From Candidatus Aramenus sp. CH1 (GTDB lineage: Archaea > Thermoproteota > Thermoprotei_A > Sulfolobales > Sulfolobaceae): 64,000 nt of DNA. The stretch's first letter is position 1. Each line of letters opens with the position of its first letter. A model generated the notes under the pieces. It saw nothing but the letters and a program-made list of their open reading frames with translations. It ran no database searches and was not told the origin of the DNA. Below are positions 1 through 64,000 of the stretch, in pieces. The stretch lies in contig JALBWU010000007.1 in the NCBI GenBank assembly GCA_022678445.1, positions 77,501 through 141,500 on the forward strand. The letters run 5' to 3'. The position numbers were made by a program, and so were the translations under genes.

Positions 1-270
<270 letters not shown>

Positions 271-410
271 TGGGGAGTGGGGTGCTTTTCACTATCTCGG
301 CTCCCCTTGTCGGGAATGAGGAGTCCCAGAGTTATTAGCTCTGGGGTTCTCATCCCCCCATAGTCATCGTGAACTCCCCCGCCGGAGGTTTTGCCTCCGG
401 GGGGAAGTGT
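271..410 (-). other. Pre-16S rRNA leader with processing helix and hairpin
   Basis: This is the transcribed leader between the rRNA promoter and the 16S 5' end. It holds a strong inverted repeat near 382-400 (CCGGAGG loop TTTTG CCTCCGG type) and further complementary G/C-rich runs closer to 16S, such as the AGAGCTAATAACTCT hairpin around 331-345, as expected for archaeal pre-rRNA processing structures. The assignment rests on position and base pairing; cleavage sites cannot be read from sequence. Confidence 0.6.
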
Positions 411-444
411 GCAAGAATATACTTGATACAAACCAGATATAAAG
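411..444 (-). promoter_or_regulatory. rRNA operon promoter (box A/TATA plus initiator)
   Basis: On the minus strand the stretch AGAAGTTAGCTTTATATCTG contains a TATA box (CTTTATAT, 437-444). A TTGC initiator at about 411-414 lies roughly 27 nt downstream. The arrangement closely resembles the characterised Sulfolobus 16S/23S promoter, from memory of that promoter. Transcription would start near 412 and run through the leader into 16S. Confidence 0.75.
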
Positions 445-585
445 CTAACTTCTTGCTACTTTGATAGTTCCCCCTTGGGTCTGACGAGGGGGTTAAGGGT
501 GGTCTGTTGTATTAAGAGGATTTTCATGAAAACTTTTTAGCGAGAAATGAGAAAATGTAAGCCCTGCAGTCCAGTAAACGAAGGA

Positions 586-670
586 GTTGTTAAAAGTTTT
601 TAGAAAAATCACGGTTTTGTGAAAACCTTTCTGCGTAGTGTTTGATTTTCCCGGTAAAAAGTTTAACAAC
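586..670. repeat. Nine-bp perfect inverted repeat flanking an AT-rich spacer
   Basis: GTTGTTAAA at 586-594 is mirrored by TTTAACAAC at 662-670, 67 bp apart. It lies in the gene-free interval between the rRNA promoter and the broken ZIP gene. The whole 445-735 stretch has no credible coding sequence; it also contains a CCCCCT/AGGGGG inverted repeat near 472-495. The repeats could be a regulatory site or a remnant of a mobile element end; nothing in the sequence decides this. Confidence 0.35.
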
Positions 671-735
671 TTGCGTTTCTGGAGAAAAGGGTTTTGACAC
701 TAGAGTCCCACTATCCCGGGGACAACTCTCTGGGC

Positions 736-1446
736 TCACAGTAGGTTCACTACAAAGGTTATCGCTATCCCGGTCGCTATCCCCAGTTCAGCCAGGTCCC
801 TTGTGCCCTTGTTGGAGCCTTTTGCCAATCCCTTGTACATCTCCAGGGCTACGAAGAGAATACCGCCCATGGCCAACGCGTTGAACGCCACAACTAGCAG
901 GTCGGACCCGAGGGAGTAGGAAAGTAGAGAACCAAGGAGGGTGGGGGTACCGCCCAACGCGTACATGGCGAGGAGGTAGCTTCTGTCCACTTCCCTCCCT
1001 AGGAAGGGAGACACTATGGGGAAGCCCTCGGTTACGTTCTGCATGGTCAGCCCCACTACGAGGGGGAGGAGGAAAGATGAGAGCCCCTCCCTAAGGGAAC
1101 CGCCTATGGCAAGCCCCTCCGTGAAGTTCTGGAGCCCTATCCCAAGGGACACGACCAGGGACGCTGTCTTGGCGTAGTCCCTCCTCACCCTGGAGGAGTA
1201 GAAGTGGAACCCTAGGTAGGAGGAGGTGAAGGGGACTATGAAGAGGGCATAGTATTGTCATCCCTGCAACAAGGGGTAGGTACCGGAGAACACATCCATT
1301 AGCAGGTAAACCAAGATGCCTAGGGCAAGGCCGATTAAGAACCGGTACCACTTCCACGAGAGCCTCTTAAATGTTATGGGGTAGGTGAGGAAGATGGAGA
1401 AGGCCACCAGTGAGGAAAACGCCACTAACTGTATTACTTGTCCCAT
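736..1446 (-). pseudogene. ZIP-family metal transporter, interrupted by one in-frame TGA
   Basis: The reading frame opens at an ATG at 1446 and would encode about 236 residues of a compact ZIP-family divalent metal transporter. Two ZIP signature helices carry the metal-site pattern HN/QNxTEG (LQNFTEGLAIG and MQNVTEGFPI), and several hydrophobic helices surround them. A TGA at 1258-1260 interrupts the frame after about 62 codons (PLLQG-stop-QYYALF), with continuous ZIP-like sequence on both sides in the same frame, so this is a point nonsense change rather than a frameshift. Metal transport at the membrane would be lost unless the stop is read through. It is divergent from the membrane-protein gene at 1579. 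A sequencing error is the main alternative. Confidence 0.8.
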
Positions 1447-1578
1447 ACTCACTAAGTGTCGGCTGAGTTTAAAAGAATTACGCCCCATCGTAAATTTCTT
1501 TTTACTAGGACTTTCAGTTTTCCCGGGCAGTTCCTCAGCCATGCAAAAGGCTTTTCAACCCAAATCGAAATGTTATCC

Positions 1579-2130
1579 ATGGGACTTCTCCTAATACTTG
1601 GGATAATAGTGCTAGTTGTGGACTTCGTCTTCTCCATGTGGAACAGCTACAACGCTGGTAGGATTTCCGCAGTGAGACCTGTTACAGGAAAGCTCTTCTA
1701 CGCCCTTGGCGGTTTCCTTCCAATGGGCTACGTCCTCGCCATAGTTATAACCTTCATCGTGAGCTACTTGGGCTACATAAGTTACTCCTCTGCAGTCTTC
1801 CTCCTCTCCTTTTCCTTTCTCTTCTTTGGCTTGGCCTTCATAGTCTGGGGAGTGATGGCCACCTACGTCACGGCGAGGACTGCGGTGAGGGGAGGGGGGT
1901 GGTTAGCTTGGCTTGTGACGATCTACGACGCCTTCGCCACAATATGGGACGCGTGGGACTACATCTCGGGGTTCTTCTCCAACGTCAGGAGCTTGAGGAG
2001 GGCTATTGACTCGAGCGACTTCTCGCTCATAGACGTCGTCCTGGTCTTGGCGACCGCATTTGCAGCTGCGTTCCTCGTGACTTACGCTGCCTACAGGGAG
2101 GGGAGAAAGGCGGGGAGGTTGCTCTACTAG
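1579..2130 (+). CDS. Conserved hypothetical membrane protein (4-5 helices)
   Basis: I do not recognise the family. The protein of about 183 residues begins with a hydrophobic helix (MGLLLILGIIVLVV) and has further hydrophobic segments around residues 35-65, 70-100 and 150-170, with an aromatic-rich loop (IYDAFATIWDAWDY) between. The frame stays open upstream to 1456, but the upstream residues are polar and overlap the ZIP promoter region, so the start is placed at the ATG at 1579 (the ATG at 1570 is nearly as good). It is divergent from the broken ZIP gene. The following 200 bp (2131-2330) hold nothing recognisable. Confidence 0.6.
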   Translation: MGLLLILGIIVLVVDFVFSMWNSYNAGRISAVRPVTGKLFYALGGFLPMGYVLAIVITFIVSYLGYISYSSAVFLLSFSFLFFGLAFIVWGVMATYVTARTAVRGGGWLAWLVTIYDAFATIWDAWDYISGFFSNVRSLRRAIDSSDFSLIDVVLVLATAFAAAFLVTYAAYREGRKAGRLLY

Positions 2131-2330
2131 GTGGACAGTGCTCCCCTAGAGCCCTCCACGGCGTCCACTGTGGGCATGGACAAGTGGCAGGGAGTTGGGG
2201 ACAAGGGTTTTACACGCTAGATGGAGGCCCTGCCCAAGGGCCAAGCTCCTAAGGACACACTGCTGGACACAAGACGTGCAAGGGACTCCCCCTCCTACCT
2301 GACGCTACGTCCAGTGCCCACGAGCCAGCC

Positions 2331-3431
2331 TTAAGTCTGCCCCGCGAACTTTTTGTCTGCCGTCCCTAGTCCTTGAAGGCCCGCTATAAGCTTCTCCACG
2401 GGGCAGTAGACCTCCCTCTCCTCGTCCTTCACTATCCACGAGGACTCCATGAGGCTGTTGATGTAGTTGTAGACCTCCGAGTCGTTTATCTCCCTGCCCT
2501 CGTGGAGCTCCAAGGCCCTCTTTATCTCGCTCCACCTACTACAGCCCTCTGCCACCTTCCTCATTATTGCTAAGTACCTTCCCCTTGCTATTGGCCTCTT
2601 GGAGAGGAAGTTCTCGAACTCCTCCAAAACGAGCTCCTTCGCCCTCCTTGTCGTCCTCCTAATGCTTTCGTCGAAGTCCCTGGTGTTCACGTAGTAGTAG
2701 CCAAAGTACGTCAGCCAGCCCGGGATGCCCCCTAGCTCCTCGTACGCTCTCTCGTGCTTCCTGAACTCCACTTTGGCCTCCTCAAAGCCCCTCTTCAAGA
2801 ACTCCACGCTATCCTCCCTGCTAAAGGGCTTTAGCTCCACCTCGTTCATGGCCCTCCCAAACAGGGGGGACTTGGGGTTGTCCACTCCGAGGAAACGGTA
2901 GAGCAACCTCATCTCGCTACCGCTCATGACCACCTTGACCTTCCTCAAGTTGTCGAAGACGTAGGCTAGGGGGTTGAGCAAGTCGGCCCCCCTTAAGTTA
3001 ATTAGGTCCTGGGCCTCGTCAAACGCCACCACTACCCTTTCTTCAGCCCAGTCGTTCAGCGTCTCCAGGAGGTCGGTGAAGTTGAGCTTGTCCTTCTTCC
3101 CCCAGTTGAACGTTATTTCGTTCCCCGCTGCGTTGACGCCCTTGATCCCCCTGAGGAAGTCCAACAGGGAGGGGAACCTCTTTGTGAGCTTTCTCACCTC
3201 CTTCTCCACCTCCAGCAGGAAGTCCTTGTAGGGAATGTACGCCCTGTCCTCGAACTTCCTTAAATCCACGTATATGTTGGGCGCGCCGAGCTCGTTGATG
3301 GCTATCCTCAGCACGGACTACTTCCCAGTCCTCCTTAGACCAAGGACAAGGGTCATGGGCGAGGACAGGGACTTCACGCTTTCTATCTCCCTCTCCCTGT
3401 CGAAGAAGTCCCTTCTGTCCTCCTTGGGCAT
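2331..3431 (-). pseudogene. Archaeal AAA-type ATPase (ATPase_2 family), stop codon inside the P-loop
   Basis: Reading from the ATG at 3431, the N-terminus (MPKEDRRDFFDREREIE) leads into a Walker A region reading GLRRTGK, then TAG at 3318-3320, then SVLRIAINE. The TAG replaces the Ser/Thr that normally follows the Walker lysine in this family. Downstream the same frame continues for 327 codons with Walker B (VVAFDEAQD), a sensor-like VVMSGSEMRLL segment and the family's C-terminal winged-helix-like tail. The length of about 366 codons is normal for these crenarchaeal ATPases, which are often found in multicopy accessory islands. The gene is non-functional as read, or produces only a P-loop-less fragment from an internal start. 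Confidence 0.82.
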
Positions 3432-3662
3432 TAGGTCGAAGAGCAGCTTAACTTATACCCCCTTAAGTAAATAAGCGTTGAAGATGACGCAAACTGACGC
3501 AAACGCCTCTCGGCACGCGAGACGCTACCTCTTGCACCCCAGCTGAAGGCTACTTGAGACGCAGTAGGAGGAAGGCCACGGTGACGTAAAACCGGAGGAT
3601 AACAAAGTTAGTCAAAGATAAACGATTTATATTAAAAAATAAATTAAATTAACGAAGGAAAA

Positions 3663-4310
3663 ATGGAAGAGGCGTGGTATTCTCTACCTAAAGAAATAAG
3701 AGAGGGCATAAGGTACGTCTCGGCGATGTTCTACCCAGAGGGGCTAATGCCAAGGTGGAAGAAGATGAGGCCAATGGTGTTCTCCCTGTCGAAGCAGGTA
3801 AAGGGGTACTCCCTACAGCAGGTCATAGAGGAACTGGAGCACTTCGACTTCTTCAGGGAGTACTTCAAGGAGGAACCGCTGAGGGACGTGAAGTTGCCCG
3901 CCTCATACATAAAGCTCTTCGACGGGCTCGTGGAGGACTTAAAGTCGCATCGCTTCCTCGACGACGTGGCGACGAGGTTCCACGTGATAACGGAGGGCGT
4001 GTTGGCTACTGTGGGCTTGAAGGTACTCAACGAGACCTCGAGGAAGTACGGGCTCGTCAAGTTCAACGAGGGCGTCAGGAACATCATAGAGGACGAGGCG
4101 AGGCACGTCAACTACGGGCTGTCCTTAATACAAGACCAAGAGTACGCGGTGAGGAGGGTCGAGGAGCTCTACCCCCTTGCAGTGCAGATAATGACGGACA
4201 GCAGGGAGAAGTTGGAGCCAATGGGCTACTCGCTCAAGGAGCTCCTGGCGTTGATGGAAGAGCTAAAGAGGGCCAGGATAGAGAAGATAAAGGCGAGGGT
4301 CACAGCTTAA
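3663..4310 (+). CDS. Ferritin-like (diiron-carboxylate) four-helix protein
   Basis: A helical protein of 215 residues with two ExxH motifs, EELEH near residues 57-60 and EDEARH at 145-148, and a central helix glutamate (ITEGVL, E111). This is the ligand pattern of the ferritin-like diiron superfamily that includes ribonucleotide reductase R2-like and rubrerythrin-like proteins. A dinuclear metal site is inferred; the substrate is unknown. A TATA-like TTTATATTA lies about 30 nt upstream of the ATG. The 3' end overlaps the convergent tatD gene by 11 bp. The family is confident, the specific function is not. Confidence 0.65.
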   Translation: MEEAWYSLPKEIREGIRYVSAMFYPEGLMPRWKKMRPMVFSLSKQVKGYSLQQVIEELEHFDFFREYFKEEPLRDVKLPASYIKLFDGLVEDLKSHRFLDDVATRFHVITEGVLATVGLKVLNETSRKYGLVKFNEGVRNIIEDEARHVNYGLSLIQDQEYAVRRVEELYPLAVQIMTDSREKLEPMGYSLKELLALMEELKRARIEKIKARVTA

Positions 4311-5013
4311 AGGCCTTCTTGAAGTTCTCCTCAACCTTTCTTTTTACCTCCTCTAACTCTATTTCTTTGACTTTTGCTATGAACTCCAGCGTGGGGATCA
4401 CGTCTGTGGGCTCGAGCAGTTTCCCCTTGTACTCGTAGCCACCGTCGCTCTCCGTCAAGAGGATCTCTAGTGGTGCCCTCTCTAACACCGCCCTGTGTTT
4501 CGCTTGAAAGGTCACGGAGGGGTTTATTGTCACGAAGTATCCCGCACCCTCTATGTCCTTCAAGAGGTCAGTTGGCCCGGAGTACCAGTGCAGTATTGCC
4601 CTCTCCACGTCGTGGTTCAGGAGCAACTTTAGGGCGTCTGCCCAAGCGTCAAGCGCGTGGACGTTTACCGTCTTGCCCTGGCCCTCCTCCAAGAAGGCCT
4701 CGAAGTACTTGGCTTGTAGCTTCCTTGAGGCGCTGGAGAGCCTATAGTCAAGCCCTATTTCCCCTAGGAAGTCGGCCCCCTCCACTAGGGACAACACTTC
4801 CTCTAGCTTCTCCTTCCCCACGTTCCACGGGTGTATCCCAACGCCCTTCAAGACGTTCTCGTCCTTGAGCTCGAGGTTGGCCAAGGAGGAGCGGTAGTCC
4901 ATGCCGACGGAGGCTATCACGAAGCCCTCGTACTTCTTCTTTAGGTTAACGTAGTGACAGTGGGCGTCGTAGTACACGGGGAAAAATGGGGTTTCTAGAA
5001 TAAAACCTTTCAC
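4300..5013 (-). CDS. tatD: TatD-family metal-dependent hydrolase / DNase
   Basis: The protein has the TatD amidohydrolase fold signatures in order: DAHCH (16-20), GIHPW (59-63), GEIGLDY (84-90), VHA (118-120), LHWYSG (141-146) and the final metal-binding ESD (188-190). Relatives are Mg-dependent 3'-5' nucleases or hydrolases acting in DNA/RNA quality control. At 237 residues it is slightly short for the family (about 255) but all metal ligands are visible. Transcribed alone on the minus strand; its end overlaps the ferritin-like gene tail to tail. Confidence 0.85.
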   Translation of the reverse strand: MKGFILETPFFPVYYDAHCHYVNLKKKYEGFVIASVGMDYRSSLANLELKDENVLKGVGIHPWNVGKEKLEEVLSLVEGADFLGEIGLDYRLSSASRKLQAKYFEAFLEEGQGKTVNVHALDAWADALKLLLNHDVERAILHWYSGPTDLLKDIEGAGYFVTINPSVTFQAKHRAVLERAPLEILLTESDGGYEYKGKLLEPTDVIPTLEFIAKVKEIELEEVKRKVEENFKKAFKL

Positions 5014-5097
5014 GACTTTTCCGGCTTTCCTGGAATCCCTGGCTTCTCAAGTTAGAGGACGACTCATCGATGGCAGGGGTGAGAGGGCTTTCCCGCG

Positions 5098-5613
5098 TTA
5101 CACCCTCTCCCCGGTTACCTCCGCGGTGAGCTCCTTCATGAACTCCCTGTGCCTCCTCCTCATGGTTGTGGAGGCGTTGAGGTGGAGGAAGAAGTCGTGG
5201 GTGCTCTCCATAACTTCACCGCAGATGGGGCACTGGTAGTCGTTGTTAAGTAGCACTTGGAGCAACAAGGGGTACACGACCTGCTTTATGAACTCGGACT
5301 TTATCCTCCTTAGGTTCTCCGAGCCGTCGACCTTCCTCCTAGCGGAGCCGAGCTTCTCCAGTTCCTCTCTGGCGTACTCTAGGCCCATCATAGACATGAT
5401 CTCTAGGTCCTCCCTAGTCAGGGCGTTCCTTATCACTAGCCCGTGGAGGGCTGACCTCTGGCTGTAGTACGTGAAGGTGCCGGAGGGGGTCACCACTACC
5501 CACTTGACGTCCCTTCCGAACTTGACGCTCACCGTTACCTCCCCCCTCTTCAACGTCCTAGGCGCCACCTTCTCGAAGCCTACGGAGATGAGGGCCTTGA
5601 ATAAGCTGACCAC
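5098..5613 (-). CDS. Hypothetical protein with C-terminal C2H2-like zinc finger
   Basis: A 171-residue soluble protein. Residues 1-70 look like a beta-rich domain (TVSVKFGRDVKWVVV), followed by helices and, near residues 127-150, a zinc finger of the form CPICGEVMESTHDFFLHLN. The single finger with a downstream His suggests nucleic-acid or protein binding. The start codon is GTG at 5613. I do not recognise a named family. It lies between tatD and a metallopeptidase gene on the same strand, 24 nt after the latter, possibly one transcript. Confidence 0.6.
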   Translation of the reverse strand: MVSLFKALISVGFEKVAPRTLKRGEVTVSVKFGRDVKWVVVTPSGTFTYYSQRSALHGLVIRNALTREDLEIMSMMGLEYAREELEKLGSARRKVDGSENLRRIKSEFIKQVVYPLLLQVLLNNDYQCPICGEVMESTHDFFLHLNASTTMRRRHREFMKELTAEVTGERV

Positions 5614-5637
5614 AAGAACTTAGAGGAGAAGCCCACT

Positions 5638-6048
5638 TTAACTTTTTGGGGTATCGCAGACGCCGTCCAGCTTCCTCATTAGCCTTCCTACCCTCTTGAA
5701 CTCCTTGGAGTTGTGGTTCCTGAGCCCTCCTCCCATCCTCTTTGGTATGTGGAGTAGCTCGTGGAGGACGACAAAGGCCTTGTCAACGCACTCCAGTGGG
5801 TCGAACTTCTCGCTTATCACCTCAACGATGTAGACCTTCTCCTCCCCAAGCACGAACCTCCACTGTGGAGGGAGGGAGAGCGTCCTGGCCACGGCCGTGG
5901 TCCTTGCACCCCTGGATCTAAGGAACTCCACCCTGGTCAGGTCGAGGCCGAGCCCGACCTTCCTGTTTATTTCCTCTGCTAGCCTCCTAACGTCTTCCGC
6001 TTTCTCCAAATCCATATTATGCTCAAGGGGGTCGTAGGTAAAAACCAT
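5638..6048 (-). CDS. Putative zinc metallopeptidase (HExxH, archaeal/phage type)
   Basis: A short soluble protein (136 residues) with the zinc-protease motif HELLH at residues 96-100, followed by IPKRMGGGLRNH, whose last His may be the third ligand. Small predicted metallopeptidases of this kind occur in archaea and phages; substrates are not known. A TATA-like TTTTTAAATATTT about 40 nt upstream fits a promoter in the 6049-6161 gap shared with the divergent gene at 6162. Function is inferred from the motif only. Confidence 0.65.
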   Translation of the reverse strand: MVFTYDPLEHNMDLEKAEDVRRLAEEINRKVGLGLDLTRVEFLRSRGARTTAVARTLSLPPQWRFVLGEEKVYIVEVISEKFDPLECVDKAFVVLHELLHIPKRMGGGLRNHNSKEFKRVGRLMRKLDGVCDTPKS

Positions 6049-6161
6049 TTGGGGCTGTCACGTAGACCCCAAGGGCCAAAATCCTGAAATATTTAAAAAC
6101 CTTCATTACCACATAAATTTCTTGTAAAGTTTTTATGTCTGAAAAACGGAAGGAGGGTGCA

Positions 6162-6437
6162 ATGAAAGTTACTATAGAGATTGACGTAGGCAGAGTGGAA
6201 AAGGCTGTCTTGGTAGAGGTGGAGGGGCGTGGGCTCTCCAAGTTCGCCGAGCTTAACCCACTGCTAGTGAAGAACGTGTACTCCGCTGTTAAGTTCCTCT
6301 CCGCTCGCAACTGTGTTGTCGTAGTTCCATTCAACATCTACCAAGAACACGAGGAGGAGCTAAAGAGGGTTGAGGAAGAGCTAAGTTGTAAGGTCTTCAA
6401 GAGTTATAAGGAGAAGAAGATTCTAGTATTTTACTAA
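6162..6437 (+). CDS. Small hypothetical protein (91 aa)
   Basis: The start was chosen at the ATG at 6162 because a good Shine-Dalgarno sequence (GGAGGGTG) lies directly before it; an earlier ATG at 6135 has none. The product is alternating beta/alpha (MKVTIEIDVG, CVVVVPFNIY, KKILVFY) with no recognisable catalytic motif. It ends two bases before the convergent tRNA-Leu gene. I cannot name a family. Confidence 0.55.
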   Translation: MKVTIEIDVGRVEKAVLVEVEGRGLSKFAELNPLLVKNVYSAVKFLSARNCVVVVPFNIYQEHEEELKRVEEELSCKVFKSYKEKKILVFY

Positions 6438-6438
6438 A

Positions 6439-6534
6439 TGCGGGAGCGGGGATTTGAACCCCGGACGGCCTTCGCCAGCGGATCGCTCAACTGGTCTTGA
6501 GTCCGCCCCCTTCGACCAGCTCGGGCACTCCCGC
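6439..6534 (-). tRNA. tRNA-Leu(CAA) with 12-nt intron
   Basis: Minus-strand cloverleaf: acceptor GCGGGAG pairs with CTCCCGC, followed by discriminator A at 6439; the T arm is CGGGG-TTCAAAT-CCCCG; a long variable arm gives a class II tRNA. The anticodon loop reads CT-CAA-G|A with anticodon CAA (6497-6499). Twelve bases (6484-6495) interrupt the loop between positions 37 and 38, the canonical archaeal intron site; CTCAA of the loop pairs with TTGAG in the intron as expected for the splicing helix. No 3' CCA is encoded. Confidence 0.93.
6484..6495 (-). other. tRNA-Leu intron (position 37/38)
   Basis: The 12-nt segment (minus strand ACCAGTTGAGCG) must be removed to leave a seven-base anticodon loop and a paired GCGGA/TCCGC stem. 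The internal TTGAG is complementary to CTCAA of the anticodon loop, consistent with a bulge-helix-bulge substrate for the archaeal splicing endonuclease. Confidence 0.8.
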
Positions 6535-6556
6535 AATATCTAGGTTCTCGTGGACG

Positions 6557-6565
6557 CTTAAAAAT
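6557..6565 (-). promoter_or_regulatory. TATA box of tRNA-Leu
   Basis: ATTTTTAAG on the minus strand is centred about 27 nt upstream of the tRNA 5' end, the normal archaeal spacing. It lies immediately after the lysS stop codon (6567), so the tRNA has its own promoter rather than depending on lysS readthrough. Confidence 0.6.
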
Positions 6566-6566
6566 C

Positions 6567-7946
6567 TTACATCTTCTTGAGCACTAAGGAAGTTAAAGTG
6601 GAGGAGACGCCCTTCACCGACCTTATGTTCTCTATGACGGCGTTGAGCTCAACTGAGTCCTTTGCCTCGACCTTTGCTAGGATGTCGTAGTCGCCAGATA
6701 TCTCCATCACCTCCTTTACCCCCTGTATGACCGAGAGCCTCCTGGTGACGGCAGTGGTGTACACGTTCGAGTCGCACTTTATGGACACCATGGCCTCTAT
6801 CCTCTCCGGTGGCCTCGGCTTGAGCACCTTCCCCGTCACTTCCTCGGCTATCTCCAGCAGGTCCACGTCCCTGAGGAACCTAGAGTTCTGGCTCTTTATC
6901 TTTGCCAGAACCTGCTCTAGCTCTTGGTCTGTGAGCTTTACCCCTAGCCTCTCAAACCTGTCCCTGACAGCGTGCTTTCCGGTGTACTTGTCTATGACGT
7001 AGTCCCTGCTCCTGCCGAAGGTCTCCGGGGGCATGAACTCGTAAGTCCTCGGGTCGTTCAAGATCCCGGCTACGTGTATCCCGGCCTTATGGACGAAGGC
7101 GTAGTCTCCGGTGACGGGGTAGTTGGGGGGCATGGCTATCCCGCTGTACTTCTCAACTAGGGAGGCCACCTTTGGCAATTGATCCAGCTTCACCACGTCG
7201 ATGCCGAAGTGGTACTTGATCGCAGCCGCGACTACTTGTAGGGGGACGATCCCTACCCTCTCTCCCAGGCCGTTGACAGTTGCGTGGATTATTGTCACCC
7301 CTCCCTCTACTGCAGCCAAAGCGTTCGCTACTGCCATCCCCAAGTCGTTGTGGGCGTGGATGTCGAACTCCACCCCGGGCACCTCCCTTGTCAAGTACGA
7401 GAAGAGCTCCCTAGTCTTCGAGGGGTATAGGATGCCAACGGTGTCCGCAATGCTAATCCTGTCTGCCCCGGCGTCCCTAGCAGTAGTCGCCACCTGGACC
7501 AAGTAGTCCAAGTCTGTCCTGCTACCGTCCTCAGCGGTAAACCTGACCTTTACGCCATGGGACTTGGCGTACGAGACGTGCTCAGCGATGATGTTGAGGG
7601 CGTCCTCCCTCGAGACGTGGTGTTTCGCCTTCAAGTGGATGTCGCTGACGCCAAAGAAGATGGCTATCCTGTCGACCTCAAGCTCTGCCGCTACCTCTAT
7701 GTCCCTCTTCACCGCCCTGCTGTGGGCCAGGATTTCTGAGGTTATTTCCCCTTCCCTCTTCAGTTTCATTATCCTCTTTATTCCCTCGTAGATGTCAGGG
7801 GACACTGCCGGGTGGCCGGCCTCTATCATAGCTACTCCCAGAGTGGATAGGGCCTTGGCTATCTCCACTCTCTGGTCTACAGTGAAGACGACTCCTGGCG
7901 TCTGCTCTCCTTCGCGTAGAGTAGAGTCTAGTATACCAACTTTCAA
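6567..7946 (-). CDS. lysS: Homocitrate synthase with C-terminal RAM/ACT-like domain
   Basis: Condenses acetyl-CoA with 2-oxoglutarate, the first step of the alpha-aminoadipate route to lysine in Sulfolobales. Residues 1-370 form the DRE-TIM barrel: DSTLREGEQTPG at the N-terminus and DIHAHNDLGMA with the metal-binding HxH. Residues from about 385 to the end form the Lrp-type RAM domain used for feedback control in the Sulfolobus enzyme. The 459-residue length matches the family. It starts with TTG (MKVGILDS). It is upstream of tRNA-Leu. Isopropylmalate synthase is the nearest alternative, but the fused regulatory domain and sequence pattern favour LysS. Confidence 0.9.
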   Translation of the reverse strand: MKVGILDSTLREGEQTPGVVFTVDQRVEIAKALSTLGVAMIEAGHPAVSPDIYEGIKRIMKLKREGEITSEILAHSRAVKRDIEVAAELEVDRIAIFFGVSDIHLKAKHHVSREDALNIIAEHVSYAKSHGVKVRFTAEDGSRTDLDYLVQVATTARDAGADRISIADTVGILYPSKTRELFSYLTREVPGVEFDIHAHNDLGMAVANALAAVEGGVTIIHATVNGLGERVGIVPLQVVAAAIKYHFGIDVVKLDQLPKVASLVEKYSGIAMPPNYPVTGDYAFVHKAGIHVAGILNDPRTYEFMPPETFGRSRDYVIDKYTGKHAVRDRFERLGVKLTDQELEQVLAKIKSQNSRFLRDVDLLEIAEEVTGKVLKPRPPERIEAMVSIKCDSNVYTTAVTRRLSVIQGVKEVMEISGDYDILAKVEAKDSVELNAVIENIRSVKGVSSTLTSLVLKKM

Positions 7947-8021
7947 CTAATGCACCTAAAAGGTTTTAGAAAGGTAAGAGCGTTATTAAACAATTCGGAG
8001 ATTAACGGTTCTATTTTCGAA

Positions 8022-8297
8022 CTAAGAAAGGGAGTTCAGTATCAGTTGAGCTACGTTCTCGAGCCCTATCTTTGGGGCGTATTTTTCCAAGATTGTTGAA
8101 ATTAAGTCGTAGAGCTCCTTGTTTTTCCTGACTTGCTCTATGTGGTTGACGTACACGAATATTAGGGAAGACTTGAGGCTACCGCTCTTGGCGAAGTCCT
8201 CCTCCACCTCCTCCAAGATGCTGTTGAGCTCAGCAGAGCTCACCTTTCCCCTGAAGCCCCTCAGCTTCCTGAACTCCTCTTCGTCTAGGATTGACAT
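8022..8297 (-). CDS. Small hypothetical helical protein (91 aa)
   Basis: A short, charged, mostly helical protein (SILDEEEFRKLRGFRG at the start) with no catalytic motif or membrane segment. It begins 5 nt after the pyrH stop on the same strand, so it is very probably cotranscribed with UMP kinase. I do not recognise a family. The 7947-8021 gap downstream holds the lysS promoter region. Confidence 0.6.
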   Translation of the reverse strand: MSILDEEEFRKLRGFRGKVSSAELNSILEEVEEDFAKSGSLKSSLIFVYVNHIEQVRKNKELYDLISTILEKYAPKIGLENVAQLILNSLS

Positions 8298-8302
8298 CTA
8301 AA

Positions 8303-9016
<714 letters not shown>

Positions 9017-9196
9017 TTAGACTGGGTAGTCGTCCGGCAACTTATGCCTGAAGTACTTCCCGGTCTCTGGGTCCTTGAATAAGCCTATCTTTACGCCCTT
9101 CCTTCCCTTTGGCGCCAGCATCCACACCTTCTCGGGCGAGAGCTCCATTTCCTTCCCTGCTGGAGTCTTTACTTTTACAGCATTTTTGGAGGTCAT
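9017..9196 (-). CDS. cren7: Chromatin protein Cren7 (59 aa)
   Basis: Short gene read directly from the sequence: it begins [16 protein letters not shown] and ends [10 protein letters not shown], an almost complete match to the crenarchaeal Cren7 family. Cren7 is an SH3-fold minor-groove DNA binder that bends and compacts DNA in crenarchaea; residues of the [16 protein letters not shown] hairpin form the DNA-contacting surface. A TATA-like GTTTTTTAACC lies about 30 nt upstream of the ATG at 9196, fitting strong independent transcription. Confidence 0.97.
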
Positions 9197-9303
9197 TTCA
9201 ATATCTATGTTGTAGGACTGAGGTTAAAAAACCTTTCCGTGAATAATTTAATTGATAATACCATGAGTAAATAAAGGTTAATGTTGAAGGTTTGCCTTAA
9301 TCC

Positions 9304-10101
9304 TCAGACCGCGTCTGTCAGCCCTCCATCGATCAGAATTGAAGTCCCGTTTACGTACCACGACTTGTCGGAGAGGAGGAACGCCACCAGTGGTGCCAGA
9401 TCCCTCTCTGGGTCGCCTATCCTCCCTGAGGGTACGGTGGAGAGGACTACCTCTTTCCACAAGTCCTCGAAGCTCTTCCCCTCCTTCTCTGCTAGCCTTT
9501 TTATTGTCCTCTTGGCCCCTTCCGTCTCGAAGCTCCCCATTAGGATCACGTTGAAGGTGACGTTGTGCTTCGCGTAGGTCTTTGCCAATATCTTCGCCAA
9601 CTGGATTAGCGGCGCCCTAGATACGTCCGCTAAAGAGAGTATCCTCTGGGGCTCCTTCACTGTCCAAGAGGAGAGGAAGATCACCCTCCCCCAACCGTTC
9701 TTGACCATCTCTGGGACGAAGGTCTTTACTAGCTTCACTATCCCAGTCAAGTACAGCTTGACTGAGTAGTCCCAGTCCTCCATGCTGGTCTCCTCGAAGT
9801 AGGAGGGCTCTGAGGGAGGGTTGCCCGTGTTGACGACTACGGCGTCCACTCCTCCCATCACGTCCACGGCGAAGGAGAAGAGCCTCTCTGAGTCCTCGTA
9901 GTTGGTCACGTCAAACTTAGTTCCCCAGACTGAGGGGTTGACCTTCCTCAGTTCCTCTACTGTCCTCCTTACCTTTTCCTCCGTCCTCGATGACACGACT
10001 AACTTGCAACCTTCCTTTGCCAACGCCCTGGCGATGCCCTTACCTATACCCTCAGTTGAGGCAGTTACCACTACTCTCTTGCCGACTAGGTTTAGCTCCA
10101 T
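9304..10101 (-). CDS. Short-chain dehydrogenase/reductase-family protein, atypical active site
   Basis: A 265-residue Rossmann-fold SDR protein. The nucleotide-binding region reads VVVTASTEGIGKGIA, and the beta-4 motif VVNTG replaces NNAG. The C-terminal LIDGGLTD is typical of the family. The catalytic Tyr-xxx-Lys is not visible: after the SS serine motif the sequence runs LADVSRAPLIQLAKIL, with Ala and Arg where Tyr and Lys normally stand. Some SDR subfamilies share this lack of the tyrosine. NAD(P) binding is likely, the reaction unknown. It is divergent from the glycosyltransferase at 10136. Confidence 0.75.
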   Translation of the reverse strand: MELNLVGKRVVVTASTEGIGKGIARALAKEGCKLVVSSRTEEKVRRTVEELRKVNPSVWGTKFDVTNYEDSERLFSFAVDVMGGVDAVVVNTGNPPSEPSYFEETSMEDWDYSVKLYLTGIVKLVKTFVPEMVKNGWGRVIFLSSWTVKEPQRILSLADVSRAPLIQLAKILAKTYAKHNVTFNVILMGSFETEGAKRTIKRLAEKEGKSFEDLWKEVVLSTVPSGRIGDPERDLAPLVAFLLSDKSWYVNGTSILIDGGLTDAV

Positions 10102-10135
10102 GTGAGCTTTTTACTACTCAGGGAAATTAAGTTTC

Positions 10136-11197
10136 GTGGAGTTCACGCTCTTTCACCACTCCTTTGAGGTCCTCGGAGGGAGCGAGAGAGTAGCCGTAGC
10201 GGTCCTTTACACTTTGAAGGAACTGGGCTACAGGGTAACGTTAGTTACCACCAACTTCAACGGAGAGAAGGTGAGGAAGTGGGACAGACACTACGTTGAG
10301 CCGGACAAGGTGATAATAAGGCCCTTTCCCCTCAAGTTCGGCATATACAAAGCCCTCTACTTATCTACTATGACTAAGAGGGAGAACAGCTTCAGCACTA
10401 TAGGCGACGTCACTTGGAGTACCTTTAGCTACGTTCACTTCCCCTGGTCCCTGACGGACAACTTGAAGGTGGTGGAGAAGTACTACTACTACGAGGACTA
10501 CATTAGGGACAGGAAAAAGAGGCTATACTTCCTTCCATACAAGTACTTACACAGGGCGCTCTTCAGGAGGTCTAAGAGCAGGCTCTTGGCCAACTCCAAC
10601 TGGACTAGGAGGTTGTTAGAGGTCTCCGGTTACGCTGCAGAGACCTTGTACCCCCCAGTAGAGCTGAGGAGTGTTAAGGCAAAGGAGAGGAACTCGAGGC
10701 TCGTTGTCTACGTGGGGAGGATATCCCCTGAGAAGAACCTGGAGAACGTGATCGAGGTTGCCAAGAGAATGAAGGACTTCAAGTTCGCCGTGTTAGGCTC
10801 CACTGGTAGGGACTTAAAGTACGTAGAGCAGTTCAAGTCCATTGCCAACTCCTTGGGCAACGTGATAGTAGAGGAGAACCCGGACGACGCTAGGATAGAC
10901 GAATACTTCTCTAAGGCTAAGGTCTACTTCCACCCGAAGGTCAACGAGCACTTTGGTATATCAATTGTGGAGGCCATGAGCGCTGGGCTAACCCCCGTCG
11001 TCCACAAGAGCGGTGGAGCTTGGTACGACGTGGTGGCTGAGGGGAAGTACGGCCTGGGTTACGAGAGCGTGGAGGAGGCTGTGCCAGCAATAAGGGAGGC
11101 TAGCAAGTGGGAAGTTGACGTGAGGGAAAGGGCAGACGAGTTCTCCTTTGAAAAGTTCACAAAAAGGTTGAGCTCTATTTTGGAGAGAACCTCTTGA
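10136..11197 (+). CDS. Glycosyltransferase family 4
   Basis: A GT-B fold enzyme of 353 residues. The N-terminal acceptor domain begins with the GGSERVA motif (residues 14-20), and the C-terminal donor-binding domain has YVGRISPEKNLE and the E-x7-E pattern (EHFGISIVEAMSAGLTPV). It probably transfers a nucleotide-activated sugar to a glycolipid or S-layer N-glycan at the cytoplasmic membrane face; the sugar is unknown. It starts with GTG. Its end overlaps the convergent dehydrogenase gene by 23 bp. Confidence 0.85.
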   Translation: MEFTLFHHSFEVLGGSERVAVAVLYTLKELGYRVTLVTTNFNGEKVRKWDRHYVEPDKVIIRPFPLKFGIYKALYLSTMTKRENSFSTIGDVTWSTFSYVHFPWSLTDNLKVVEKYYYYEDYIRDRKKRLYFLPYKYLHRALFRRSKSRLLANSNWTRRLLEVSGYAAETLYPPVELRSVKAKERNSRLVVYVGRISPEKNLENVIEVAKRMKDFKFAVLGSTGRDLKYVEQFKSIANSLGNVIVEENPDDARIDEYFSKAKVYFHPKVNEHFGISIVEAMSAGLTPVVHKSGGAWYDVVAEGKYGLGYESVEEAVPAIREASKWEVDVRERADEFSFEKFTKRLSSILERTS

Positions 11198-12041
11198 AGA
11201 CCTCGTAGACTGACACGTAGTCGGCCTCGGAGTAACCTAGCGCCTCCGCCATCCTGTAGAGCTGTAGCGCCAAGGACGACAAGGGGGTTATTACCTTGAG
11301 GTTCTGCGACTCCCTTTGTATGATCTCTAGGTCTTTCCTCATGTGTTTTGTGGCAAACTGGGTGTTGTAGTCCCCTGTTACCAGCTTTGGTGCCTTGATC
11401 TCTGAGGTGGGGGACTTTGCGCTCGCCATCTCAGCCAGGATCCTGGCTACCTCGTTGGGGTCTAACCCCGACTTCACCCCGAAGTTGAAGGCCTCCACCA
11501 ACGTGGCAACGTAAGTACCTACAAGCAAGTTGTTCACTAGTTTTGCGTAAAGCCCCATGCCGTTCTTGCCCAAGTAGAGTATATTGGAGGCAGTGCTCTT
11601 AAGTACTTCCTTTACTTCGTCGAACTTCTCCCTAGGGCCCCCCACGAGGACGGTCAATTTCCTCTGTTCCACGAACACAGAAGTGCCTATAACTGGGGCG
11701 TCGAACATGACACCCCCGGCTTCTGACATCTTCTTTGCTATTTCCACGCTTACAGAAGGGGAGATGGTGGACATGTCGACGAAGATCTTCCCCCTCGCCT
11801 CGCTCAACATCTCGTGATAAACTGAGGAGACCGCGTTGTCGTCGGCCAGCATTGTAATAACGAAGTCCGAGTTCCTCACAAGTTCCTTCAAGTCCGTGAA
11901 GTACTTGACGTTGTACTTCTTGGAGAACTCCTCTGCCTTGCTCGTCGTTCTGTTGTACACGTAGTCTAGCTTCTTATCTGAGGCTAGGTTTGCGGCTATT
12001 CTCCAACCCATTACGCCTAGTCCAACTAGGGCTACCTTCAT
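11175..12041 (-). CDS. 3-hydroxyisobutyrate dehydrogenase-like beta-hydroxyacid dehydrogenase
   Basis: An NAD(P)-dependent enzyme of 288 residues with the N-terminal Rossmann motif GLGVMGWRIAANL, the substrate-binding DAPVIGTSV segment (DAPVSG in the consensus) and the catalytic-lysine region GLYAKLVNNLL (GxxxKxxxN). The substrate could be 3-hydroxyisobutyrate, tartronate semialdehyde or a similar beta-hydroxyacid. The start overlaps the stop of the Pus10-like gene by 4 bp, so it is the last gene of the aIF5A-srp54 operon. Confidence 0.85.
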   Translation of the reverse strand: MKVALVGLGVMGWRIAANLASDKKLDYVYNRTTSKAEEFSKKYNVKYFTDLKELVRNSDFVITMLADDNAVSSVYHEMLSEARGKIFVDMSTISPSVSVEIAKKMSEAGGVMFDAPVIGTSVFVEQRKLTVLVGGPREKFDEVKEVLKSTASNILYLGKNGMGLYAKLVNNLLVGTYVATLVEAFNFGVKSGLDPNEVARILAEMASAKSPTSEIKAPKLVTGDYNTQFATKHMRKDLEIIQRESQNLKVITPLSSLALQLYRMAEALGYSEADYVSVYEVFKRFSPK

Positions 12042-13108
12042 AGTTTAATTTGCTCCAGGATTCTTTTATGTTTTCCCTCCGAATCGATGAGGTCCACCGT
12101 TAACACTTCCCCCTTTACCTCCTTCAGCTTCTCCTTTAACTCGTCGAAGTTCCTCGCCTCTATTATTAGGTCCCTTATGCCGTCGTACACCTCTTGTCCT
12201 ACTTCCTCCTCTGTGTATACGGTCACCCTGTACACTCTCTTTTGAGGTAGCGACTGGGCTATTAAGCCCAGTTCTCTTCCCGATACTTCCCCTACCTTCT
12301 TAATGTAGTAGCCAACTGCCCTTATCTCCTCCCTGGTTTCCTCCTTCACCACCAAGGGGTAGGGGTCGAGAACCCTGACCTCAGATGGCTCGGAAAAGGG
12401 GACTACCATTGCCTTCTTTAACTCGTCCTCTAGGGAGGTCCCCTTACCGTACCAAGAGGATATGGGCACCCCTCTGCTTAGTCTGTTGTACACATAAAGG
12501 GACTTCCTCACCTTGGACAGGGTGTACACTGACCTAGTGCCCACGTCGTATATCACTTCTACCTCCGGGTTGTCCATCTCTGGGGGAAAGCCCTTGGCGC
12601 TCAGTCTCTTCCCTACTTCCCTTTTTAACTCGTTTTTGAGGCTCTCGTAATAGATCAGGCCGTTATCCACGGAGAAGGCAGTTTCCCTCCTCCTCAAGTC
12701 GTCGGACAACCTTACTCCTAACACGTACTTTGGGCGATCCTTGAGCACTTCAATCGCCTTCCTCTCAAAGTCGTCCAACAGTTCCTCGATTACGTCTCCG
12801 CATAGGTAACAGCTCCTCTTCTGGAACTCCTCGCTGAAGTAGTTCTTGAAGGTGCCTTGTGCGATTGTACCAATGTTGAAGAACAGTTCCTTTACGAGCT
12901 CTAGGTTTTCCACTTTGTGTTCCTTTACCTCTTGGTCAACTTGCAGTAACAGGGATACCTTTAGGGCAAAGCCCCTCTGTGCATTTGTGAGGTTTTGTCC
13001 TAGCCTAGCAAAGCACCTTCCCAAGCAACTGTCGCAGAGAGGATACTTGGAGAGGAGCTCTCTAGCCTTGTTCAATATTTCCGAACTGTCCGAGGAGCTT
13101 TTCCACAT
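12038..13108 (-). CDS. Pus10-related protein, apparently without pseudouridine synthase catalytic motif
   Basis: A 356-residue protein whose N-terminal half matches archaeal Pus10: zinc ligands CDSCLGRC (25, 28) and CYLC (100, 103), the TNAQRG motif and a THUMP-like region, then LKREVGKRL and YNRLSRGVPISSW, which correspond to conserved Pus10 stretches. The zinc-knuckle insertion and the GREDxDVRMLGxGRPF catalytic motif do not appear; the aligned position reads SEPSEVRVLDPYPLVV, with no aspartate where the nucleophile should be. It may bind tRNA without catalysing the reaction. It overlaps the srp54 end by 47 bp. Pus10 kinship is fairly clear; loss of activity is inferred. Confidence 0.7.
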   Translation of the reverse strand: MWKSSSDSSEILNKARELLSKYPLCDSCLGRCFARLGQNLTNAQRGFALKVSLLLQVDQEVKEHKVENLELVKELFFNIGTIAQGTFKNYFSEEFQKRSCYLCGDVIEELLDDFERKAIEVLKDRPKYVLGVRLSDDLRRRETAFSVDNGLIYYESLKNELKREVGKRLSAKGFPPEMDNPEVEVIYDVGTRSVYTLSKVRKSLYVYNRLSRGVPISSWYGKGTSLEDELKKAMVVPFSEPSEVRVLDPYPLVVKEETREEIRAVGYYIKKVGEVSGRELGLIAQSLPQKRVYRVTVYTEEEVGQEVYDGIRDLIIEARNFDELKEKLKEVKGEVLTVDLIDSEGKHKRILEQIKL

Positions 13109-14414
13109 CCTTCCTTCTCCTCTTTATTAACTTCAGCATCCTCTGGACGTTATTAAAGTGATCGAGGAGTTCCTTGACGTCACTCGGCTCTGTACCAGAA
13201 CCTAGGGCTATTCTCCTCATCCTCGACTTGTCTATTATGTCTGGGTTGTCGAGTTCTTGGTAGGTCATGGAGTTCATTATGGCCAACCACTTCTTCATCT
13301 TTTCCTCTCCGACCTTCAACTGCTTCTCGGAAACTTGGCCCATCAAGTTGACGCCTGGGATCAGCTGGAGGACCTTGGAGAGAGGACCCATCTTCCTTAA
13401 GGCAATCATCTGCTTGTACAGGTCTCTCAAGGTGAGCTTGCCCTTACCACTCATTACCTCCTCCATCCTCTTCTGCATGGCATCGTAGTCCTCCAGTGCC
13501 TTCATCTTCTCTATAATGGCCTCTATGTCCCCCATTCCCAAAATCCTTGCGACGAATCTCCTTGGCTCAAAAACTTCAAGCTCCTCTATCTTCTCCCCTG
13601 TACCTATGAACTTAATCCTAGCTCCAGTGGCGGCTACGGCTGAAAGGGCGCCCCCTCCCTTTGCGGTCCCGTCCATCTTGGTAACGATTATGGAGCCCAC
13701 CTTACTAGCCTGGTTAAACCTGGAGGCCAGGTCGTACGCCTTTTGGCCTATTGACGCGTCGAGGACCAAAATTACCTCGTCAGGCTTCAGCTCCTCGTAG
13801 ATGTTCTTCATTTCCTCCAGCAACTTGCTCTCCTCCCCGTACCCGTGCCTCCCTGCGGTGTCCACGATCACTATGTCGTACTTCTCCTTCAGGAACTTCT
13901 CCACTCCCCTCTTCGCTATCCCAACTGCGTCAGTGTTTCCGGGTTCGCCATACACTGGGACCTTTATCTGCTCCCCTATCTGCATCAGCTGGTCTAGGGC
14001 TGCTGGCCTATACACGTCTGCCCCAACTAGGGCTACCTTAAACCCCTTCTTCTTGTAGAAGTAAGCCAACTTCCCCGCAGTAGTAGTTTTGCCGCTGCCC
14101 TGCACTCCTACAAGCATGATAACATAGGGTATCTTCTCCGGGATTACCTCGGGTTTTCTGTCTCCCCCAAACAATGAGGAGAGCTCGTCGTAGACTACCT
14201 TTATGAACCACTCCCTTTTCTCCAAGGAGGAGGGAGGCTTTTCCTTCTTCAGCCTCTCCCTTATCCTGTTTGTTAAGGAGAGGACAAGCTTAACCTGGAC
14301 GTCGGAGGAGATTAGGGCCTTCTGGAGGTCCTTTATGAACTCCTCTACAGCTTGGTCATAAGAAGAACTACCGCCCAAAAACTTCCTTACAGCGTCCTTT
14401 ATGTTGTCAAGCAT
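13062..14414 (-). CDS. srp54: Signal recognition particle protein SRP54 (Ffh)
   Basis: The GTPase of the signal recognition particle, which binds 7S RNA and signal sequences and docks with FtsY at the membrane. Visible: N domain (about 1-95), G1 GVQGSGKTTTAGKLA, G3 DTAGRH, G4 TKMDGTAKGG, and the methionine-rich M domain from about residue 300 to the end. The 450-residue length is normal. It sits 15 nt downstream of aIF5A on the same strand and overlaps the next gene by 47 bp. Confidence 0.97.
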   Translation of the reverse strand: MLDNIKDAVRKFLGGSSSYDQAVEEFIKDLQKALISSDVQVKLVLSLTNRIRERLKKEKPPSSLEKREWFIKVVYDELSSLFGGDRKPEVIPEKIPYVIMLVGVQGSGKTTTAGKLAYFYKKKGFKVALVGADVYRPAALDQLMQIGEQIKVPVYGEPGNTDAVGIAKRGVEKFLKEKYDIVIVDTAGRHGYGEESKLLEEMKNIYEELKPDEVILVLDASIGQKAYDLASRFNQASKVGSIIVTKMDGTAKGGGALSAVAATGARIKFIGTGEKIEELEVFEPRRFVARILGMGDIEAIIEKMKALEDYDAMQKRMEEVMSGKGKLTLRDLYKQMIALRKMGPLSKVLQLIPGVNLMGQVSEKQLKVGEEKMKKWLAIMNSMTYQELDNPDIIDKSRMRRIALGSGTEPSDVKELLDHFNNVQRMLKLIKRRRKDVEKLLGQFGNIEQG

Positions 14415-14429
14415 GACTTACACAGGAAT

Positions 14430-14825
14430 TTACTTAACTCTCACTATCTTATTTCTTCCCATTATAGTCCAGTACTCTATCTCGGCTCCTGGCCTTATCT
14501 TGCTTGCCAAGTCCTCTTCCTTTGGTTTCTCCATCTCGAAAGTTTCGTAAGTATTGAGGTCCATTACTTGGAGCTTGTCCCCAGTGTCGGCGAGTATCTG
14601 GCCCACGTGCTTCTCTATGATGGGCACCTCAACTTGTTGGTCAACCGGGGCCATCAAGGTCTTCTTGGCCCCCGTGAATATACTTATCGCGACTACGTTG
14701 GCCTTAGCAGCGCCGTGCTTTCCGGTCTTTGCCTTCTGTATCTCAACTACCCTGCAGGGCTCTCCGTCAATGACTATGTAGTTACCTTCTTTCAATTCGC
14801 CAACTGTTGTATAGTTGACACCCAT
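14430..14825 (-). CDS. eif5a: Translation initiation factor aIF5A
   Basis: Relieves ribosome stalling at difficult peptide bonds. The hypusine loop TGKHGAAK carries the modified lysine, and the N-terminal SH3-like and C-terminal OB domains span the 131 residues. The start was set at the ATG at 14825 ([12 protein letters not shown]) because it aligns with the family and follows a GAGGGAAGG ribosome site; a GTG eight codons upstream is possible. The modifying enzyme deoxyhypusine synthase is encoded at 17927. It heads the srp54 operon. Confidence 0.96.
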
Positions 14826-14872
14826 CGACCTTCCCTCTTGTTGATTCACTGCAGAGCTTTTAACTCTTGTGC

Positions 14873-14920
14873 TCCGAGCTTTGGCCCCTCATCATGTCTC
14901 AGCTAGTCTGAAGTCTTCAC
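14873..14920 (-). ncRNA. Candidate C/D box guide RNA (upstream of aIF5A)
   Basis: Minus-strand boxes in order: C GTGAAGA (14914-14920), 11-nt guide, D' CTGA (14899-14902), 3-nt spacer, C' ATGATGA (14889-14895), 12-nt guide, D CGGA (14873-14876). Total 48 nt. The D box has one mismatch to CTGA. The spacing is that of archaeal C/D sRNAs used by fibrillarin/Nop5/L7Ae for 2'-O-methylation. Targets are not identified. Confidence 0.6.
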
Positions 14921-14957
14921 AGCAATTTTAATATAAAGAGGAGGATTTTAAGATATT

Positions 14958-15104
14958 ATGCCTTGGAGAATAAGGTGCACTGAGTGCGGTACAGAGAGGG
15001 ACCTGAACGTAAGCTTTGACATCAGCAAACAGAAGACCATTTACATGTACTGCAACGTGTGCAGGAAAAATACTTTTAACGAGATATTGGGATATAAGGA
15101 ATAG
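14958..15104 (+). CDS. Small zinc-ribbon protein (48 aa)
   Basis: Read directly from the sequence: MPWRIRCTECGTERDLNVSF, later YMYCNVCRKN, ending GYKE. Two CxxC pairs about 22 residues apart (CTEC, CNVC) form a four-cysteine zinc ribbon. A TATA-like TTTTAATATAAAG about 30 nt upstream supports leaderless expression from the ATG. The partner is unknown; small ribbons of this kind accompany RNA or transcription machinery in crenarchaea. A C/D RNA candidate begins at its stop codon. Confidence 0.75.
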   Translation: MPWRIRCTECGTERDLNVSFDISKQKTIYMYCNVCRKNTFNEILGYKE

Positions 15105-15152
15105 ATGAAGAACCCAAGTACTTTGAGCGGTGAAATGACCTGTCTCGGCTGA
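15102..15152 (+). ncRNA. Candidate C/D box guide RNA (after the zinc-ribbon gene)
   Basis: Boxes: C TAGATGA (15102-15108, weak), 14-nt guide, D' TTGA (15123-15126), 3-nt spacer, C' GTGAAAT (15130-15136), 12-nt guide GACCTGTCTCGG, D CTGA (15149-15152). The 51-nt size and symmetric spacing are typical. The D guide is complementary to GAGACAGGTC, which resembles the conserved GUGAGACAG segment of 23S rRNA (from memory, unverified). It fills the gap between convergent genes exactly. Confidence 0.55.
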
Positions 15153-15153
15153 T

Positions 15154-16317
15154 TTAGCTTATGTAATCGCCTTTTTGGATCTTGTCTGGGATATATTGGA
15201 AGGCGAGGAACTTGAGCCCCTTGCTCGCCATAGCCTCTATTTCTAGCTTTGCCTTCTTCTGGAGGAACAAGTCTATCTCTTCCTGCCAGCTCTTGGTCTT
15301 GAACCAGCTGTAGTTCCTTATCTCCTGGGCCCTCTTGATGTCGAAGTCCTTTGCCTTGATTATGAAAGAGTTCCTCTCTTTCTCCGTCAAGTAGGGCTTT
15401 TTGATCTTGGTTCCAAAGATGTCTCCCATTGAGACGCCCAGGAACTTGGCGTCAGGAGTTGCCAACCTCTCGCTCTCATAGGACAGGTTAATCGAGCCTA
15501 TCCTGAAGACGCTGTAGATGTACCATCCGTAAGGGTCGGCGTCTGTCAAGATGTACACTGGGAGGTTGAGCTCATCACGTAGTCTCCTCACAAACCTCCT
15601 CGTTGCCCTATCCGGCTGGCCAGCGCTGGTCACGAGAATGCAGTTGTACTTCTTCCAGAACCCCGCCCTGTGCAATTGCTGAAACACTGCGTCCTTCTCT
15701 ACTACTAGGACAAACTGAGCGTTTACGTCTACGAAGTCTATTAAGTCAGGGGTTGGCTCAATAGAGTAGGCCCCGTGTCCCATCTTGCTGAGGTCTATTA
15801 CGTCATTACCGCTCCTAATCCTCATGTCCCCCACAACTTTTCCCTTTTCCTTGCTGAGTATTAGCATGTCCTCCCTCAGTAACGAAGTGAAGACCTCTAT
15901 GTCCACTATGACGCTATCTGATTCCTTCTGCTCATCCCACGTGTTCTCCTCGTACACTTTCCCCTCTGGGGACTTGAGGACTATGGAGTGTTTTCCGCGA
16001 TAGTAAAGGTCACGTATGGTCGGGTACTCGTCGTTAATTAGGGCCTCGTAAATTATACTGCCCATTAGCGTAGTCTGCATAAACCTCTTTGCCTCGTTTA
16101 GGTCTATGAAGGACCTCTTGAGCTTCTCCTCGCCCAGCAGGAGGAGCTTCCTCTTCTCATCGTACACCGTATTGGCAAGGGTCCTCTTTGGTATCTCCAT
16201 TACCGGTGGTTGTCCCTCCTTTACCTGCTCTATTAACCTCAGGAACTTGGTCTTGAGAACCTCAGCGGCTTTTTTCCTCGCTTCCCTGTCTACCTTTGAG
16301 GTCAACTCGCTACTCAT
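15154..16317 (-). CDS. top6A: DNA topoisomerase VI subunit A
   Basis: The Spo11-like DNA-cleaving subunit of the type IIB topoisomerase, which relaxes and decatenates DNA. The active-site tyrosine lies in IRDLYYRGKHS (near residue 107); the Toprim domain is marked by VVEKDAVFQQL and the metal-binding DADPYG. The 387 residues match the family. Its ATG overlaps the top6B stop by 4 bp, so the two subunits are translationally coupled. Confidence 0.97.
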   Translation of the reverse strand: MSSELTSKVDREARKKAAEVLKTKFLRLIEQVKEGQPPVMEIPKRTLANTVYDEKRKLLLLGEEKLKRSFIDLNEAKRFMQTTLMGSIIYEALINDEYPTIRDLYYRGKHSIVLKSPEGKVYEENTWDEQKESDSVIVDIEVFTSLLREDMLILSKEKGKVVGDMRIRSGNDVIDLSKMGHGAYSIEPTPDLIDFVDVNAQFVLVVEKDAVFQQLHRAGFWKKYNCILVTSAGQPDRATRRFVRRLRDELNLPVYILTDADPYGWYIYSVFRIGSINLSYESERLATPDAKFLGVSMGDIFGTKIKKPYLTEKERNSFIIKAKDFDIKRAQEIRNYSWFKTKSWQEEIDLFLQKKAKLEIEAMASKGLKFLAFQYIPDKIQKGDYIS

Positions 16318-17903
16318 ATTTCCTCAACCTTATATAATTTATATTGTTCTAGGTCTTTTAAATTCAATTTCCTTACCACTATCTCGAATAGGAGGTACTG
16401 CAACTCCTCCTTGTACTTGTCCTGCTCCTCTTTCTTACTATCAGCTAGGAACGTAGAAAGGCTCTTGGCTACCTCAGGGATATACTTTAGATAGGTGAGC
16501 ATCCTCTTCCTGGCTTCCTCCTCCTTCTTCTTCTGCGTCAAGAACTGCTTGAGTTCTCTCGCAACTTCCATGATCCCGTTCTTGATCTCCTTCTCTATTT
16601 CCTCCACCTCGGCTATGCTCTCCTTCCCAGCGCTCTTGTAGGGGACTTTTGTACTGCAGAGGTGTACCATGACCACAAGTGGGAACTGGTCTTCTTCTAT
16701 GCCGTACCTCTTCCAGTCTATCTCAGACACCACCTTCCATATCACGTCAGATTTTTCATCGTAGATCAGGGGGATCTTGTTGGCATACCTCAGCACTAGC
16801 GGCTCCGGAGAAGGCTGTATTTGGCCCCCGTACGCAAGCCCCACCTCGACTATGAACGGGTGGCCTTGGTAGGCCTTAGGCTTCCTGGTAACTGCTCCAG
16901 CGAACTCCGGGTTAAAGATTTTTCTCAAGCTCAGCTCTATTAGGTCAGATCCTATAACGGACAAGGCATCTGGAGATGGTGGACGGAAGTCTGGGAACTT
17001 CTTCATGGCCTCTGTAAGTCTTGAAAGCTCGTCGTCGGTCAACGAGGATATCTTCTTGCTCGGGCTCACGTTTGCCATTTCCAGGACTTTTTGGGCTGTA
17101 ACCTCCCCGACGCTCTGGAACTCCTTAATTAGAAATTCCTTTACTGTGTAGCTCGGGTTTAGATGGGTTATCATGTTCTTTAGTAGCTCTATATCTACGC
17201 CGTAGGGGTGTGGCTTTACCTCCTGTGGAGGTTTTGGTATCTTATTCGTTAGCCTAGGGTAAAACGTGACGTTGCCGTCTGGGTCCTTAAAGTAGAACTC
17301 GGCGTAAGGTGCAACTATGTACGTCCTCTTTATGTAGTCGTAGACCCTTTGCTTTGACCTCTGCCAGTCGCCAAGCAAGTAGATTGAGACCGAAGTACCG
17401 TGGAAGTTCCTCTCGTTTGAAGCGGAACTTCTCTCGTATATGATTGGCTCGTTCTTGGTGACGTCAATCTTAAGCTTAAAGATGTAGATCCTCTTGGAGC
17501 CTATTGGGGACGTGATTATTTCCACTGGCTTCTCTTGATACATCTGGCTGTAGAGCACTGCTGCCTTTACTCCTAGCCCGTACATACCCCTTGTCTGCCT
17601 CAAAACATACTTTGAGCTGTAGAGCACCCTGCCAAAGGCGTCCGGGACTACGTGCGGAGGGATTCCGATGCCGTTGTCCTCAACCGTTACCTTGTATATC
17701 TCCTTTTCCTTGTTGTCGACGTCTATTATGACCTTAATGGAGGGCAAAATTTCGTGGACGTCAGTGGCGTCAAGTGCGTTCTCGACAAGTTCCCTCACGG
17801 TTTGGTACATAGCCCTAGCCGGGTTGGAGAACCCGGCCAGCTCCGGGTTCCTCTTGAAGAACTCTGCAGGCGAAATGCTGGTAAACTTCTCTCTAGCCGA
17901 CAC
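16314..17903 (-). CDS. top6B: DNA topoisomerase VI subunit B
   Basis: The GHKL ATPase subunit of topoisomerase VI. ATP-site motifs are clear: ENALDA (N box), VEDNGIGIP (G1) and MYGLGVKAAVLYSQ (G2); the H2TH-like and transducer regions follow, with the switch lysine region in the transducer. The length of 529 is usual. Operon order here is rtcB, dys, top6B, top6A, with 23 nt between dys and top6B. Confidence 0.97.
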   Translation of the reverse strand: MSAREKFTSISPAEFFKRNPELAGFSNPARAMYQTVRELVENALDATDVHEILPSIKVIIDVDNKEKEIYKVTVEDNGIGIPPHVVPDAFGRVLYSSKYVLRQTRGMYGLGVKAAVLYSQMYQEKPVEIITSPIGSKRIYIFKLKIDVTKNEPIIYERSSASNERNFHGTSVSIYLLGDWQRSKQRVYDYIKRTYIVAPYAEFYFKDPDGNVTFYPRLTNKIPKPPQEVKPHPYGVDIELLKNMITHLNPSYTVKEFLIKEFQSVGEVTAQKVLEMANVSPSKKISSLTDDELSRLTEAMKKFPDFRPPSPDALSVIGSDLIELSLRKIFNPEFAGAVTRKPKAYQGHPFIVEVGLAYGGQIQPSPEPLVLRYANKIPLIYDEKSDVIWKVVSEIDWKRYGIEEDQFPLVVMVHLCSTKVPYKSAGKESIAEVEEIEKEIKNGIMEVARELKQFLTQKKKEEEARKRMLTYLKYIPEVAKSLSTFLADSKKEEQDKYKEELQYLLFEIVVRKLNLKDLEQYKLYKVEEI

Positions 17904-17926
17904 TAAATGTCACCGCAAATAAAATA

Positions 17927-20316
<2,390 letters not shown>

Positions 20317-20397
20317 TATTGCCCAAACATATTATAAACAGTTTTAGTTAAAAAACTGCCTTCATGGACGCTTTTAAACCAGGGGTAAAAGAGAATG

Positions 20398-20448
20398 CGA
20401 ATGAAGAATGTGGCGGACCCTGAGCAGTGATGACAAGACCTACGCTGA
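20398..20448 (+). ncRNA. Candidate C/D box guide RNA (between rtcB and a zinc-finger gene)
   Basis: Boxes: C CGAATGA (20398-20404, weak), 15-nt guide, D' CTGA (20420-20423), 3-nt spacer, C' GTGATGA (20427-20433, perfect), 11-nt guide CAAGACCTACG, D CTGA (20445-20448). Total 51 nt. Three of four boxes are excellent. It occupies the 3' half of the 20317-20449 gap and ends right at the stop of the convergent zinc-finger gene. Targets are not identified. Confidence 0.6.
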
Positions 20449-20449
20449 T

Positions 20450-20683
20450 TCATATCTTTTTCTCTACTTTCCTTTTCTCTAAGGACTCGGAAAACTTTTT
20501 GTAAACGTCTTTTACCGCAGAGGAAATACAGTCTTTGTCGGCGTTTTCCAGGACGTTCTTAAAGAACTTGTAAGCGCAGGCCTTGCTGTGGAACTCCAAC
20601 TTCCTGTCGGCAATGGTAATCACAACACCCTGCCCCTCGTAAAATGACCTACCACACACTAAACACAAGTACTTTTGACGCAT
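20450..20683 (-). CDS. Small TRASH-like zinc-binding protein (77 aa)
   Basis: Starts MRQKYLCLVCGRSFYEG and has FHSKACAYKFF around residues 32-42, giving a CxxC...HxxxC metal site like TRASH-type domains. A charged helical tail follows. Such domains bind metals or act as small regulators; nothing specific can be assigned. It is divergent from the Lhr helicase gene; the shared 76-bp gap has TTTAAATTTTTAAAAAT, which can serve both promoters. Confidence 0.65.
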   Translation of the reverse strand: MRQKYLCLVCGRSFYEGQGVVITIADRKLEFHSKACAYKFFKNVLENADKDCISSAVKDVYKKFSESLEKRKVEKKI

Positions 20684-20759
20684 GATAATGAGAGCTGGGT
20701 TTAAATTTTTAAAAATATCTGAATTTGCTACTGTGCATCGAGATTGCGGTGAAAACTAG

Positions 20760-23540
20760 ATGAGACAATTAAACCAGAGGATCCTAGAACTTATGAATGA
20801 GAGGAAGTGGGACAAACTTACTGACATACAGAGGAAAGCATTAACGCCAATACTTTGCGGGAATAATACGCTGATAATAGCACCAACGGGCTATGGCAAG
20901 ACAGAGGCTGCCCTTTTGCCAGTGCTTAGCCAAATGTTGGACACTGGGTCGAACCCGGTGTCGTTAATTTACGTTACCCCCCTCAAGGCACTGATTAACG
21001 ACATAACCCTCAGGATAGAGTGGTGGTCCTCTAGGCTAGGCTTTACGGTTAGCAGGAAGCATGGAGAGGTGCCCCAAAAGGAGAAGAACATGAGACTAAA
21101 GAGAGCCCCACACATCCTCGTCACTACCCCTGAGGGCCTTGAAATAGACCTAGACTGGGCCTCCAAGTTTAGGGAGTTTTACAAGAACGTCAAGTGGGTC
21201 ATAGTAGATGAGATCCACGAACTTATAAACTCCAAAAGGGGGGTCCAGTTAGCCGTATTGCTCGAGAGGCTAAAGGCGTACTCTGGTTACGATTTCCAGA
21301 GGATAGGCCTCTCCGCAACCATAACCAACGAGGACGTAGTTGCGTCTTTCCTCTCTGGCTCCTCCTCCAGGAAAACCACGGTGGTCAAGGTTAGGGACTC
21401 GAAGAGCTTCGAGCTAAAGATAAGAAAGATTAAGGGGGAGGAAGTCTGGTCAAACTCCGCAAGGGAGTTAATCTCCTCGCTAGAGCCCCCAACCCTTGTG
21501 TTCACCAACTCGAGGTTTCTAACCGAGAGACTTCACGAGGAGCTCGACAAGCTAAACGTTGACGGAATCTTCGTCCATCACTCTTCGATCTCTAGGGAGT
21601 CCAAGAGCAACGTTGAGGAGTACTTGAGAAAGGGAAAGGTGAGGGCAGTAATTTGTACTAAAACCCTGGAGCTCGGAATAGACGTTGGCGACATCAAGAA
21701 GATTGTCATGTACCGACCTCCTCCCTCCGTCGCTTCCTTCCTACAGAGGTTAGGGAGAAGCGGTCACTACGTCCAGGGCGTGCCTAGAGGGGAGATACTA
21801 TGCGTTTACGACTTTGACGTAATAGAGGCCATCGCCATATACCAGTTGGCAAAGAAGGGAATAGTTGAGAAACCTAAGATAACCTCTCCCCTGGACGTGG
21901 CGACTAGGGAGATCCTCGGGATGGTTCTTCAGACGGATGGCGTATCTAAGGACTACGTCTACGACGTCTTAACTAAGTCTTATCCCTTTAGGAACATGAC
22001 GAGGGAGAAGTTCGATGAGCTCGTCGAGTACCTTGTTAAGAACAACCTCTTGGTGGAGGACGGTGAGAGGCTAAGGATAGGAAAGTTCTTCTTCAAGCTC
22101 TGGAACTTCAACAGGAACAAGAACTTCACGTGGAGCAGGAACTTCTCCGAGTTCTTCTCCCTCATAAACAGTAACGACGCCTTCACCTTGAGGCATAACG
22201 ACAACGTAGTTGGGGAAATAGACGCAATCTACGTTTACAAGCACATTAGGGTTGGGGACGTCATAAGGGTTGGGGGAAAGCTTTGGAAGATAACTAGGGT
22301 AAACAACAGCAAAATGGCCATAGACGTAGTGCCAGCGGACGCAAATGAGGGGGAAATCCCCGTATGGCGGGGAGACGGGATACCCAAATCGTATCTCTTG
22401 CCTAAGCAACTCGAGAAGGTCCTAAGAGGCCTAGATAACTTAGATCAAGGAATTGTGGAGAGGAGCTCCGTTGAGGAGGTCAAGAAACTGGTCTCCTTGT
22501 ACGCCAAGGAGAACCTCCCATTGCCTTCAAGGTCTACCGTGATAGTGGAGAGAAAGGACAAGGAGGTGATCTACACAACGCTCATAAACGAAAAGGTCTC
22601 CAACACAATGGCCCACCTTCTCCTTTACTTGTCCTCTTCTAAGGACTCATTGAACTCTTACGCTAGGGCCTCTATTTACGGCTTTTCGATTGGTTCAGAC
22701 AGGGACTTCCTGGAGGATTTGCTCAAAGTTGAGGAGAAGAAGCTGAAGAGGTTAATAGTAAAGGCCATACTTAGGTCGCCTATGTTTTTCTCAGTTCTTA
22801 AGGAGATACAGGTCAGCTTCGGGAAAATAGGGAAGGTTGACCTAAAGGAAGACAAGACCCTAGTAGCGGAAGCCCTTAGACAGACGGTGAGCAAGTACTT
22901 CAGCATAAAGGGGACGCTGAAGTTCATCGGAAAGATCAAGAATAAGGAAATTAAGGTAATTAAAACCGATAAAAGGACTCCATTGGCAAATGCTGTGCTG
23001 TCCCACGCCCCAATAAAGCCTTGGTTGCTGAGCGTTTACTCCCTGATCTACGAGTCCCTGAAAGGAGGCGCTTACACGATATCGGAGCTATCCGAGCAGA
23101 TAGGCATTCCAGAGAAGAGCTTAGAGAACAAGTTAAAGCAAATGAGAAAACCCTCTTCCAAGTATAGGATAACAAGCTTCATAGACGTCGACAGCGGGGA
23201 GACCAGATGGTGCGTTATGGACGAACTTCCCAAGATAGTCGAGTCAGACGATTACTATACCTCGTTTACTGTGTTAAACGACAACGAGACCTTCATAGCG
23301 GTGCTGAGGCAAGTTAACGGTGATGGAAACTCGGAGATCATCTTCAAGCCCAAGGACTTGCTAAAGGACGATATAAGGGTAAGGATACCTTACGAGGAGA
23401 TAGCCGAGCTCAGGATAACCGATCCTGTAGACCCTCTGGTGAGCAACTTATCGCCGAGGTTCTACTACGTCAACAAGAAGGTATTGCCTTACCTACTGCT
23501 GAACGCGGTAGCTTATATACAGAACTTAAAATACTCTTAG
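20760..23540 (+). CDS. lhr: Lhr-family superfamily 2 helicase (archaeal Lhr)
   Basis: ATP-dependent 3'-5' DNA/RNA helicase of 926 residues. Q-motif-like TDIQRKAL, Walker A APTGYGKTEA (41-50), DEIH box VDEIHEL near residue 150, SAT motif LSATITNED, and helicase motif VI QRLGRSGHY are all visible; the second half contains the Lhr-type winged helix and core C-terminal region. Such proteins act in repair and replication-fork processing. It begins with ATG and is read alone, divergent from the zinc protein. Confidence 0.93.
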   Translation: MRQLNQRILELMNERKWDKLTDIQRKALTPILCGNNTLIIAPTGYGKTEAALLPVLSQMLDTGSNPVSLIYVTPLKALINDITLRIEWWSSRLGFTVSRKHGEVPQKEKNMRLKRAPHILVTTPEGLEIDLDWASKFREFYKNVKWVIVDEIHELINSKRGVQLAVLLERLKAYSGYDFQRIGLSATITNEDVVASFLSGSSSRKTTVVKVRDSKSFELKIRKIKGEEVWSNSARELISSLEPPTLVFTNSRFLTERLHEELDKLNVDGIFVHHSSISRESKSNVEEYLRKGKVRAVICTKTLELGIDVGDIKKIVMYRPPPSVASFLQRLGRSGHYVQGVPRGEILCVYDFDVIEAIAIYQLAKKGIVEKPKITSPLDVATREILGMVLQTDGVSKDYVYDVLTKSYPFRNMTREKFDELVEYLVKNNLLVEDGERLRIGKFFFKLWNFNRNKNFTWSRNFSEFFSLINSNDAFTLRHNDNVVGEIDAIYVYKHIRVGDVIRVGGKLWKITRVNNSKMAIDVVPADANEGEIPVWRGDGIPKSYLLPKQLEKVLRGLDNLDQGIVERSSVEEVKKLVSLYAKENLPLPSRSTVIVERKDKEVIYTTLINEKVSNTMAHLLLYLSSSKDSLNSYARASIYGFSIGSDRDFLEDLLKVEEKKLKRLIVKAILRSPMFFSVLKEIQVSFGKIGKVDLKEDKTLVAEALRQTVSKYFSIKGTLKFIGKIKNKEIKVIKTDKRTPLANAVLSHAPIKPWLLSVYSLIYESLKGGAYTISELSEQIGIPEKSLENKLKQMRKPSSKYRITSFIDVDSGETRWCVMDELPKIVESDDYYTSFTVLNDNETFIAVLRQVNGDGNSEIIFKPKDLLKDDIRVRIPYEEIAELRITDPVDPLVSNLSPRFYYVNKKVLPYLLLNAVAYIQNLKYS

Positions 23541-23542
23541 TA

Positions 23543-23593
23543 GTGATGAGCCTCACACTTAAGATGAAAGGTGATTGGGGCCCGTGTTACTGA
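23543..23593 (+). ncRNA. Candidate C/D box guide RNA (between lhr and alba2)
   Basis: Boxes: C GTGATGA (23543-23549, perfect), 14-nt guide, D' ATGA (23564-23567), 3-nt spacer, C' GTGATTG (23571-23577), 12-nt guide GGGCCCGTGTTA, D CTGA (23590-23593). Total 51 nt, starting two bases after the lhr stop codon. The geometry is identical to the candidate at 15102. Targets are not identified. Confidence 0.65.
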
Positions 23594-23647
23594 GCGTGAT
23601 TCCACAAGATTTATAATGCAAATGTGGAGTTTTGTGACTGAAGTAAA

Positions 23648-23914
23648 ATGGCAGATAAAACGCAAATTGTTATAACCAGTTCCAAAACAGTTGACGAACA
23701 CGTCCTAGAGATCCTGTCCATGTTTAACCAAGGCGTGAACGAGGTAGAACTGAAAGGATACGGAAGGGAGATAAACAAGTTAGTCGACGTCTATAACCAG
23801 CTTAAGGACAAGTTAGGTGAAGGGGTTAAACTGGAGAACGCCAAGACTGGAAGCGAAGTAAGGGAAAAAAGGAGGATTTCATACCTCTTGATTAGATTGA
23901 GTAAGGTCTATTGA
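23648..23914 (+). CDS. alba2: DNA/RNA-binding protein Alba2
   Basis: An 88-residue Alba-fold protein: the TVDEHVLEILSMFNQGVNEVE segment aligns with the dimer core, and GREINKLVDVYNQL with the second helix. It lacks the GKKPVMNY acetylation-site motif of Alba1 and corresponds to the Sso10b2 (Alba2) paralogue that heterodimerises with Alba1 and alters DNA compaction. TATA GATTTATAATG at about 23607-23617 places the start close to the ATG. Its end overlaps reverse gyrase by 36 bp. Confidence 0.93.
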   Translation: MADKTQIVITSSKTVDEHVLEILSMFNQGVNEVELKGYGREINKLVDVYNQLKDKLGEGVKLENAKTGSEVREKRRISYLLIRLSKVY

Positions 23915-26900
23915 AGTTATCTGAGCGAGGATGCTGAATATAACGTCCTCCGGAGCTAGCGAGCCCTTTGCTATTAAGTCCATCTTTTCCACGAGCTCGG
24001 ACGTGGTGGACTCCGAGACTAAGCTTGGGAAATTGGTGGACAAGTAATTGAAGGCTTCCATGCCCTTTTTAGTGGCTATTAGGTATCCCCTCTTCTTGCT
24101 CTGCGCAACGTAGCCGTGACGTATCAGGTTCTGGATAGTCTTGGCGTAGGTACTTGGCCTACCTATATTCTTTTCCCTCATTAACCTTATCACCTCAGCG
24201 TAGTTGAGTAGCCTTTCCTTTGAGCCCCTAACGACCTCGTACTGGGGCTGTAGCTCACCTAAGGGCAGAGAGTAGGTCCTCGGTTTCGCCACCAACGAGA
24301 AGCCCCCAGTTACTTCAGAGAGTAAGTCGACCTCGCTCACTGCGTTGTCGTTAACAGTAACCTTGTACTTAGCGAATTTCCCTATTGCGTTCTCCATTTG
24401 GCTTGCTATGAACCTCTTAAATATCAAGTCATAGACTGCTAGGTGGGACCACGTGAGTTTGACGAAGAACTTGTTGGGGTTGTCTGATATTTCCTTTTTC
24501 AGCTCCTCCACGTCGACGGGGTAAGTTGGTCTTATGGCCTCGTGCGTCCCCTCGTCTCCCCAGCTCCTCGGCGAGAAGTGGCCGATCCCTTTCTTCTCCA
24601 AGTACTCCTTAGCTATCTCAATACCTCTAGAGGACACGTGAGTGCTGTCAGTCCTATGGTAGGTTATTAGCCCAAGCTCAAAGAGGTCTTGGGCTATCCT
24701 CATTACTCTCTCCGCGGGTATCTTGTAGTAGTTGTAAGCGTCTATTAGCAGTGCGTCTGTAGTATAGGGAGGTAGCGGGGAGAGAACCTCCACCCTCTCC
24801 TCAAGCTTCTCCACCTTTACTTTGTTTACCTTCGCCTTCTCTTTATCGTCGAAGAAGAGACTGTGGACGTAGTCGCCTAACTTTACCCTGGCGACCCAAC
24901 CCATCGAAGCCTTGTACTTTTTCGTCCTCTCCACTATCCAGCCCAATACCGGCGTTTGCACCCTGCCTGCTCCGTGATTGGGAGAGCTAAACCTCAGCTT
25001 TAGGGCCTTGCTCAACTCGAAACCTATCCAGCGATCTTCTATCCTCCTAACTATTTGGCTGTGTACAGCGTTTAAGTCTAGGCGACCTTGGTTCCTCAAG
25101 GCCTCCAGTATGCCCTTCCTTGTCACCTCGTGGTACTTTATCCTGAACACGTTATCGTTGTATCCCTTTACGTTGACTGCTACGTCGTAGGCTATCTTCT
25201 CTCCCTCGGTATCTGGGTCTGTAGCTATGAGTACTTTGTCCACCTCCATTGCCAATCTTCTGAGGGCATTTACGGTGGAAACGCTTGAGGTAAAGGTAGT
25301 GGAACCGCAGTAGGGGCACTTATCGACGTTAGCGCTGATCACCCTCTTGCAACTTATACATCTGAATAAAGGAGAATAGTATGGAGAAATCCTATCGTTG
25401 CCTACCTCGACGCCGTAGTACCCCCTCTCCTCCAAGGTAAGATCGGTTAAGTGACCCTTGGTGGCTACAACGTCCAGCACATAAACCTTATTTCCGTCCA
25501 CTACCACAGTCTCGTAGACCGGTACACCGCCTATTGTCCTCCTGGCAGGGGAACCAAAGAGCCTAGAGATCGTCTTAGCCTTCGTGGGCGATTCCACTAT
25601 CATTAAAGCAGTAGACACGTCCACAGGGGTGTTGCTGTCCACCCTGCTTTTCTCCATCTCAGCTTTTACCTTTTCTAGGTTCAGGGAAGCGAAGTCAACG
25701 AACTCAAAGGAATTCATCATATACCTAAGCCTCTTTGTGAGCATCCCTAACAACTTAAGTTCGTCCACTAGTACCACGCTTAGCCCAAGGGTAAGTCCAC
25801 CGTTTAGAAGCCTGCTACTGCGCCCGGACCCCTGAAGGTAAGTTATTGGATCTGGGAACTCTATGTACAGCTCCCTCCCCGTCCTCCTGATTACGAAGCT
25901 GTCTCCATCTAAGTCGCCGTCTAAAGACTTTAGCCTCTGTCTAACCTCCTCTATTTTGCCCTTTAGGTAAAGCTGAACCTCTCCCAGTTTACCGGTTAGC
26001 GTTTGGGACTTGAGGAAGGCTATCCTTAACGCTTGGGACTCGGCGGAGTTGAGGTTAAGGATCTTGTTCTCGTCCACTTCCACGTTTAAGAGCTTTGAGA
26101 CCCTTAACAGGGTAAACGGGTTATAGAGGGCTTCCATTGCCTTTACTCTACTTTTGGGCACTCCGTAGAAGATAACGTACTTTAGCCTCTTGGGCTCGTC
26201 TATTCCCCTTACTGCGACGCCGTAGTAGGAGGCAGAACCTATGATTATGCCTGTCTCCCCCTTGGAAAATCTCTCCAGGAACTTCCTACCGCTTACGGCA
26301 AGGTCTGCCCTTATTCCCCTGCCTTCTAAGAGTTGCTGGAGCTCCCTCATTTTCTGCTTGCCGTACTCCCTAGACACTAAAACTAGCCCTCCCTCGCCCA
26401 GCCTCTCGACGAGGTTCACGAAATCGCCCGAGTAATAGGCGTCAATTATGTTCCTAGCGTAGATCTGGGCAGTGCTCACGTCAAAACCGGTAATGTATTT
26501 GAGGGCCTTTTGCTTCGCTCCCTTTGGCCTCATGGTAGCGCTGGCTACCACAAGTTGAGCCACGTTGCCGTGGAAAGACGCTATCTTAGCCTCTATTCTC
26601 CTTATCTTCTCCTCGATGTCCTCCTTGTGTTCAGACAAAAGGACTAACCTCTTGAGGCTAACGAGCTTTATGGCGTCCTCGTATACGTCCTGCAATATCC
26701 CCATGATGGCTACCAACTTGTCGGTAGTCTTACCGCTCTTTACTATGGCGTCGGCGTCGTCTACTCCAATGAACTTAGGCCTAAATCCCTTGATGCTCTC
26801 GAAGTTCCTGTTTAGGTAGTTAACAGTTACCACGCTTATCTTCTTCTCGTCCACCTTGCCACATGCCACTTGTGCCATCTTTCCTAGTTTACCGCATATC

Positions 26901-27328
26901 TGCTCTTGGAGGGATTTAGTTGGGACGAGGTAAAGTACGTTTTCCCCCAAATAAGAGGAGTAGACCATAATAGTCGTGGTCTTCCCTAGCCCAGTAGGTG
27001 CCGACATGGAGAAGCTTGCTCCCTCGGCCAACCTCCTGAGCCAAAACCTTTGCATAGACCAGGGCTCATTGCCCGTGACCTTTTTGAAATAGGAAATCAC
27101 CTCGTCGTAAAGCTCAAAGGAGTAGTAAAGCTCCCAATACCCCTTTAAGCTGTTCCTGGACACCAAAATGTTGTAAACAGCCTTTACCTTATCCCTAAAC
27201 GTCATGCCCCTAAAGGCCTCAATGCTACCTGGTAGGCACCTACTGCAGGGAAGACCTTCTAAAGCATGTGTAGCTTCTAAGGGACCTCCGCAGTTAGGGC
27301 AAGATCCGATGTACACTGAATTTATCAT
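23879..27328 (-). CDS. topR2: Reverse gyrase (TopR2-type)
   Basis: Introduces positive supercoils, the hallmark enzyme of hyperthermophiles. N-terminal zinc finger (CPNCGG...CSRC, residues 9-33), helicase-like half with Walker A APTGLGKTTT and Walker B-like VDDADA, then a topoisomerase IA half starting at Toprim MIVESPTKAK (about 570), a second zinc finger CISC...CPYC, and the active-site tyrosine in TYHRTDSTH. At 1149 residues it is in the range of Sulfolobus TopR2. Assignment to TopR2 rather than TopR1 relies on length and on the alba neighbour, as in S. solfataricus (recalled). Confidence 0.93.
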   Translation of the reverse strand: MINSVYIGSCPNCGGPLEATHALEGLPCSRCLPGSIEAFRGMTFRDKVKAVYNILVSRNSLKGYWELYYSFELYDEVISYFKKVTGNEPWSMQRFWLRRLAEGASFSMSAPTGLGKTTTIMVYSSYLGENVLYLVPTKSLQEQICGKLGKMAQVACGKVDEKKISVVTVNYLNRNFESIKGFRPKFIGVDDADAIVKSGKTTDKLVAIMGILQDVYEDAIKLVSLKRLVLLSEHKEDIEEKIRRIEAKIASFHGNVAQLVVASATMRPKGAKQKALKYITGFDVSTAQIYARNIIDAYYSGDFVNLVERLGEGGLVLVSREYGKQKMRELQQLLEGRGIRADLAVSGRKFLERFSKGETGIIIGSASYYGVAVRGIDEPKRLKYVIFYGVPKSRVKAMEALYNPFTLLRVSKLLNVEVDENKILNLNSAESQALRIAFLKSQTLTGKLGEVQLYLKGKIEEVRQRLKSLDGDLDGDSFVIRRTGRELYIEFPDPITYLQGSGRSSRLLNGGLTLGLSVVLVDELKLLGMLTKRLRYMMNSFEFVDFASLNLEKVKAEMEKSRVDSNTPVDVSTALMIVESPTKAKTISRLFGSPARRTIGGVPVYETVVVDGNKVYVLDVVATKGHLTDLTLEERGYYGVEVGNDRISPYYSPLFRCISCKRVISANVDKCPYCGSTTFTSSVSTVNALRRLAMEVDKVLIATDPDTEGEKIAYDVAVNVKGYNDNVFRIKYHEVTRKGILEALRNQGRLDLNAVHSQIVRRIEDRWIGFELSKALKLRFSSPNHGAGRVQTPVLGWIVERTKKYKASMGWVARVKLGDYVHSLFFDDKEKAKVNKVKVEKLEERVEVLSPLPPYTTDALLIDAYNYYKIPAERVMRIAQDLFELGLITYHRTDSTHVSSRGIEIAKEYLEKKGIGHFSPRSWGDEGTHEAIRPTYPVDVEELKKEISDNPNKFFVKLTWSHLAVYDLIFKRFIASQMENAIGKFAKYKVTVNDNAVSEVDLLSEVTGGFSLVAKPRTYSLPLGELQPQYEVVRGSKERLLNYAEVIRLMREKNIGRPSTYAKTIQNLIRHGYVAQSKKRGYLIATKKGMEAFNYLSTNFPSLVSESTTSELVEKMDLIAKGSLAPEDVIFSILAQITSIDLTQSNQEV

Positions 27329-27442
27329 AACGATGATTTTCTTAGCATGGGAACTACTTTAAAAGATATTAACCTAGATGTTACCGTGTAGGATAACTTT
27401 TTTAACTTTCCCATTACTACATCATGCGACAAAGGTGATAAA

Positions 27443-27739
27443 ATGAGCTCGACCGCACCAACTCCAAGCAACGTAGTACTAGTAGGTAAGAAGCCAGTAA
27501 TGAACTACGTCCTAGCAGCTCTGACTCTGCTAAACCAGGGTGTGCCAGAAATAGTGATAAAGGCTAGAGGAAGGGCAATAAGCAAGGCAGTAGATACTGT
27601 GGAGATAGTCAGGAACAGGTTCCTTCCGGACAAGATAGAGATAAAGGCCATTGGCATAGGCAGCCAAGTTGTAACTAGCCAGGACGGAAGGCAGTCCAGA
27701 GTATCCACTATAGAGATATCCATCAGGAAAAAGGCTTAA
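27443..27739 (+). CDS. alba: Chromatin protein Alba1
   Basis: The 98-residue protein is nearly identical in pattern to Sso10b: [20 protein letters not shown] carries the lysine (first K of KK) acetylated by Pat in Sulfolobus, followed by [15 protein letters not shown], and ends [12 protein letters not shown]. It coats DNA as dimers and also binds RNA. A TATA CTTTTTTAAC (27395-27404) and an AAGGTGAT ribosome site precede the ATG. It is divergent from reverse gyrase. Confidence 0.97.
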
Positions 27740-27816
27740 AGATAACGTCTAAGGTTTTTTAGCGTGTTTCCCATACATTTAATATCCTTAGCAAGATCAT
27801 AGATATGTGAAGACAG

Positions 27817-28137
27817 ATGAGCCAACCTGCGTATAAGATTGAGTTCGAGGCAAAGGCTAAGATCGGAGAGATAATGGGAAATCTAACCTCCGTTCAGCTC
27901 AGGCCCGAGGACTTATCAAGCCCGTTGGCCTTTCAGATGGCCCTCTCGAGGATATACGACGAGCTTATGAAGGTAATGACGCAAGGCCCTCAGAAGCATT
28001 ACGTGGCTGACGTCAGATTTACCGACTCCATGGGAAACCCCGTCTCGATTGGCGTGGACTTTGGTAATAACATTCCTCCGCTTTCTAAAAAGGAGGTAAA
28101 GGTCAAGATTATCCTCGAGTTCTACGACGAAGAGTAG
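27817..28137 (+). CDS. Conserved hypothetical protein (106 aa) downstream of alba1
   Basis: An acidic alpha/beta protein with a beta hairpin toward the C-terminus (VADVRFTDSMGNPVSIGVDF) and a strand KVKIILEFYDEE. No cysteine cluster, membrane segment or catalytic motif is visible. TTTAATATCC about 30 nt upstream suggests its own leaderless promoter. The end overlaps the convergent gene at 28109 by 29 bp. I cannot assign a function; the location next to Alba1 makes a nucleoid or RNA role worth testing. Confidence 0.65.
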   Translation: MSQPAYKIEFEAKAKIGEIMGNLTSVQLRPEDLSSPLAFQMALSRIYDELMKVMTQGPQKHYVADVRFTDSMGNPVSIGVDFGNNIPPLSKKEVKVKIILEFYDEE

Positions 28138-28393
28138 ACCTTCTCTTTATGTACTCGTAAGAGGTCAAGTAAAGGAATTCCTCGAAAGGCACTAGGCTGT
28201 ACTTCGAGTTTCCTAGGCTGTTTATGAGTCCCTTTTTGGAAAGGTATTTGATCACGCTCATTGACACTTTTTTAGAGAAATAAGGTTTGAGAGTGTCTAA
28301 AGCCTCCCCTACGTTAAACTTGTCAAACCTAAACTTCCTGTAGAGCAAGTAGTACACAACTACTTCCCTTTTCTTAAGCCACCTCATGGTCAT
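28109..28393 (-). CDS. Small winged-helix-like basic protein (94 aa)
   Basis: A basic protein with a pattern of helices and KKGLINSLGNSKYSLV resembling the recognition helix and wing of a winged helix. The N-terminus reads MTMRWLKKREVVVYYL; the second ATG two codons in is equally possible. Overlaps the 106-residue gene tail to tail by 29 bp. No close family recognised; a DNA-binding role is a weak inference. Confidence 0.5.
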   Translation of the reverse strand: MTMRWLKKREVVVYYLLYRKFRFDKFNVGEALDTLKPYFSKKVSMSVIKYLSKKGLINSLGNSKYSLVPFEEFLYLTSYEYIKRRSTLRRRTRG

Positions 28394-28437
28394 TAGCCCG
28401 GTTATTCATCACAGTCAGCCCTTACAAGTTCTATCAT
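28390..28437 (-). ncRNA. Possible C/D box guide RNA (weaker candidate)
   Basis: Minus-strand boxes: C ATGATAG (28431-28437, imperfect), 12-nt guide, D' CTGA (28415-28418), 2-nt spacer, C' GTGATGA (28406-28412, perfect), 12-nt guide ATAACCGGGCTA, D ATGA (28390-28393, one mismatch). Total 48 nt. The D box coincides with the start codon of the gene at 28109, which could instead explain those bases. Geometry fits, two boxes are degenerate. Confidence 0.35.
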
Positions 28438-28475
28438 TCGTTAAGATTATTTATAGCACCGTTAAAAAGTTTCAT

Positions 28476-28967
28476 ATGCCTTACATAGACGAGCGTTACG
28501 GATTCTGTAGACCTCAGGAGAAAGGGGTCGAAGTGGGGGACGTGATAGCGGTAAAGCCCTTCTTGGCCACAGTAAACGGCAGAAGCGTCGTTTTTCCCCC
28601 GCTAACTATTGTCTCAATAGGGTGCGAGAGGAAAGCACAGTTCACCATTTGGGTCGACGGAGTGAGGGTGAAGGGGGACGAGATCGTTGAAGTCAGTCAA
28701 GGAAACGTGGAAGTATCTGGGTGGCTTGAAGTGAAGAGCAAGGAGTTCCTTCCCGCCTTTACTGCCAGGAAATTATTGGGGGAAGCTAGGCTTAAGGTCG
28801 ATGGAAAGGGAGAGGGCACTGAAGTTGTGACCCTAGGTGGGTTACCTCTCCTGAGCGTTAAAGGTGGAAAGGTAGTAGTGCACACAAGGGAGAGGCTGGA
28901 CGTCCTAATTCCTCTCGCCTACTCGCTGTTCTACTTTTTGTCGTCAGGGTACTCTGAGGACATTTGA
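28476..28967 (+). CDS. Hypothetical protein (163 aa)
   Basis: The start was set at the ATG at 28476 ([13 protein letters not shown]) because TATA-like ATTATTTATAG sits about 25-30 nt upstream; the longer frame has an unlikely N-terminus overlapping the divergent gene. The protein is beta-rich ([20 protein letters not shown]) and ends with a hydrophobic stretch ([15 protein letters not shown]) that may anchor it or pack in the core. No family recognised. Overlaps the xpb end by 37 bp. Confidence 0.55.
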
Positions 28968-30562
28968 AGCAGAATGTCAGTTAGGTCCTGCTCCTTTCTT
29001 CTCTTAGCTTGATACTCCTCTGGAGTACCTCTTACAAGGATCTCGTAAAGTAGCGCCTTCTTCCCCTCGTAAGGCCTCAAGAGCCTGCCAAGCCTCTGAA
29101 TAAACTGCCTCCTGGATCCTGTGCCGGTAACGATGATACCGACGTTGGCGTCGGGTATGTCCAAACCCTCGTCTCCTACAGTGGTGAGCACTAGGATGCC
29201 GCTCTTCATGGACTTAAAGGCCTTTAGTACCTTTTCCCTCTCCGTTTTTGACATCTTCCCCGTTATGAGGAGTCCGTTAAACGCCTTAGCTACTTCCTCG
29301 GCTTGTTCTACATACTGGGTGAAGACCAAGACCTTGCCTTTCTCTTTTTCCAAGATTTCCCTTATTTTGGCCATCTTGTTTTGTGCAAATCCGACTATCT
29401 TCTTAATCTCGTTGTGGAGCTTCAGCGCTTCAATTGCTTCCTCGTCTCCATCTTGGGCCCCCTTAACGAGCTCCGAGACCTTTCTCCCCTTTGCTAAGGC
29501 GTTGAACTTTTTGAGGAGCTCGGAGTACTTCTTCCTCTCCTCTTGCGTTAAATACACCTTTATTTGCACGATCTCGTAAGGAGAGAGATACCCCTTGCCT
29601 ATTAGGTCGTCCACAGACTTATAGTAGACAACTCCGCCCATGAGCTTAAAGAGCTCCAAGTGTCTACCGTCATCCCTATAGGGAGTTGCGGAAAGCCCCA
29701 ACCTCTTTTCAGCTATAAGGCCTAACGCGATCTCCTTGAACTTATCAGCTGGAAGGTGGTGTACCTCGTCTATCACCACTAGCTCAAACTTGTCCGAAAG
29801 CTCGGCGACGTGCCTAAAGGCTGTCTGGTACGTCGAAATAGTTATTGGCTTAATGGTCTTCTCTGCACTGTAAAATAAGCCTAACTCTGGCCTTTTGGCC
29901 GAAAACTTAATCACCGTGTCCCTCCACTGCAACATTTGTTCCCTAGTAAAGGTGACGATCAAAGTAGGCCTCTTTACCTCTTCTATTGCCTTAATTCCAA
30001 CTACCGTCTTTCCAGCCCCAGTCGGTAATGCTATAACACCCTTGAAGTCGTTCTCCTTCCACTTATTAATAGCCTCTTGCTGATAGTCCCTCAGATTAAC
30101 GTTTAGCTCGAACTCGAACTCCTTGAATCCTAGAGTCAGCTCCTTCACCTTTAGTCCGTTCTCGATAAAGATCTTCTTTAGCTGGGGATAAAAATAGGGA
30201 TACGTCTCGAATACCTTCCTCTGCCTATCGTAGGTCAAATGTAGCCCAGCGTGTTTAATGATGTCCATCACGTAGACCCTAGGTATCACGTATAGTTTGC
30301 CGTTAACGAGTTGAAATTCAACGTCGTACTCTGGTAGAGCCTTAGCCAAGTAACTTACTTCGTCCTCTGTAAGTTCCACGCCTAGCTCTTCTAGGGTACT
30401 CTTGATCTCTGATAGCTTAACCCTGTTCCTCCTTGCCCTCTCTATATCCAAGGCGAACTGGGAGCCGTTGGAGTCCCTGCCCAAGAACCTGGAAAACGTG
30501 AGTAGCTTAGAGAACGTCTCCTCGTCCAGCCAGCGCCTCAAGTAAAAAGTCTTCGAGAACAT
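28931..30562 (-). CDS. xpb: XPB/Rad25-family DNA helicase
   Basis: Archaeal XPB, an SF2 helicase related to the TFIIH subunit used in repair and promoter opening. N-terminal damage-recognition region ([12 protein letters not shown]), Walker [14 protein letters not shown] (about 173-185), DEVHH box, RED-like YRDDGRH after LSATP, and motif [14 protein letters not shown]. The 543 residues are usual. The start overlaps the upstream 127-residue gene by 56 bp. A Bax1/NurA-type nuclease partner is not adjacent here. Confidence 0.93.
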
Positions 30563-30890
30563 CCCTAACCACTTCCACCGATACTACTTCCAACTGACCT
30601 AAACTTTGTAATTGTGATATATCTATTATATCGTAAATGAAATAAGTGTTACCCCCCTCATATTTGAAAACTCCTAGAAACCTCCCTATTTCTAGCTTCT
30701 CAGGGGACATTAACAGCAGTGAGCGAACTTCCTCGGAGAACGGATCTAAGTAAAGGACTAGCCCGAGGCCGTTCGACAAAGTCAACCCAAGTAACGTTTT
30801 ACCTAGATAACTTGCCTCCTCCACGCCGTATTCGAGCGCTAAGTCCAAGTTCCTCCAACCAAACGTTAGAAGTTCCTTTACCTTCATCAC
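30507..30890 (-). CDS. Hypothetical protein cotranscribed with XPB (127 aa)
   Basis: An acidic alpha/beta protein ([20 protein letters not shown] at the start, [19 protein letters not shown] inside) with no zinc or nuclease motif. It overlaps the first 56 bp of xpb, so the pair is translationally coupled. It is not the known XPB partner Bax1 by length or motifs. A role with XPB is inference from coupling only. Confidence 0.6.
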
Positions 30891-30929
30891 TCCGCATTAG
30901 TTTTAACTTCGCACAAAAAAGAGTTAATT

Positions 30930-31247
30930 ATGTCTGCTGTCATCGTTTTGAGCACGGTACCGGAAATGGGGACTGGGAAAAAGATAGCTAAGGCATTAGT
31001 AGACGAAAGGCTCGCTGCCTGCGTTAACTTGATCCCTTATGTGAAGTCGTTTTACGTATGGGAGGGAAAGACTGTCGAAGACGACGAAGGGCTCCTAATA
31101 ATTAAAACCGACAAGGAGTCGCTGGAGAAGGTGATTAAGAGGGTCAAGGAGCTCCACCCTTACACCATCCCAGAGGTCATATCAATAGATATATCTTGGG
31201 GTCTACCGGAATACTTAAATTGGATAGTTGAGAGCGTGAGAAAATGA
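30930..31247 (+). CDS. cutA: CutA1 divalent-cation tolerance-like protein
   Basis: A 105-residue trimeric ferredoxin-like protein: VLSTVPEMGTGKKIAKALV and LAACVNLIPYVKSFYVWEGK are the family's hallmark segments and YTIPEVISIDI the third. The molecular role is unsettled despite the name from copper tolerance in E. coli. Its stop overlaps the gatC start by 4 bp. Confidence 0.95.
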   Translation: MSAVIVLSTVPEMGTGKKIAKALVDERLAACVNLIPYVKSFYVWEGKTVEDDEGLLIIKTDKESLEKVIKRVKELHPYTIPEVISIDISWGLPEYLNWIVESVRK

Positions 31248-31522
31248 GCGACCTAGTCGACAAGTTGCAGAGGCTGTCCCTAATCGACTTAAAGGAAGAG
31301 GAGAAGGAGAGAATCGGGAGGGACGTCCAGAAGATCTTACAATTCTTTAACAAGATTAACGAACTTGACTTGTCAAACATTGAACCCTTGTTCCACCCCA
31401 TTTCGCAGGGCAAATTGAGGAAGGACGTTACACAAAGCCCTCTAACGCAAGGCGAAGCCTTGTCAAACGTTAAGCGAAAGGAAAACGGGTTCATAATAGG
31501 ACCTAGCACCTACGGTGATTAG
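31244..31522 (+). CDS. gatC: Glutamyl/aspartyl-tRNA amidotransferase subunit C
   Basis: A 92-residue small subunit of the GatCAB complex that clamps GatA and GatB. LVDKLQRLSLIDLKEEEKERI and VQKILQFFNKINELD are the typical helices, followed by the belt region with P-L-FHP. Between cutA (4-bp overlap) and gatA (adjacent stop and start). Confidence 0.92.
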   Translation: MSDLVDKLQRLSLIDLKEEEKERIGRDVQKILQFFNKINELDLSNIEPLFHPISQGKLRKDVTQSPLTQGEALSNVKRKENGFIIGPSTYGD

Positions 31523-32941
31523 ATGATCTCCCAAGTAGTAAAGGACCTAAAAGAAGGGAGACTGGACCCCGAGGAGTACGTAGAGAGATACTACGATAGG
31601 ATATCTAAGTTCGAAAAGAAGATCAACTCCTTCATAACGCTGAGGAGCAAGGAAGAGGTAGTAAGAGACGTGAAGGAGTCGATAAAAAGGGGAGGAAGGC
31701 TTGCCGGAGTCCTAATAGGAATAAAGGACGCCATTTCGACTAAGGGCATAAGGACCACTTGTGCCTCGAAGATGTTGGAGGACTACGTTCCACCCTTCGA
31801 CGCTACGGTGGTAGAGAAGCTCAAGAGAGAAGGGACAGTGATATTGGGCAAGACCAACATGGACGAGTTCGCCATGGGCTCTACCACGGAAACCAGCTAT
31901 TTTGGCCCCACGAGGAACCCGTGGGATCTCGAGAGAACTCCAGGAGGTTCTTCTGGGGGGAGCGGAGCGGCACTTGCTGCGGGTTTCGTGGACTTGGCAC
32001 TTGGGACAGACACAGGAGGATCCATAAGGGCCCCTGCTGCCTTCACCGCGACGTTTGGGCTCAAGCCATCCTACGGTACTGTAAGCAGGTATGGGTTAGT
32101 GGCTTACGCGAACAGCCTTGAGCAGATAGGTCCCATGTCTAAAAACGCCGAGGACCTAGGTCTGCTATACAGCGTTATAGCTGGAGACGATCCAAGGGAC
32201 GCTACTACGATACCTTACGAGGTCAAGGAGGTTCCCTCTGAGATCTCGGTTAACGGGTTAAAGGTGGGAGTACTTAAGGACATCCTAGAGGCTTCAGAGG
32301 AGCCGGTTAAGGAGATTATTAACAGGGTAGTAGACAAGCTGTCCTCGGAGGGAGCGGTGGTAGAGGAGACTAAGCTGGGCTACGCTGAGTACGCTTTGCC
32401 TGCGTATTATATCATTGCCATGTCCGAGGCTAGCTCAAACCTAGCAAGATACGACGGAGTAAGATACGGCTACAGCAAATACGGTGATGGGAACTGGAAG
32501 GAGACCTTTAGCAAAAACAGGGGAGAAGGGTTCGGTTTGGAGGTAAGGAGGAGGATAATGCTGGGTTCGTTTATCCTAAGTGCCGGGTACTATGACCAAT
32601 ACTACGTTAAGGCGCTTAAGGTTAGAAGACTAATAAAGAACAGCCTAGACCAGTTGTTTGCCAAGTTTGACGTCCTAGTATCTCCTACCATGCCCATATT
32701 GCCTCCAAAACTGGGCGAAATGGTAGATGACCCAGTGAAGATGTACGCTATGGACATAAACACAGTTATAGCCAATCTAGCTGCGATCCCAGCCCTTTCC
32801 ATGCCTGCTGGCTTCTACAACAACCTGCCAGTAGGTTTACAGTTAATGGGCAGGTATCTTTCCGATACCTTCCTAATTGGTGTCAGCATGTTTGTGGAAA
32901 AGCTGACTAAGATCTACGACGCTACGGCGCCCCTACAATAG
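31523..32941 (+). CDS. gatA: Glutamyl/aspartyl-tRNA amidotransferase subunit A
   Basis: Amidase that releases ammonia from glutamine or asparagine for transamidation of misacylated tRNA. The amidase-signature Ser-cis-Ser-Lys triad is visible: IGIKDAIS (Lys), [15 protein letters not shown] and [13 protein letters not shown]. The 472 residues match the family. gatB is not in this window; GatDE is encoded at 47.9-51.1 kb. The decayed TnpB element begins 30 bp after its stop. Confidence 0.96.
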
Positions 32942-32971
32942 ACCTTTTTACCGTCTCATAGGGCAACGAGC

Positions 32972-34200
32972 ACTGACCTACTCCCCGCCCTGCGAGGGTT
33001 CTGCCTAGGTCTAAGGCGTTACTCCCCTTTATGGGAGTTACTCCGTGATGTGAAGAGAAAGGAAAGAGCCAAAGCGTTGACAATCTTCCTTTTTCATAAT
33101 GTTTAACGCTCCGCTAACGTTGCTGTGAAGTTAACGACCAAAAGGACAGTTAACGACACCACTGGGATTTCTGTCAACCTTAACGTTATGGTAAGCGCAG
33201 AGCCGCGAAGTGTTATGCTCAACAACTAGAAACGCGATTATGCCGTACTCATCCACTATAGCGTCAACTTGCGATAAGACCAAATGTTCGCAGTGAACTT
33301 ATTTCCGTTATTCCGAGAGATGAAGTAAGGATAGCCCAAGTAAACCGTGGAGACGCCAAAGACCACAAAGTCTTGGTGAGGTGAGATGCTAAAGTTCTGT
33401 AAATGAAGAAGCCTACGGTAAAGCTTAATGAATTCTTTTCCTTTCCCTCAGCACTTCTTCCCTATCACTTCTTGGACCTTTTCTGTCTCGCTCTTCAACT
33501 CGTCGAGTTCGGCGATCCTCTCCTGAAAATAGAAGTTCGCTCTTCACTGCTGAACCACGGTAAAAGAGAACAGTAAGTTCTCAACCACGACAGTAGCCAA
33601 CGCGTTTACGCCAAGGTCAATTGACGCAACCTTTTCACTTTTAGGCTTTTGAACTGAATCTCTTTCGCCGTGAATAACGAGAGAGCCCTTCATCGGCTTA
33701 TTGCTCTTCTTTGCGGTGGTTCTGCCAACGTCAACGAAATGTGGGCGTAAAAATTGTTACCCATCACGCGGATCTCCAGCCTACCTTGTGCGCCAAACCA
33801 CCTTAACCTACCTTCAAAGGGCATCTTCATTTTCCAATCCTTCAGAAAGAGAGTGTTTTTCTTCGTTAACCTCATAACGATCTTGCTTAACGACTAGGAT
33901 CAACTTCTCCTTTCCTCCATCTTTCCAGTAACGTGGCGGCGAGAAGTGATTCGCGAATGACGGTTTTTGTTTTAATGACGAGAAGAAGGACGACCAAGTT
34001 GTTCTTCTGAAAACAGCTTGAGCGTTAACTCCTAGAACCTCCTTGTACTTCCTCCACGTCACAACTGCGGTTTTGACGCTTCCGGAATTGCGGGAGTAAT
34101 CTGGCTCCTCATCTTTAGTTCACCAAAGGAAGCGCCATAAAAGGAAATCGTTTTCATGTTAAAACCTTAACCCCGCCAAGCGAGGTTTGTCTTCTTATTT
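32972..34200 (-). mobile_element. Decayed IS200/IS605-type TnpB element
   Basis: The ends match those of the short element at 41206-41527. The right end (at 32972) reads GGGGAGTAGGTCAGT on the minus strand and has an ACTCCC-loop-GGGAGT hairpin near 33024-33041; the left end (about 34200) reads AATAAGAAGACAAACCTCGC. A GTGAT, near the TTGAT target motif of some IS605 TnpB elements, flanks the left end (34201-34205). No tnpA is present. The interior is a broken tnpB. The right-end region would contain the omega RNA in an intact element. Confidence 0.75.
33070..34157 (-). pseudogene. tnpB: TnpB (OrfB) RNA-guided nuclease remnant
   Basis: Fragments in several frames align in order with TnpB: MKTISFYGASFGELKMRSQ at 34157, WRKYKEVLGVNAQAVFRR and the PPRYWKDGGKEKLILVV segment (33814-34062), GRLRWFGAQGRLEIRV (33690-33875), VDEYGIIAFLVVEHN and a final SGALNIMKK near 33090, where the zinc-ribbon cysteines are partly lost and a stop occurs. 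Multiple frameshifts and stops make it non-functional. Boundaries are approximate. Confidence 0.8.
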
Positions 34201-34282
34201 ATCACGTCGTTCTCAACAGAATACGGGACAGACCAATTTCATTGCCCCTGACAGTAAATAAGTTTTTTAAATCACGGGAAAA

Positions 34283-35377
34283 ATGTTAATGAATACGCTC
34301 ATGGAGACTCCTAAGTTTAGAATAGACACCTTAAGTAGGATAATTGACGAGATGGAGAAAGAAAAGTATCATGTTATAGGTAGCCACAGCGCCTATAAGA
34401 AGTGCTACTGGACCCACAAGGCTTTGACCTCCCACAGGTATTGTTATAAGGGGAAGTTCTACGGGATCGAGAGCCACAAGTGCGTCCAGATGACCCCTGT
34501 GGCTGCGTGGTGCTGGTTTAGGTGTATTCACTGCTGGAGACTGGAACCAGAGGACATAGGGCTAGAATGGGACGAGACAAAGATGCCGGTCTCAGACGAC
34601 CCGGAGTACATAGCAGAGAGGAGCATAGAGGAACACGTAAAGGCAGTTTCTGGTTACTACGGAAGGGAAGGCGTAGATAAGGAACTGGTTAAGGCAGCTT
34701 CGAGGCCCGCTCACGTCGCCATAAGCTTAACGGGTGAGCCAACCCTCTACGAGAGGCTAGGGGAGCTGATAAGGGAGTACCACAAGAGGGGCATGACAAC
34801 TTTTCTTGTAACCAGTGGAGTAAGACCGGACATACTTGCCAGCCTAGAAGAGGAACCAACTCAACTTTTCGTGTCCCTTCAAGCTCCGAACGAAAGGAAG
34901 CATAAACTTATAAATAGACCAATTGTTGCAAACTCGTGGAACCTAGTAATGGAGACCTTGAGGATGTTGCCCAGCTTCAGTTCTCCCACAGTAATTAGGA
35001 TGACAATGATAAAGGGTTTCAACATGAGCGAGGACGACGCTAGGGAGTTTGCGAAACTTATGGAGATCTCTATGCCCACTTACATCGAAGTGAAGGCGTA
35101 CATGCACGTAGGCCCCTCCACCTATAGGCTCAGCAAGGACGCCATGCCCAGACACAGGGAAATAAGGGAGTTTGCCGAGCTACTAGCTAAGTACACGGGG
35201 TATAAAATACTGTCCGAGCACGTCCCAAGCAGAATAGTGTTGCTGAGTAAGCTGGATAGACCAATACAGATAGGCAACGCGTGGACCCAGAAATGGGACT
35301 GGAGGGCTAAGGACAAGGAAGACGACATCCACGGCGAGTACGAGGAAGCCGAGCTTGGCTGTACTGAGGGAACTTAA
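34283..35377 (+). CDS. taw1: 4-demethylwyosine synthase (radical SAM, TYW1/Taw1)
   Basis: Builds the tricyclic wyosine base from N1-methylguanosine-37 of tRNA-Phe. Radical SAM cluster motif CWFRCIHCW (CxxxCxxC), a second cysteine set for the auxiliary cluster (KKCYW, YCYKG, HKCVQ), and the [11 protein letters not shown]-binding segment. TATA GTTTTTTAAATC (34262-34273) suggests the start may be the third in-frame ATG (34301). The 364 residues lack the flavodoxin domain of eukaryotic TYW1, as in archaea. Followed after 2 nt by ribK. Confidence 0.95.
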
Positions 35378-35379
35378 GC

Positions 35380-36033
35380 ATGCTGGATTCTTGCTTAATT
35401 GCGAAGATCGTGTGTGCCTCCAATAAAAACGGAGGAGTCACTCAAGAGACTCTAGCTAGAGAATTATCAATGTCCCAGCAAACTGTGTCAAGGAAGTTAA
35501 AGGAATTGGAGGAGAAAGGGCTCATAAGGAGGACGATTACCCCAGTGGGGGAAATCATTTCCCTTTCAGAGAAAGGTCAAGAAGTCCTCTCCCAATGCCT
35601 AGAGCTACTGAAAAACGCCATTACCTCCGCTCACGCAATTAAGATAATCGGAAAAGTGACGTCAGGACTAGGTGAGGGTAGAATATTCCTTTCGCTACCT
35701 TACTACAAGGAGTCCTTCGAGAAGTTCTTGGGATTTACGCCGTATCCAGGTACCCTTAACTTAGTCATTTATGATAGAGTATCCTTAGAGAACAGACTCA
35801 TCTTGGACACAGAAAGGCATATACTGATCCCAGAGTTCAAGAGCGAGAACAGGATTCTTGGAGCAGTAAAAGCTTTCCCTGCTTCAATAAACGGACTGAG
35901 GCCTGCTGCAATAGTGTTCCCTCTAAGGAGCACACATCCAAAAAGCATTATCGAGATTATATCACCTTACCACTTGAGGGAAAAACTGAACTTAAAGGAC
36001 GGAGACGACGTAGAGATTGAGGCTTACGTTTAA
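35380..36033 (+). CDS. ribK: CTP-dependent riboflavin kinase with N-terminal HTH
   Basis: Residues 1-85 form a MarR/winged-helix domain ([20 protein letters not shown]), and residues 90-217 the archaeal RibK barrel: [27 protein letters not shown] and the RTxHP-like [14 protein letters not shown] end. Converts riboflavin to FMN using CTP. The HTH fusion suggests self-regulation by flavin (RbkR-type). It converges on ribL, the next enzyme of FAD synthesis, with a 4-bp overlap. Confidence 0.95.
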
Positions 36034-36725
36034 GCTTTAGATCCCTCCCTTTCCGCGGAGTTGGTGCAGTACCTGCTTACTATTTCCTTTATAACTGAAG
36101 AGGTACTGCTATGTCTCCACACGTTGACTCTTTCCTTCATCCTCACAATTTCCGGGAAAAGGCCCCTCTTTCCCAATTCCTGTTTAAGCTTTTCCACGTC
36201 GACCTTTTGGTCGGGGCCTAAAAAAATGACGTCCGGTTTTACCTTCTCCACGCTCTTTAGGAAGTCCTTTTCGTCGCCAAGAAATGCAGAATACACGTAC
36301 CTTATGCTCTTTACAACCTCGAGCCTTTGGTTTTCATCGTTTATCGGCCTCCTCCCCTTTGCCTTTTCCGAATTAGCGTCCCTAGCGACAGAAACGTATA
36401 CCCTTCCTAGTCTAGAGGCCTCCTTCAAGAACTCTATATGCCCTGGATGAATGATGTCAAATGTCCCACCTACAAACACCCTCTTAGATACGTCTGATTC
36501 CGGATCCACGTTGTTTATAACTAGCACGGCGTCTAGAAGTCCCTCCGCGTATACCACGTCAACAATAGCAGTCTCTTCGTCTCCCCTCTCCAAGTAGTAT
36601 TTGGCGTCTTCAGTGTACTGCCTAGCTAGGTCCAAGATTTTCTGGTAATCTGGCAAGTGGACGCTGTTGAGCCTCCTTTCCATCCCCTCTATGTATTTTT
36701 TCACTCTTTCTCTCAATGAAGACAT
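36030..36725 (-). CDS. ribL: DUF357 domain fused to FAD synthase-like nucleotidyltransferase
   Basis: Residues 1-82 are a helical DUF357-type domain ([18 protein letters not shown]). Residues 86-225 are a nucleotidyltransferase with the HxGH site [14 protein letters not shown] and the closing HSSTSSVI motif. Archaeal RibL uses this fold to make FAD from FMN and ATP; the adjacent ribK supports that reading. Pantetheine-phosphate or glycerol-phosphate transfer are alternatives. It overlaps dphB by 13 bp on the same strand. Confidence 0.82.
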
Positions 36726-37483
36726 TTCAGTGCCTCTACCTCCATGTAATGTAAGTTTCTCGCGGGAATTATTATTATGTGTGGCGGAGGGCTAAGGTCT
36801 AGATTCCCCTCAAGGATATCTTTTACGGTCTTTACAATCACTTTTTCGTCGTCACAACCTAGTCTCTGCCCCACGACAACCACGTCCTCACCCGAGATCA
36901 CGTTCTCTTTCCTTTTCTCCTCCATCTTCATCAAGTAGGTAAGGGCTTCCCTAGCGTCCATGAACTTTCCGTCCTTGACGTCCAAGTAGACGATTGTGTG
37001 GAGCCCATGTTCCCGGTTTTCCTTCACGACGTAATAGGGGGCGTAGTCGATAACGTCGTTGTAGGGGTACACTACCGTTACTGATCTCCCAAACTTGTAG
37101 GATGAGAGCATGGACTTGGATATTATGTAACAGTGAACTGAAACTCCGGGAACTACGACGACCTCGTGCCCTCTGTTCTTTGCCTCAACTGCCAGGCTAA
37201 CGTGGGTGGTCGCTATCACTGGGTCTCCTACTGACGCTATTGCCACGTTCTTTCCGGTCTCCAAGTGGGACACTATTTCCTTGAACCCAGTTTCCAACAG
37301 AGCTCTAGTTGCCGGAATGACTCTCTTCCCGATAAGCTCTTCTAGGGACTCTGCGCTCAAGTCGCACGAAAAAGAAGTGTAGGTGTCAAAGTATATTATG
37401 TCGGAGTCCTTTAAATAGTCCAGAGCTTTTTTTGTAAGAAATCTTTTTGACAAGCCCAACCCAATTAAATATAGGTACGACAT
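36713..37483 (-). CDS. dphB: Diphthine synthase
   Basis: S-adenosylmethionine-dependent methyltransferase that acts on the histidine precursor of diphthamide in elongation factor aEF2. SAM-family motifs: [13 protein letters not shown] at the N-terminus, [12 protein letters not shown] near residues 83-94, VVVPGVSV and [13 protein letters not shown]. The 256 residues match. Upstream gap to the divergent phosphoesterase is 30 bp. Confidence 0.96.
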
Positions 37484-37513
37484 TTTGGGTAAAAGTATGA
37501 AGAACTCTTATAA

Positions 37514-38278
37514 ATGGTGATCTTATTGCTGGAAATATCCCCTGGTATTTACATAGCGTCCGACCTGCCAGTACTTTACCTAAAGAGCGTCGACGCCATA
37601 GTCCTCTCTGACGTTCACATAGGTTACGAGGAGGAGATGGCAAGGAAAGGGATGTTCCTTCCAAAAGTCCAGAAGAAGAGATTCATTGAGGTCTACAGGA
37701 ACTCCGGAAAGGTATTCAAGTTCAAGAGAATAGTAATCAACGGCGACTTCAAGCACCTATTTAATAAACTAGGAAAGGAGGAGAGAGACGACCTAAACGA
37801 AATTCTAAGTACTCTAAAAGACGACGGAATGGAGGTTACGTTGGTTAAGGGTAACCACGACAATTACGTAACCTTGGTAACAGACAAGTTCGACAACGTT
37901 GAAGTGGTGGACTACTTGGACCTAGGAAACGTGTTTCTCCTTCATGGACACAAAGAGGTTGAGGTAAGGGATAACACAACTTACGTAGTAGGGCACGAGC
38001 ACCCGAGGATTTCCATAAGGGATAGGTTAGGGTTTGCGAAGAAACTGCAAGCCTTCCTAGTAGTCCCCCTGAAGTCAAACGGTAGTAAGGTAATTGTCCT
38101 GCCCTCTGTCGGCACGTATCAAGCAGGGAACGATATCTCACTGATACACAACAACTACATGAGCCCCATAGTAAGGAACCTGGGAGTTCTAGAGAAGGCA
38201 AAGCCTTACGTAATAATTGAGTCCGAGGGTATTATGGAATTTCCTGAGCTAGGCCTTCTAAAGAACGTCCTTTTCTAA
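37514..38278 (+). CDS. Calcineurin-like metallophosphoesterase
   Basis: Dimetal phosphoesterase motifs in order: [27 protein letters not shown] and VGHEHPR. Archaeal proteins of this type are often linked to helicases such as Lhr; here it is alone. The 254-residue frame starts at ATG 37514, but a TATAAA lies at 37509-37513 itself, so a TTG at 37526 may be the true start. Substrate unknown (nucleic acid or nucleotide ends likely). Confidence 0.88.
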
Positions 38279-38286
38279 CCCGGGGG

Positions 38287-38294
38287 TTTATAAA
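38287..38294 (+). promoter_or_regulatory. TATA box of tbp
   Basis: GGGGGTTTATAAATG is a strong archaeal TATA element, centred about 25 nt before the GTG start at 38315, which implies a leaderless tbp mRNA. Confidence 0.65.
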
Positions 38295-38314
38295 TGAGTA
38301 TATAAGAATTATAT

Positions 38315-38920
38315 GTGGTGAGTGTTATCTCCAATTCAATAGCTTATAAACCGATTATAAGCATAGAAAACATAGTAGCAACCGTAACTTTAGACGAGTC
38401 CTTAGACCTTTACGCCATGGAGAGGAGCGTTCCAAACGTAGAATACGACCCTGACCAGTTTCCTGGGCTGATATTTAGGCTCGAGACGCCCAAAGTTACT
38501 TCTCTCATATTCAAGTCCGGAAAGATGGTAGTAACTGGGGCAAAGAGCACCGAGGAACTAATAAAGGCCGTAAAGAGGATAATAAAGACGTTAAAGAAGT
38601 ACAGCATAAAGATTACCGGCAAGCCCAAGATTCAGATCCAGAACATTGTTGCTTCCGCAAACCTCCACGTTCACGTCAACTTGGACAAGGCCGCGTTCTT
38701 ACTCGAGAACAACATGTACGAGCCAGAGCAATTCCCTGGGCTGATATATAGGATGGACGACCCCAGAGTCGTCCTCTTGATATTCAGTAGCGGAAAGATG
38801 GTCATAACTGGGGCAAAAAGGGAGGAGGAAGTATACAAGGCCGTCAAGAAAATCTTCGACAAGCTAGAAGAACTAGACTGCGTGAGGCCAATAGAGGAGG
38901 AGGACGAGATAGAAATTTAA
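38315..38920 (+). CDS. tbp: TATA-box-binding protein
   Basis: General transcription factor that bends promoter DNA and recruits TFB. The two-fold pseudo-symmetric core is clear: repeat 1 [16 protein letters not shown] ... [12 protein letters not shown] ... KMVVTGAKS and repeat 2 [16 protein letters not shown] ... [12 protein letters not shown] ... KMVITGAKR. An acidic tail ([11 protein letters not shown]) ends the 201 residues. Starts at GTG 38315 or the next GTG at 38318. Confidence 0.98.
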
Positions 38921-38943
38921 GGCTTTAAGCTATTGTGATAACC

Positions 38944-39156
38944 ATGACCCTTAAACACAAGAAGTACGTGTACATAGATACGGGAAAGGGCTTTTACGTT
39001 AAGGCCAGAGTGCTGAAGAACAGGGACGAGAACTCAGCTGAGAGCTACGTCTTACTAAATATAACGCCTAAGGCCAAGCCCAGAAAGGCCTCAGTCCTAA
39101 AGTTAGACAATTTGCCCCTAGAGATCAAGGAAAAAGTTTCCAAGATGGCTAAGTGA
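38944..39156 (+). CDS. Small conserved protein downstream of tbp (70 aa)
   Basis: A lysine-rich beta protein ([21 protein letters not shown]) without cysteines or membrane segments. I think it is one of the small DUF families of Sulfolobales (possibly DUF5622) but cannot confirm this. The ATG at 38944 is preferred over a GTG at 38935 because AATTTAAGG lies about 28 nt upstream. It follows tbp by 23 nt and overlaps the DUF373 gene by 8 bp. Confidence 0.6.
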
Positions 39157-40222
39157 GCTTATATTTTTCGATTATTGTAAGGGCTATGTACGTCATGATT
39201 ATTATCATTGACGAGACAGACAACGTGTAGAAGAGCTGAGCCTGGATTATATAAATTCCCCTCTCGATGTTATACAAAGCGCTTGATATTATGTATGCAG
39301 AAACTATTATAGCAGCTATTTTTATTAAGTCATGCCATACCCTTATGTTCTTCTCTATGGCGTTTTCTAAGGCCTTCCCTGCAAATAAAATCACAACTGA
39401 GAAGGTAAGGTAAGGTAGCATGGCGTTGGCTATTGAAGAAGACACGTAAACGTAGGAGCCCTTAAGAGACTGGCCTGTCACATATCCCTGGATTATACCT
39501 ATAATTAATGAGATGAGGGATAGGATTCCCACTATCACCATGATAGTGGAAGTTTGCCACCACCTTTCTATCATATCGTCAATTGCGAATCCCCTTACCA
39601 GCATGGAGAGTCCTATTACCAAGAGAACCGCAGGCAGAAGATATGATGCCAGTCCAAGGATGTAAAACACACTACCTATTACGAAAATTATACCAGGGAC
39701 TCCAAGGAATATCCTAGAATACCTAGGTTCGGTTATTACCTTCTTCAAGTACCTCCCTATGAGAATGTAGGTCTCCTCAACTCCCCTGTACTGCTCTACT
39801 ATGACCCTTTGTATCCCCGTTATCTTGAGCTTGGACTGTATAATTGGGATAGCCTTTGCGTCCTCGGGACTATCGTAGACTACGATAGCGTTCGTGATAC
39901 CTAGTTTCCTGATTACCTCGTCCAGCTCTGAAGACAGTCTGAGCTGAGCTTCAATCCCCCCTTTTTCCGAGCCTGCAATAAAGACTATATCGACGTTGCC
40001 TTTATCTTTCAACTTCTTGTATAGATTTAGCGTAACTACCATGGCATTGAAGTCAGAGTCGTCTGGGATGACCTCAGAAGCCTTCTGAATGGCTAAAAAA
40101 GCGTCCTTTTCTCCTATTACGGGCGTTTGAACGCCTATTCTGCCTAGATCGTCGTCAATGTCAACGTAAATTACTGCAGTCCTTTCAGTCAGCGTCTCCA
40201 TTATCTTTACTTTGGTCGCCAT
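39149..40222 (-). CDS. DUF373-family membrane protein
   Basis: Residues 1-150 form a soluble alpha/beta region ([45 protein letters not shown]), and the C-terminal 200 residues hold about six transmembrane helices starting near [19 protein letters not shown]. This is the layout of the archaeal DUF373 family, whose function is unknown. The start overlaps the preceding coiled-coil gene by 38 bp, so the two are coupled. Confidence 0.8.
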
Positions 40223-41141
40223 AAAGTATTAAAAGTTCCTCAAATGACAGTCTTTCGCCGTTCTTTAGCTTCTCTTCAGCGATCTTCTTTTTCCTGTCCA
40301 ATATTTCCTTGCTCTTGCCGTTTTCTGCATAGCCCTTCGTCTCTCCTTTCCTCTCCTTGACGTCCTTCGCTCTGGCGTAGTAGCTGTTAAATACCTCGTC
40401 CTTGCTCTTCTTAAGTTGCTCTTGATACTTCCTCAGTTCCTCGCTCTTTGCCCTCTTCTCCTCCTTTATCTTAGCTAATTTGCTCCTTTGTTCCTCTATC
40501 TTTGCCTTTACCTCTAGAATTTCCTTCTTTAGCTTCTCCCTTTCTTCTTTAAGCCCTTGCAGTATTTTCCTCTTCTCGTTAATCTCGTCAAAGATCTTTT
40601 TCATCTTCTCTCTTACGGTAGAGAGTTCTAGCCTCTTCGCTAAAAACTCCGCCCTTTCCTCGTTGCTCCTCTCCTTAACTTTGAATGCCTTCCTGGCTTC
40701 CTCGAGTTTCCTCTCCAGTTCGCTTATTTTCTCGATAATTTTCTTTTCCTCCTCAAGGGAGAGCGTAAAAGTTTGCAGTCTCCACTCTAGGTTCTTTATC
40801 TTCTTCTCCACCGAATTCACGTTAAGTCCCTGGAGCTTGTCGGTCACAGCCTTCAACTCTTCCAACTGTTTTCTCATGTCCTGGAGGGCAGAGAGAAGGC
40901 TCTGCTTCCTTTCCTTTAACTGCTTTAACTCGGTAAGTCTATCGGTATACTCCTTCCTCACGGTCTCTATTTGGGACCTAACGGAGTTCAGCTTCTCGAA
41001 ATACTCGGACTTTTTCTGCTTAAGACTCCTTAACTCTTGGAGGGCCTTATTATACTCTGCGTCCAACTTCTCGAGTTCTTCCTTCAAGTCTGAGATTTTC
41101 TTCAGAAGCTCCTCTTCAGCGTCGTCAGCCAGTTTACTCAT
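40185..41141 (-). CDS. Long coiled-coil protein (318 aa)
   Basis: Almost the whole protein is heptad-patterned Lys/Glu-rich coiled coil ([40 protein letters not shown]), ending with a short region [15 protein letters not shown]. No globular domain is visible. Such archaeal proteins are often annotated as SMC-like or phosphoserine-phosphatase-like by composition only. Coupled to the DUF373 membrane protein downstream (38-bp overlap), which suggests a shared membrane-associated structure. Confidence 0.75.
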
Positions 41142-41205
41142 TGGGATTAACTAACTAAATGCGTTAATATAGTTTTTCCTAGACGTCTAAAGACAAACTC
41201 CTTGA

Positions 41206-41527
41206 ACTGACCTACTCCCCGCCCTGCGAGGGTTTTGCCTAGGTCTGAGGCGTTACTCCCCTTTAAAGGAGTTACTCCGTTAGATGTGACAAGAAAAGAG
41301 AGGGTTTTTCAACGCGTTGACAATCTTCCCTATACCAAGTTTCATAATGTTGAACGCGCCATTAATGTCACGAAGCTTGTGACCAAAAGGGCAGTTAACT
41401 ACGCCTCTAGGCTTTCGGCTCAGCTCCTCATCTTCTCTAAGTTCATCAGAAGCGCCACAAAAGAAAGTTGTTTTTATTGCCTAAAGACATTACCCCGGCC
41501 TTAAAAGACGAGGTCTACCTTTTCTTT
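41206..41527 (-). mobile_element. 322-bp internally deleted derivative of the TnpB element (MITE-like)
   Basis: Both ends match the element at 32972-34200: the right end GGGGAGTAGGTCAGT with its own hairpin ACTCC...GGAGT, and the left end carrying ACCTCGTC and GGGGTAATG. The central tnpB is deleted; the junction lies near GGCTCAGCTCCTCATC (41428-41443). A TTGAT (41528-41532) flanks the left end. It cannot move without a transposase from elsewhere. The rest of the gene-free stretch 41528-41692 shows only the gar1 promoter and a short CTCCT/AGGAG repeat. Confidence 0.75.
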
Positions 41528-41692
41528 ATCAACTTATGTTATGTATAGAAAGTGCTCCTTATATCCGCTTTATTCCCTTTTTAAACAAGAGCCCCAAATA
41601 ATCTACCATCCCAATCGCGTATTACCTCCTCGTATAAATAGGAGAGTATTATTGAGGTTAATATTAAGCATGCCTTTTCAGCAATATCTTTT

Positions 41693-41977
41693 GTGACAAA
41701 AGCTCGAGTAATTGAAATTGGATTTTACGAGAAAGAGACACTCAAAGGCAAGATGCTGGTAAGGGCTGATTCCAAGTTCGATTACGTTCACAACAACGTA
41801 GTTGGGAAAACATTAGTTGACGAAAAGGGAAACAGAATAGGTAAAGTTCTGGACGTAATAGGCAACATAAACGAGCCTTATTTGCTAGTAAATCCAGTAA
41901 ACAAGGAGGAGGTACCAAAAGGTAAACTATACGTTATCCTGGAAGAGAGGAAAAAGAACAGGAGAGGAAGGAAATGA
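41693..41977 (+). CDS. gar1: H/ACA ribonucleoprotein Gar1
   Basis: Component of the H/ACA guide RNP for pseudouridylation, binding Cbf5. The barrel core reads [23 protein letters not shown]... (in part: [20 protein letters not shown]) and the basic tail is KKNRRGRK. Starts at GTG with a TATA TTAATATTAAG about 26 nt upstream (leaderless). Its stop overlaps the tfb start (ATGA). Confidence 0.93.
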
Positions 41978-42852
41978 AGTGCCAAGTCTGCAACTCTGAG
42001 AGCGTGAGATACGACTACGAACGCGGCCAGTACATCTGCTCCACTTGCGGATTCGTGATAGAGGAGGGGTTAGTGGATCAAGGACCCGAATGGAGGGCCT
42101 ACGATTACGAGGATAAACTAGAAAAGGAGAGGACGGGCTCGCCTCTAACGTTAAAGGTTCACGACCAAGGTCTCACCACCAAGATAGGCTACGGAAGGGT
42201 TAAGGACAGAGTGAAGCTCCTTAAGATGCAAAGGTTGCAGAACAAGCTTAGAGTATCCTCAAAAGACAAGAAGCTTGTGACCTACTTGTCGGTTCTCAAT
42301 AACGAGGCGTCTAAGTTAGGGCTTCCCGAGTTCGTTAAGGAGACTGCAGCGTTGATTTTGAGGAAACTAGTAGAGACTGGGCTCGCTAGAAGAATCGACA
42401 TGTACACTCTAGTTGCCGCAGTCCTGTATTACTCTTGCCAGATAAACAACATCCCCAGACACCTTCAAGAGATAAGGAGCAGGTATGGGCTAAACTCCAG
42501 TGAACTTTGGAAAGCTCTGCAAAGGGTACAAGAGGTGTCCAAGAAGGTTCAGAACTTCAGACCTAAGGTAAAGCCAGTCGTCTATATCCCAGAGATCTTG
42601 GATAAGTTGGGGCTACCCCAACAAGTAGCCATCAAGTCAGCGGAGATCGTTGACATAATGTACAAGACAGGACTAACAAGCGGTAAGGGATACCTAGCGT
42701 TAAGCGCTGCTTCCGTTTATCTGATAAGTACTCTCTTGGACGTCAAGAAGACGCAAAAAGAAGTAGCTGAGGCGTTAGGGATTACGGAGGTTACAATAAG
42801 GAATAGGTATAAGGAAATTATTAATAATTTTGATATTGAAGTAAGTTTATAG
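41974..42852 (+). CDS. tfb: Transcription initiation factor TFB
   Basis: Archaeal TFIIB homologue: N-terminal zinc ribbon CQVC...CSTC (residues 3-25), B-reader/linker ([11 protein letters not shown]), and two cyclin-like repeats from about residue 100, ending with a recognition HTH ([20 protein letters not shown]) that contacts BRE. The 292 residues are slightly short because of the N-terminal linker. Coupled to gar1 upstream; followed by the RPC34-like gene. TFB paralogues may exist elsewhere. Confidence 0.96.
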
Positions 42853-42923
42853 TTTTTGTTGGAAAGCAAACTAAATAAGCATGAAGTGGTATATAATATA
42901 TATAGCCAACACAGGTGGTTTGA

Positions 42924-43298
42924 ATGGAATCAAAAACATCAACGTACGAAGATATGGTTCGCCAAAAGATAGCTGAAAGGGGTAGCCAAGGCATATCACA
43001 GCAGGAACTCGCCAAGTCAGTCGGGCTCTCAACTAGGGAGCTCAGCGTTATAATTAAAAAGCTTATTGAAAAGAAACAGGTCATCAAGAAGTCAGTCAAG
43101 GAAAACGGGAAAAGCATTGTAAAGCTCTTCGCCGTTCAAGTTTTTGAAGAACCCAAACTCCTTGTAGAGCTCAATAACGTTGTCGACATCCCGTGTTTCT
43201 CGTGCAAGTTCCTTTACAAATGCAATGAGGGTACTCACGTTAATCCAAACTCTTGTTCAAAGCTATCGCAATGGATTTTATCTATTATAGCTAAATGA
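42924..43298 (+). CDS. RPC34/TFIIIC34-like winged-helix Fe-S protein
   Basis: Residues 1-75 form a winged helix (ISQQELAKSVGLSTRELSVI); the C-terminus has CFSCKFLYKC and a final Cys (C91, C94, C100, C111), the four-cysteine Fe-S motif of the RPC34 orthologues of Crenarchaeota. These relate to an RNA polymerase III initiation subunit. A strong TATA (TATATAATATATATAG) and GGTGG ribosome site precede the ATG. Right after tfb, which fits a transcription role. Convergent with trm1 (21-bp overlap). Confidence 0.85.
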   Translation: MESKTSTYEDMVRQKIAERGSQGISQQELAKSVGLSTRELSVIIKKLIEKKQVIKKSVKENGKSIVKLFAVQVFEEPKLLVELNNVVDIPCFSCKFLYKCNEGTHVNPNSCSKLSQWILSIIAK

Positions 43299-44420
43299 CG
43301 TTTTTAGGCATTCCAAAACTTCTTCGTATTTTTTATTTGTTTTAATCCCTTTTTTATCAAAGTGCGTTCTCGTTGCCTCTCCAAGGCATTCGAGCATGCC
43401 TCTAGTTGGGGGTACGTTCACCTTATGCCTCGAAGCTAGGAAGTCCAGATTGTAATACGCTAGGAACTTGTTCTCATCCCTTAAGCTCGTCAGTAGCTCC
43501 TTAACCATTTGGAAATTGGTTAGGTATTCGAACTTGTCAATTGACGACGTCACCTTTCCAAGGAACTCTTCGTCCACAAGCTTACCCAGCCACACTGGCC
43601 CTACTACCTTTACGTTCTTGCTACCACAATATGGGCACTTCTCCACGCAATTTTCCCTAGTCCCCTCGTGGTACCCGCAGTCTTGACACTCAATAAAATA
43701 CCCTAATTCTTCTAGGACATTATCTGCCCTCCTTGCTCCTCCCAACACTCTGAAGAAAACCCTGTAGTAGTAATCGGAGTAGAAGGAGATAAGGGGGACC
43801 ACTGTTCTCTCAAGAACTGCTGAGTCCCTTACTACCTTAGAGACAAGTGCCCTTATCCCAACCTCCTTTGAGAAACTAAGCCTTTGGTTATGCACGTAGT
43901 ACTTTCTCAAACATGATCTCCTGGCCTTCCCCTCTAAGGGGGAAAGGTCTGTTGCAGTATAGGCCACGCTTCCTCCGCGTTTGGTGGCATTTATTGATGA
44001 GAGTACGAAGGGGGCCGGGGATCCAAAGGGATCTACGTCCACGTAGTCCACCTTGAGCTCATAAAGTAGGGAATTGGCGTCTCTGTTGTACACTTTAGCG
44101 TTCTGTATTCCGTTAACTTCCACGTTTCTCTTTATGAGCTCCACTGCGTTAGGGCTCTTGTCGTTAAACACTACCTCCTCTGCTTGTGAGGACTCGAGGT
44201 AATACCTTATCCCCCTCACGCCAGTTGCGGAAAGGGCGTCCACAATACTTTTCGGAGAAAGCGCACTTACTACAACTACGCTCACGTCCCTGTTGAAGAC
44301 CATCCTAGGGTTATAGAAGACGGGAGCCCACGAAGGATCGTACTTCTCTTCCTTCCTGTACTCCTCGGGATCTGGAACTAGTAGTTTAGCCTTTCCCTCT
44401 GTTATCTCTTTTAATTTCAT
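43278..44420 (-). CDS. trm1: tRNA (guanine-26 N2)-dimethyltransferase Trm1
   Basis: Methylates G26 of many tRNAs. SAM-binding region DALSATGVRGIRY, catalytic VDVDPFGSPAPF (D-P-F-G-S-P) and the C-terminal zinc finger CQDCGYHEGT...CPYCGSKNVKVVGPVW are visible. The 380 residues match archaeal Trm1. It is the last gene of the nop5 operon, overlapping the HTH regulator by 35 bp. Confidence 0.96.
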   Translation of the reverse strand: MKLKEITEGKAKLLVPDPEEYRKEEKYDPSWAPVFYNPRMVFNRDVSVVVVSALSPKSIVDALSATGVRGIRYYLESSQAEEVVFNDKSPNAVELIKRNVEVNGIQNAKVYNRDANSLLYELKVDYVDVDPFGSPAPFVLSSINATKRGGSVAYTATDLSPLEGKARRSCLRKYYVHNQRLSFSKEVGIRALVSKVVRDSAVLERTVVPLISFYSDYYYRVFFRVLGGARRADNVLEELGYFIECQDCGYHEGTRENCVEKCPYCGSKNVKVVGPVWLGKLVDEEFLGKVTSSIDKFEYLTNFQMVKELLTSLRDENKFLAYYNLDFLASRHKVNVPPTRGMLECLGEATRTHFDKKGIKTNKKYEEVLECLKTSFSYNR

Positions 44421-45288
44421 CTCTTAGGCTCGTTAAATCATCGGTCGTATAGGCTTTAAATCCATCTTTCTCCAGATCCTTTGCCATGTTATAAGTCCTC
44501 ACTATTGTGATTAGTGAAGCGCTTAGCTTCATCGCCAGCTTCTTAGCCTCTTCCGCCTTTCTGCGCGTGAAGTCGGCCCTCTTTGGCCCTATTGCAATTA
44601 AAACCCTCTCGTCGCCCCTAGAAGCTACAACGTCGACAGCGGTTAGCTTCAGGGTTGCGATGCTGAAACCTTCGTCTGCCAATATCTTCGACACTTGGTT
44701 GTTCTCCTCGTTTTCTAGCTCTATTCTAGATCTGTTGTTCATATCTTCGAACATGTCTCCTATTATCTCTGGTCCAAAGATGTCAACCAACTTTTCTGCT
44801 ATCTCTATGGACACATCGCACTCTCCGTTCTCGTAATCGTAGATCGTCTTCCTGGACACCCCAAGCATCTTCGCCAGATCTCCCATGCTGAACCTCATTT
44901 CCTCCCTCTTCCTCTTCATTACCTCCGACCTTATCTTAACGAACATCCCGCCACGCGTCCTGTATACAAATATCTTCTCCCTTTCTATCATTTTTCTAAA
45001 ACCTTCCAGCGAGAGCCCAACAACCTTGTCCTTCTGGATCGCTATATCTTCCTCCGTTTCGTCGGTCACTAGCACAGGGAAGCTGTTGACTAGGTAGGCG
45101 AACTTTTCCAGTTCTACTATCTCCTCCTTGGACACTTTGTCCATTGATACCTTTATAACTAGTTTCCTAGACGGATCCTTCGCCACTATGTCGATTGACT
45201 TCTTACTCTTTTCTGGGTAATATATTACGGAGTAGTCTACGTTACTCTTCTCCAATATATCAACTACGTCAGTTAACTTATCCTCCAT
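44386..45288 (-). CDS. Conserved archaeal XRE-type HTH regulator
   Basis: Three parts: an N-terminal nuclease/receptor-like alpha-beta region (KSIDIVAKDPSRKLVIKVS), a central Cro/XRE helix-turn-helix (FSMGDLAKMLGVSRKTIYDY, about 133-152), and a C-terminal alpha-beta domain (LTAVDVVASRGDERVLIAIG) similar to the N-terminal one. This is a conserved archaeal family of putative regulators without known targets. It is coupled with trm1 (35-bp overlap). Confidence 0.8.
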   Translation of the reverse strand: MEDKLTDVVDILEKSNVDYSVIYYPEKSKKSIDIVAKDPSRKLVIKVSMDKVSKEEIVELEKFAYLVNSFPVLVTDETEEDIAIQKDKVVGLSLEGFRKMIEREKIFVYRTRGGMFVKIRSEVMKRKREEMRFSMGDLAKMLGVSRKTIYDYENGECDVSIEIAEKLVDIFGPEIIGDMFEDMNNRSRIELENEENNQVSKILADEGFSIATLKLTAVDVVASRGDERVLIAIGPKRADFTRRKAEEAKKLAMKLSASLITIVRTYNMAKDLEKDGFKAYTTDDLTSLRDEIKRDNRGKG

Positions 45289-45302
45289 CTCCCATTCCTT
45301 CT

Positions 45303-45713
45303 CTATTCGTTATCTATATTTACGTTACTTAGTATAGAATAAGAGATAGTTATAAATATTAATGATTTATACCCCATTAAAAGTCTTTCTACGTCTCCAG
45401 AGGTCAAGTAGTTCGCGTTATCCTTTCCCAACAAAAGGGACACTGCCCTCTTACTCCACTCGTCGCCGTTGACTACGTAGTCTCCCGGGGTCTCGAGCTT
45501 CAGTATAACAAAAGGCAACTTGACTAGCGCCCAAAGGTAGATGGGGATGGACTTGGATGCGCTGTCCACCTCCCGCTCGTCAAACTTGTGGAGGAAGCCG
45601 TTTCCAAGCCTTATTACGTTTTTCCCCTTTACGGCCTCGTCCAAAGTCACAAACTCGGCTGGCATTGAGGAAAAAATGTCCTTGAATCCTAGGTCTATTA
45701 TCTTGTCTAACAT
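45303..45713 (-). CDS. DUF61/UPF0216-family protein
   Basis: A small archaeal protein of 136 residues containing LPAEF-like MPAEFVTLDEAVKG, an NVIRLGNGFLHKFDEREVD stretch and WALVKLPFVILKL, typical of UPF0216. No function is known. It begins 3 nt after the fibrillarin stop, inside the nop5 operon, so an rRNA/tRNA-modification link is plausible but not shown. Its C-terminus ends with a repetitive hydrophobic tail. Confidence 0.75.
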   Translation of the reverse strand: MLDKIIDLGFKDIFSSMPAEFVTLDEAVKGKNVIRLGNGFLHKFDEREVDSASKSIPIYLWALVKLPFVILKLETPGDYVVNGDEWSKRAVSLLLGKDNANYLTSGDVERLLMGYKSLIFITISYSILSNVNIDNE

Positions 45714-45716
45714 TAT

Positions 45717-46382
45717 CTAACCCTTAAACTTGGCAACTATCATGGAGTGGTCCTTATCGTAGGGATCTAAGTTAATTATCTGCTCTACGTCGAAGTTCTC
45801 CTTCCTCAGTTTTTCCGCCTCAGCCATAAATATCTCCTCTGGTTCCTTAGTCACGTCAATGCTCCTAGCCTTTACCGCTAGGAGGAGGTAACCGCCCTCC
45901 CTCAGGAAGAACTTGGCGTTGTAAATAGCAATGTCGGTTTGGTCTGGCTGGGCTATGTCAACGTAGAGTACCTCTGGGTCCTCAACCAACAAACTGTAAG
46001 CCTGAGGGAACCTGGCGTCAGCAAGTATTGGGAAGAGGTTTGGCCTACGCTGCGCTACAAGGATTAACTCCCTAACGACCCTTGGGGAAAACTCTACGCC
46101 GTAAACTTTGCCCTCTTTTTCCACTATGTCAGAGATGTGGCTTGGCGTGGTACCCGATGCTGCACCCAAGTAAAGGACCTTAGTGCCCTTCTTTATCGGG
46201 TTGTACTTTAGCCCCTTAAGTATGGCCCCCGCCAACTTACTCCTAAATGCGTTCCACTCTCTGTACTCGATCCCCTCGAATTTAATCAGCCTCTCACCGT
46301 AGACAGAGTATCCGGGGGCCAAGTTTTTGGTGCAAAGCCTAGTAACCCCATCAACGTAAATGCACTCGAATACGTTCTCCAT
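45717..46382 (-). CDS. flpA: Fibrillarin-like rRNA/tRNA 2'-O-methyltransferase
   Basis: The catalytic methyltransferase of C/D guide RNPs. SAM motif [20 protein letters not shown], acidic motif [14 protein letters not shown] and the [10 protein letters not shown] stretch with the catalytic Asp are seen; the KxxD-like lysine lies near [16 protein letters not shown]. The 221 residues match archaeal FlpA. Directly downstream of nop5, its RNP partner. Six candidate guide RNAs are in the same window. Confidence 0.97.
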
Positions 46383-46424
46383 CTTTGTTTCCTTTACTGT
46401 CTTAATGCTCTCAGAAATGGTTCA

Positions 46425-47654
46425 TCACCTTCTCTTACCTTTTTTCTTATCTCCTTTACCTTTTTTACCTTTTCCCTGAGGCCTTTCCTCTTTCTGTTGT
46501 TTTCTAGGAGGTGGCTGTGCGTACTTAGTCTTGATCTCCTCGATCCTCTTGTTTAGCTGTTCCACCAACTGGTCTCCTATATACCTCCCGCTGAAGGCGT
46601 CTACCCTAGCTGCGATTGCCAGCTTGGCAGCCAGAGCCCTAGCTATCTTACCCCTCTGCCACCTCGGAGACGAGTGAATGGCGGGGAACTGGAATATAAT
46701 GCCGTGCTTTGGAGGCCTGCTACCCGTCTTTAGTGCCCTAAAGAGGGCCTTTTCTGCACCGAGCACTTGGATAGTGCTTGCTGGCATCTTTGCTAACTCC
46801 TCTAGGCTACCCGCCAAGCTAAGTAGCCTCGCTCCAAGGACTGGTCCCACTAGAGCGGTAACGTTAGGGGAGACTTCCCTCATTACCGATTCTACGTAAT
46901 CTGCAAGGTCATTCCTTATCTTGAAAAGCTCGAGGATAGTGTTGGAGAGCATCCTTATGGAGTTTATGTCGTCCTCCGATATGTCAGCACCTATACTCTT
47001 CTTAGCCGCGTCTGCAATCTTTGACGCGCGAGAATCGTTTAGCCCGAGTTCCTTTAGCGCCTCTTGCGTTATGTTGTCCCTATACCCAAGGTAAGAGACT
47101 ATCTTAGAGTAGAGCTGGTGATCTTCCACCATCTTATCTAGTTCAGGGAAATGAAGACTGTACCACTCCCTCAGCCTCTCCGAGAACAGGTTGATCGTCT
47201 TGTCTATGTCGTCTATCGCCCTAACTGCCTGAATTGCTAGCAGATCCCTCTTCTGAGAGGCCTTCCTCAGTTTCCTCCTTGTGTACTCAAAGGAAACTTG
47301 GTAAAGGAAGGAGTAAAGTTCCTCCTCGTTTGGAGCGTACTTAGCTTCCAAAGCATACTTAACCAAAGACTGCCTAAATTCCCTGGCTCCAAAGTGGTGT
47401 ACCTGCGTGGTTACCCTAGCGCCCAACCCCTGGAATTTCGCTACCTCAGCCTCATTCTCCACCACGACCTCAGAAGGCTTTAGCTTCAGCAGGAGCTCAA
47501 GCGCGGAAGGAAAGGGGTTTCCGTGTTCCTCGTGATCTATAAGCATGTCAACTACTTTGCCCAGATCCCTGGGGTTCAAGACGTAATCAACGAGCTTACC
47601 GTTCTCGTCAAAGGCAAACGAGCCTATGACGTGCTCGACGAGATAGACTTTCAT
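46425..47654 (-). CDS. nop5: C/D RNP scaffold protein Nop5 (Nop56/58)
   Basis: Links L7Ae-bound box C/D RNA to fibrillarin. N-terminal fibrillarin-binding region (about 1-120), coiled coil (130-260), and NOP domain [18 protein letters not shown], then [20 protein letters not shown] and a Lys-rich tail ([17 protein letters not shown]). The 409 residues are typical. First gene of the operon nop5-flpA-DUF61-HTH-trm1. L7Ae is not in this window. Confidence 0.96.
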
Positions 47655-47727
47655 TATGTTTAGCCCAGAAGTCTTAAAGCTCTAAGTTTAAATTTCTTGT
47701 TTTCGGTATATTACTTCTGAAAGCAAT

Positions 47728-47886
47728 ATGCCGTCTCACGGTTCGCTAACAAAGGCTGGAAAGGTAAGGAGCCAGACGCCAAAGATACAGCCAAAGGAGA
47801 AATCAAAGGAGCCACCTAGGCTAAGGAACAGAATGGAGTTCGAGAAGAGAATAGTTAAGGCTTCATCACAACAGCAAAGAAAATGA
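47728..47886 (+). CDS. rps30e: Ribosomal protein S30e
   Basis: Short gene read directly: [20 protein letters not shown] at the start and [15 protein letters not shown] at the end, 52 residues. This is the S30e (FAU C-terminal) family: basic, with the hallmark [15 protein letters not shown]. Located between nop5 (divergent) and gatD; a TTTAAAT in the gap supports a promoter. It belongs to the small ribosomal subunit. Confidence 0.95.
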
Positions 47887-47928
47887 CCTTCACAAGGTTT
47901 TTATTCAACTTAAAGTATTTTTTCTCAA

Positions 47929-49254
47929 ATGCCTCTTGAAAGTTATAAAGGTAAAGCCCTGGACGTGTTATCTCAAATTGGGGCTGAAATAGGGGACATT
48001 ATTGAAATAGAGAAAGAGAAGGTGAGGGTAAAGGGCATATTGATGCCCTCATATTCCAAGGACGACGACATCGTGGTCGTAAAAATGGACAACGGCTATA
48101 ACGTGGGAGTGTCCGTGGAGAACGCCAGCGTCAAACTGGTGGAAAAGAAGGGACTTGGCAAGCCCTTGACGGGAAAGGGAGACAACAGGAAAGGAGAGGT
48201 CAAAATAATAAGCACTGGAGGTACCATAGTGAGCAAGGTGGAGTACGAGACAGGTGCCGTTAGGCCAGCCTTGACCACTGAGGAAATAGTGCAGTTCCTA
48301 CCGGAGATCAACGAGATAGCGAAGGTGTCGTCTGAGATACTCTTCAGTATACTTAGCGAAAACATGACGCCGGAGAACTGGGTGAAAATAGCCGAGTCAG
48401 TTAAGAGGGCCTTTGACGAAGGTAGCTTAGGCGTAATTGTAACCCACGGCACCGACACCATGGCCTACACGGCGTCAGCGTTAGCTTTTTCGTTTAAGGG
48501 CCTTCAAGGCCCAGTAGTCCTAGTTGGTTCCCAAAGAAGCAGTGACAGACCAAGTAGCGACTCCCCAATTAACCTACTCAGCTCTGTTATCCTCGCTAAG
48601 AACGCCCCATTTGGGGAAGTAGTCGTGAACATGCACGGCGAAAGCTCAGACACTTACACCCTAGCACACAGGGGAGTTAAGGTAAGGAAAATGCACACCA
48701 GCAGGAGGGACGCCTTCCAAAGCATTAACGACAAACCCCTCGCTAAGGTGTTCTGGAGGGAAAGGGAGGTGCAGCTCTTGAGGTCGGACTTCTTCCCTAA
48801 ACGGGAGGAGAGCGTACTTGACTCAAAGTTCGATAGCCGGGTCTTTCTCCTCAAGTACTACCCCGGAATGGACCCCTCTATCGTTGAGCACCTAGTTGAG
48901 GAGAAAGGTGTAAGGGGGATCGTAATAGAGGGGACTGGACTTGGACACACGTCCACTCAGTTCCTAGAACAGTTCAAGAAGGCGTCAAGGGAGGGAGTTT
49001 TCCTGGGAATGACCTCCCAGTGTCTCTTTGGGAGGGTCAACATGAACGTCTACACTACTGGAAGACTTCTCCAGCAAGCTGGAGTAGTCCCGCTGGAGGA
49101 CATGCTTCCGGAAGTGGCTTTAGTGAAGCTGATGTGGGTCTTGGCCCACGAAGACGATGTCGATAAGGTCAAGTCGCTCATGTTAACTAATATGGCTGGA
49201 GAAATAAACTATAGACATTCGGTAGACTTTTACCCAAGGTGGAACCATGAGTAA
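47929..49254 (+). CDS. gatD: Glutamyl-tRNA(Gln) amidotransferase subunit D
   Basis: Archaeal-specific asparaginase-like subunit that frees ammonia for Gln-tRNA(Gln). N-terminal GatD domain (1-90), then L-asparaginase motifs [17 protein letters not shown] and [16 protein letters not shown]; the catalytic threonines and the lysine region [12 protein letters not shown] are visible. The stop overlaps gatE by 8 bp, as needed for equimolar GatDE. Confidence 0.97.
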
Positions 49255-51139
49255 GCTCGACTATAGATCCCTTGGATTAAAGGTAGGGCTTGAAATTCAC
49301 CAGCAACTCGACACTCAGCACAAGCTTTTCTGTAACTGCCCTACGTTACTCACCGAGGAGTACAAGGCGACCCTGGAGAGGTACTTGAGGCCAGTCATGA
49401 GTGAAATAGGCGAAGTGGACGTAGCAGCGCTCTTTGAGTGGGAAAAGGGGAAGAAGTACGTCTACAGGATACCAGAGAAGAGCAGTTGTCTAGTGGAGTG
49501 CGACGAGGAGCCCCCGCACGAGATGAACAGGGAGGCTGTAAAGATAGGCATAGCGATGACGCTGGCGTTCAAGGGCAAGGTAGTCGATGAAATCTATGTA
49601 ATGAGAAAGGAAGTAATAGACGGGTCAAATACCTCCGGGTTCCAAAGAACGTCGATTGTAGGACTAGGGGGTTCAATCCAAGATGAAGAAGGAGAAGTGG
49701 TGATACAGACTGTGGCCATAGAGGAGGACGCGGCGAGGAAAATAGAGGACATGGGGAAGGAGGTAGTTTACAACTTGGATAGACTTGGTATACCTCTAAT
49801 AGAGATCTCGACTGCGCCTGACATACATTCCCCCGAACAGGCTAAGAGGGTGGCCTTCAAGATAGGGCAGATGTTGAGGCTGACCGGAAAGGTGAAGAGG
49901 GGTCTAGGGACTATAAGGCAGGACTTGAACGTTTCCATTGCCAGAGGAGTTAAGATAGAGATCAAAGGTGTGCAAGAGCTCGACTTGATACCAACGATAA
50001 TCGAAAACGAGGCTTTGAGGCAGTACAACCTACTTAGGATAAGGGACGAGTTGAAGAGGAGGGTAACCAAGGACGAAGTATTGGGGAACTTCGATAAGAG
50101 GGACTTGACGGACCTCTTCCAGGGGTCAAAGAGCAAGGTAGTCCAGAACACGCTGAAGTCCGGGGGAAGGGTTTACGGCATCAAGGTCAAGGGGTTCAAG
50201 GGCATATTTGGATGGGAAGTCATGCCGAATAGGCGCTTTGGCACAGAAGTGGCGGACTACGTTAGGGTCTTGGCAGGTCTGGGAGGAATATTCCACTCAG
50301 ACGAGTTGCCTAATTACGGCATAACAAATGAGGAGGTCAAAAAGGTCAAGGACGCCCTGGGCGTAGAGGAGGGCGACGCCTTCGTACTCATAGTGGGACC
50401 AAGGGAGAAGCTGGAGAAGGCGTATGAGGTAATAAGGGACAGGGTACTTTACGCTTTTGAGGGGGTACCCAAGGAGACAAGGGGGGCACAGGAAGACGGG
50501 ACTACAAGGTTCCTAAGGCCACAACCGGGCTCTGCAAGGATGTACCCAGAAACGGACATCCCTCCAATAAGGGTAACAGAGCAATTGCTCGCTGAGGCAA
50601 AGGCCTACATACCGCCTTCTCCTGAGGAAAAGCTGAAGAGTTTGGTGGGACTAGGACTCGGAGAAGAGCTAGCTAAGCAGATTATAAATAGCCCAAGGTT
50701 ATCCCTTTTCGAGGAGCTTACAAGGAAGTACTCGCCCAAAGTACCCCCAGTGGTTATAGCGACAACAATCGAAAACACCGTCAAGTACGTAAAGAGCAAA
50801 GGAGGGAAGACAGAGCTCATTACTGACAACGTCATAGAGGCGGTGATAGCAGGAGTATACAGCGGTGTAATAAACAAGGACTCGATCCCGGAGATCCTGC
50901 TGGAGTACTCGCTAGGTAAGGGAACAATTAACGAGTTGATTTCCAGGTTCTCTTCCATAAGCGACCAGGAGCTGGAGAAGATAGTCAAGGCCACAATTCA
51001 AGAGAACCTAGAGGAGATCAAGAGGAAAAAGGACAAGGCCTTTAACCTAGTCATGGGAAGGGTAATGGCGAAGGTCAGGGGAAAGGCAGAGGGAAAGAAA
51101 GTAGCTGAGTTAATAAAGAGGGAATTGGAGAAAATATAA
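49247..51139 (+). CDS. gatE: Glutamyl-tRNA(Gln) amidotransferase subunit E
   Basis: The kinase/transamidation subunit of archaeal Gat[22 protein letters not shown] opens the GatB-like cradle, with GRIxxxQDLNVSI-like RQDLNVSIA, an AspRS-like insertion and helical YqeY-type tail ([16 protein letters not shown]-like: [14 protein letters not shown]). The 630 residues match. It overlaps gatD by 8 bp. Presence alongside GatC/GatA gives this archaeon both Gln- and probably Asn-tRNA pathways. Confidence 0.97.
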
Positions 51140-51141
51140 AG

Positions 51142-51191
51142 GTGAGGAGTTACCCCCGATCCTGAAAGGTGACGAAAAGGCATTTGTCTGA
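51142..51191 (+). ncRNA. Candidate C/D box guide RNA (after gatE)
   Basis: Boxes: C GTGAGGA (51142-51148, one mismatch), 13-nt guide GTTACCCCCGATC, D' CTGA (51162-51165), 3-nt spacer, C' GTGACGA (51169-51175), 12-nt guide AAAGGCATTTGT, D CTGA (51188-51191). Total 50 nt. It starts two bases after the gatE stop codon. Both D boxes are perfect. Targets are not identified. Confidence 0.68.
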
Positions 51192-51202
51192 CGGTGTAAG
51201 TT

Positions 51203-52186
51203 TTGCTCCCTGACTTTCTACTTAGTATCCTGTTTTCAAACAAATTGGAGAGCTTGAGGTTAGACGACGAAGATCTGTCGGTAGAGCAGTTGCCCCAACT
51301 GCTTAAACTTTCGGGGGTTAAGGAGGTATACTGGAGACTAAACTCCAGGATCGTTGGCCCCGATGGAACATGCATCAGGGCCAAAGGAGAGGGAGACGAG
51401 GTGATTGTAAAGACGCCATTGAAAGTTAAGAGTATACCGTGGAGCTTTGGCAGACTCAACGAGAGAGCCCTCGTTAGCCTAGTCCAAGACCTAATACCTT
51501 CTGGGGAAGGGGAAAGCTACTTAAACCCCTCCCCTTGGCCTAGGGGGAGCCTAAAGCCAGGGGAAGTGATGGCAGAACGCAGGGAAGAAAGGGAAGAGTT
51601 ACAGAATTCCCTGAGCGTGGACACCAGGTACTTCAACCCAGACTTTGTCTACCTAAACCCCTTTTTCATCGAGGTCTCGAAGGAACCTGCAAACTCCCCT
51701 TTCGTCTGTGTCGAACTGGAAGAAGCCTTTTGTTTCGTCTCCTCCTCTCCGATCGAAGTAAGCTTTGAGAACGGAAGGATGAAGGCAGAAGGAAAGGGGA
51801 TTTTAATGGTAAGGGGGAACAACTGGAGGGAGGTGAAGCCTTACAGGCTAAGCTGGGATCTCTCAAACCCTCTAGTAAGGCTGGACTTTAAGCCCAAGTA
51901 CAACGTGAGCCTCTACAGATTGGAGCCAGCTTCTATAGTGCCCTTTTTCCTTGACTACGCTCAGGGAGATCTAGCCTTAGCTTTAGTCAACTTGTCGGAA
52001 AGCCCAGTGATTTCCACGGTATACGTTACCGCCAGGATCACTGAGGCTGAAGTAGTCGACGAGAACGAGAAGGTAGTCCCAGAATTCGACAGAGTAAGGA
52101 TACCGTTTAGAAGGTGGGGAATCCACATCGTAAAGCTGAAGGTTAGGAGGTTAATGGAACAGTACTTGAGGAAAAGAATCATTTAA
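51203..52186 (+). CDS. Hypothetical protein (327 aa), beta-rich C-terminus
   Basis: An alpha/beta N-terminus (LRLDDEDLSVEQLPQLLKLS) and a beta-sandwich-like C-terminus (ALALVNLSESPVISTVYVTA ... PFRRWGIHIVKLKV) that recalls the C-terminal domain of GH38-type enzymes, without catalytic residues that I can identify. The start is TTG at 51203, near the guide-RNA candidate. It ends with a tail overlap with the HTH gene (8 bp). Function unknown. Confidence 0.6.
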   Translation: MLPDFLLSILFSNKLESLRLDDEDLSVEQLPQLLKLSGVKEVYWRLNSRIVGPDGTCIRAKGEGDEVIVKTPLKVKSIPWSFGRLNERALVSLVQDLIPSGEGESYLNPSPWPRGSLKPGEVMAERREEREELQNSLSVDTRYFNPDFVYLNPFFIEVSKEPANSPFVCVELEEAFCFVSSSPIEVSFENGRMKAEGKGILMVRGNNWREVKPYRLSWDLSNPLVRLDFKPKYNVSLYRLEPASIVPFFLDYAQGDLALALVNLSESPVISTVYVTARITEAEVVDENEKVVPEFDRVRIPFRRWGIHIVKLKVRRLMEQYLRKRII

Positions 52187-52550
52187 TTAAGGCGTAGTTT
52201 TCATACATGCAAGGTAGAACTTCCATCCCACTCTTCTTTAGGGCCCTCTTTCCCTCTGAACAGAGTATGCAATAGTAAGTCGAGAGGTTGTCAACCTTGT
52301 TGCTTGCCAGCCTATCTACGAGGTCGTTGACCATACTCATTAACCTCTCGTCCTTTTCTATAAGCCCACGTATACCAGTCCCCCTCCTCTTGTTCACGTA
52401 GTTTGCTACGGCAGCTGGGGTCAGTCCCATAGCGTTAGCTGCCCTATATATGGGCATCCCCTTCTCAGTGACCAGCTTCTCGGCAATTATAGACCTCAAA
52501 GCCGGCAGTATCTCTTTAACAGAAAACTCGCACGGTAATGTAAGAGACAT
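52179..52550 (-). CDS. Predicted HTH regulator with Cys cluster
   Basis: Helix-turn-helix around residues 33-58 (MPIYRAANAMGLTPAAVANY), then a region with CILC and a C-terminal Cys (YYCILCSEGKRAL ... LPCMYENY), plus an N-terminal C. Four cysteines could hold an Fe-S or zinc sensor. It resembles the archaeal COG2522-type predicted regulators. Just upstream is nrdJ, so it may regulate its neighbour; unproven. The 52551-52597 gap is AT-rich with a TTTTAAAAATA promoter. Confidence 0.7.
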   Translation of the reverse strand: MSLTLPCEFSVKEILPALRSIIAEKLVTEKGMPIYRAANAMGLTPAAVANYVNKRRGTGIRGLIEKDERLMSMVNDLVDRLASNKVDNLSTYYCILCSEGKRALKKSGMEVLPCMYENYALIK

Positions 52551-52597
52551 GATCTTCTACATTTTAAAAATACGTGTTAGAGTATAAAAAAGTTTTT

Positions 52598-55093
52598 TTA
52601 TAACTCGCAGGTCTTACATCCGCCAGCGTAGTTCTCGCTCACTTCCACGTACTTCTCCATCCTCAGGGAAGAGGGGAGTAGCTTGCCCTCCTTCTTCTTC
52701 TCCAGCTCCTCCCTCTCCTTCTTTATGCCAAAGTAGATTACTTGCTGGGACTTGCTCTTGTCCCTGTACACGGTTATGCCCTTTATCCCCATCTTCCACG
52801 CCATCAAATACACCCTCTCTACAGTCTCCGGGGGCTCCTCGGACCTCAAGTTGATGGTCTTTGAAGTCCCGGAGTCGTTCCACTGTTGCCAAGCACCCTG
52901 GTGCAACACGTGGTACTCTGGAGGCACTTCGTGGGCAGTCCTAAACAGCTTGCGGATAGTTGCGGGCATGAAGGCGTTGTCACCTACCATCCCGGTCTCA
53001 GCCACCTTCTTGACGACCTCGGGGTTGTCGAGCTCGTACTTCCTCAAGTACTCGAGGAACAGGGGGTCTATCTCCATGAACTTCCCGACCGCCACGTTCC
53101 TGATGAAGGCTAGGGCGAAGAGTGGCTCTATAGAGGAAGAGGTTCCTGCTATGATAGAGATTGTCCCTGTCGGGGCCACGGAGACCACGGCGGCGTTCCT
53201 CAAGCCGTGGGTGAGCCTCTCCCCCTTGAGCTTGGAGAAGTCGAGGGCTTCCACGGCCTTGGTGATCTCCCTGACCTTGGCGGATGGTCTATCTCCTATA
53301 CCTGCGATGGCCAACAGCTCCTCTAAGGGCTTAGCGTTCTCCCATATGTCCCTGTAGAGCCTAGCGTCGTAACCGGGGAAAGGCCCCTTCTCCTTGGCCA
53401 GCTCTATTGACGTCTTCAAAGCGTGGTAATAGATGAACTTGGCGAGCTGGTAAGATAAATACACGGCATCGACGCTGTCGTAGGGTATGCCCAGCTTTAT
53501 CAGCATCCTAGCGAGGCCCATGACCCCTAGACCTACTTTCCTGGTCCTCTTAGTGGCCTCCTCTATCTGCTTCAATGGGTAGCGGTTGGCGTCTATGACG
53601 TTGTCCAGGAGGCGTACCGCATAACGGATAGTCTCAGCGAGGCCATCCCAGTCAACCGTGGGCTTGCCGTTTACCTCCTTCACGAACTTCTCCAGGTTTA
53701 TTGAACCCAAGTTACAGCTCTCCCAGTGCAACAGTGGTTCTTCTCCACAGGGGTTCGTGGCTTGTATTTTCCCAAGGTACCAGGTTGGGTGACCCCTGTT
53801 TATGGTGTCTATGAAGAGCAGTCCTGGGTCACCACTGTCCCAAGCGCCCTTTACTATCTCGTTGAAGAGAGTTCTAGCATTCACCCACCTAGTGATGGCA
53901 CCTTCCTTCTCTGCTATAACTAGTGCCTCATCCACTGTGATGATTTTGCTCTCGTCCAAGTAGACGCTACCCTTCTCCTCTAACTCGTTCAGAACTACTT
54001 CTTGTACCCACTCCTCGTGCATGTAGTTCCTGGCCTTGACTATGTAATAGTCGTGGTCGGTGCCAGGGACTTTGGTCTTCCTCGGCGTGATGAGGGGCAC
54101 TTCCTCCCCCTTCTCCACCTTCTCCATGAAGTAGTCGTAAACTCCCACGGAGATGTTGAAGTTCTGGAGCTGGACGTCCTTCAACTGCCCGGTCTTGGCG
54201 TGGATGAAGTCCTCTATGTCGGGGTGCCAGACGTGCATGACGCCCATGTTTGCCCCCCTCCTCTTCCCTCCCTGCTTCACCACGTCGGTGGACACGTCGA
54301 ATATCTTCATGAAGGACACGGGCCCAGAGGCAACGCCTGCAGTTGAAGCGACAATGTCGCCCTTTGGCCTCAACTCGGAGAAGTCAAAGCCAGTGCCCCC
54401 TCCCTGCTGGTGCACTAACGCCATTGCCCTCAACGTGTCGTATATCCCGTCCCCTTCAGGGGACGTCATGGAGTCCCTCACAGGCAGTACGAAGCACGCC
54501 GAGAGTATCCCCAGCCTGGTACCGCTGTTCATTAACGTGGGAGTGTTTGGCAAGAACTTTAGGTCGCTCATTATCTCGTAGAACTTCTCCTCCGCCTCCT
54601 TCACAGCCTTCTCGTCCTTTCCGTACCTCTCCTCGACCTTTGCTAAGAAGGAGGACACTCTCCTGAACATCATCTGTGGGGTCTCAATGTACCTCAGCGT
54701 GTTTGGGTCTTTCAGTAAGTATCTGGCCTCTAGGACCTTGAGGGAGTTATAGGTGAGCAACAAGTCCTTCTCGTTGAACTGCTTCCATCTACCCTTGCCG
54801 AAAACGTGGTTGTATATCCTAGCGAGGACGTACCTCTTAGCGAGATCCATTAGCTCAGGGTGCTCTAAGGAGTTCTCCACCAAGTTCCTCTCCACGATGT
54901 CGGCTATCGTCCTCGTGTCTATTACGTTGTCCTTGGCAAGCTGGAGGACGTCCTGTGCTATGCCGTCCATCACCTTGTCTGGGACGAAGCCGAGCTTGTT
55001 TAGTATCTTCTCGAACTTAAACTCCTCCTTTCTACCGTCTCTCTTCAGTACGAAGAGCTTGTTTAGAGTTGCTAAGCTAATGTTAGCTAGCAT
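52598..55093 (-). CDS. nrdJ: Adenosylcobalamin-dependent (class II) ribonucleotide reductase
   Basis: Makes deoxyribonucleotides with a B12 radical. N-terminal ATP-cone ([20 protein letters not shown]), first redox Cys in [12 protein letters not shown], the catalytic loop [19 protein letters not shown] (radical Cys and Glu), the phosphate loop [20 protein letters not shown], and the C-terminal redox pair GGCKTCEL. About 831 residues. The ATG at 55093 is chosen over a TTG three codons upstream. No inteins or gaps. Confidence 0.94.
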
Positions 55094-55102
55094 TTGAATC
55101 AA

Positions 55103-55480
55103 ATAATATTTATCAGTTTACGCTAAATAATCTTCTCCATATGACTGGTGGTATGACCTTTTCTCCGTACAAGTTAGAATAGTAAGCAGCAGTAGTACTG
55201 GTTACTCATAAATAGATACATGATTTATATATAATATTGATTTGGGGAAAAATCTATAATATACGGATAAAAATCTTGAGAAGCTTAACCGCTAATGGAC
55301 GTTTAATTAACTTCTTAACTATCAAAAACTTAACCAGTGCTCTGAGTAGCCATACTTGTAAATGAGGATTAAAAGGATGCAGATGTGGGAAAACTCCTGG
55401 ACAAATATTTGATGACAGATAAAATTATTCGTTTCTGCTTTCCCATTTATTACCTACGTAAAATCCTTTATGGAGGTATG
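55103..55480. other. 378-bp gene-free interval
   Basis: AT-rich stretch between nrdJ and tRNA-Arg. It holds the presumed nrdJ promoter region (TAAATATTATTTG near 55103-55115, minus strand) and TATA-like runs (ATTTATATATAATATTG near 55221-55237), but no ORF with coding character and no convincing guide RNA: a TTGATGA near 55409 has no matching D box. Confidence 0.5.
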
Positions 55481-55555
55481 CGGACCCGCCGGGACTCGAA
55501 CCCGGGACCTTGGGCTCCGGAGGCCCACGCTCTGTCCTGGCTGAGCTACGGGTCC
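55481..55555 (-). tRNA. tRNA-Arg(CCG)
   Basis: Minus-strand cloverleaf: acceptor GGACCCG with CGGGTCC and discriminator G; D arm GCTCAGCCAGGACAGAGC; anticodon stem TGGGC / GCCCA with loop CT-CCG-GA (anticodon CCG); T arm CCGGG-TTCGAGT-CCCGG. No intron, no encoded CCA. Its 5' end is one nucleotide after the argS stop codon. Confidence 0.97.
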
Positions 55556-55556
55556 G

Positions 55557-57419
55557 TTACATCTTAGTCAAGGGTTTTATACCCAAAGATTTTAAACCAT
55601 TTCTTAGCACTGTCTCTACTCCCTTTACGAGGAATATCCTCGTGACCCTCTTCTTTTCGTCCTTCTCTTGGAGCACTCTCTCCTTATCGTACCACGCGTT
55701 AAAGAGGTCTGAGAACTGCCTCAGGAAGACCGTCAGTACCTCCGGGCTCATGTCATCTGCTGCCTTGGCGAAGACCTCGGGGAACCTAGCTATCATCATG
55801 AGGATTTTCCTCTTCTCGCCCACCAGCTCCGAGGGGTCAACGTTACTTACATCTAGGCGATCTGTTACCTTAGCTAGTATGTTGTAGGCCCTGGCGTAGG
55901 TGTACTGTAAATAGGGCCCGCTATTCTCCTCCAAGTTAGTTACCTTGTTTACGTTGAACGTAACTGGTTTGTTAGCTGACACGGACACTATGGCGTACCT
56001 TATTGCTGAGTTAACTATCTCGTCTAGCTCCTCCACGTTGCCCTTCTTCTCCCTGACCTTTGCCTCAACGACCTCCTTTACTTTCTCGTACACTTCATCA
56101 AAGGAAACGTACCTCCCTAACCTCCCGCTCATCCTCATGCCTTGGAGGCTCACCATTCCGTAGGAATAGTGGATCAAGTTCTTAGCGTGCTCCGGGTATC
56201 CGAGCAGGTAAAGCGTTGCCCTCAGTTGCATTTGAGGTACTGCCTGTTGCTCGGCTATTACGTTTATCACGACGTCTGCCTTAAAATCCGAGAATTTCTT
56301 GAAAGTGTAGGCGACGTCCCTTAAGGTGTACAAGGTCGTCCCGTCTGACCTCATTAACACTAACGGCGGTAGCTCTAGTCCTTTCGGTATCCTGAGCTCC
56401 TCCTTGACTGACTCGTCTACAAAGTTCTCTAGATCCAACGCCCAAGTGCCCTTGTAGTTTACCCTAGCCCTCGAGTCCATTGTCTCCTCGAGCACCTTCT
56501 TGACGTCCCCGTTCCAGAGGAGGTCGCTCTCATAGTCGAAGACGTCAAAGGATATTCCGAGCTTTCCAAGGCTTTCCATAAAGCCCTCTAAGGCGTAGTT
56601 CACGTATTTCCTTACTATCTGTTTAGTCCTTTCGTCCCCCCTCTCATACCTTTCGATTATGTCGAGGATCACCTTCTCAGGGTCCTCTTCCTTCATTATG
56701 CCGTCAGAGAGTACGTCAAAGTACTCCTCGTTCCTCTCCCTTAGTCCTTGTGCCACAGCAACTAGCTCGTCCCTCTTGGATATCTTTTCCTTGTACTCGC
56801 TCTCACTAGCGTTCTTTAACTCCTGGGTTATCTGCCTTATCTCGAGGATAACGTTGGTCATGGCGTAGATTAGACCTAGCCACTCGTCTTTTTTTACCCC
56901 AGCAGATGGCTCTGGGTAGTTCAGCTTGGATAGCCCATATATGAGTATCGCCACCTGCCTCCCGCTATCGTTGACGTAAAACCTCGAGTTCACTAGGTGC
57001 CCCCTGGCCCTTAGAAGTCTGACTAAAGTGTCCCCCAGAATAGCGTTCCTCAAGTGGCCTATGTGCAAGGGGTGTATTGGATTGGCACTAGTGTGCTCCA
57101 CCACTATCCTCTTTGGCTTGTCCACCTTCTCTAGCCCGTAGTCCTCACTTAAACTGGAGAAGACGCCGTTAAACACGCTCACCTCGTCTAGATTGACGTT
57201 TATGAAGATGCCGTCCCTCCTGAAGGACTTGACGTACTTACCCCTACCGCTAACGTCAACGTTGAGGTTCCTCGTGACAGACGGCAGAGGGAGCGAGAGG
57301 TCTCCTAGTCCCTCCTTTGATGGGTATTCTATGTTATTAAAGACTTTTTCCTCCTCGACGTTAATAACCTGCGATATTACCTTGGCCATCTCCCTCTTTG
57401 CTTCCCTTATTACGTTCAC
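55557..57419 (-). CDS. argS: Arginyl-tRNA synthetase
   Basis: Class I synthetase. The catalytic HIGH signature reads HPLHIGHLRNAI and the family's N-terminal Add-1 domain precedes it; a KMSK-equivalent lies near QGMRMSGRLGRYV, and the C-terminal anticodon-binding domain contains ENSGPYLQYTYARAYNIL. The 620 residues fit. It starts at GTG. Its final codons (GIKPLTKM) contain the TATA sequence of the tRNA-Arg that follows at once. Confidence 0.97.
   Translation of the reverse strand: MNVIREAKREMAKVISQVINVEEEKVFNNIEYPSKEGLGDLSLPLPSVTRNLNVDVSGRGKYVKSFRRDGIFINVNLDEVSVFNGVFSSLSEDYGLEKVDKPKRIVVEHTSANPIHPLHIGHLRNAILGDTLVRLLRARGHLVNSRFYVNDSGRQVAILIYGLSKLNYPEPSAGVKKDEWLGLIYAMTNVILEIRQITQELKNASESEYKEKISKRDELVAVAQGLRERNEEYFDVLSDGIMKEEDPEKVILDIIERYERGDERTKQIVRKYVNYALEGFMESLGKLGISFDVFDYESDLLWNGDVKKVLEETMDSRARVNYKGTWALDLENFVDESVKEELRIPKGLELPPLVLMRSDGTTLYTLRDVAYTFKKFSDFKADVVINVIAEQQAVPQMQLRATLYLLGYPEHAKNLIHYSYGMVSLQGMRMSGRLGRYVSFDEVYEKVKEVVEAKVREKKGNVEELDEIVNSAIRYAIVSVSANKPVTFNVNKVTNLEENSGPYLQYTYARAYNILAKVTDRLDVSNVDPSELVGEKRKILMMIARFPEVFAKAADDMSPEVLTVFLRQFSDLFNAWYDKERVLQEKDEKKRVTRIFLVKGVETVLRNGLKSLGIKPLTKM
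55575..55581 (-). promoter_or_regulatory. TATA box of tRNA-Arg inside argS
   Basis: GGGTATAAAACCC on the minus strand, within the last codons of argS, is centred about 23 nt upstream of the tRNA 5' end. A tRNA transcript from here would begin at or next to position +1, so the tRNA can be made independently of argS readthrough. Confidence 0.55.
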
Positions 57420-57472
57420 ATGTGTAATAGGGTGTGTAGCTTTTAATTCTTTGCTAGCTGAAGTTGTAAAAC

Positions 57473-57667
57473 ATGAAAGTCGCGGACGTGTTGGTGGTGG
57501 AAAACGAGGGGCAGAAGGTAAACGATGAGAAAATAAGGGAAGTGATCGAGAGGGTAAGGTCGTCGGTGGACAACGTTATTATCACGAGAGTCCACCTCCC
57601 TGGCTCAAAGGACGAGGAAGGGCTATTGGGCATACACCTCATAGTGAGAGACGTTGCAGAAGCGTGA
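57473..57667 (+). CDS. Small hypothetical protein (64 aa)
   Basis: An alpha/beta protein (MKVADVLVVENEGQKVNDEK; VIITRVHLPGSKDEEGLLGI) with no motif I recognise. Starts at ATG 57473, 53 bp from the divergent argS. Its end overlaps the next gene by 14 bp, so it is coupled to the Cys-rich protein. Confidence 0.6.
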   Translation: MKVADVLVVENEGQKVNDEKIREVIERVRSSVDNVIITRVHLPGSKDEEGLLGIHLIVRDVAEA

Positions 57668-58034
57668 AGTGTGCCCCTATTACAAGAACGGCTACTGCAC
57701 TTCACCTATGCTCGATACTCCGTCAGACAGCGTAGTTAGCCCCCAGAGGTGCTTTAAGACATACAAGGGCTGTAGGTTTTACGTTGACAAGGGAGAAGAG
57801 AAACAAGGTCTTGAAGTGTACGACGAGGAAAGGATAGAACAGGAAGTGAAGTTTTATCCTAGAGTAAACGTCTTGATGGAAAAAGTGGACAGCGAATGTC
57901 AGTTTTTCCAGTTATTGAGGACAAACTCGGGTTTCATTGCTTATTGTAAAGTCCTGGGGAGGATCTTGACTGAAAGCTCCGCTGAGCTGTGCGGCAAATA
58001 CTGGCAAAAATGCCCAATAAGGGGTATTGAATAA
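57654..58034 (+). CDS. Cys-rich protein with two four-cysteine modules (126 aa)
   Basis: Cysteines at 7, 15, 33, 40 (CPYYKNGYC ... CFKTYKGC) and at 82, 98, 113, 120 (CQFF ... C ... CGKYWQKC) form two similar clusters, each ending in C-x6-C. This suggests two Fe-S or zinc sites arising from an internal duplication. Coupled to the preceding small gene. A related single-cluster protein is encoded at 62076. Function unknown. Confidence 0.65.
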   Translation: MQKREVCPYYKNGYCTSPMLDTPSDSVVSPQRCFKTYKGCRFYVDKGEEKQGLEVYDEERIEQEVKFYPRVNVLMEKVDSECQFFQLLRTNSGFIAYCKVLGRILTESSAELCGKYWQKCPIRGIE

Positions 58035-58042
58035 TAGAAGTC

Positions 58043-58354
58043 TTACTCGGTACCTAGCTTTGCGTATCTACCGTCTTCCAGTAAAGTTACCTGCCCTTTT
58101 TCGGAGAGGCTGGCTAAAGCCCTCCTTATCTTGTCCTCACTGGCAATACCAGACAGCTTACTGTGTAACTCCTTCAAGTTCATTGGCTTCTCCGACAAGA
58201 GGTCCAACAAGATCTGCTTTAGCTCCTCCTCGTTGGGAGCGGTCATTACAACGACGTCCTTATCTGAGTAAACAACCTTCAGCTTACTCTCTACTTCCTC
58301 TGTGTCTTCGGTATCAACCTTCTTTCTCCTCTTCCTAGCACTCATTATAGACAC
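58043..58354 (-). CDS. Winged-helix-like small protein (103 aa)
   Basis: A basic start (SARKRRKKVDTED), then helix-turn-helix-like segment EKPMNLKELHSKLSGIASED and RRALASLSEKGQVTLLEDG ending with a wing-like YAKLG. A DNA/RNA-binding role is plausible but no family is recognised. It converges on the Cys-rich gene with an 8-bp gap. Confidence 0.55.
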   Translation of the reverse strand: MSIMSARKRRKKVDTEDTEEVESKLKVVYSDKDVVVMTAPNEEELKQILLDLLSEKPMNLKELHSKLSGIASEDKIRRALASLSEKGQVTLLEDGRYAKLGTE

Positions 58355-58466
58355 TATGATAAATATGTAAAATTTACTTTTAAATGTTCATTAAGAGTTT
58401 CGAAGCATCATTATATTGAAGTCTTTTATACACGATAGGTAATAAAACATTAATAGGCGGATTGGA

Positions 58467-58820
58467 TTGGACCAGCCAGATTTCCTGAGGCACGTGGCGA
58501 GCAAGGTATTAACGCCCAACACCCTCGACTTAAAGAGGTTGGATGACGTGAGGAGGTTGCTCGCCAACGCCGAATCCAAGTACAAGTTTTCCTCTTATGG
58601 AGGAGACCCAAAGAAGTTAAAAGATTACCTCTTGAGCTCCGAGTTCACAGACCTCGTTCTGATCATTGGGGTAGAGTTGGCCAAGAAACTCCTCCAAGAG
58701 GTGATAAGCAGTTACACTGACCAGGAAATCAAGTCTGCTGCGGAGAAAGTCCTCCAAGAAATTGACGGTTATAAAGACCTTGAAGGATCGGACACTGTCG
58801 TGATGTATAAGAAGTTCTAA
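58467..58820 (+). CDS. Hypothetical helical protein (117 aa)
   Basis: Helical with repeated KKL/LLS patterns (LKDYLLSSEFTDLVLIIGVE; ELAKKLLQEVISSY). Starts with TTG at 58467, which lies after AGGCGG. No motif is recognised. Convergent with the thermosome gene, 10 bp apart. The 58355-58466 gap shows only AT-rich promoter sequence. Confidence 0.55.
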   Translation: MDQPDFLRHVASKVLTPNTLDLKRLDDVRRLLANAESKYKFSSYGGDPKKLKDYLLSSEFTDLVLIIGVELAKKLLQEVISSYTDQEIKSAAEKVLQEIDGYKDLEGSDTVVMYKKF

Positions 58821-58830
58821 AAATGAGGTC

Positions 58831-60507
58831 TTAGCTTAGGGAGGGAGTGGGGGAAGAACTCTCTTCTCCTTCTCCCTTCTTCTCTCCTTCCTTCTTCTCG
58901 CTCTTGAGCTGGGAAGCTGCAACTAAGTCGTCTATCTTCAATATGGAAGTGGCCGCCTCAGTAGCGCTCTTCAGTACTTGCCTTGTTACCCTTATGGGCT
59001 CTACCACGTTAATTGAGTACATGTCGTCAATTATCTTTCCGTTAATTACATCAACGCCAGCGTTTACTAGCCCTTTCGCGTGCCTCGCCCTCATCTCCAT
59101 TAGGGAGGACACGGGCTCTAGGCCTGCAGTCTCGGCCAAGATTACAGGGATCTCCTCTAACGCCTCAGCGTAGGCCTCGATAGCTAACTGCTCTTTCCCT
59201 CCAACAGTCCTGGCGTAGTCCCTTAGCCTCGCTGCGAGCTCTAGCTCTACAGCTCCTCCGCCGGGCAGGATATATGGCTCCATTAGGATGTTCCTTAGAG
59301 CGTGTAGGGCATCGTTAATGCTCCTCTCGGCCTCGTCTAGGGCCATGTCGTTGGAACCCCTCAGCAAGATGTTCACGGCCCTCGGGTTCCTCGCCCCTTC
59401 AATGAATACCATCTTGTCGTTACCTACCTTCCTCTCCTCCACTAGCTCAGCGTAACCGAGGTCCTCTGGCGTGGCGTCCTTGATGCTACTTATTATCCTA
59501 GCGCCAAGTGCCTTCTCCAGCTTCTCGATGTCGCTCCTCTTCACCCTCCTAACCGCTAGGATTCCCTTCTTGGCGAGGAAGTGCTGGGCTATGTCGTCAA
59601 TTCCCTTCTGACAGATCACCACGTTAGCGCCAATTGACGCGAGCTTGTCGACCATCTCCTTGAGGTACTTGGCCTCCTCGTCTAGGAATGCCCTTATCTG
59701 CTCTGGGCTAGTTATGCTTATCTTAGCTGAGATCTCTGGCTTCTCCACCTCTAGTGCAGCGTCAAGTACGGCTATCTTTGCCTTTTCTACCCTCCTTGGC
59801 ATCCCCGCGTGCACTACTTCCTTGTCAAGCACTATACCGTGGATGAGCTGGCTGTCCTCAATTGTCCCTCCCTTCTTCTTATCGATCTTTATCAAGTCAA
59901 GAGGAACGTTATAGCCTCCGGTTGGCAAAGGCTCTGCTACAGTGGTCACTGCGTCGATAACTATGTCCATTACCTTGTTGAGCTCGCTCCCCTCTGCCAT
60001 GAACTTGCTGGACATAGTGGTGTAGGTTATCTTCTTTAGCGCCTCCCTAGCAGCTGGGGACTTTAGGTCACTGAGATCGATCTTAGTAGCTATCTGTGGC
60101 AAGAGCTCCACTGCCTTGTTAAAGGCCTTCTTGAACCCCTCAATGATTATGGTTGGGTGAATGTTCTGGTCAAGCAGGTTTTCTGCCTTCTCGAGGAAGA
60201 GGCCAGCCAACACTACTGCGCTGGTCGTTCCATCTCCCACTTCTGCATCTTGGGCCTTTGCTGCCTCAACTAGAAGCTTGGCAGCGGGGTGCTGTATCTC
60301 CATCTCCTTGACAATTGTCGCACCGTCGTTAGTTATCGTCACGTCTCCGAAGCTATCGATGAGCATCTTGTCAAGTCCCTTTGGACCCAAACTTGACCTC
60401 AGCATCTCGGCTAAGGTCCTTGCCGCTAGTATGTTGTTCCTTAGCGCGTCCCTACCGGTAGACCTAGAAGTACCCTCTTTAAACAGTAAGACTGGAACGG
60501 ATGCCAT
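58831..60507 (-). CDS. thsA: Thermosome alpha subunit (group II chaperonin)
   Basis: ATP-driven folding chamber subunit. Signatures: [48 protein letters not shown] (ATP site) and [10 protein letters not shown]; a Lys/Glu-rich C-terminal tail ends SSSPTPSLS. The N-terminal [15 protein letters not shown] pattern resembles the Sulfolobus alpha subunit rather than beta. The 558 residues match. TTTATATATA (60543-60553) is a strong promoter about 40 nt upstream, with AAGGTG before the ATG. Confidence 0.95.
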
Positions 60508-60542
60508 TTTACGACACCTTTTCTGGAGACCTTTAGTATCGC

Positions 60543-60553
60543 TTATATATAAA
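60543..60553 (-). promoter_or_regulatory. Thermosome promoter TATA region
   Basis: AATTTATATATAAGC on the minus strand is an unusually strong BRE/TATA sequence preceding thsA, fitting a heat-inducible chaperonin gene. Confidence 0.55.
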
Positions 60554-60633
60554 TTTTTCTTTATTTACGTCGTTAAGATTAGGGACATCTCTGGATCTAA
60601 CTTTTTAATTTACAGGGTAAAAATAAGGAGGTT

Positions 60634-61338
60634 GTGCTCTGCATAAAGTGCAATAGATTTGATGGAGAGGTAAACGTTAGCGGGAAGTTGCTCTGCGTTC
60701 AGTGCGCTAGGGACGAAATCGTGAAGAGAGTTAGGAGGGAGCTGTCGTCCACCGGATTCCTGGAGAAAGACGACAGAGTACTCCTAGCTTATCCCACCTT
60801 TTACGGAAACGTGGCAGTCCTAATAAAAGAGATCGTGAGCAGAATATGTAAGGGATGTAACTTGACAATCGACGAATTGAAGGTGGAACCTAAGGGAGAC
60901 ATAAACGAGACATTATGGTCTCTATTTAAGGAAGTTTTTGACCTAAACTACAAGAAGGTCATTTTGCCCTTAACAGCCGACTTCTTCCTGTCGTACTTGA
61001 TATACTCTATCTCGTCATTAAACCACGGGTTCCTGAGCTACTATGACCTAGTCACGGAGTTCAGGGGAGTGAAGTTTTTTATTCCCCTCTTCTCCACTCC
61101 GTTACAGGAGCTTAAGGGGTTCTCTGAAATAACCGGGGAGTTAAACACAAAAGACGAAGTTTTAGATGAAATATTGAAATGGTCCCACAAGGAGTTCCAA
61201 GATAACGAAATATTCCACACATTCTTGAACTCTTTGACTATATTCTCTGGAGAGAGATGTAAAATATGTGGAGCTTACGTAAGGCCTAACGAGGAGTACT
61301 GCCAGTACTGCTTAAGGCTTTCTTCTCAGAAGAGCTGA
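60634..61338 (+). CDS. Degenerate TtuA/Ncs6-like protein lacking the PP-loop
   Basis: N-terminal four-cysteine knuckle (CIKC at 3-6, CVQC at 21-24) and C-terminal CKIC ... CQYC (eight cysteines in total) match the architecture of TtuA/Ncs6 tRNA thiolation enzymes (zinc finger, PP-loop ATPase, zinc finger). The ATPase motif SGGKDS is replaced by AYPTFYGN and the later GHNLDD-type motif by LPLTADFFL, so it cannot adenylate tRNA. It starts at GTG after AGGAGGT. Resembles the catalytically dead eukaryotic partner Ncs2/CTU2; it may act as an inactive subunit. Confidence 0.6.
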
Positions 61339-62074
61339 GCACTATCTCAAAGAAGAGTGCCCCAGGCTCGGGCTTAAACTTAGAAGGAGGGACAACTCCT
61401 GTGGCGGTGTAGTAAAAGTAGCCTGTGCTGAGGATTTCCTTAAAACCCTCTGGATCCAGGCTGCTGTAGTCCTTCAAGAGGCCTATCAGGTCTATCTGGG
61501 CCTTCACCTCTTTCATGCTTATCTCGTAACCGCATACCCTGCACGTGAAGTCTGGCATTATCGAGTTGAAACCGCACTTAGTACACTTTATTGGAGACCT
61601 TATTCCATAGGTGTCCCACTCGTACCTGAGGATGTCCACCAAGTCGCTTCTACCTCTCTTTACTGCCTCCTTATAGAGCTGGGGAGCTAACGCTACTATT
61701 CCTTTCTTGGTGTTGTAGACAACGAATTCTAGTTGCTCGTCGGTCATCTTCTCAATTTCCCTTATCCTCACAAGCTTCATAGCTAAGTACTCCATGAATC
61801 CATCTCTGTTGGCCAATAGCCTGTTCACGATGGTCGAAAGTTTCGGCTTACTCTTGACTTGACCCACTGCAGCTATAAAGGGTTCCTTTATGAGCTCCTT
61901 GTACTCGTCCCTCTCGAGCTGTAAATTGGAAATTGAGAGGGCGGTTACAGCGTCGTCTAGGTACTCGTCCAGTAACTTCTCAGGGTCCACATACTTGTCC
62001 TTGTTTGGCTTCTTCTTGCCCTTCTCGGCCTTGTCCTCCTTGACGTCAGCCTTCTTCTTGGCCAACTCCTCCAC
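61286..62074 (-). CDS. Conserved hypothetical zinc-ribbon protein (262 aa)
   Basis: A Lys-rich N-terminal tail (about 1-30), a helical core ([20 protein letters not shown]), and a zinc ribbon [19 protein letters not shown] (C-x2-C...C-x2-C) around residues 165-182, with a C-terminal alpha-beta region. Coupled with the Cys-rich gene upstream (ATG within its stop). The end overlaps the TtuA-like gene by 53 bp, tail to tail. Function unknown. Confidence 0.65.
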
Positions 62075-62075
62075 A

Positions 62076-62402
62076 TTATACTGTTTGAGCCAAGTCTAAG
62101 AAATCTAGCGGAAGTATCTTCTTTTTCGCCGTTAGCTCCTGGTACTTATCCTCAAGGAACTTCATAAAGACTGGGCAGTTGTCGTACCTCCCTTCCCTAG
62201 TACACTTGTTCGCTAGGTCTAAGAAGCAATTAGAGGTCTTTTTGTCGTAATATGGACATACCTTGTAGTAGGTTTTAGCGCTCTTCACCATCTTCTCTAT
62301 CCATATTCTCTTATGGTCCTTTTTCTCGGCCTCTTTCTCGGCCTTGGCAAGGGCCTTATTTATTTCCTCTTCTGACATCTTAACGGACTTATTTGAAGAC
62401 AA
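62076..62402 (-). CDS. Cys-rich small protein with one C4 cluster (108 aa)
   Basis: Lys-rich helical N-terminus and a cluster [11 protein letters not shown] ... C ... NCPVF (C49, C59, C67, C76) with the same CPYY opening as the protein at 57654. Probably an Fe-S or zinc site. The stop overlaps the start of the next gene, so the two are translated together. The upstream gap is the AT-rich segment next to whiP. Confidence 0.65.
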
Positions 62403-62581
62403 GAATTCTCACCTTATACCCTATTTTCAGGATTTTGTATTATATACCTTGCTACTCTTACCTTATTAAACACTACTATACGGGGCCGTAATTTTTTGTC
62501 AGAAGAGTAAATAGAGTTTGTATAATCTAAACCTTAGCAACAACAAACACGCAATTCTTCACAAAACCAAAGAAGTAGATT
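62403..62581. other. AT-rich intergenic segment beside whiP (possible oriC3-type origin)
   Basis: 179 bp of about 68% A+T (I counted 58 G/C in positions 62401-62580), against a much higher GC in the rest of the window. It lies between the 3' end of the likely whiP gene and the Cys-rich gene. In S. solfataricus the third chromosomal origin adjoins whiP (recalled). Clear origin-recognition boxes are not visible; only CTTCACAAAACCAAAG is loosely reminiscent. The segment also holds the promoter for the Cys-rich gene. Confidence 0.35.
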
Positions 62582-63298
62582 TTAGCAGTCCTCTAGCTTC
62601 TTCTTGACAACTTGGGAGAAACCAACCCTGAAACCCAACTTGGGGTCGTTGTATAAGTAGACGATCCTCTTAGTCTGAAGCCCCCTCAATACCTTGAACA
62701 GCCACGCTGGATCCGCTTTGTACTCCTCCTGCAACTGGTCCAAGTATACGTATGTGGAGCCCCATTGTTTGTACCTAGATATTAAGTAAATTAATATTTC
62801 CCTCTCATCCTCATCTAATTTTTGAATGATTTCCGATAGACAAACCGTTGGGTCTCCTTTTTGTTGTTTCTTGATAGCCTTACTGGTTTTGTTGTCAATA
62901 AACGACAAAACTTCCTTGGCCTCTTTTGTCTCGTCTTGTCCCTTTTTGTTGTTTATTGGTTGATTAACAGGATCGATGAGCTGTTTAGCTATTGCCAGCA
63001 TTTCCTTGAACCTAGAGTTGGAGTAGGAATCGATGATCGCCTTGGCCAAGTTCTCGCCATCTGGAGTTAAGTACCACCTGCCTCCCTCTTGGTAGACGAG
63101 GCCCTTTTTCTTCCAGTAGCTCAAGTAACTGCTTATGTACTTAGTCTCGTAACCTAAGTTCGTGGCTATCTCAGAAGTCCTCAAGGGCCTCGCGTGTAGG
63201 AGGACAACAACTGCCTCAATCAGTTTGGACCTAGGAGAACCCCTTAGGTAGGTCTTCGAAAGGTTCTCTGCAACTTCGTCGATAGCCTTGTCTCCCAT
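62582..63298 (-). CDS. whiP: Probable winged-helix initiator protein WhiP
   Basis: Two winged-helix units: [20 protein letters not shown] with wing [12 protein letters not shown] in the first half and a second near [20 protein letters not shown] ... [16 protein letters not shown], joined by a Lys/Gln-rich linker. This two-wH layout and the position four genes from the thermosome alpha gene match Sulfolobus WhiP (recalled SSO0862-SSO0867 order), a Cdt1-like replication initiator. The ATG at 63298 is chosen because TTTAAA at 63321-63326 lies 26 nt upstream. A different wH regulator remains possible. Confidence 0.5.
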
Positions 63299-63371
63299 CG
63301 CCAATATGTTTTCGCGAAGTTTTAAATGCTGTACCAAAATGGGCTTGTGTGTTAGCGAAGTAATATTTCTC

Positions 63372-64000
63372 TCATGTATTACTGCACGTTTTCACTGGCA
63401 TAAACTCATTGTAGCCTACGATCACGTTGTAAACCCCCTGGAGGAGTCTGTCCACCTCCGGGTCCCCAGTGTCAATCCTCAAGCAGTCTATGCTCCTCAG
63501 CTTTTCCCTTGAAGATACAACTATGATTCCTTTCTTCCCCACTCTCTTTAGTACTTCAGGGCCTATCTCTTGGTTCCCTCTACCTATCAAGAACCCTTGA
63601 CCACCGATAGGCGACAGGATCACCTTTAACTCCCCGGTTAAACCAATCAAGTCAAAGTAGCTGACCCCGGCCTTGACCAGCTTCTTGCCTAGGAATAAGT
63701 CAGTAGATAGGAAATTAGTAAAGTAACCTAGCCTTTCCTCAATACTTTTTACAGTTTTTCCTGGCCCCATAGCGTAATATACGTTATCCTTTATCATGTC
63801 TATTACAAACTCCGAAATGTCGTCGGTGTCGGAAGAGGAGTACTCCTCCTTGCTCGGGGTTAACAGATTCCCTGAGGATATTGTGCTAACTACGAAGAAG
63901 AGTTTGACCACGAAGTTCCCCCTTCTGTACTCCTCCTCGTCCACGTCCAAGACTTCAGCTTTGACCACCCTCGCGTTCCCCTGGACGTAATCGCGTAGGA
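63372..64000 (-). CDS. Archaeal NAD kinase (ATP-NAD kinase), 5' end outside window
   Basis: The frame continues to the window edge ([15 protein letters not shown] before the internal start), so the gene is partial. Motifs of the archaeal NAD kinase family: [38 protein letters not shown] and [21 protein letters not shown]. Phosphorylates NAD to NADP. Downstream, 73 bp from the whiP start at 63298, the two may share a transcript. Confidence 0.85.

Follow-up and report, generated by a model that had tools for sequence, protein, structure and literature searches.

A probable double-guide C/D box sRNA behind gatE in Candidatus Aramenus sp. CH1, with two predicted methylation targets in the helix 69-71 region of 23S rRNA

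Introduction

The locus considered here raises the question of whether a run of C/D-like boxes lying just behind the stop codon of an archaeal gatE gene is a guide RNA, and, if so, which rRNA bases it addresses, how it might be made, and to which known RNAs it may be related. The window, i.e. the whole stretch of DNA that was analysed, comprises 64,000 nucleotides of Candidatus Aramenus sp. CH1 (contig JALBWU010000007.1, positions 77,501 to 141,500); coordinates below are those of the window unless otherwise indicated. The element is very probably, on the basis of sequence comparisons, a canonical archaeal double-guide C/D sRNA at the 3' end of the gatDE transcript, guiding two nearby methylations of 23S rRNA. 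A candidate picked out of raw sequence can now be put forward as a likely guide RNA with two named, predicted target bases in the intersubunit bridge.

Results

Organization of the element

The preliminary description had proposed a C/D candidate after gatE with two exact CTGA boxes, near-perfect C and C' boxes and 13/3/12 spacing, separated from the gatE stop by two bases. Direct reading of the sequence confirmed all of these points, including the coordinates and the gap (TAA at 51137-51139, then AG, then box C). The features concerned are the following.

47929..49254, + strand: gatD (NCBIfam NF003217 GatD, 587 bits, cut-off 310)
49247..51139, + strand: gatE, Glu-tRNA(Gln) amidotransferase subunit E (NCBIfam NF003107 GatE, 877 bits, cut-off 456)
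51110..51117, + strand: TTAATAAA, a weak candidate TATA box that begins 32 nt before box C, inside the coding sequence of gatE, and may be only coding
51142..51191, + strand: core of the probable C/D box guide RNA, with box C and box D at its ends, assigned from motif, shuffles and conservation
51142..51148, + strand: box C, GTGAGGA, one mismatch to RTGATGA
51149..51161, + strand: GTTACCCCCGATC, the D' guide, complementary to GGCCGGGGGTAAC in the 5' strand of 23S helix 69
51162..51165, + strand: box D', CTGA, exact
51169..51175, + strand: box C', GTGACGA, one mismatch
51176..51187, + strand: D guide, AAAGGCATTTGT, antisense to 23S CCAAATGCCTTG
51188..51191, + strand: box D, CTGA, exact

The gatD and gatE genes overlap by 8 bases, and gatD is likely the first gene of a gatD-gatE-sRNA transcript. 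The spacers of the element are 13 nt (C to D'), 3 nt (AAG, D' to C') and 12 nt (C' to D), giving a core of 50 nt. The characteristics of archaeal C/D sRNAs are found throughout, namely the box order C/D'/C'/D (with one mismatch each in C and C'), guide spacers of about 10-14 nt together with a short D'-C' gap, Watson-Crick pairing of the +5 base of both guides to 23S rRNA, and retention in relatives as a unit.

When at most one mismatch per C box and exact D boxes were required (the strict pattern), the two strands of the window gave two matches (51142-51191 and 20401-20448), and none of 60 dinucleotide shuffles gave any. With a looser C/D pattern there were 10 matches in the window, compared with a mean of 1.2 in 20 shuffles. 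An Rfam scan assigned the element to no family at gathering score, the best archaeal model being sR11 (20.5 bits vs 39), with snoPyro_CD, sR7 and the other archaeal families likewise below their gathering scores. The isolated element folds no better than shuffled sequences (z 0.21), as expected for a kink-turn RNA in the absence of protein, and folding is therefore left out as evidence.

Conservation in the family and order

The order sample comprised 41 genomes, covering the species itself, its genus, its family and its order. A BLAST search with positions 51020-51300 matched 23 of these, 21 of the matches reaching the sRNA. Eleven of the 21 end at query position 172, which is the last base of box D (51191), and the remainder, apart from those of the species itself and its sister species, end between positions 167 and 179; two matches consist of just the 55 bases around the sRNA. 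Conservation runs to the last base of the element, and the sequence behind it is not conserved.

A pattern made up of C', D guide and box D, with at most one mismatch, was found in 40 of the 41 genomes (42 matches, compared with 4 for the reversed control), the sole genome of the order sample without a match being G037. The comparison of gatE 3' ends in relatives, which had been proposed as a check on the candidate, gave a uniform result, in that all 25 genomes of the presumably Sulfolobaceae-like family, the species itself included, have the match behind gatE and on its strand. Both guides are present in 23 of these, in all of which box C reads RTGANGA, and the first half of the sRNA has been lost in the other two (G008 and G016).

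The position of the gatE stop codon varies within the family. It is the TGA of box C in 14 of the 25 genomes, overlaps box C by one base in two (G012, G019), is the TGA of box D' in four (G007, G009, G015, G017), and lies 2-3 nt upstream of the sRNA in three (the species itself, G001 and G002). The window shows a mild variant of the arrangement, since its gatE stop codon has come to lie outside the sRNA. The shifting of the stop codon among box C, box D' and an upstream position, all within one family, provides a clear series for studying the evolution of overlaps. Elsewhere in the order, the 15 other genomes with the pattern comprise five with gatE upstream on the same strand, one with gatE convergent, and nine with no gatE in the locus.

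Predicted targets in 23S rRNA

The target search in the species' own rRNA covers the 3' part of 23S, about two thirds of the molecule. Here the D' guide pairs best with GGCCGGGGGTAAC, and the D guide site, CCAAATGCCTTG, ties on score with two wobble-rich sites and has the most Watson-Crick pairs, 10 of them contiguous. The D site lies downstream of the D' site, at a distance of 32 nt. For the sister species, G001, the search extended over the entire 16S-23S region, with a pair score weighted for G-C pairs and 300 shuffled guides for each guide; both sites are the single top sites for their guides, and 20/300 shuffled guides score as well for D' and 4/300 for D. The D' match, which has one mismatch at target position 3, is by itself moderately significant. 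The search of the guides against rRNA, also suggested when the candidate was first noticed, thus places the best 16S/23S site of both guides in one stretch of 23S.

A distant BLAST comparison of the helix-69 region with E. coli gave no match, and the numbering was therefore taken from the annotated K-12 rrlB gene, assuming no gap between the conserved GTAAC/AAAT words and the target positions. On this numbering the +5 position of the D' guide falls on the counterpart of E. coli G1906, which belongs to the 5' strand of helix 69, and that of the D guide on the counterpart of A1938; both are predicted sites of methylation. The helices of the target region are named here as 69 and 70/71, in agreement with passages in PMC4644070 and PMC2584109. 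The word 'methyl' is absent from the main text of the paper on the S. acidocaldarius ribosome determined by cryo-EM (PMC10516650).

As a separate observation, the helix 69-71 region is split by insertions of about 140 to 790 bases between the two target sites in G032 (L053/L056), G038 (L054/L055) and G049 (L208/L211); these are perhaps archaeal rRNA introns.

Correspondence between the D' guide and its target

Among the genomes tested, five have the helix 69 version GGGAG (A-type), and GGGGG is found in most. The D' guide was compared with the genome's own and with the alternative helix 69 in 27 genomes (24 of the order sample and three of 21 others): 25 fit their own better, two tie and none fits it worse. 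The ties are G032, an A-type genome with a diverged D' guide, and G008, where the first half of the sRNA is lost; G016, also without the first half, is counted among the 25, with a score that is meaninglessly low. One change, or a few, may account for all five A-type genomes, so that the result is supportive and does not amount to a large independent sample.

With regard to coverage, the helix-69 sequence was not found in 16 of the 41 order genomes by BLAST, nor in 17 by pattern. The 17 pattern-negative genomes were also negative with a second pattern, and the difference between the two methods is G020, which BLAST matched outside helix 69. A fourth of the 21 others, the Helarchaeota genome G061, has a helix-69 match and was left out of the comparison because its D' guide is of another kind.

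Wider distribution

A scan of genome contigs returned at least 118 stretches, in which at least 80 loci were readable; sorting by record title gave 64 archaeal and 16 bacterial loci, the latter serving as a chance control. If a helix-69 guide is defined by an uninterrupted run of at least seven Watson-Crick pairs, both a C box and a helix-69 D' guide stand beside the D guide, among the matches listed, in 59 of the 64 archaeal loci and in none of the 16 bacterial ones. In the phylum sample the exact pattern occurs in 157 of 398 genomes, with 0 control matches in the table; 30 loci from this sample include 29 with a C box, 24 of which have the helix-69 guide as well. The phylum of the Helarchaeota locus has a match in 4 of 119 genomes, with a C box in two of the four. 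The presence of the D guide in 40/41 order and 157/398 phylum genomes makes the sRNA a counter-example to the fast turnover of archaeal guides.

The D' guides of the Nitrososphaeria take two forms, CAGAGTTA and CAAAGTTA. In loci whose record titles name Nitrosopumilus or related organisms, the guide CAGAGTTA matches a helix-69 loop of the form TAACTCTG and not the 5' strand. It is predicted that Nitrososphaeria with CAGAGTTA guides have the loop TAACTCTG and those with CAAAGTTA guides the loop TAACTTTG.

Fused and possible neighbouring guide RNAs

In G008 and G016, the D guide is the first guide of another C/D RNA (at around position 1500 of loci L203 and L204, respectively), the second guide of which is GCTTGACCG in G008 and ACTTGACCG in G016. 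This second guide belongs to the element just downstream in 13 of the 23 other family genomes. The fusion looks like a deletion joining two neighbouring guide genes, and is an example of the kind of guide recombination proposed in PMC4644070. The terminal stem of the fused RNA is strong in its G008 form (-26.6 kcal/mol, z -4.45, 0/200 shuffles). The record L126, titled 'Euryarchaeota archaeon', has the same fused guide RNA sequence at this place as the family member G016, and its title consequently looks wrong.

The downstream element is marked by a conserved TGATGAGCTTGACCRCT in G004, G005, G007, G009, G011, G013, G014, G015, G017, G020, G021, G023 and G024, and is the part fused in G008 and G016; it was not found behind gatE in the window's genus. 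It may be a further C/D RNA, in overlap with the beginning of the following gene, and its guide has no convincing site in 16S/23S (147/300 shuffled guides as good).

Other C/D-like sequences were observed elsewhere in the window. The second strict match, at 20401-20448 on the + strand (ATGAAGA-12-CTGA-GCA-GTGATGA-11-CTGA), lies between two ORFs, before an lhr-like helicase gene; its D' guide has 12 positions paired with 16S (GGTCCGCTGTGT in G001), with 14/100 shuffled guides as good. Two bases after the helicase stop at 23540 begins a sequence of the form GTGATGA-14-ATGA-AAG-GTGATTG-12-CTGA (23543-23593, + strand), which is probably the lhr case with which the preliminary description had likened the present element; its D guide has a 10-pair site in 23S (8/100 shuffled guides as good). 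A loose C/D candidate at 15105-15152 (+ strand) has a D guide, GACCTGTCTCGG, pairing with 11 contiguous 23S positions (4/100 shuffled guides as good), and the Rfam C/D RNA sR14 lies at 14871-14924 on the - strand (46 bits vs a gathering score of 38).

Discussion

Possible relationship to U15

Box D and the 10 guide bases that precede it match positions 128-141 of the Rfam SNORD15 model in 14 of 14 positions. Over the whole SNORD15/U15 model the element scores 14.5 bits, below the gathering score of 75, with only the 14-nt guide and box matching. Yeast snR13 guides 25S positions 2280/2281. To judge by the shared guide, human 28S A3764 is presumably the equivalent of E. coli A1938. SNORD15 guides A3764 of human 28S, and U15/snR13 stands in a table of the conserved modification sites behind snoRNAs of the last eukaryotic common ancestor (PMC3511168, PMC6461891). 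The site of the D guide is apparently that guided by U15, and is thus a good test case for a snoRNA family predating eukaryotes; whether any single family does so is left open in the relevant passages of PMC3511168. The archaeal counterparts named in those passages are sR12/snR70 and a few others, not U15. Neither a published archaeal counterpart of U15 nor mapped methylations were found in the literature searched, which included few subscription papers and no supplements, and a literature search with the letters of the guides returned, among the matches listed, no title recognisably about guide RNAs.

The identity with U15 is probably a matter of convergence, in that guides directed in one register to so conserved a segment of 23S are bound to share their sequence. 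All archaeal 23S fragments examined that span the segment have the target CCAAATGCC without change, so that the target dictates some 9-10 of the 14 bases and box D four; moreover, the known matches between archaeal and eukaryotic sites are judged compatible with convergence in PMC3511168. Less readily accommodated, though compatible with convergence, are the use of the same box (D) and the same register, and the recurrence of the sRNA across the phylum as one recognisable double guide. It may be that the A1938 guide is one RNA gene, older than the divergence of archaea and eukaryotes and represented in the latter by U15/snR13. In archaea it would have kept a second guide that slides along helix 69 by lineage; the conserved function would then be the holding of the helix 69-71 region during assembly, and not any one helix-69 methyl group. 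We put this forward tentatively, as a possibility that we would not expect to prevail; with a target so conserved, convergence remains the simpler reading.

Transcription and maturation

The preliminary description had hinted that guide RNAs are made from mRNA 3' ends. With respect to the arrangement this proved apt, the gatE stop being the TGA of box C or box D' in 18 of the 25 family genomes, although guide RNAs inside mRNA 3' ends are an arrangement already described and not new. According to the review PMC7994747, 25% of archaeal C/D sRNA genes overlap the 3' end of an ORF and bear its stop codon, which in almost half of these lies in box C. With respect to the process, production from the mRNA is put forward here as the likely route.

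Transcription from a promoter of its own inside the end of gatE, in place of production from the gatDE mRNA, appears rather doubtful. The word TTAATAAA lies 32 nt before box C, which suits the spacing rule for archaeal TATA boxes, the nearest relatives have a similar word at much the same position, and the sRNA is also found apart from gatE, nine of the 15 non-family genomes with the pattern having no gatE in the locus. The same word, however, encodes GatE residues, and TATA-like words are missing from this place in several family members. A TATA-like motif is, furthermore, reported for only about 20% of archaeal C/D genes (PMC7994747).

It is very unlikely that the element serves mainly in the control of the gatDE mRNA, as a kink-turn to which L7Ae binds, and not as a guide. 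RIP-seq with L7Ae in Sulfolobus acidocaldarius yielded 32 mRNA fragments, many with C/D-like motifs (PMC5539422), but here the guide sequences, and not the boxes alone, are conserved and track the rRNA target, and the same sRNA occurs apart from gatE in other families. Finally, although TGA-rich gene ends easily mimic C/D boxes, as the roughly 1.2 loose matches per shuffled window illustrate, a chance product of coding or UTR sequence has a negligible probability, and is ruled out by the lack of strict matches in 60 shuffles and by conservation, both of the two guides in 23/25 family genomes and of the C box with a helix-69 guide in 59/64 archaeal vs 0/16 bacterial loci among the matches listed.

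The preferred reading is thus that of a double-guide C/D sRNA cut or trimmed out of the gatDE mRNA, likely by protection of the kink-turns and trimming of the rest. A box-protection route of maturation is proposed as a model in PMC7994747, and work by Tripp 2017, as summarised in that review, indicates that the flanks of S. acidocaldarius C/D RNAs can be changed without an effect on maturation, whereas the boxes are essential. The kink-turns would bind L7Ae, with Nop5 and fibrillarin then joining. Pairing would engage the 5' strand of helix 69 through the D' guide and, 32 nt further downstream, a segment of the helix 70/71 region through the D guide; the resulting RNP would direct 2'-O-methylation of the G and the A at the 1906 and 1938 equivalents, and may hold the helix 69-71 region open until its release. 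As the D' guide would occupy one strand of helix 69, the RNP probably delays the folding of this intersubunit-bridge helix, so acting as a chaperone. In free S. acidocaldarius 50S subunits H68 and H69 are unstable (PMC10516650), which agrees with a region in need of help and proves nothing.

Comparison with known systems

The published S. acidocaldarius set of about 61 C/D sRNAs probably holds an orthologue of the sRNA proposed here. Archaeal C/D sRNAs, reportedly treated by Omer 2000, Tripp 2017 and Lui 2018, resemble it in boxes, size and spacers, in addressing two rRNA sites close together, in overlapping the 3' end of an ORF and in using the helix 69 hotspot. There is no categorical difference, but both guides and the linkage to gatE are kept family-wide, whereas the literature stresses fast turnover. 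Close double targets, the helix 69 hotspot and 3'-ORF overlap are given as typical of archaeal C/D sRNAs in passages of PMC4644070 (Dennis 2015) and PMC7994747. The Haloferax sRNA for Gm1950 (E. coli 1909), homologous sequences of which are reported in 25 archaeal genomes, likewise addresses the 5' strand of helix 69, but its predicted base is three positions off, i.e. 1909 vs 1906 (PMC2584109).

The likeness to SNORD15/U15 extends to the 14/14 bases of the D guide and box D; by contrast, the element is 50 nt long vs the 146 positions of the model, and has a second guide, to helix 69. Yeast snR13 also uses extra pairing near its site (PMC5389607). Viewed against these systems, the sRNA is ordinary in kind and unusually well conserved, with a testable link to U15.
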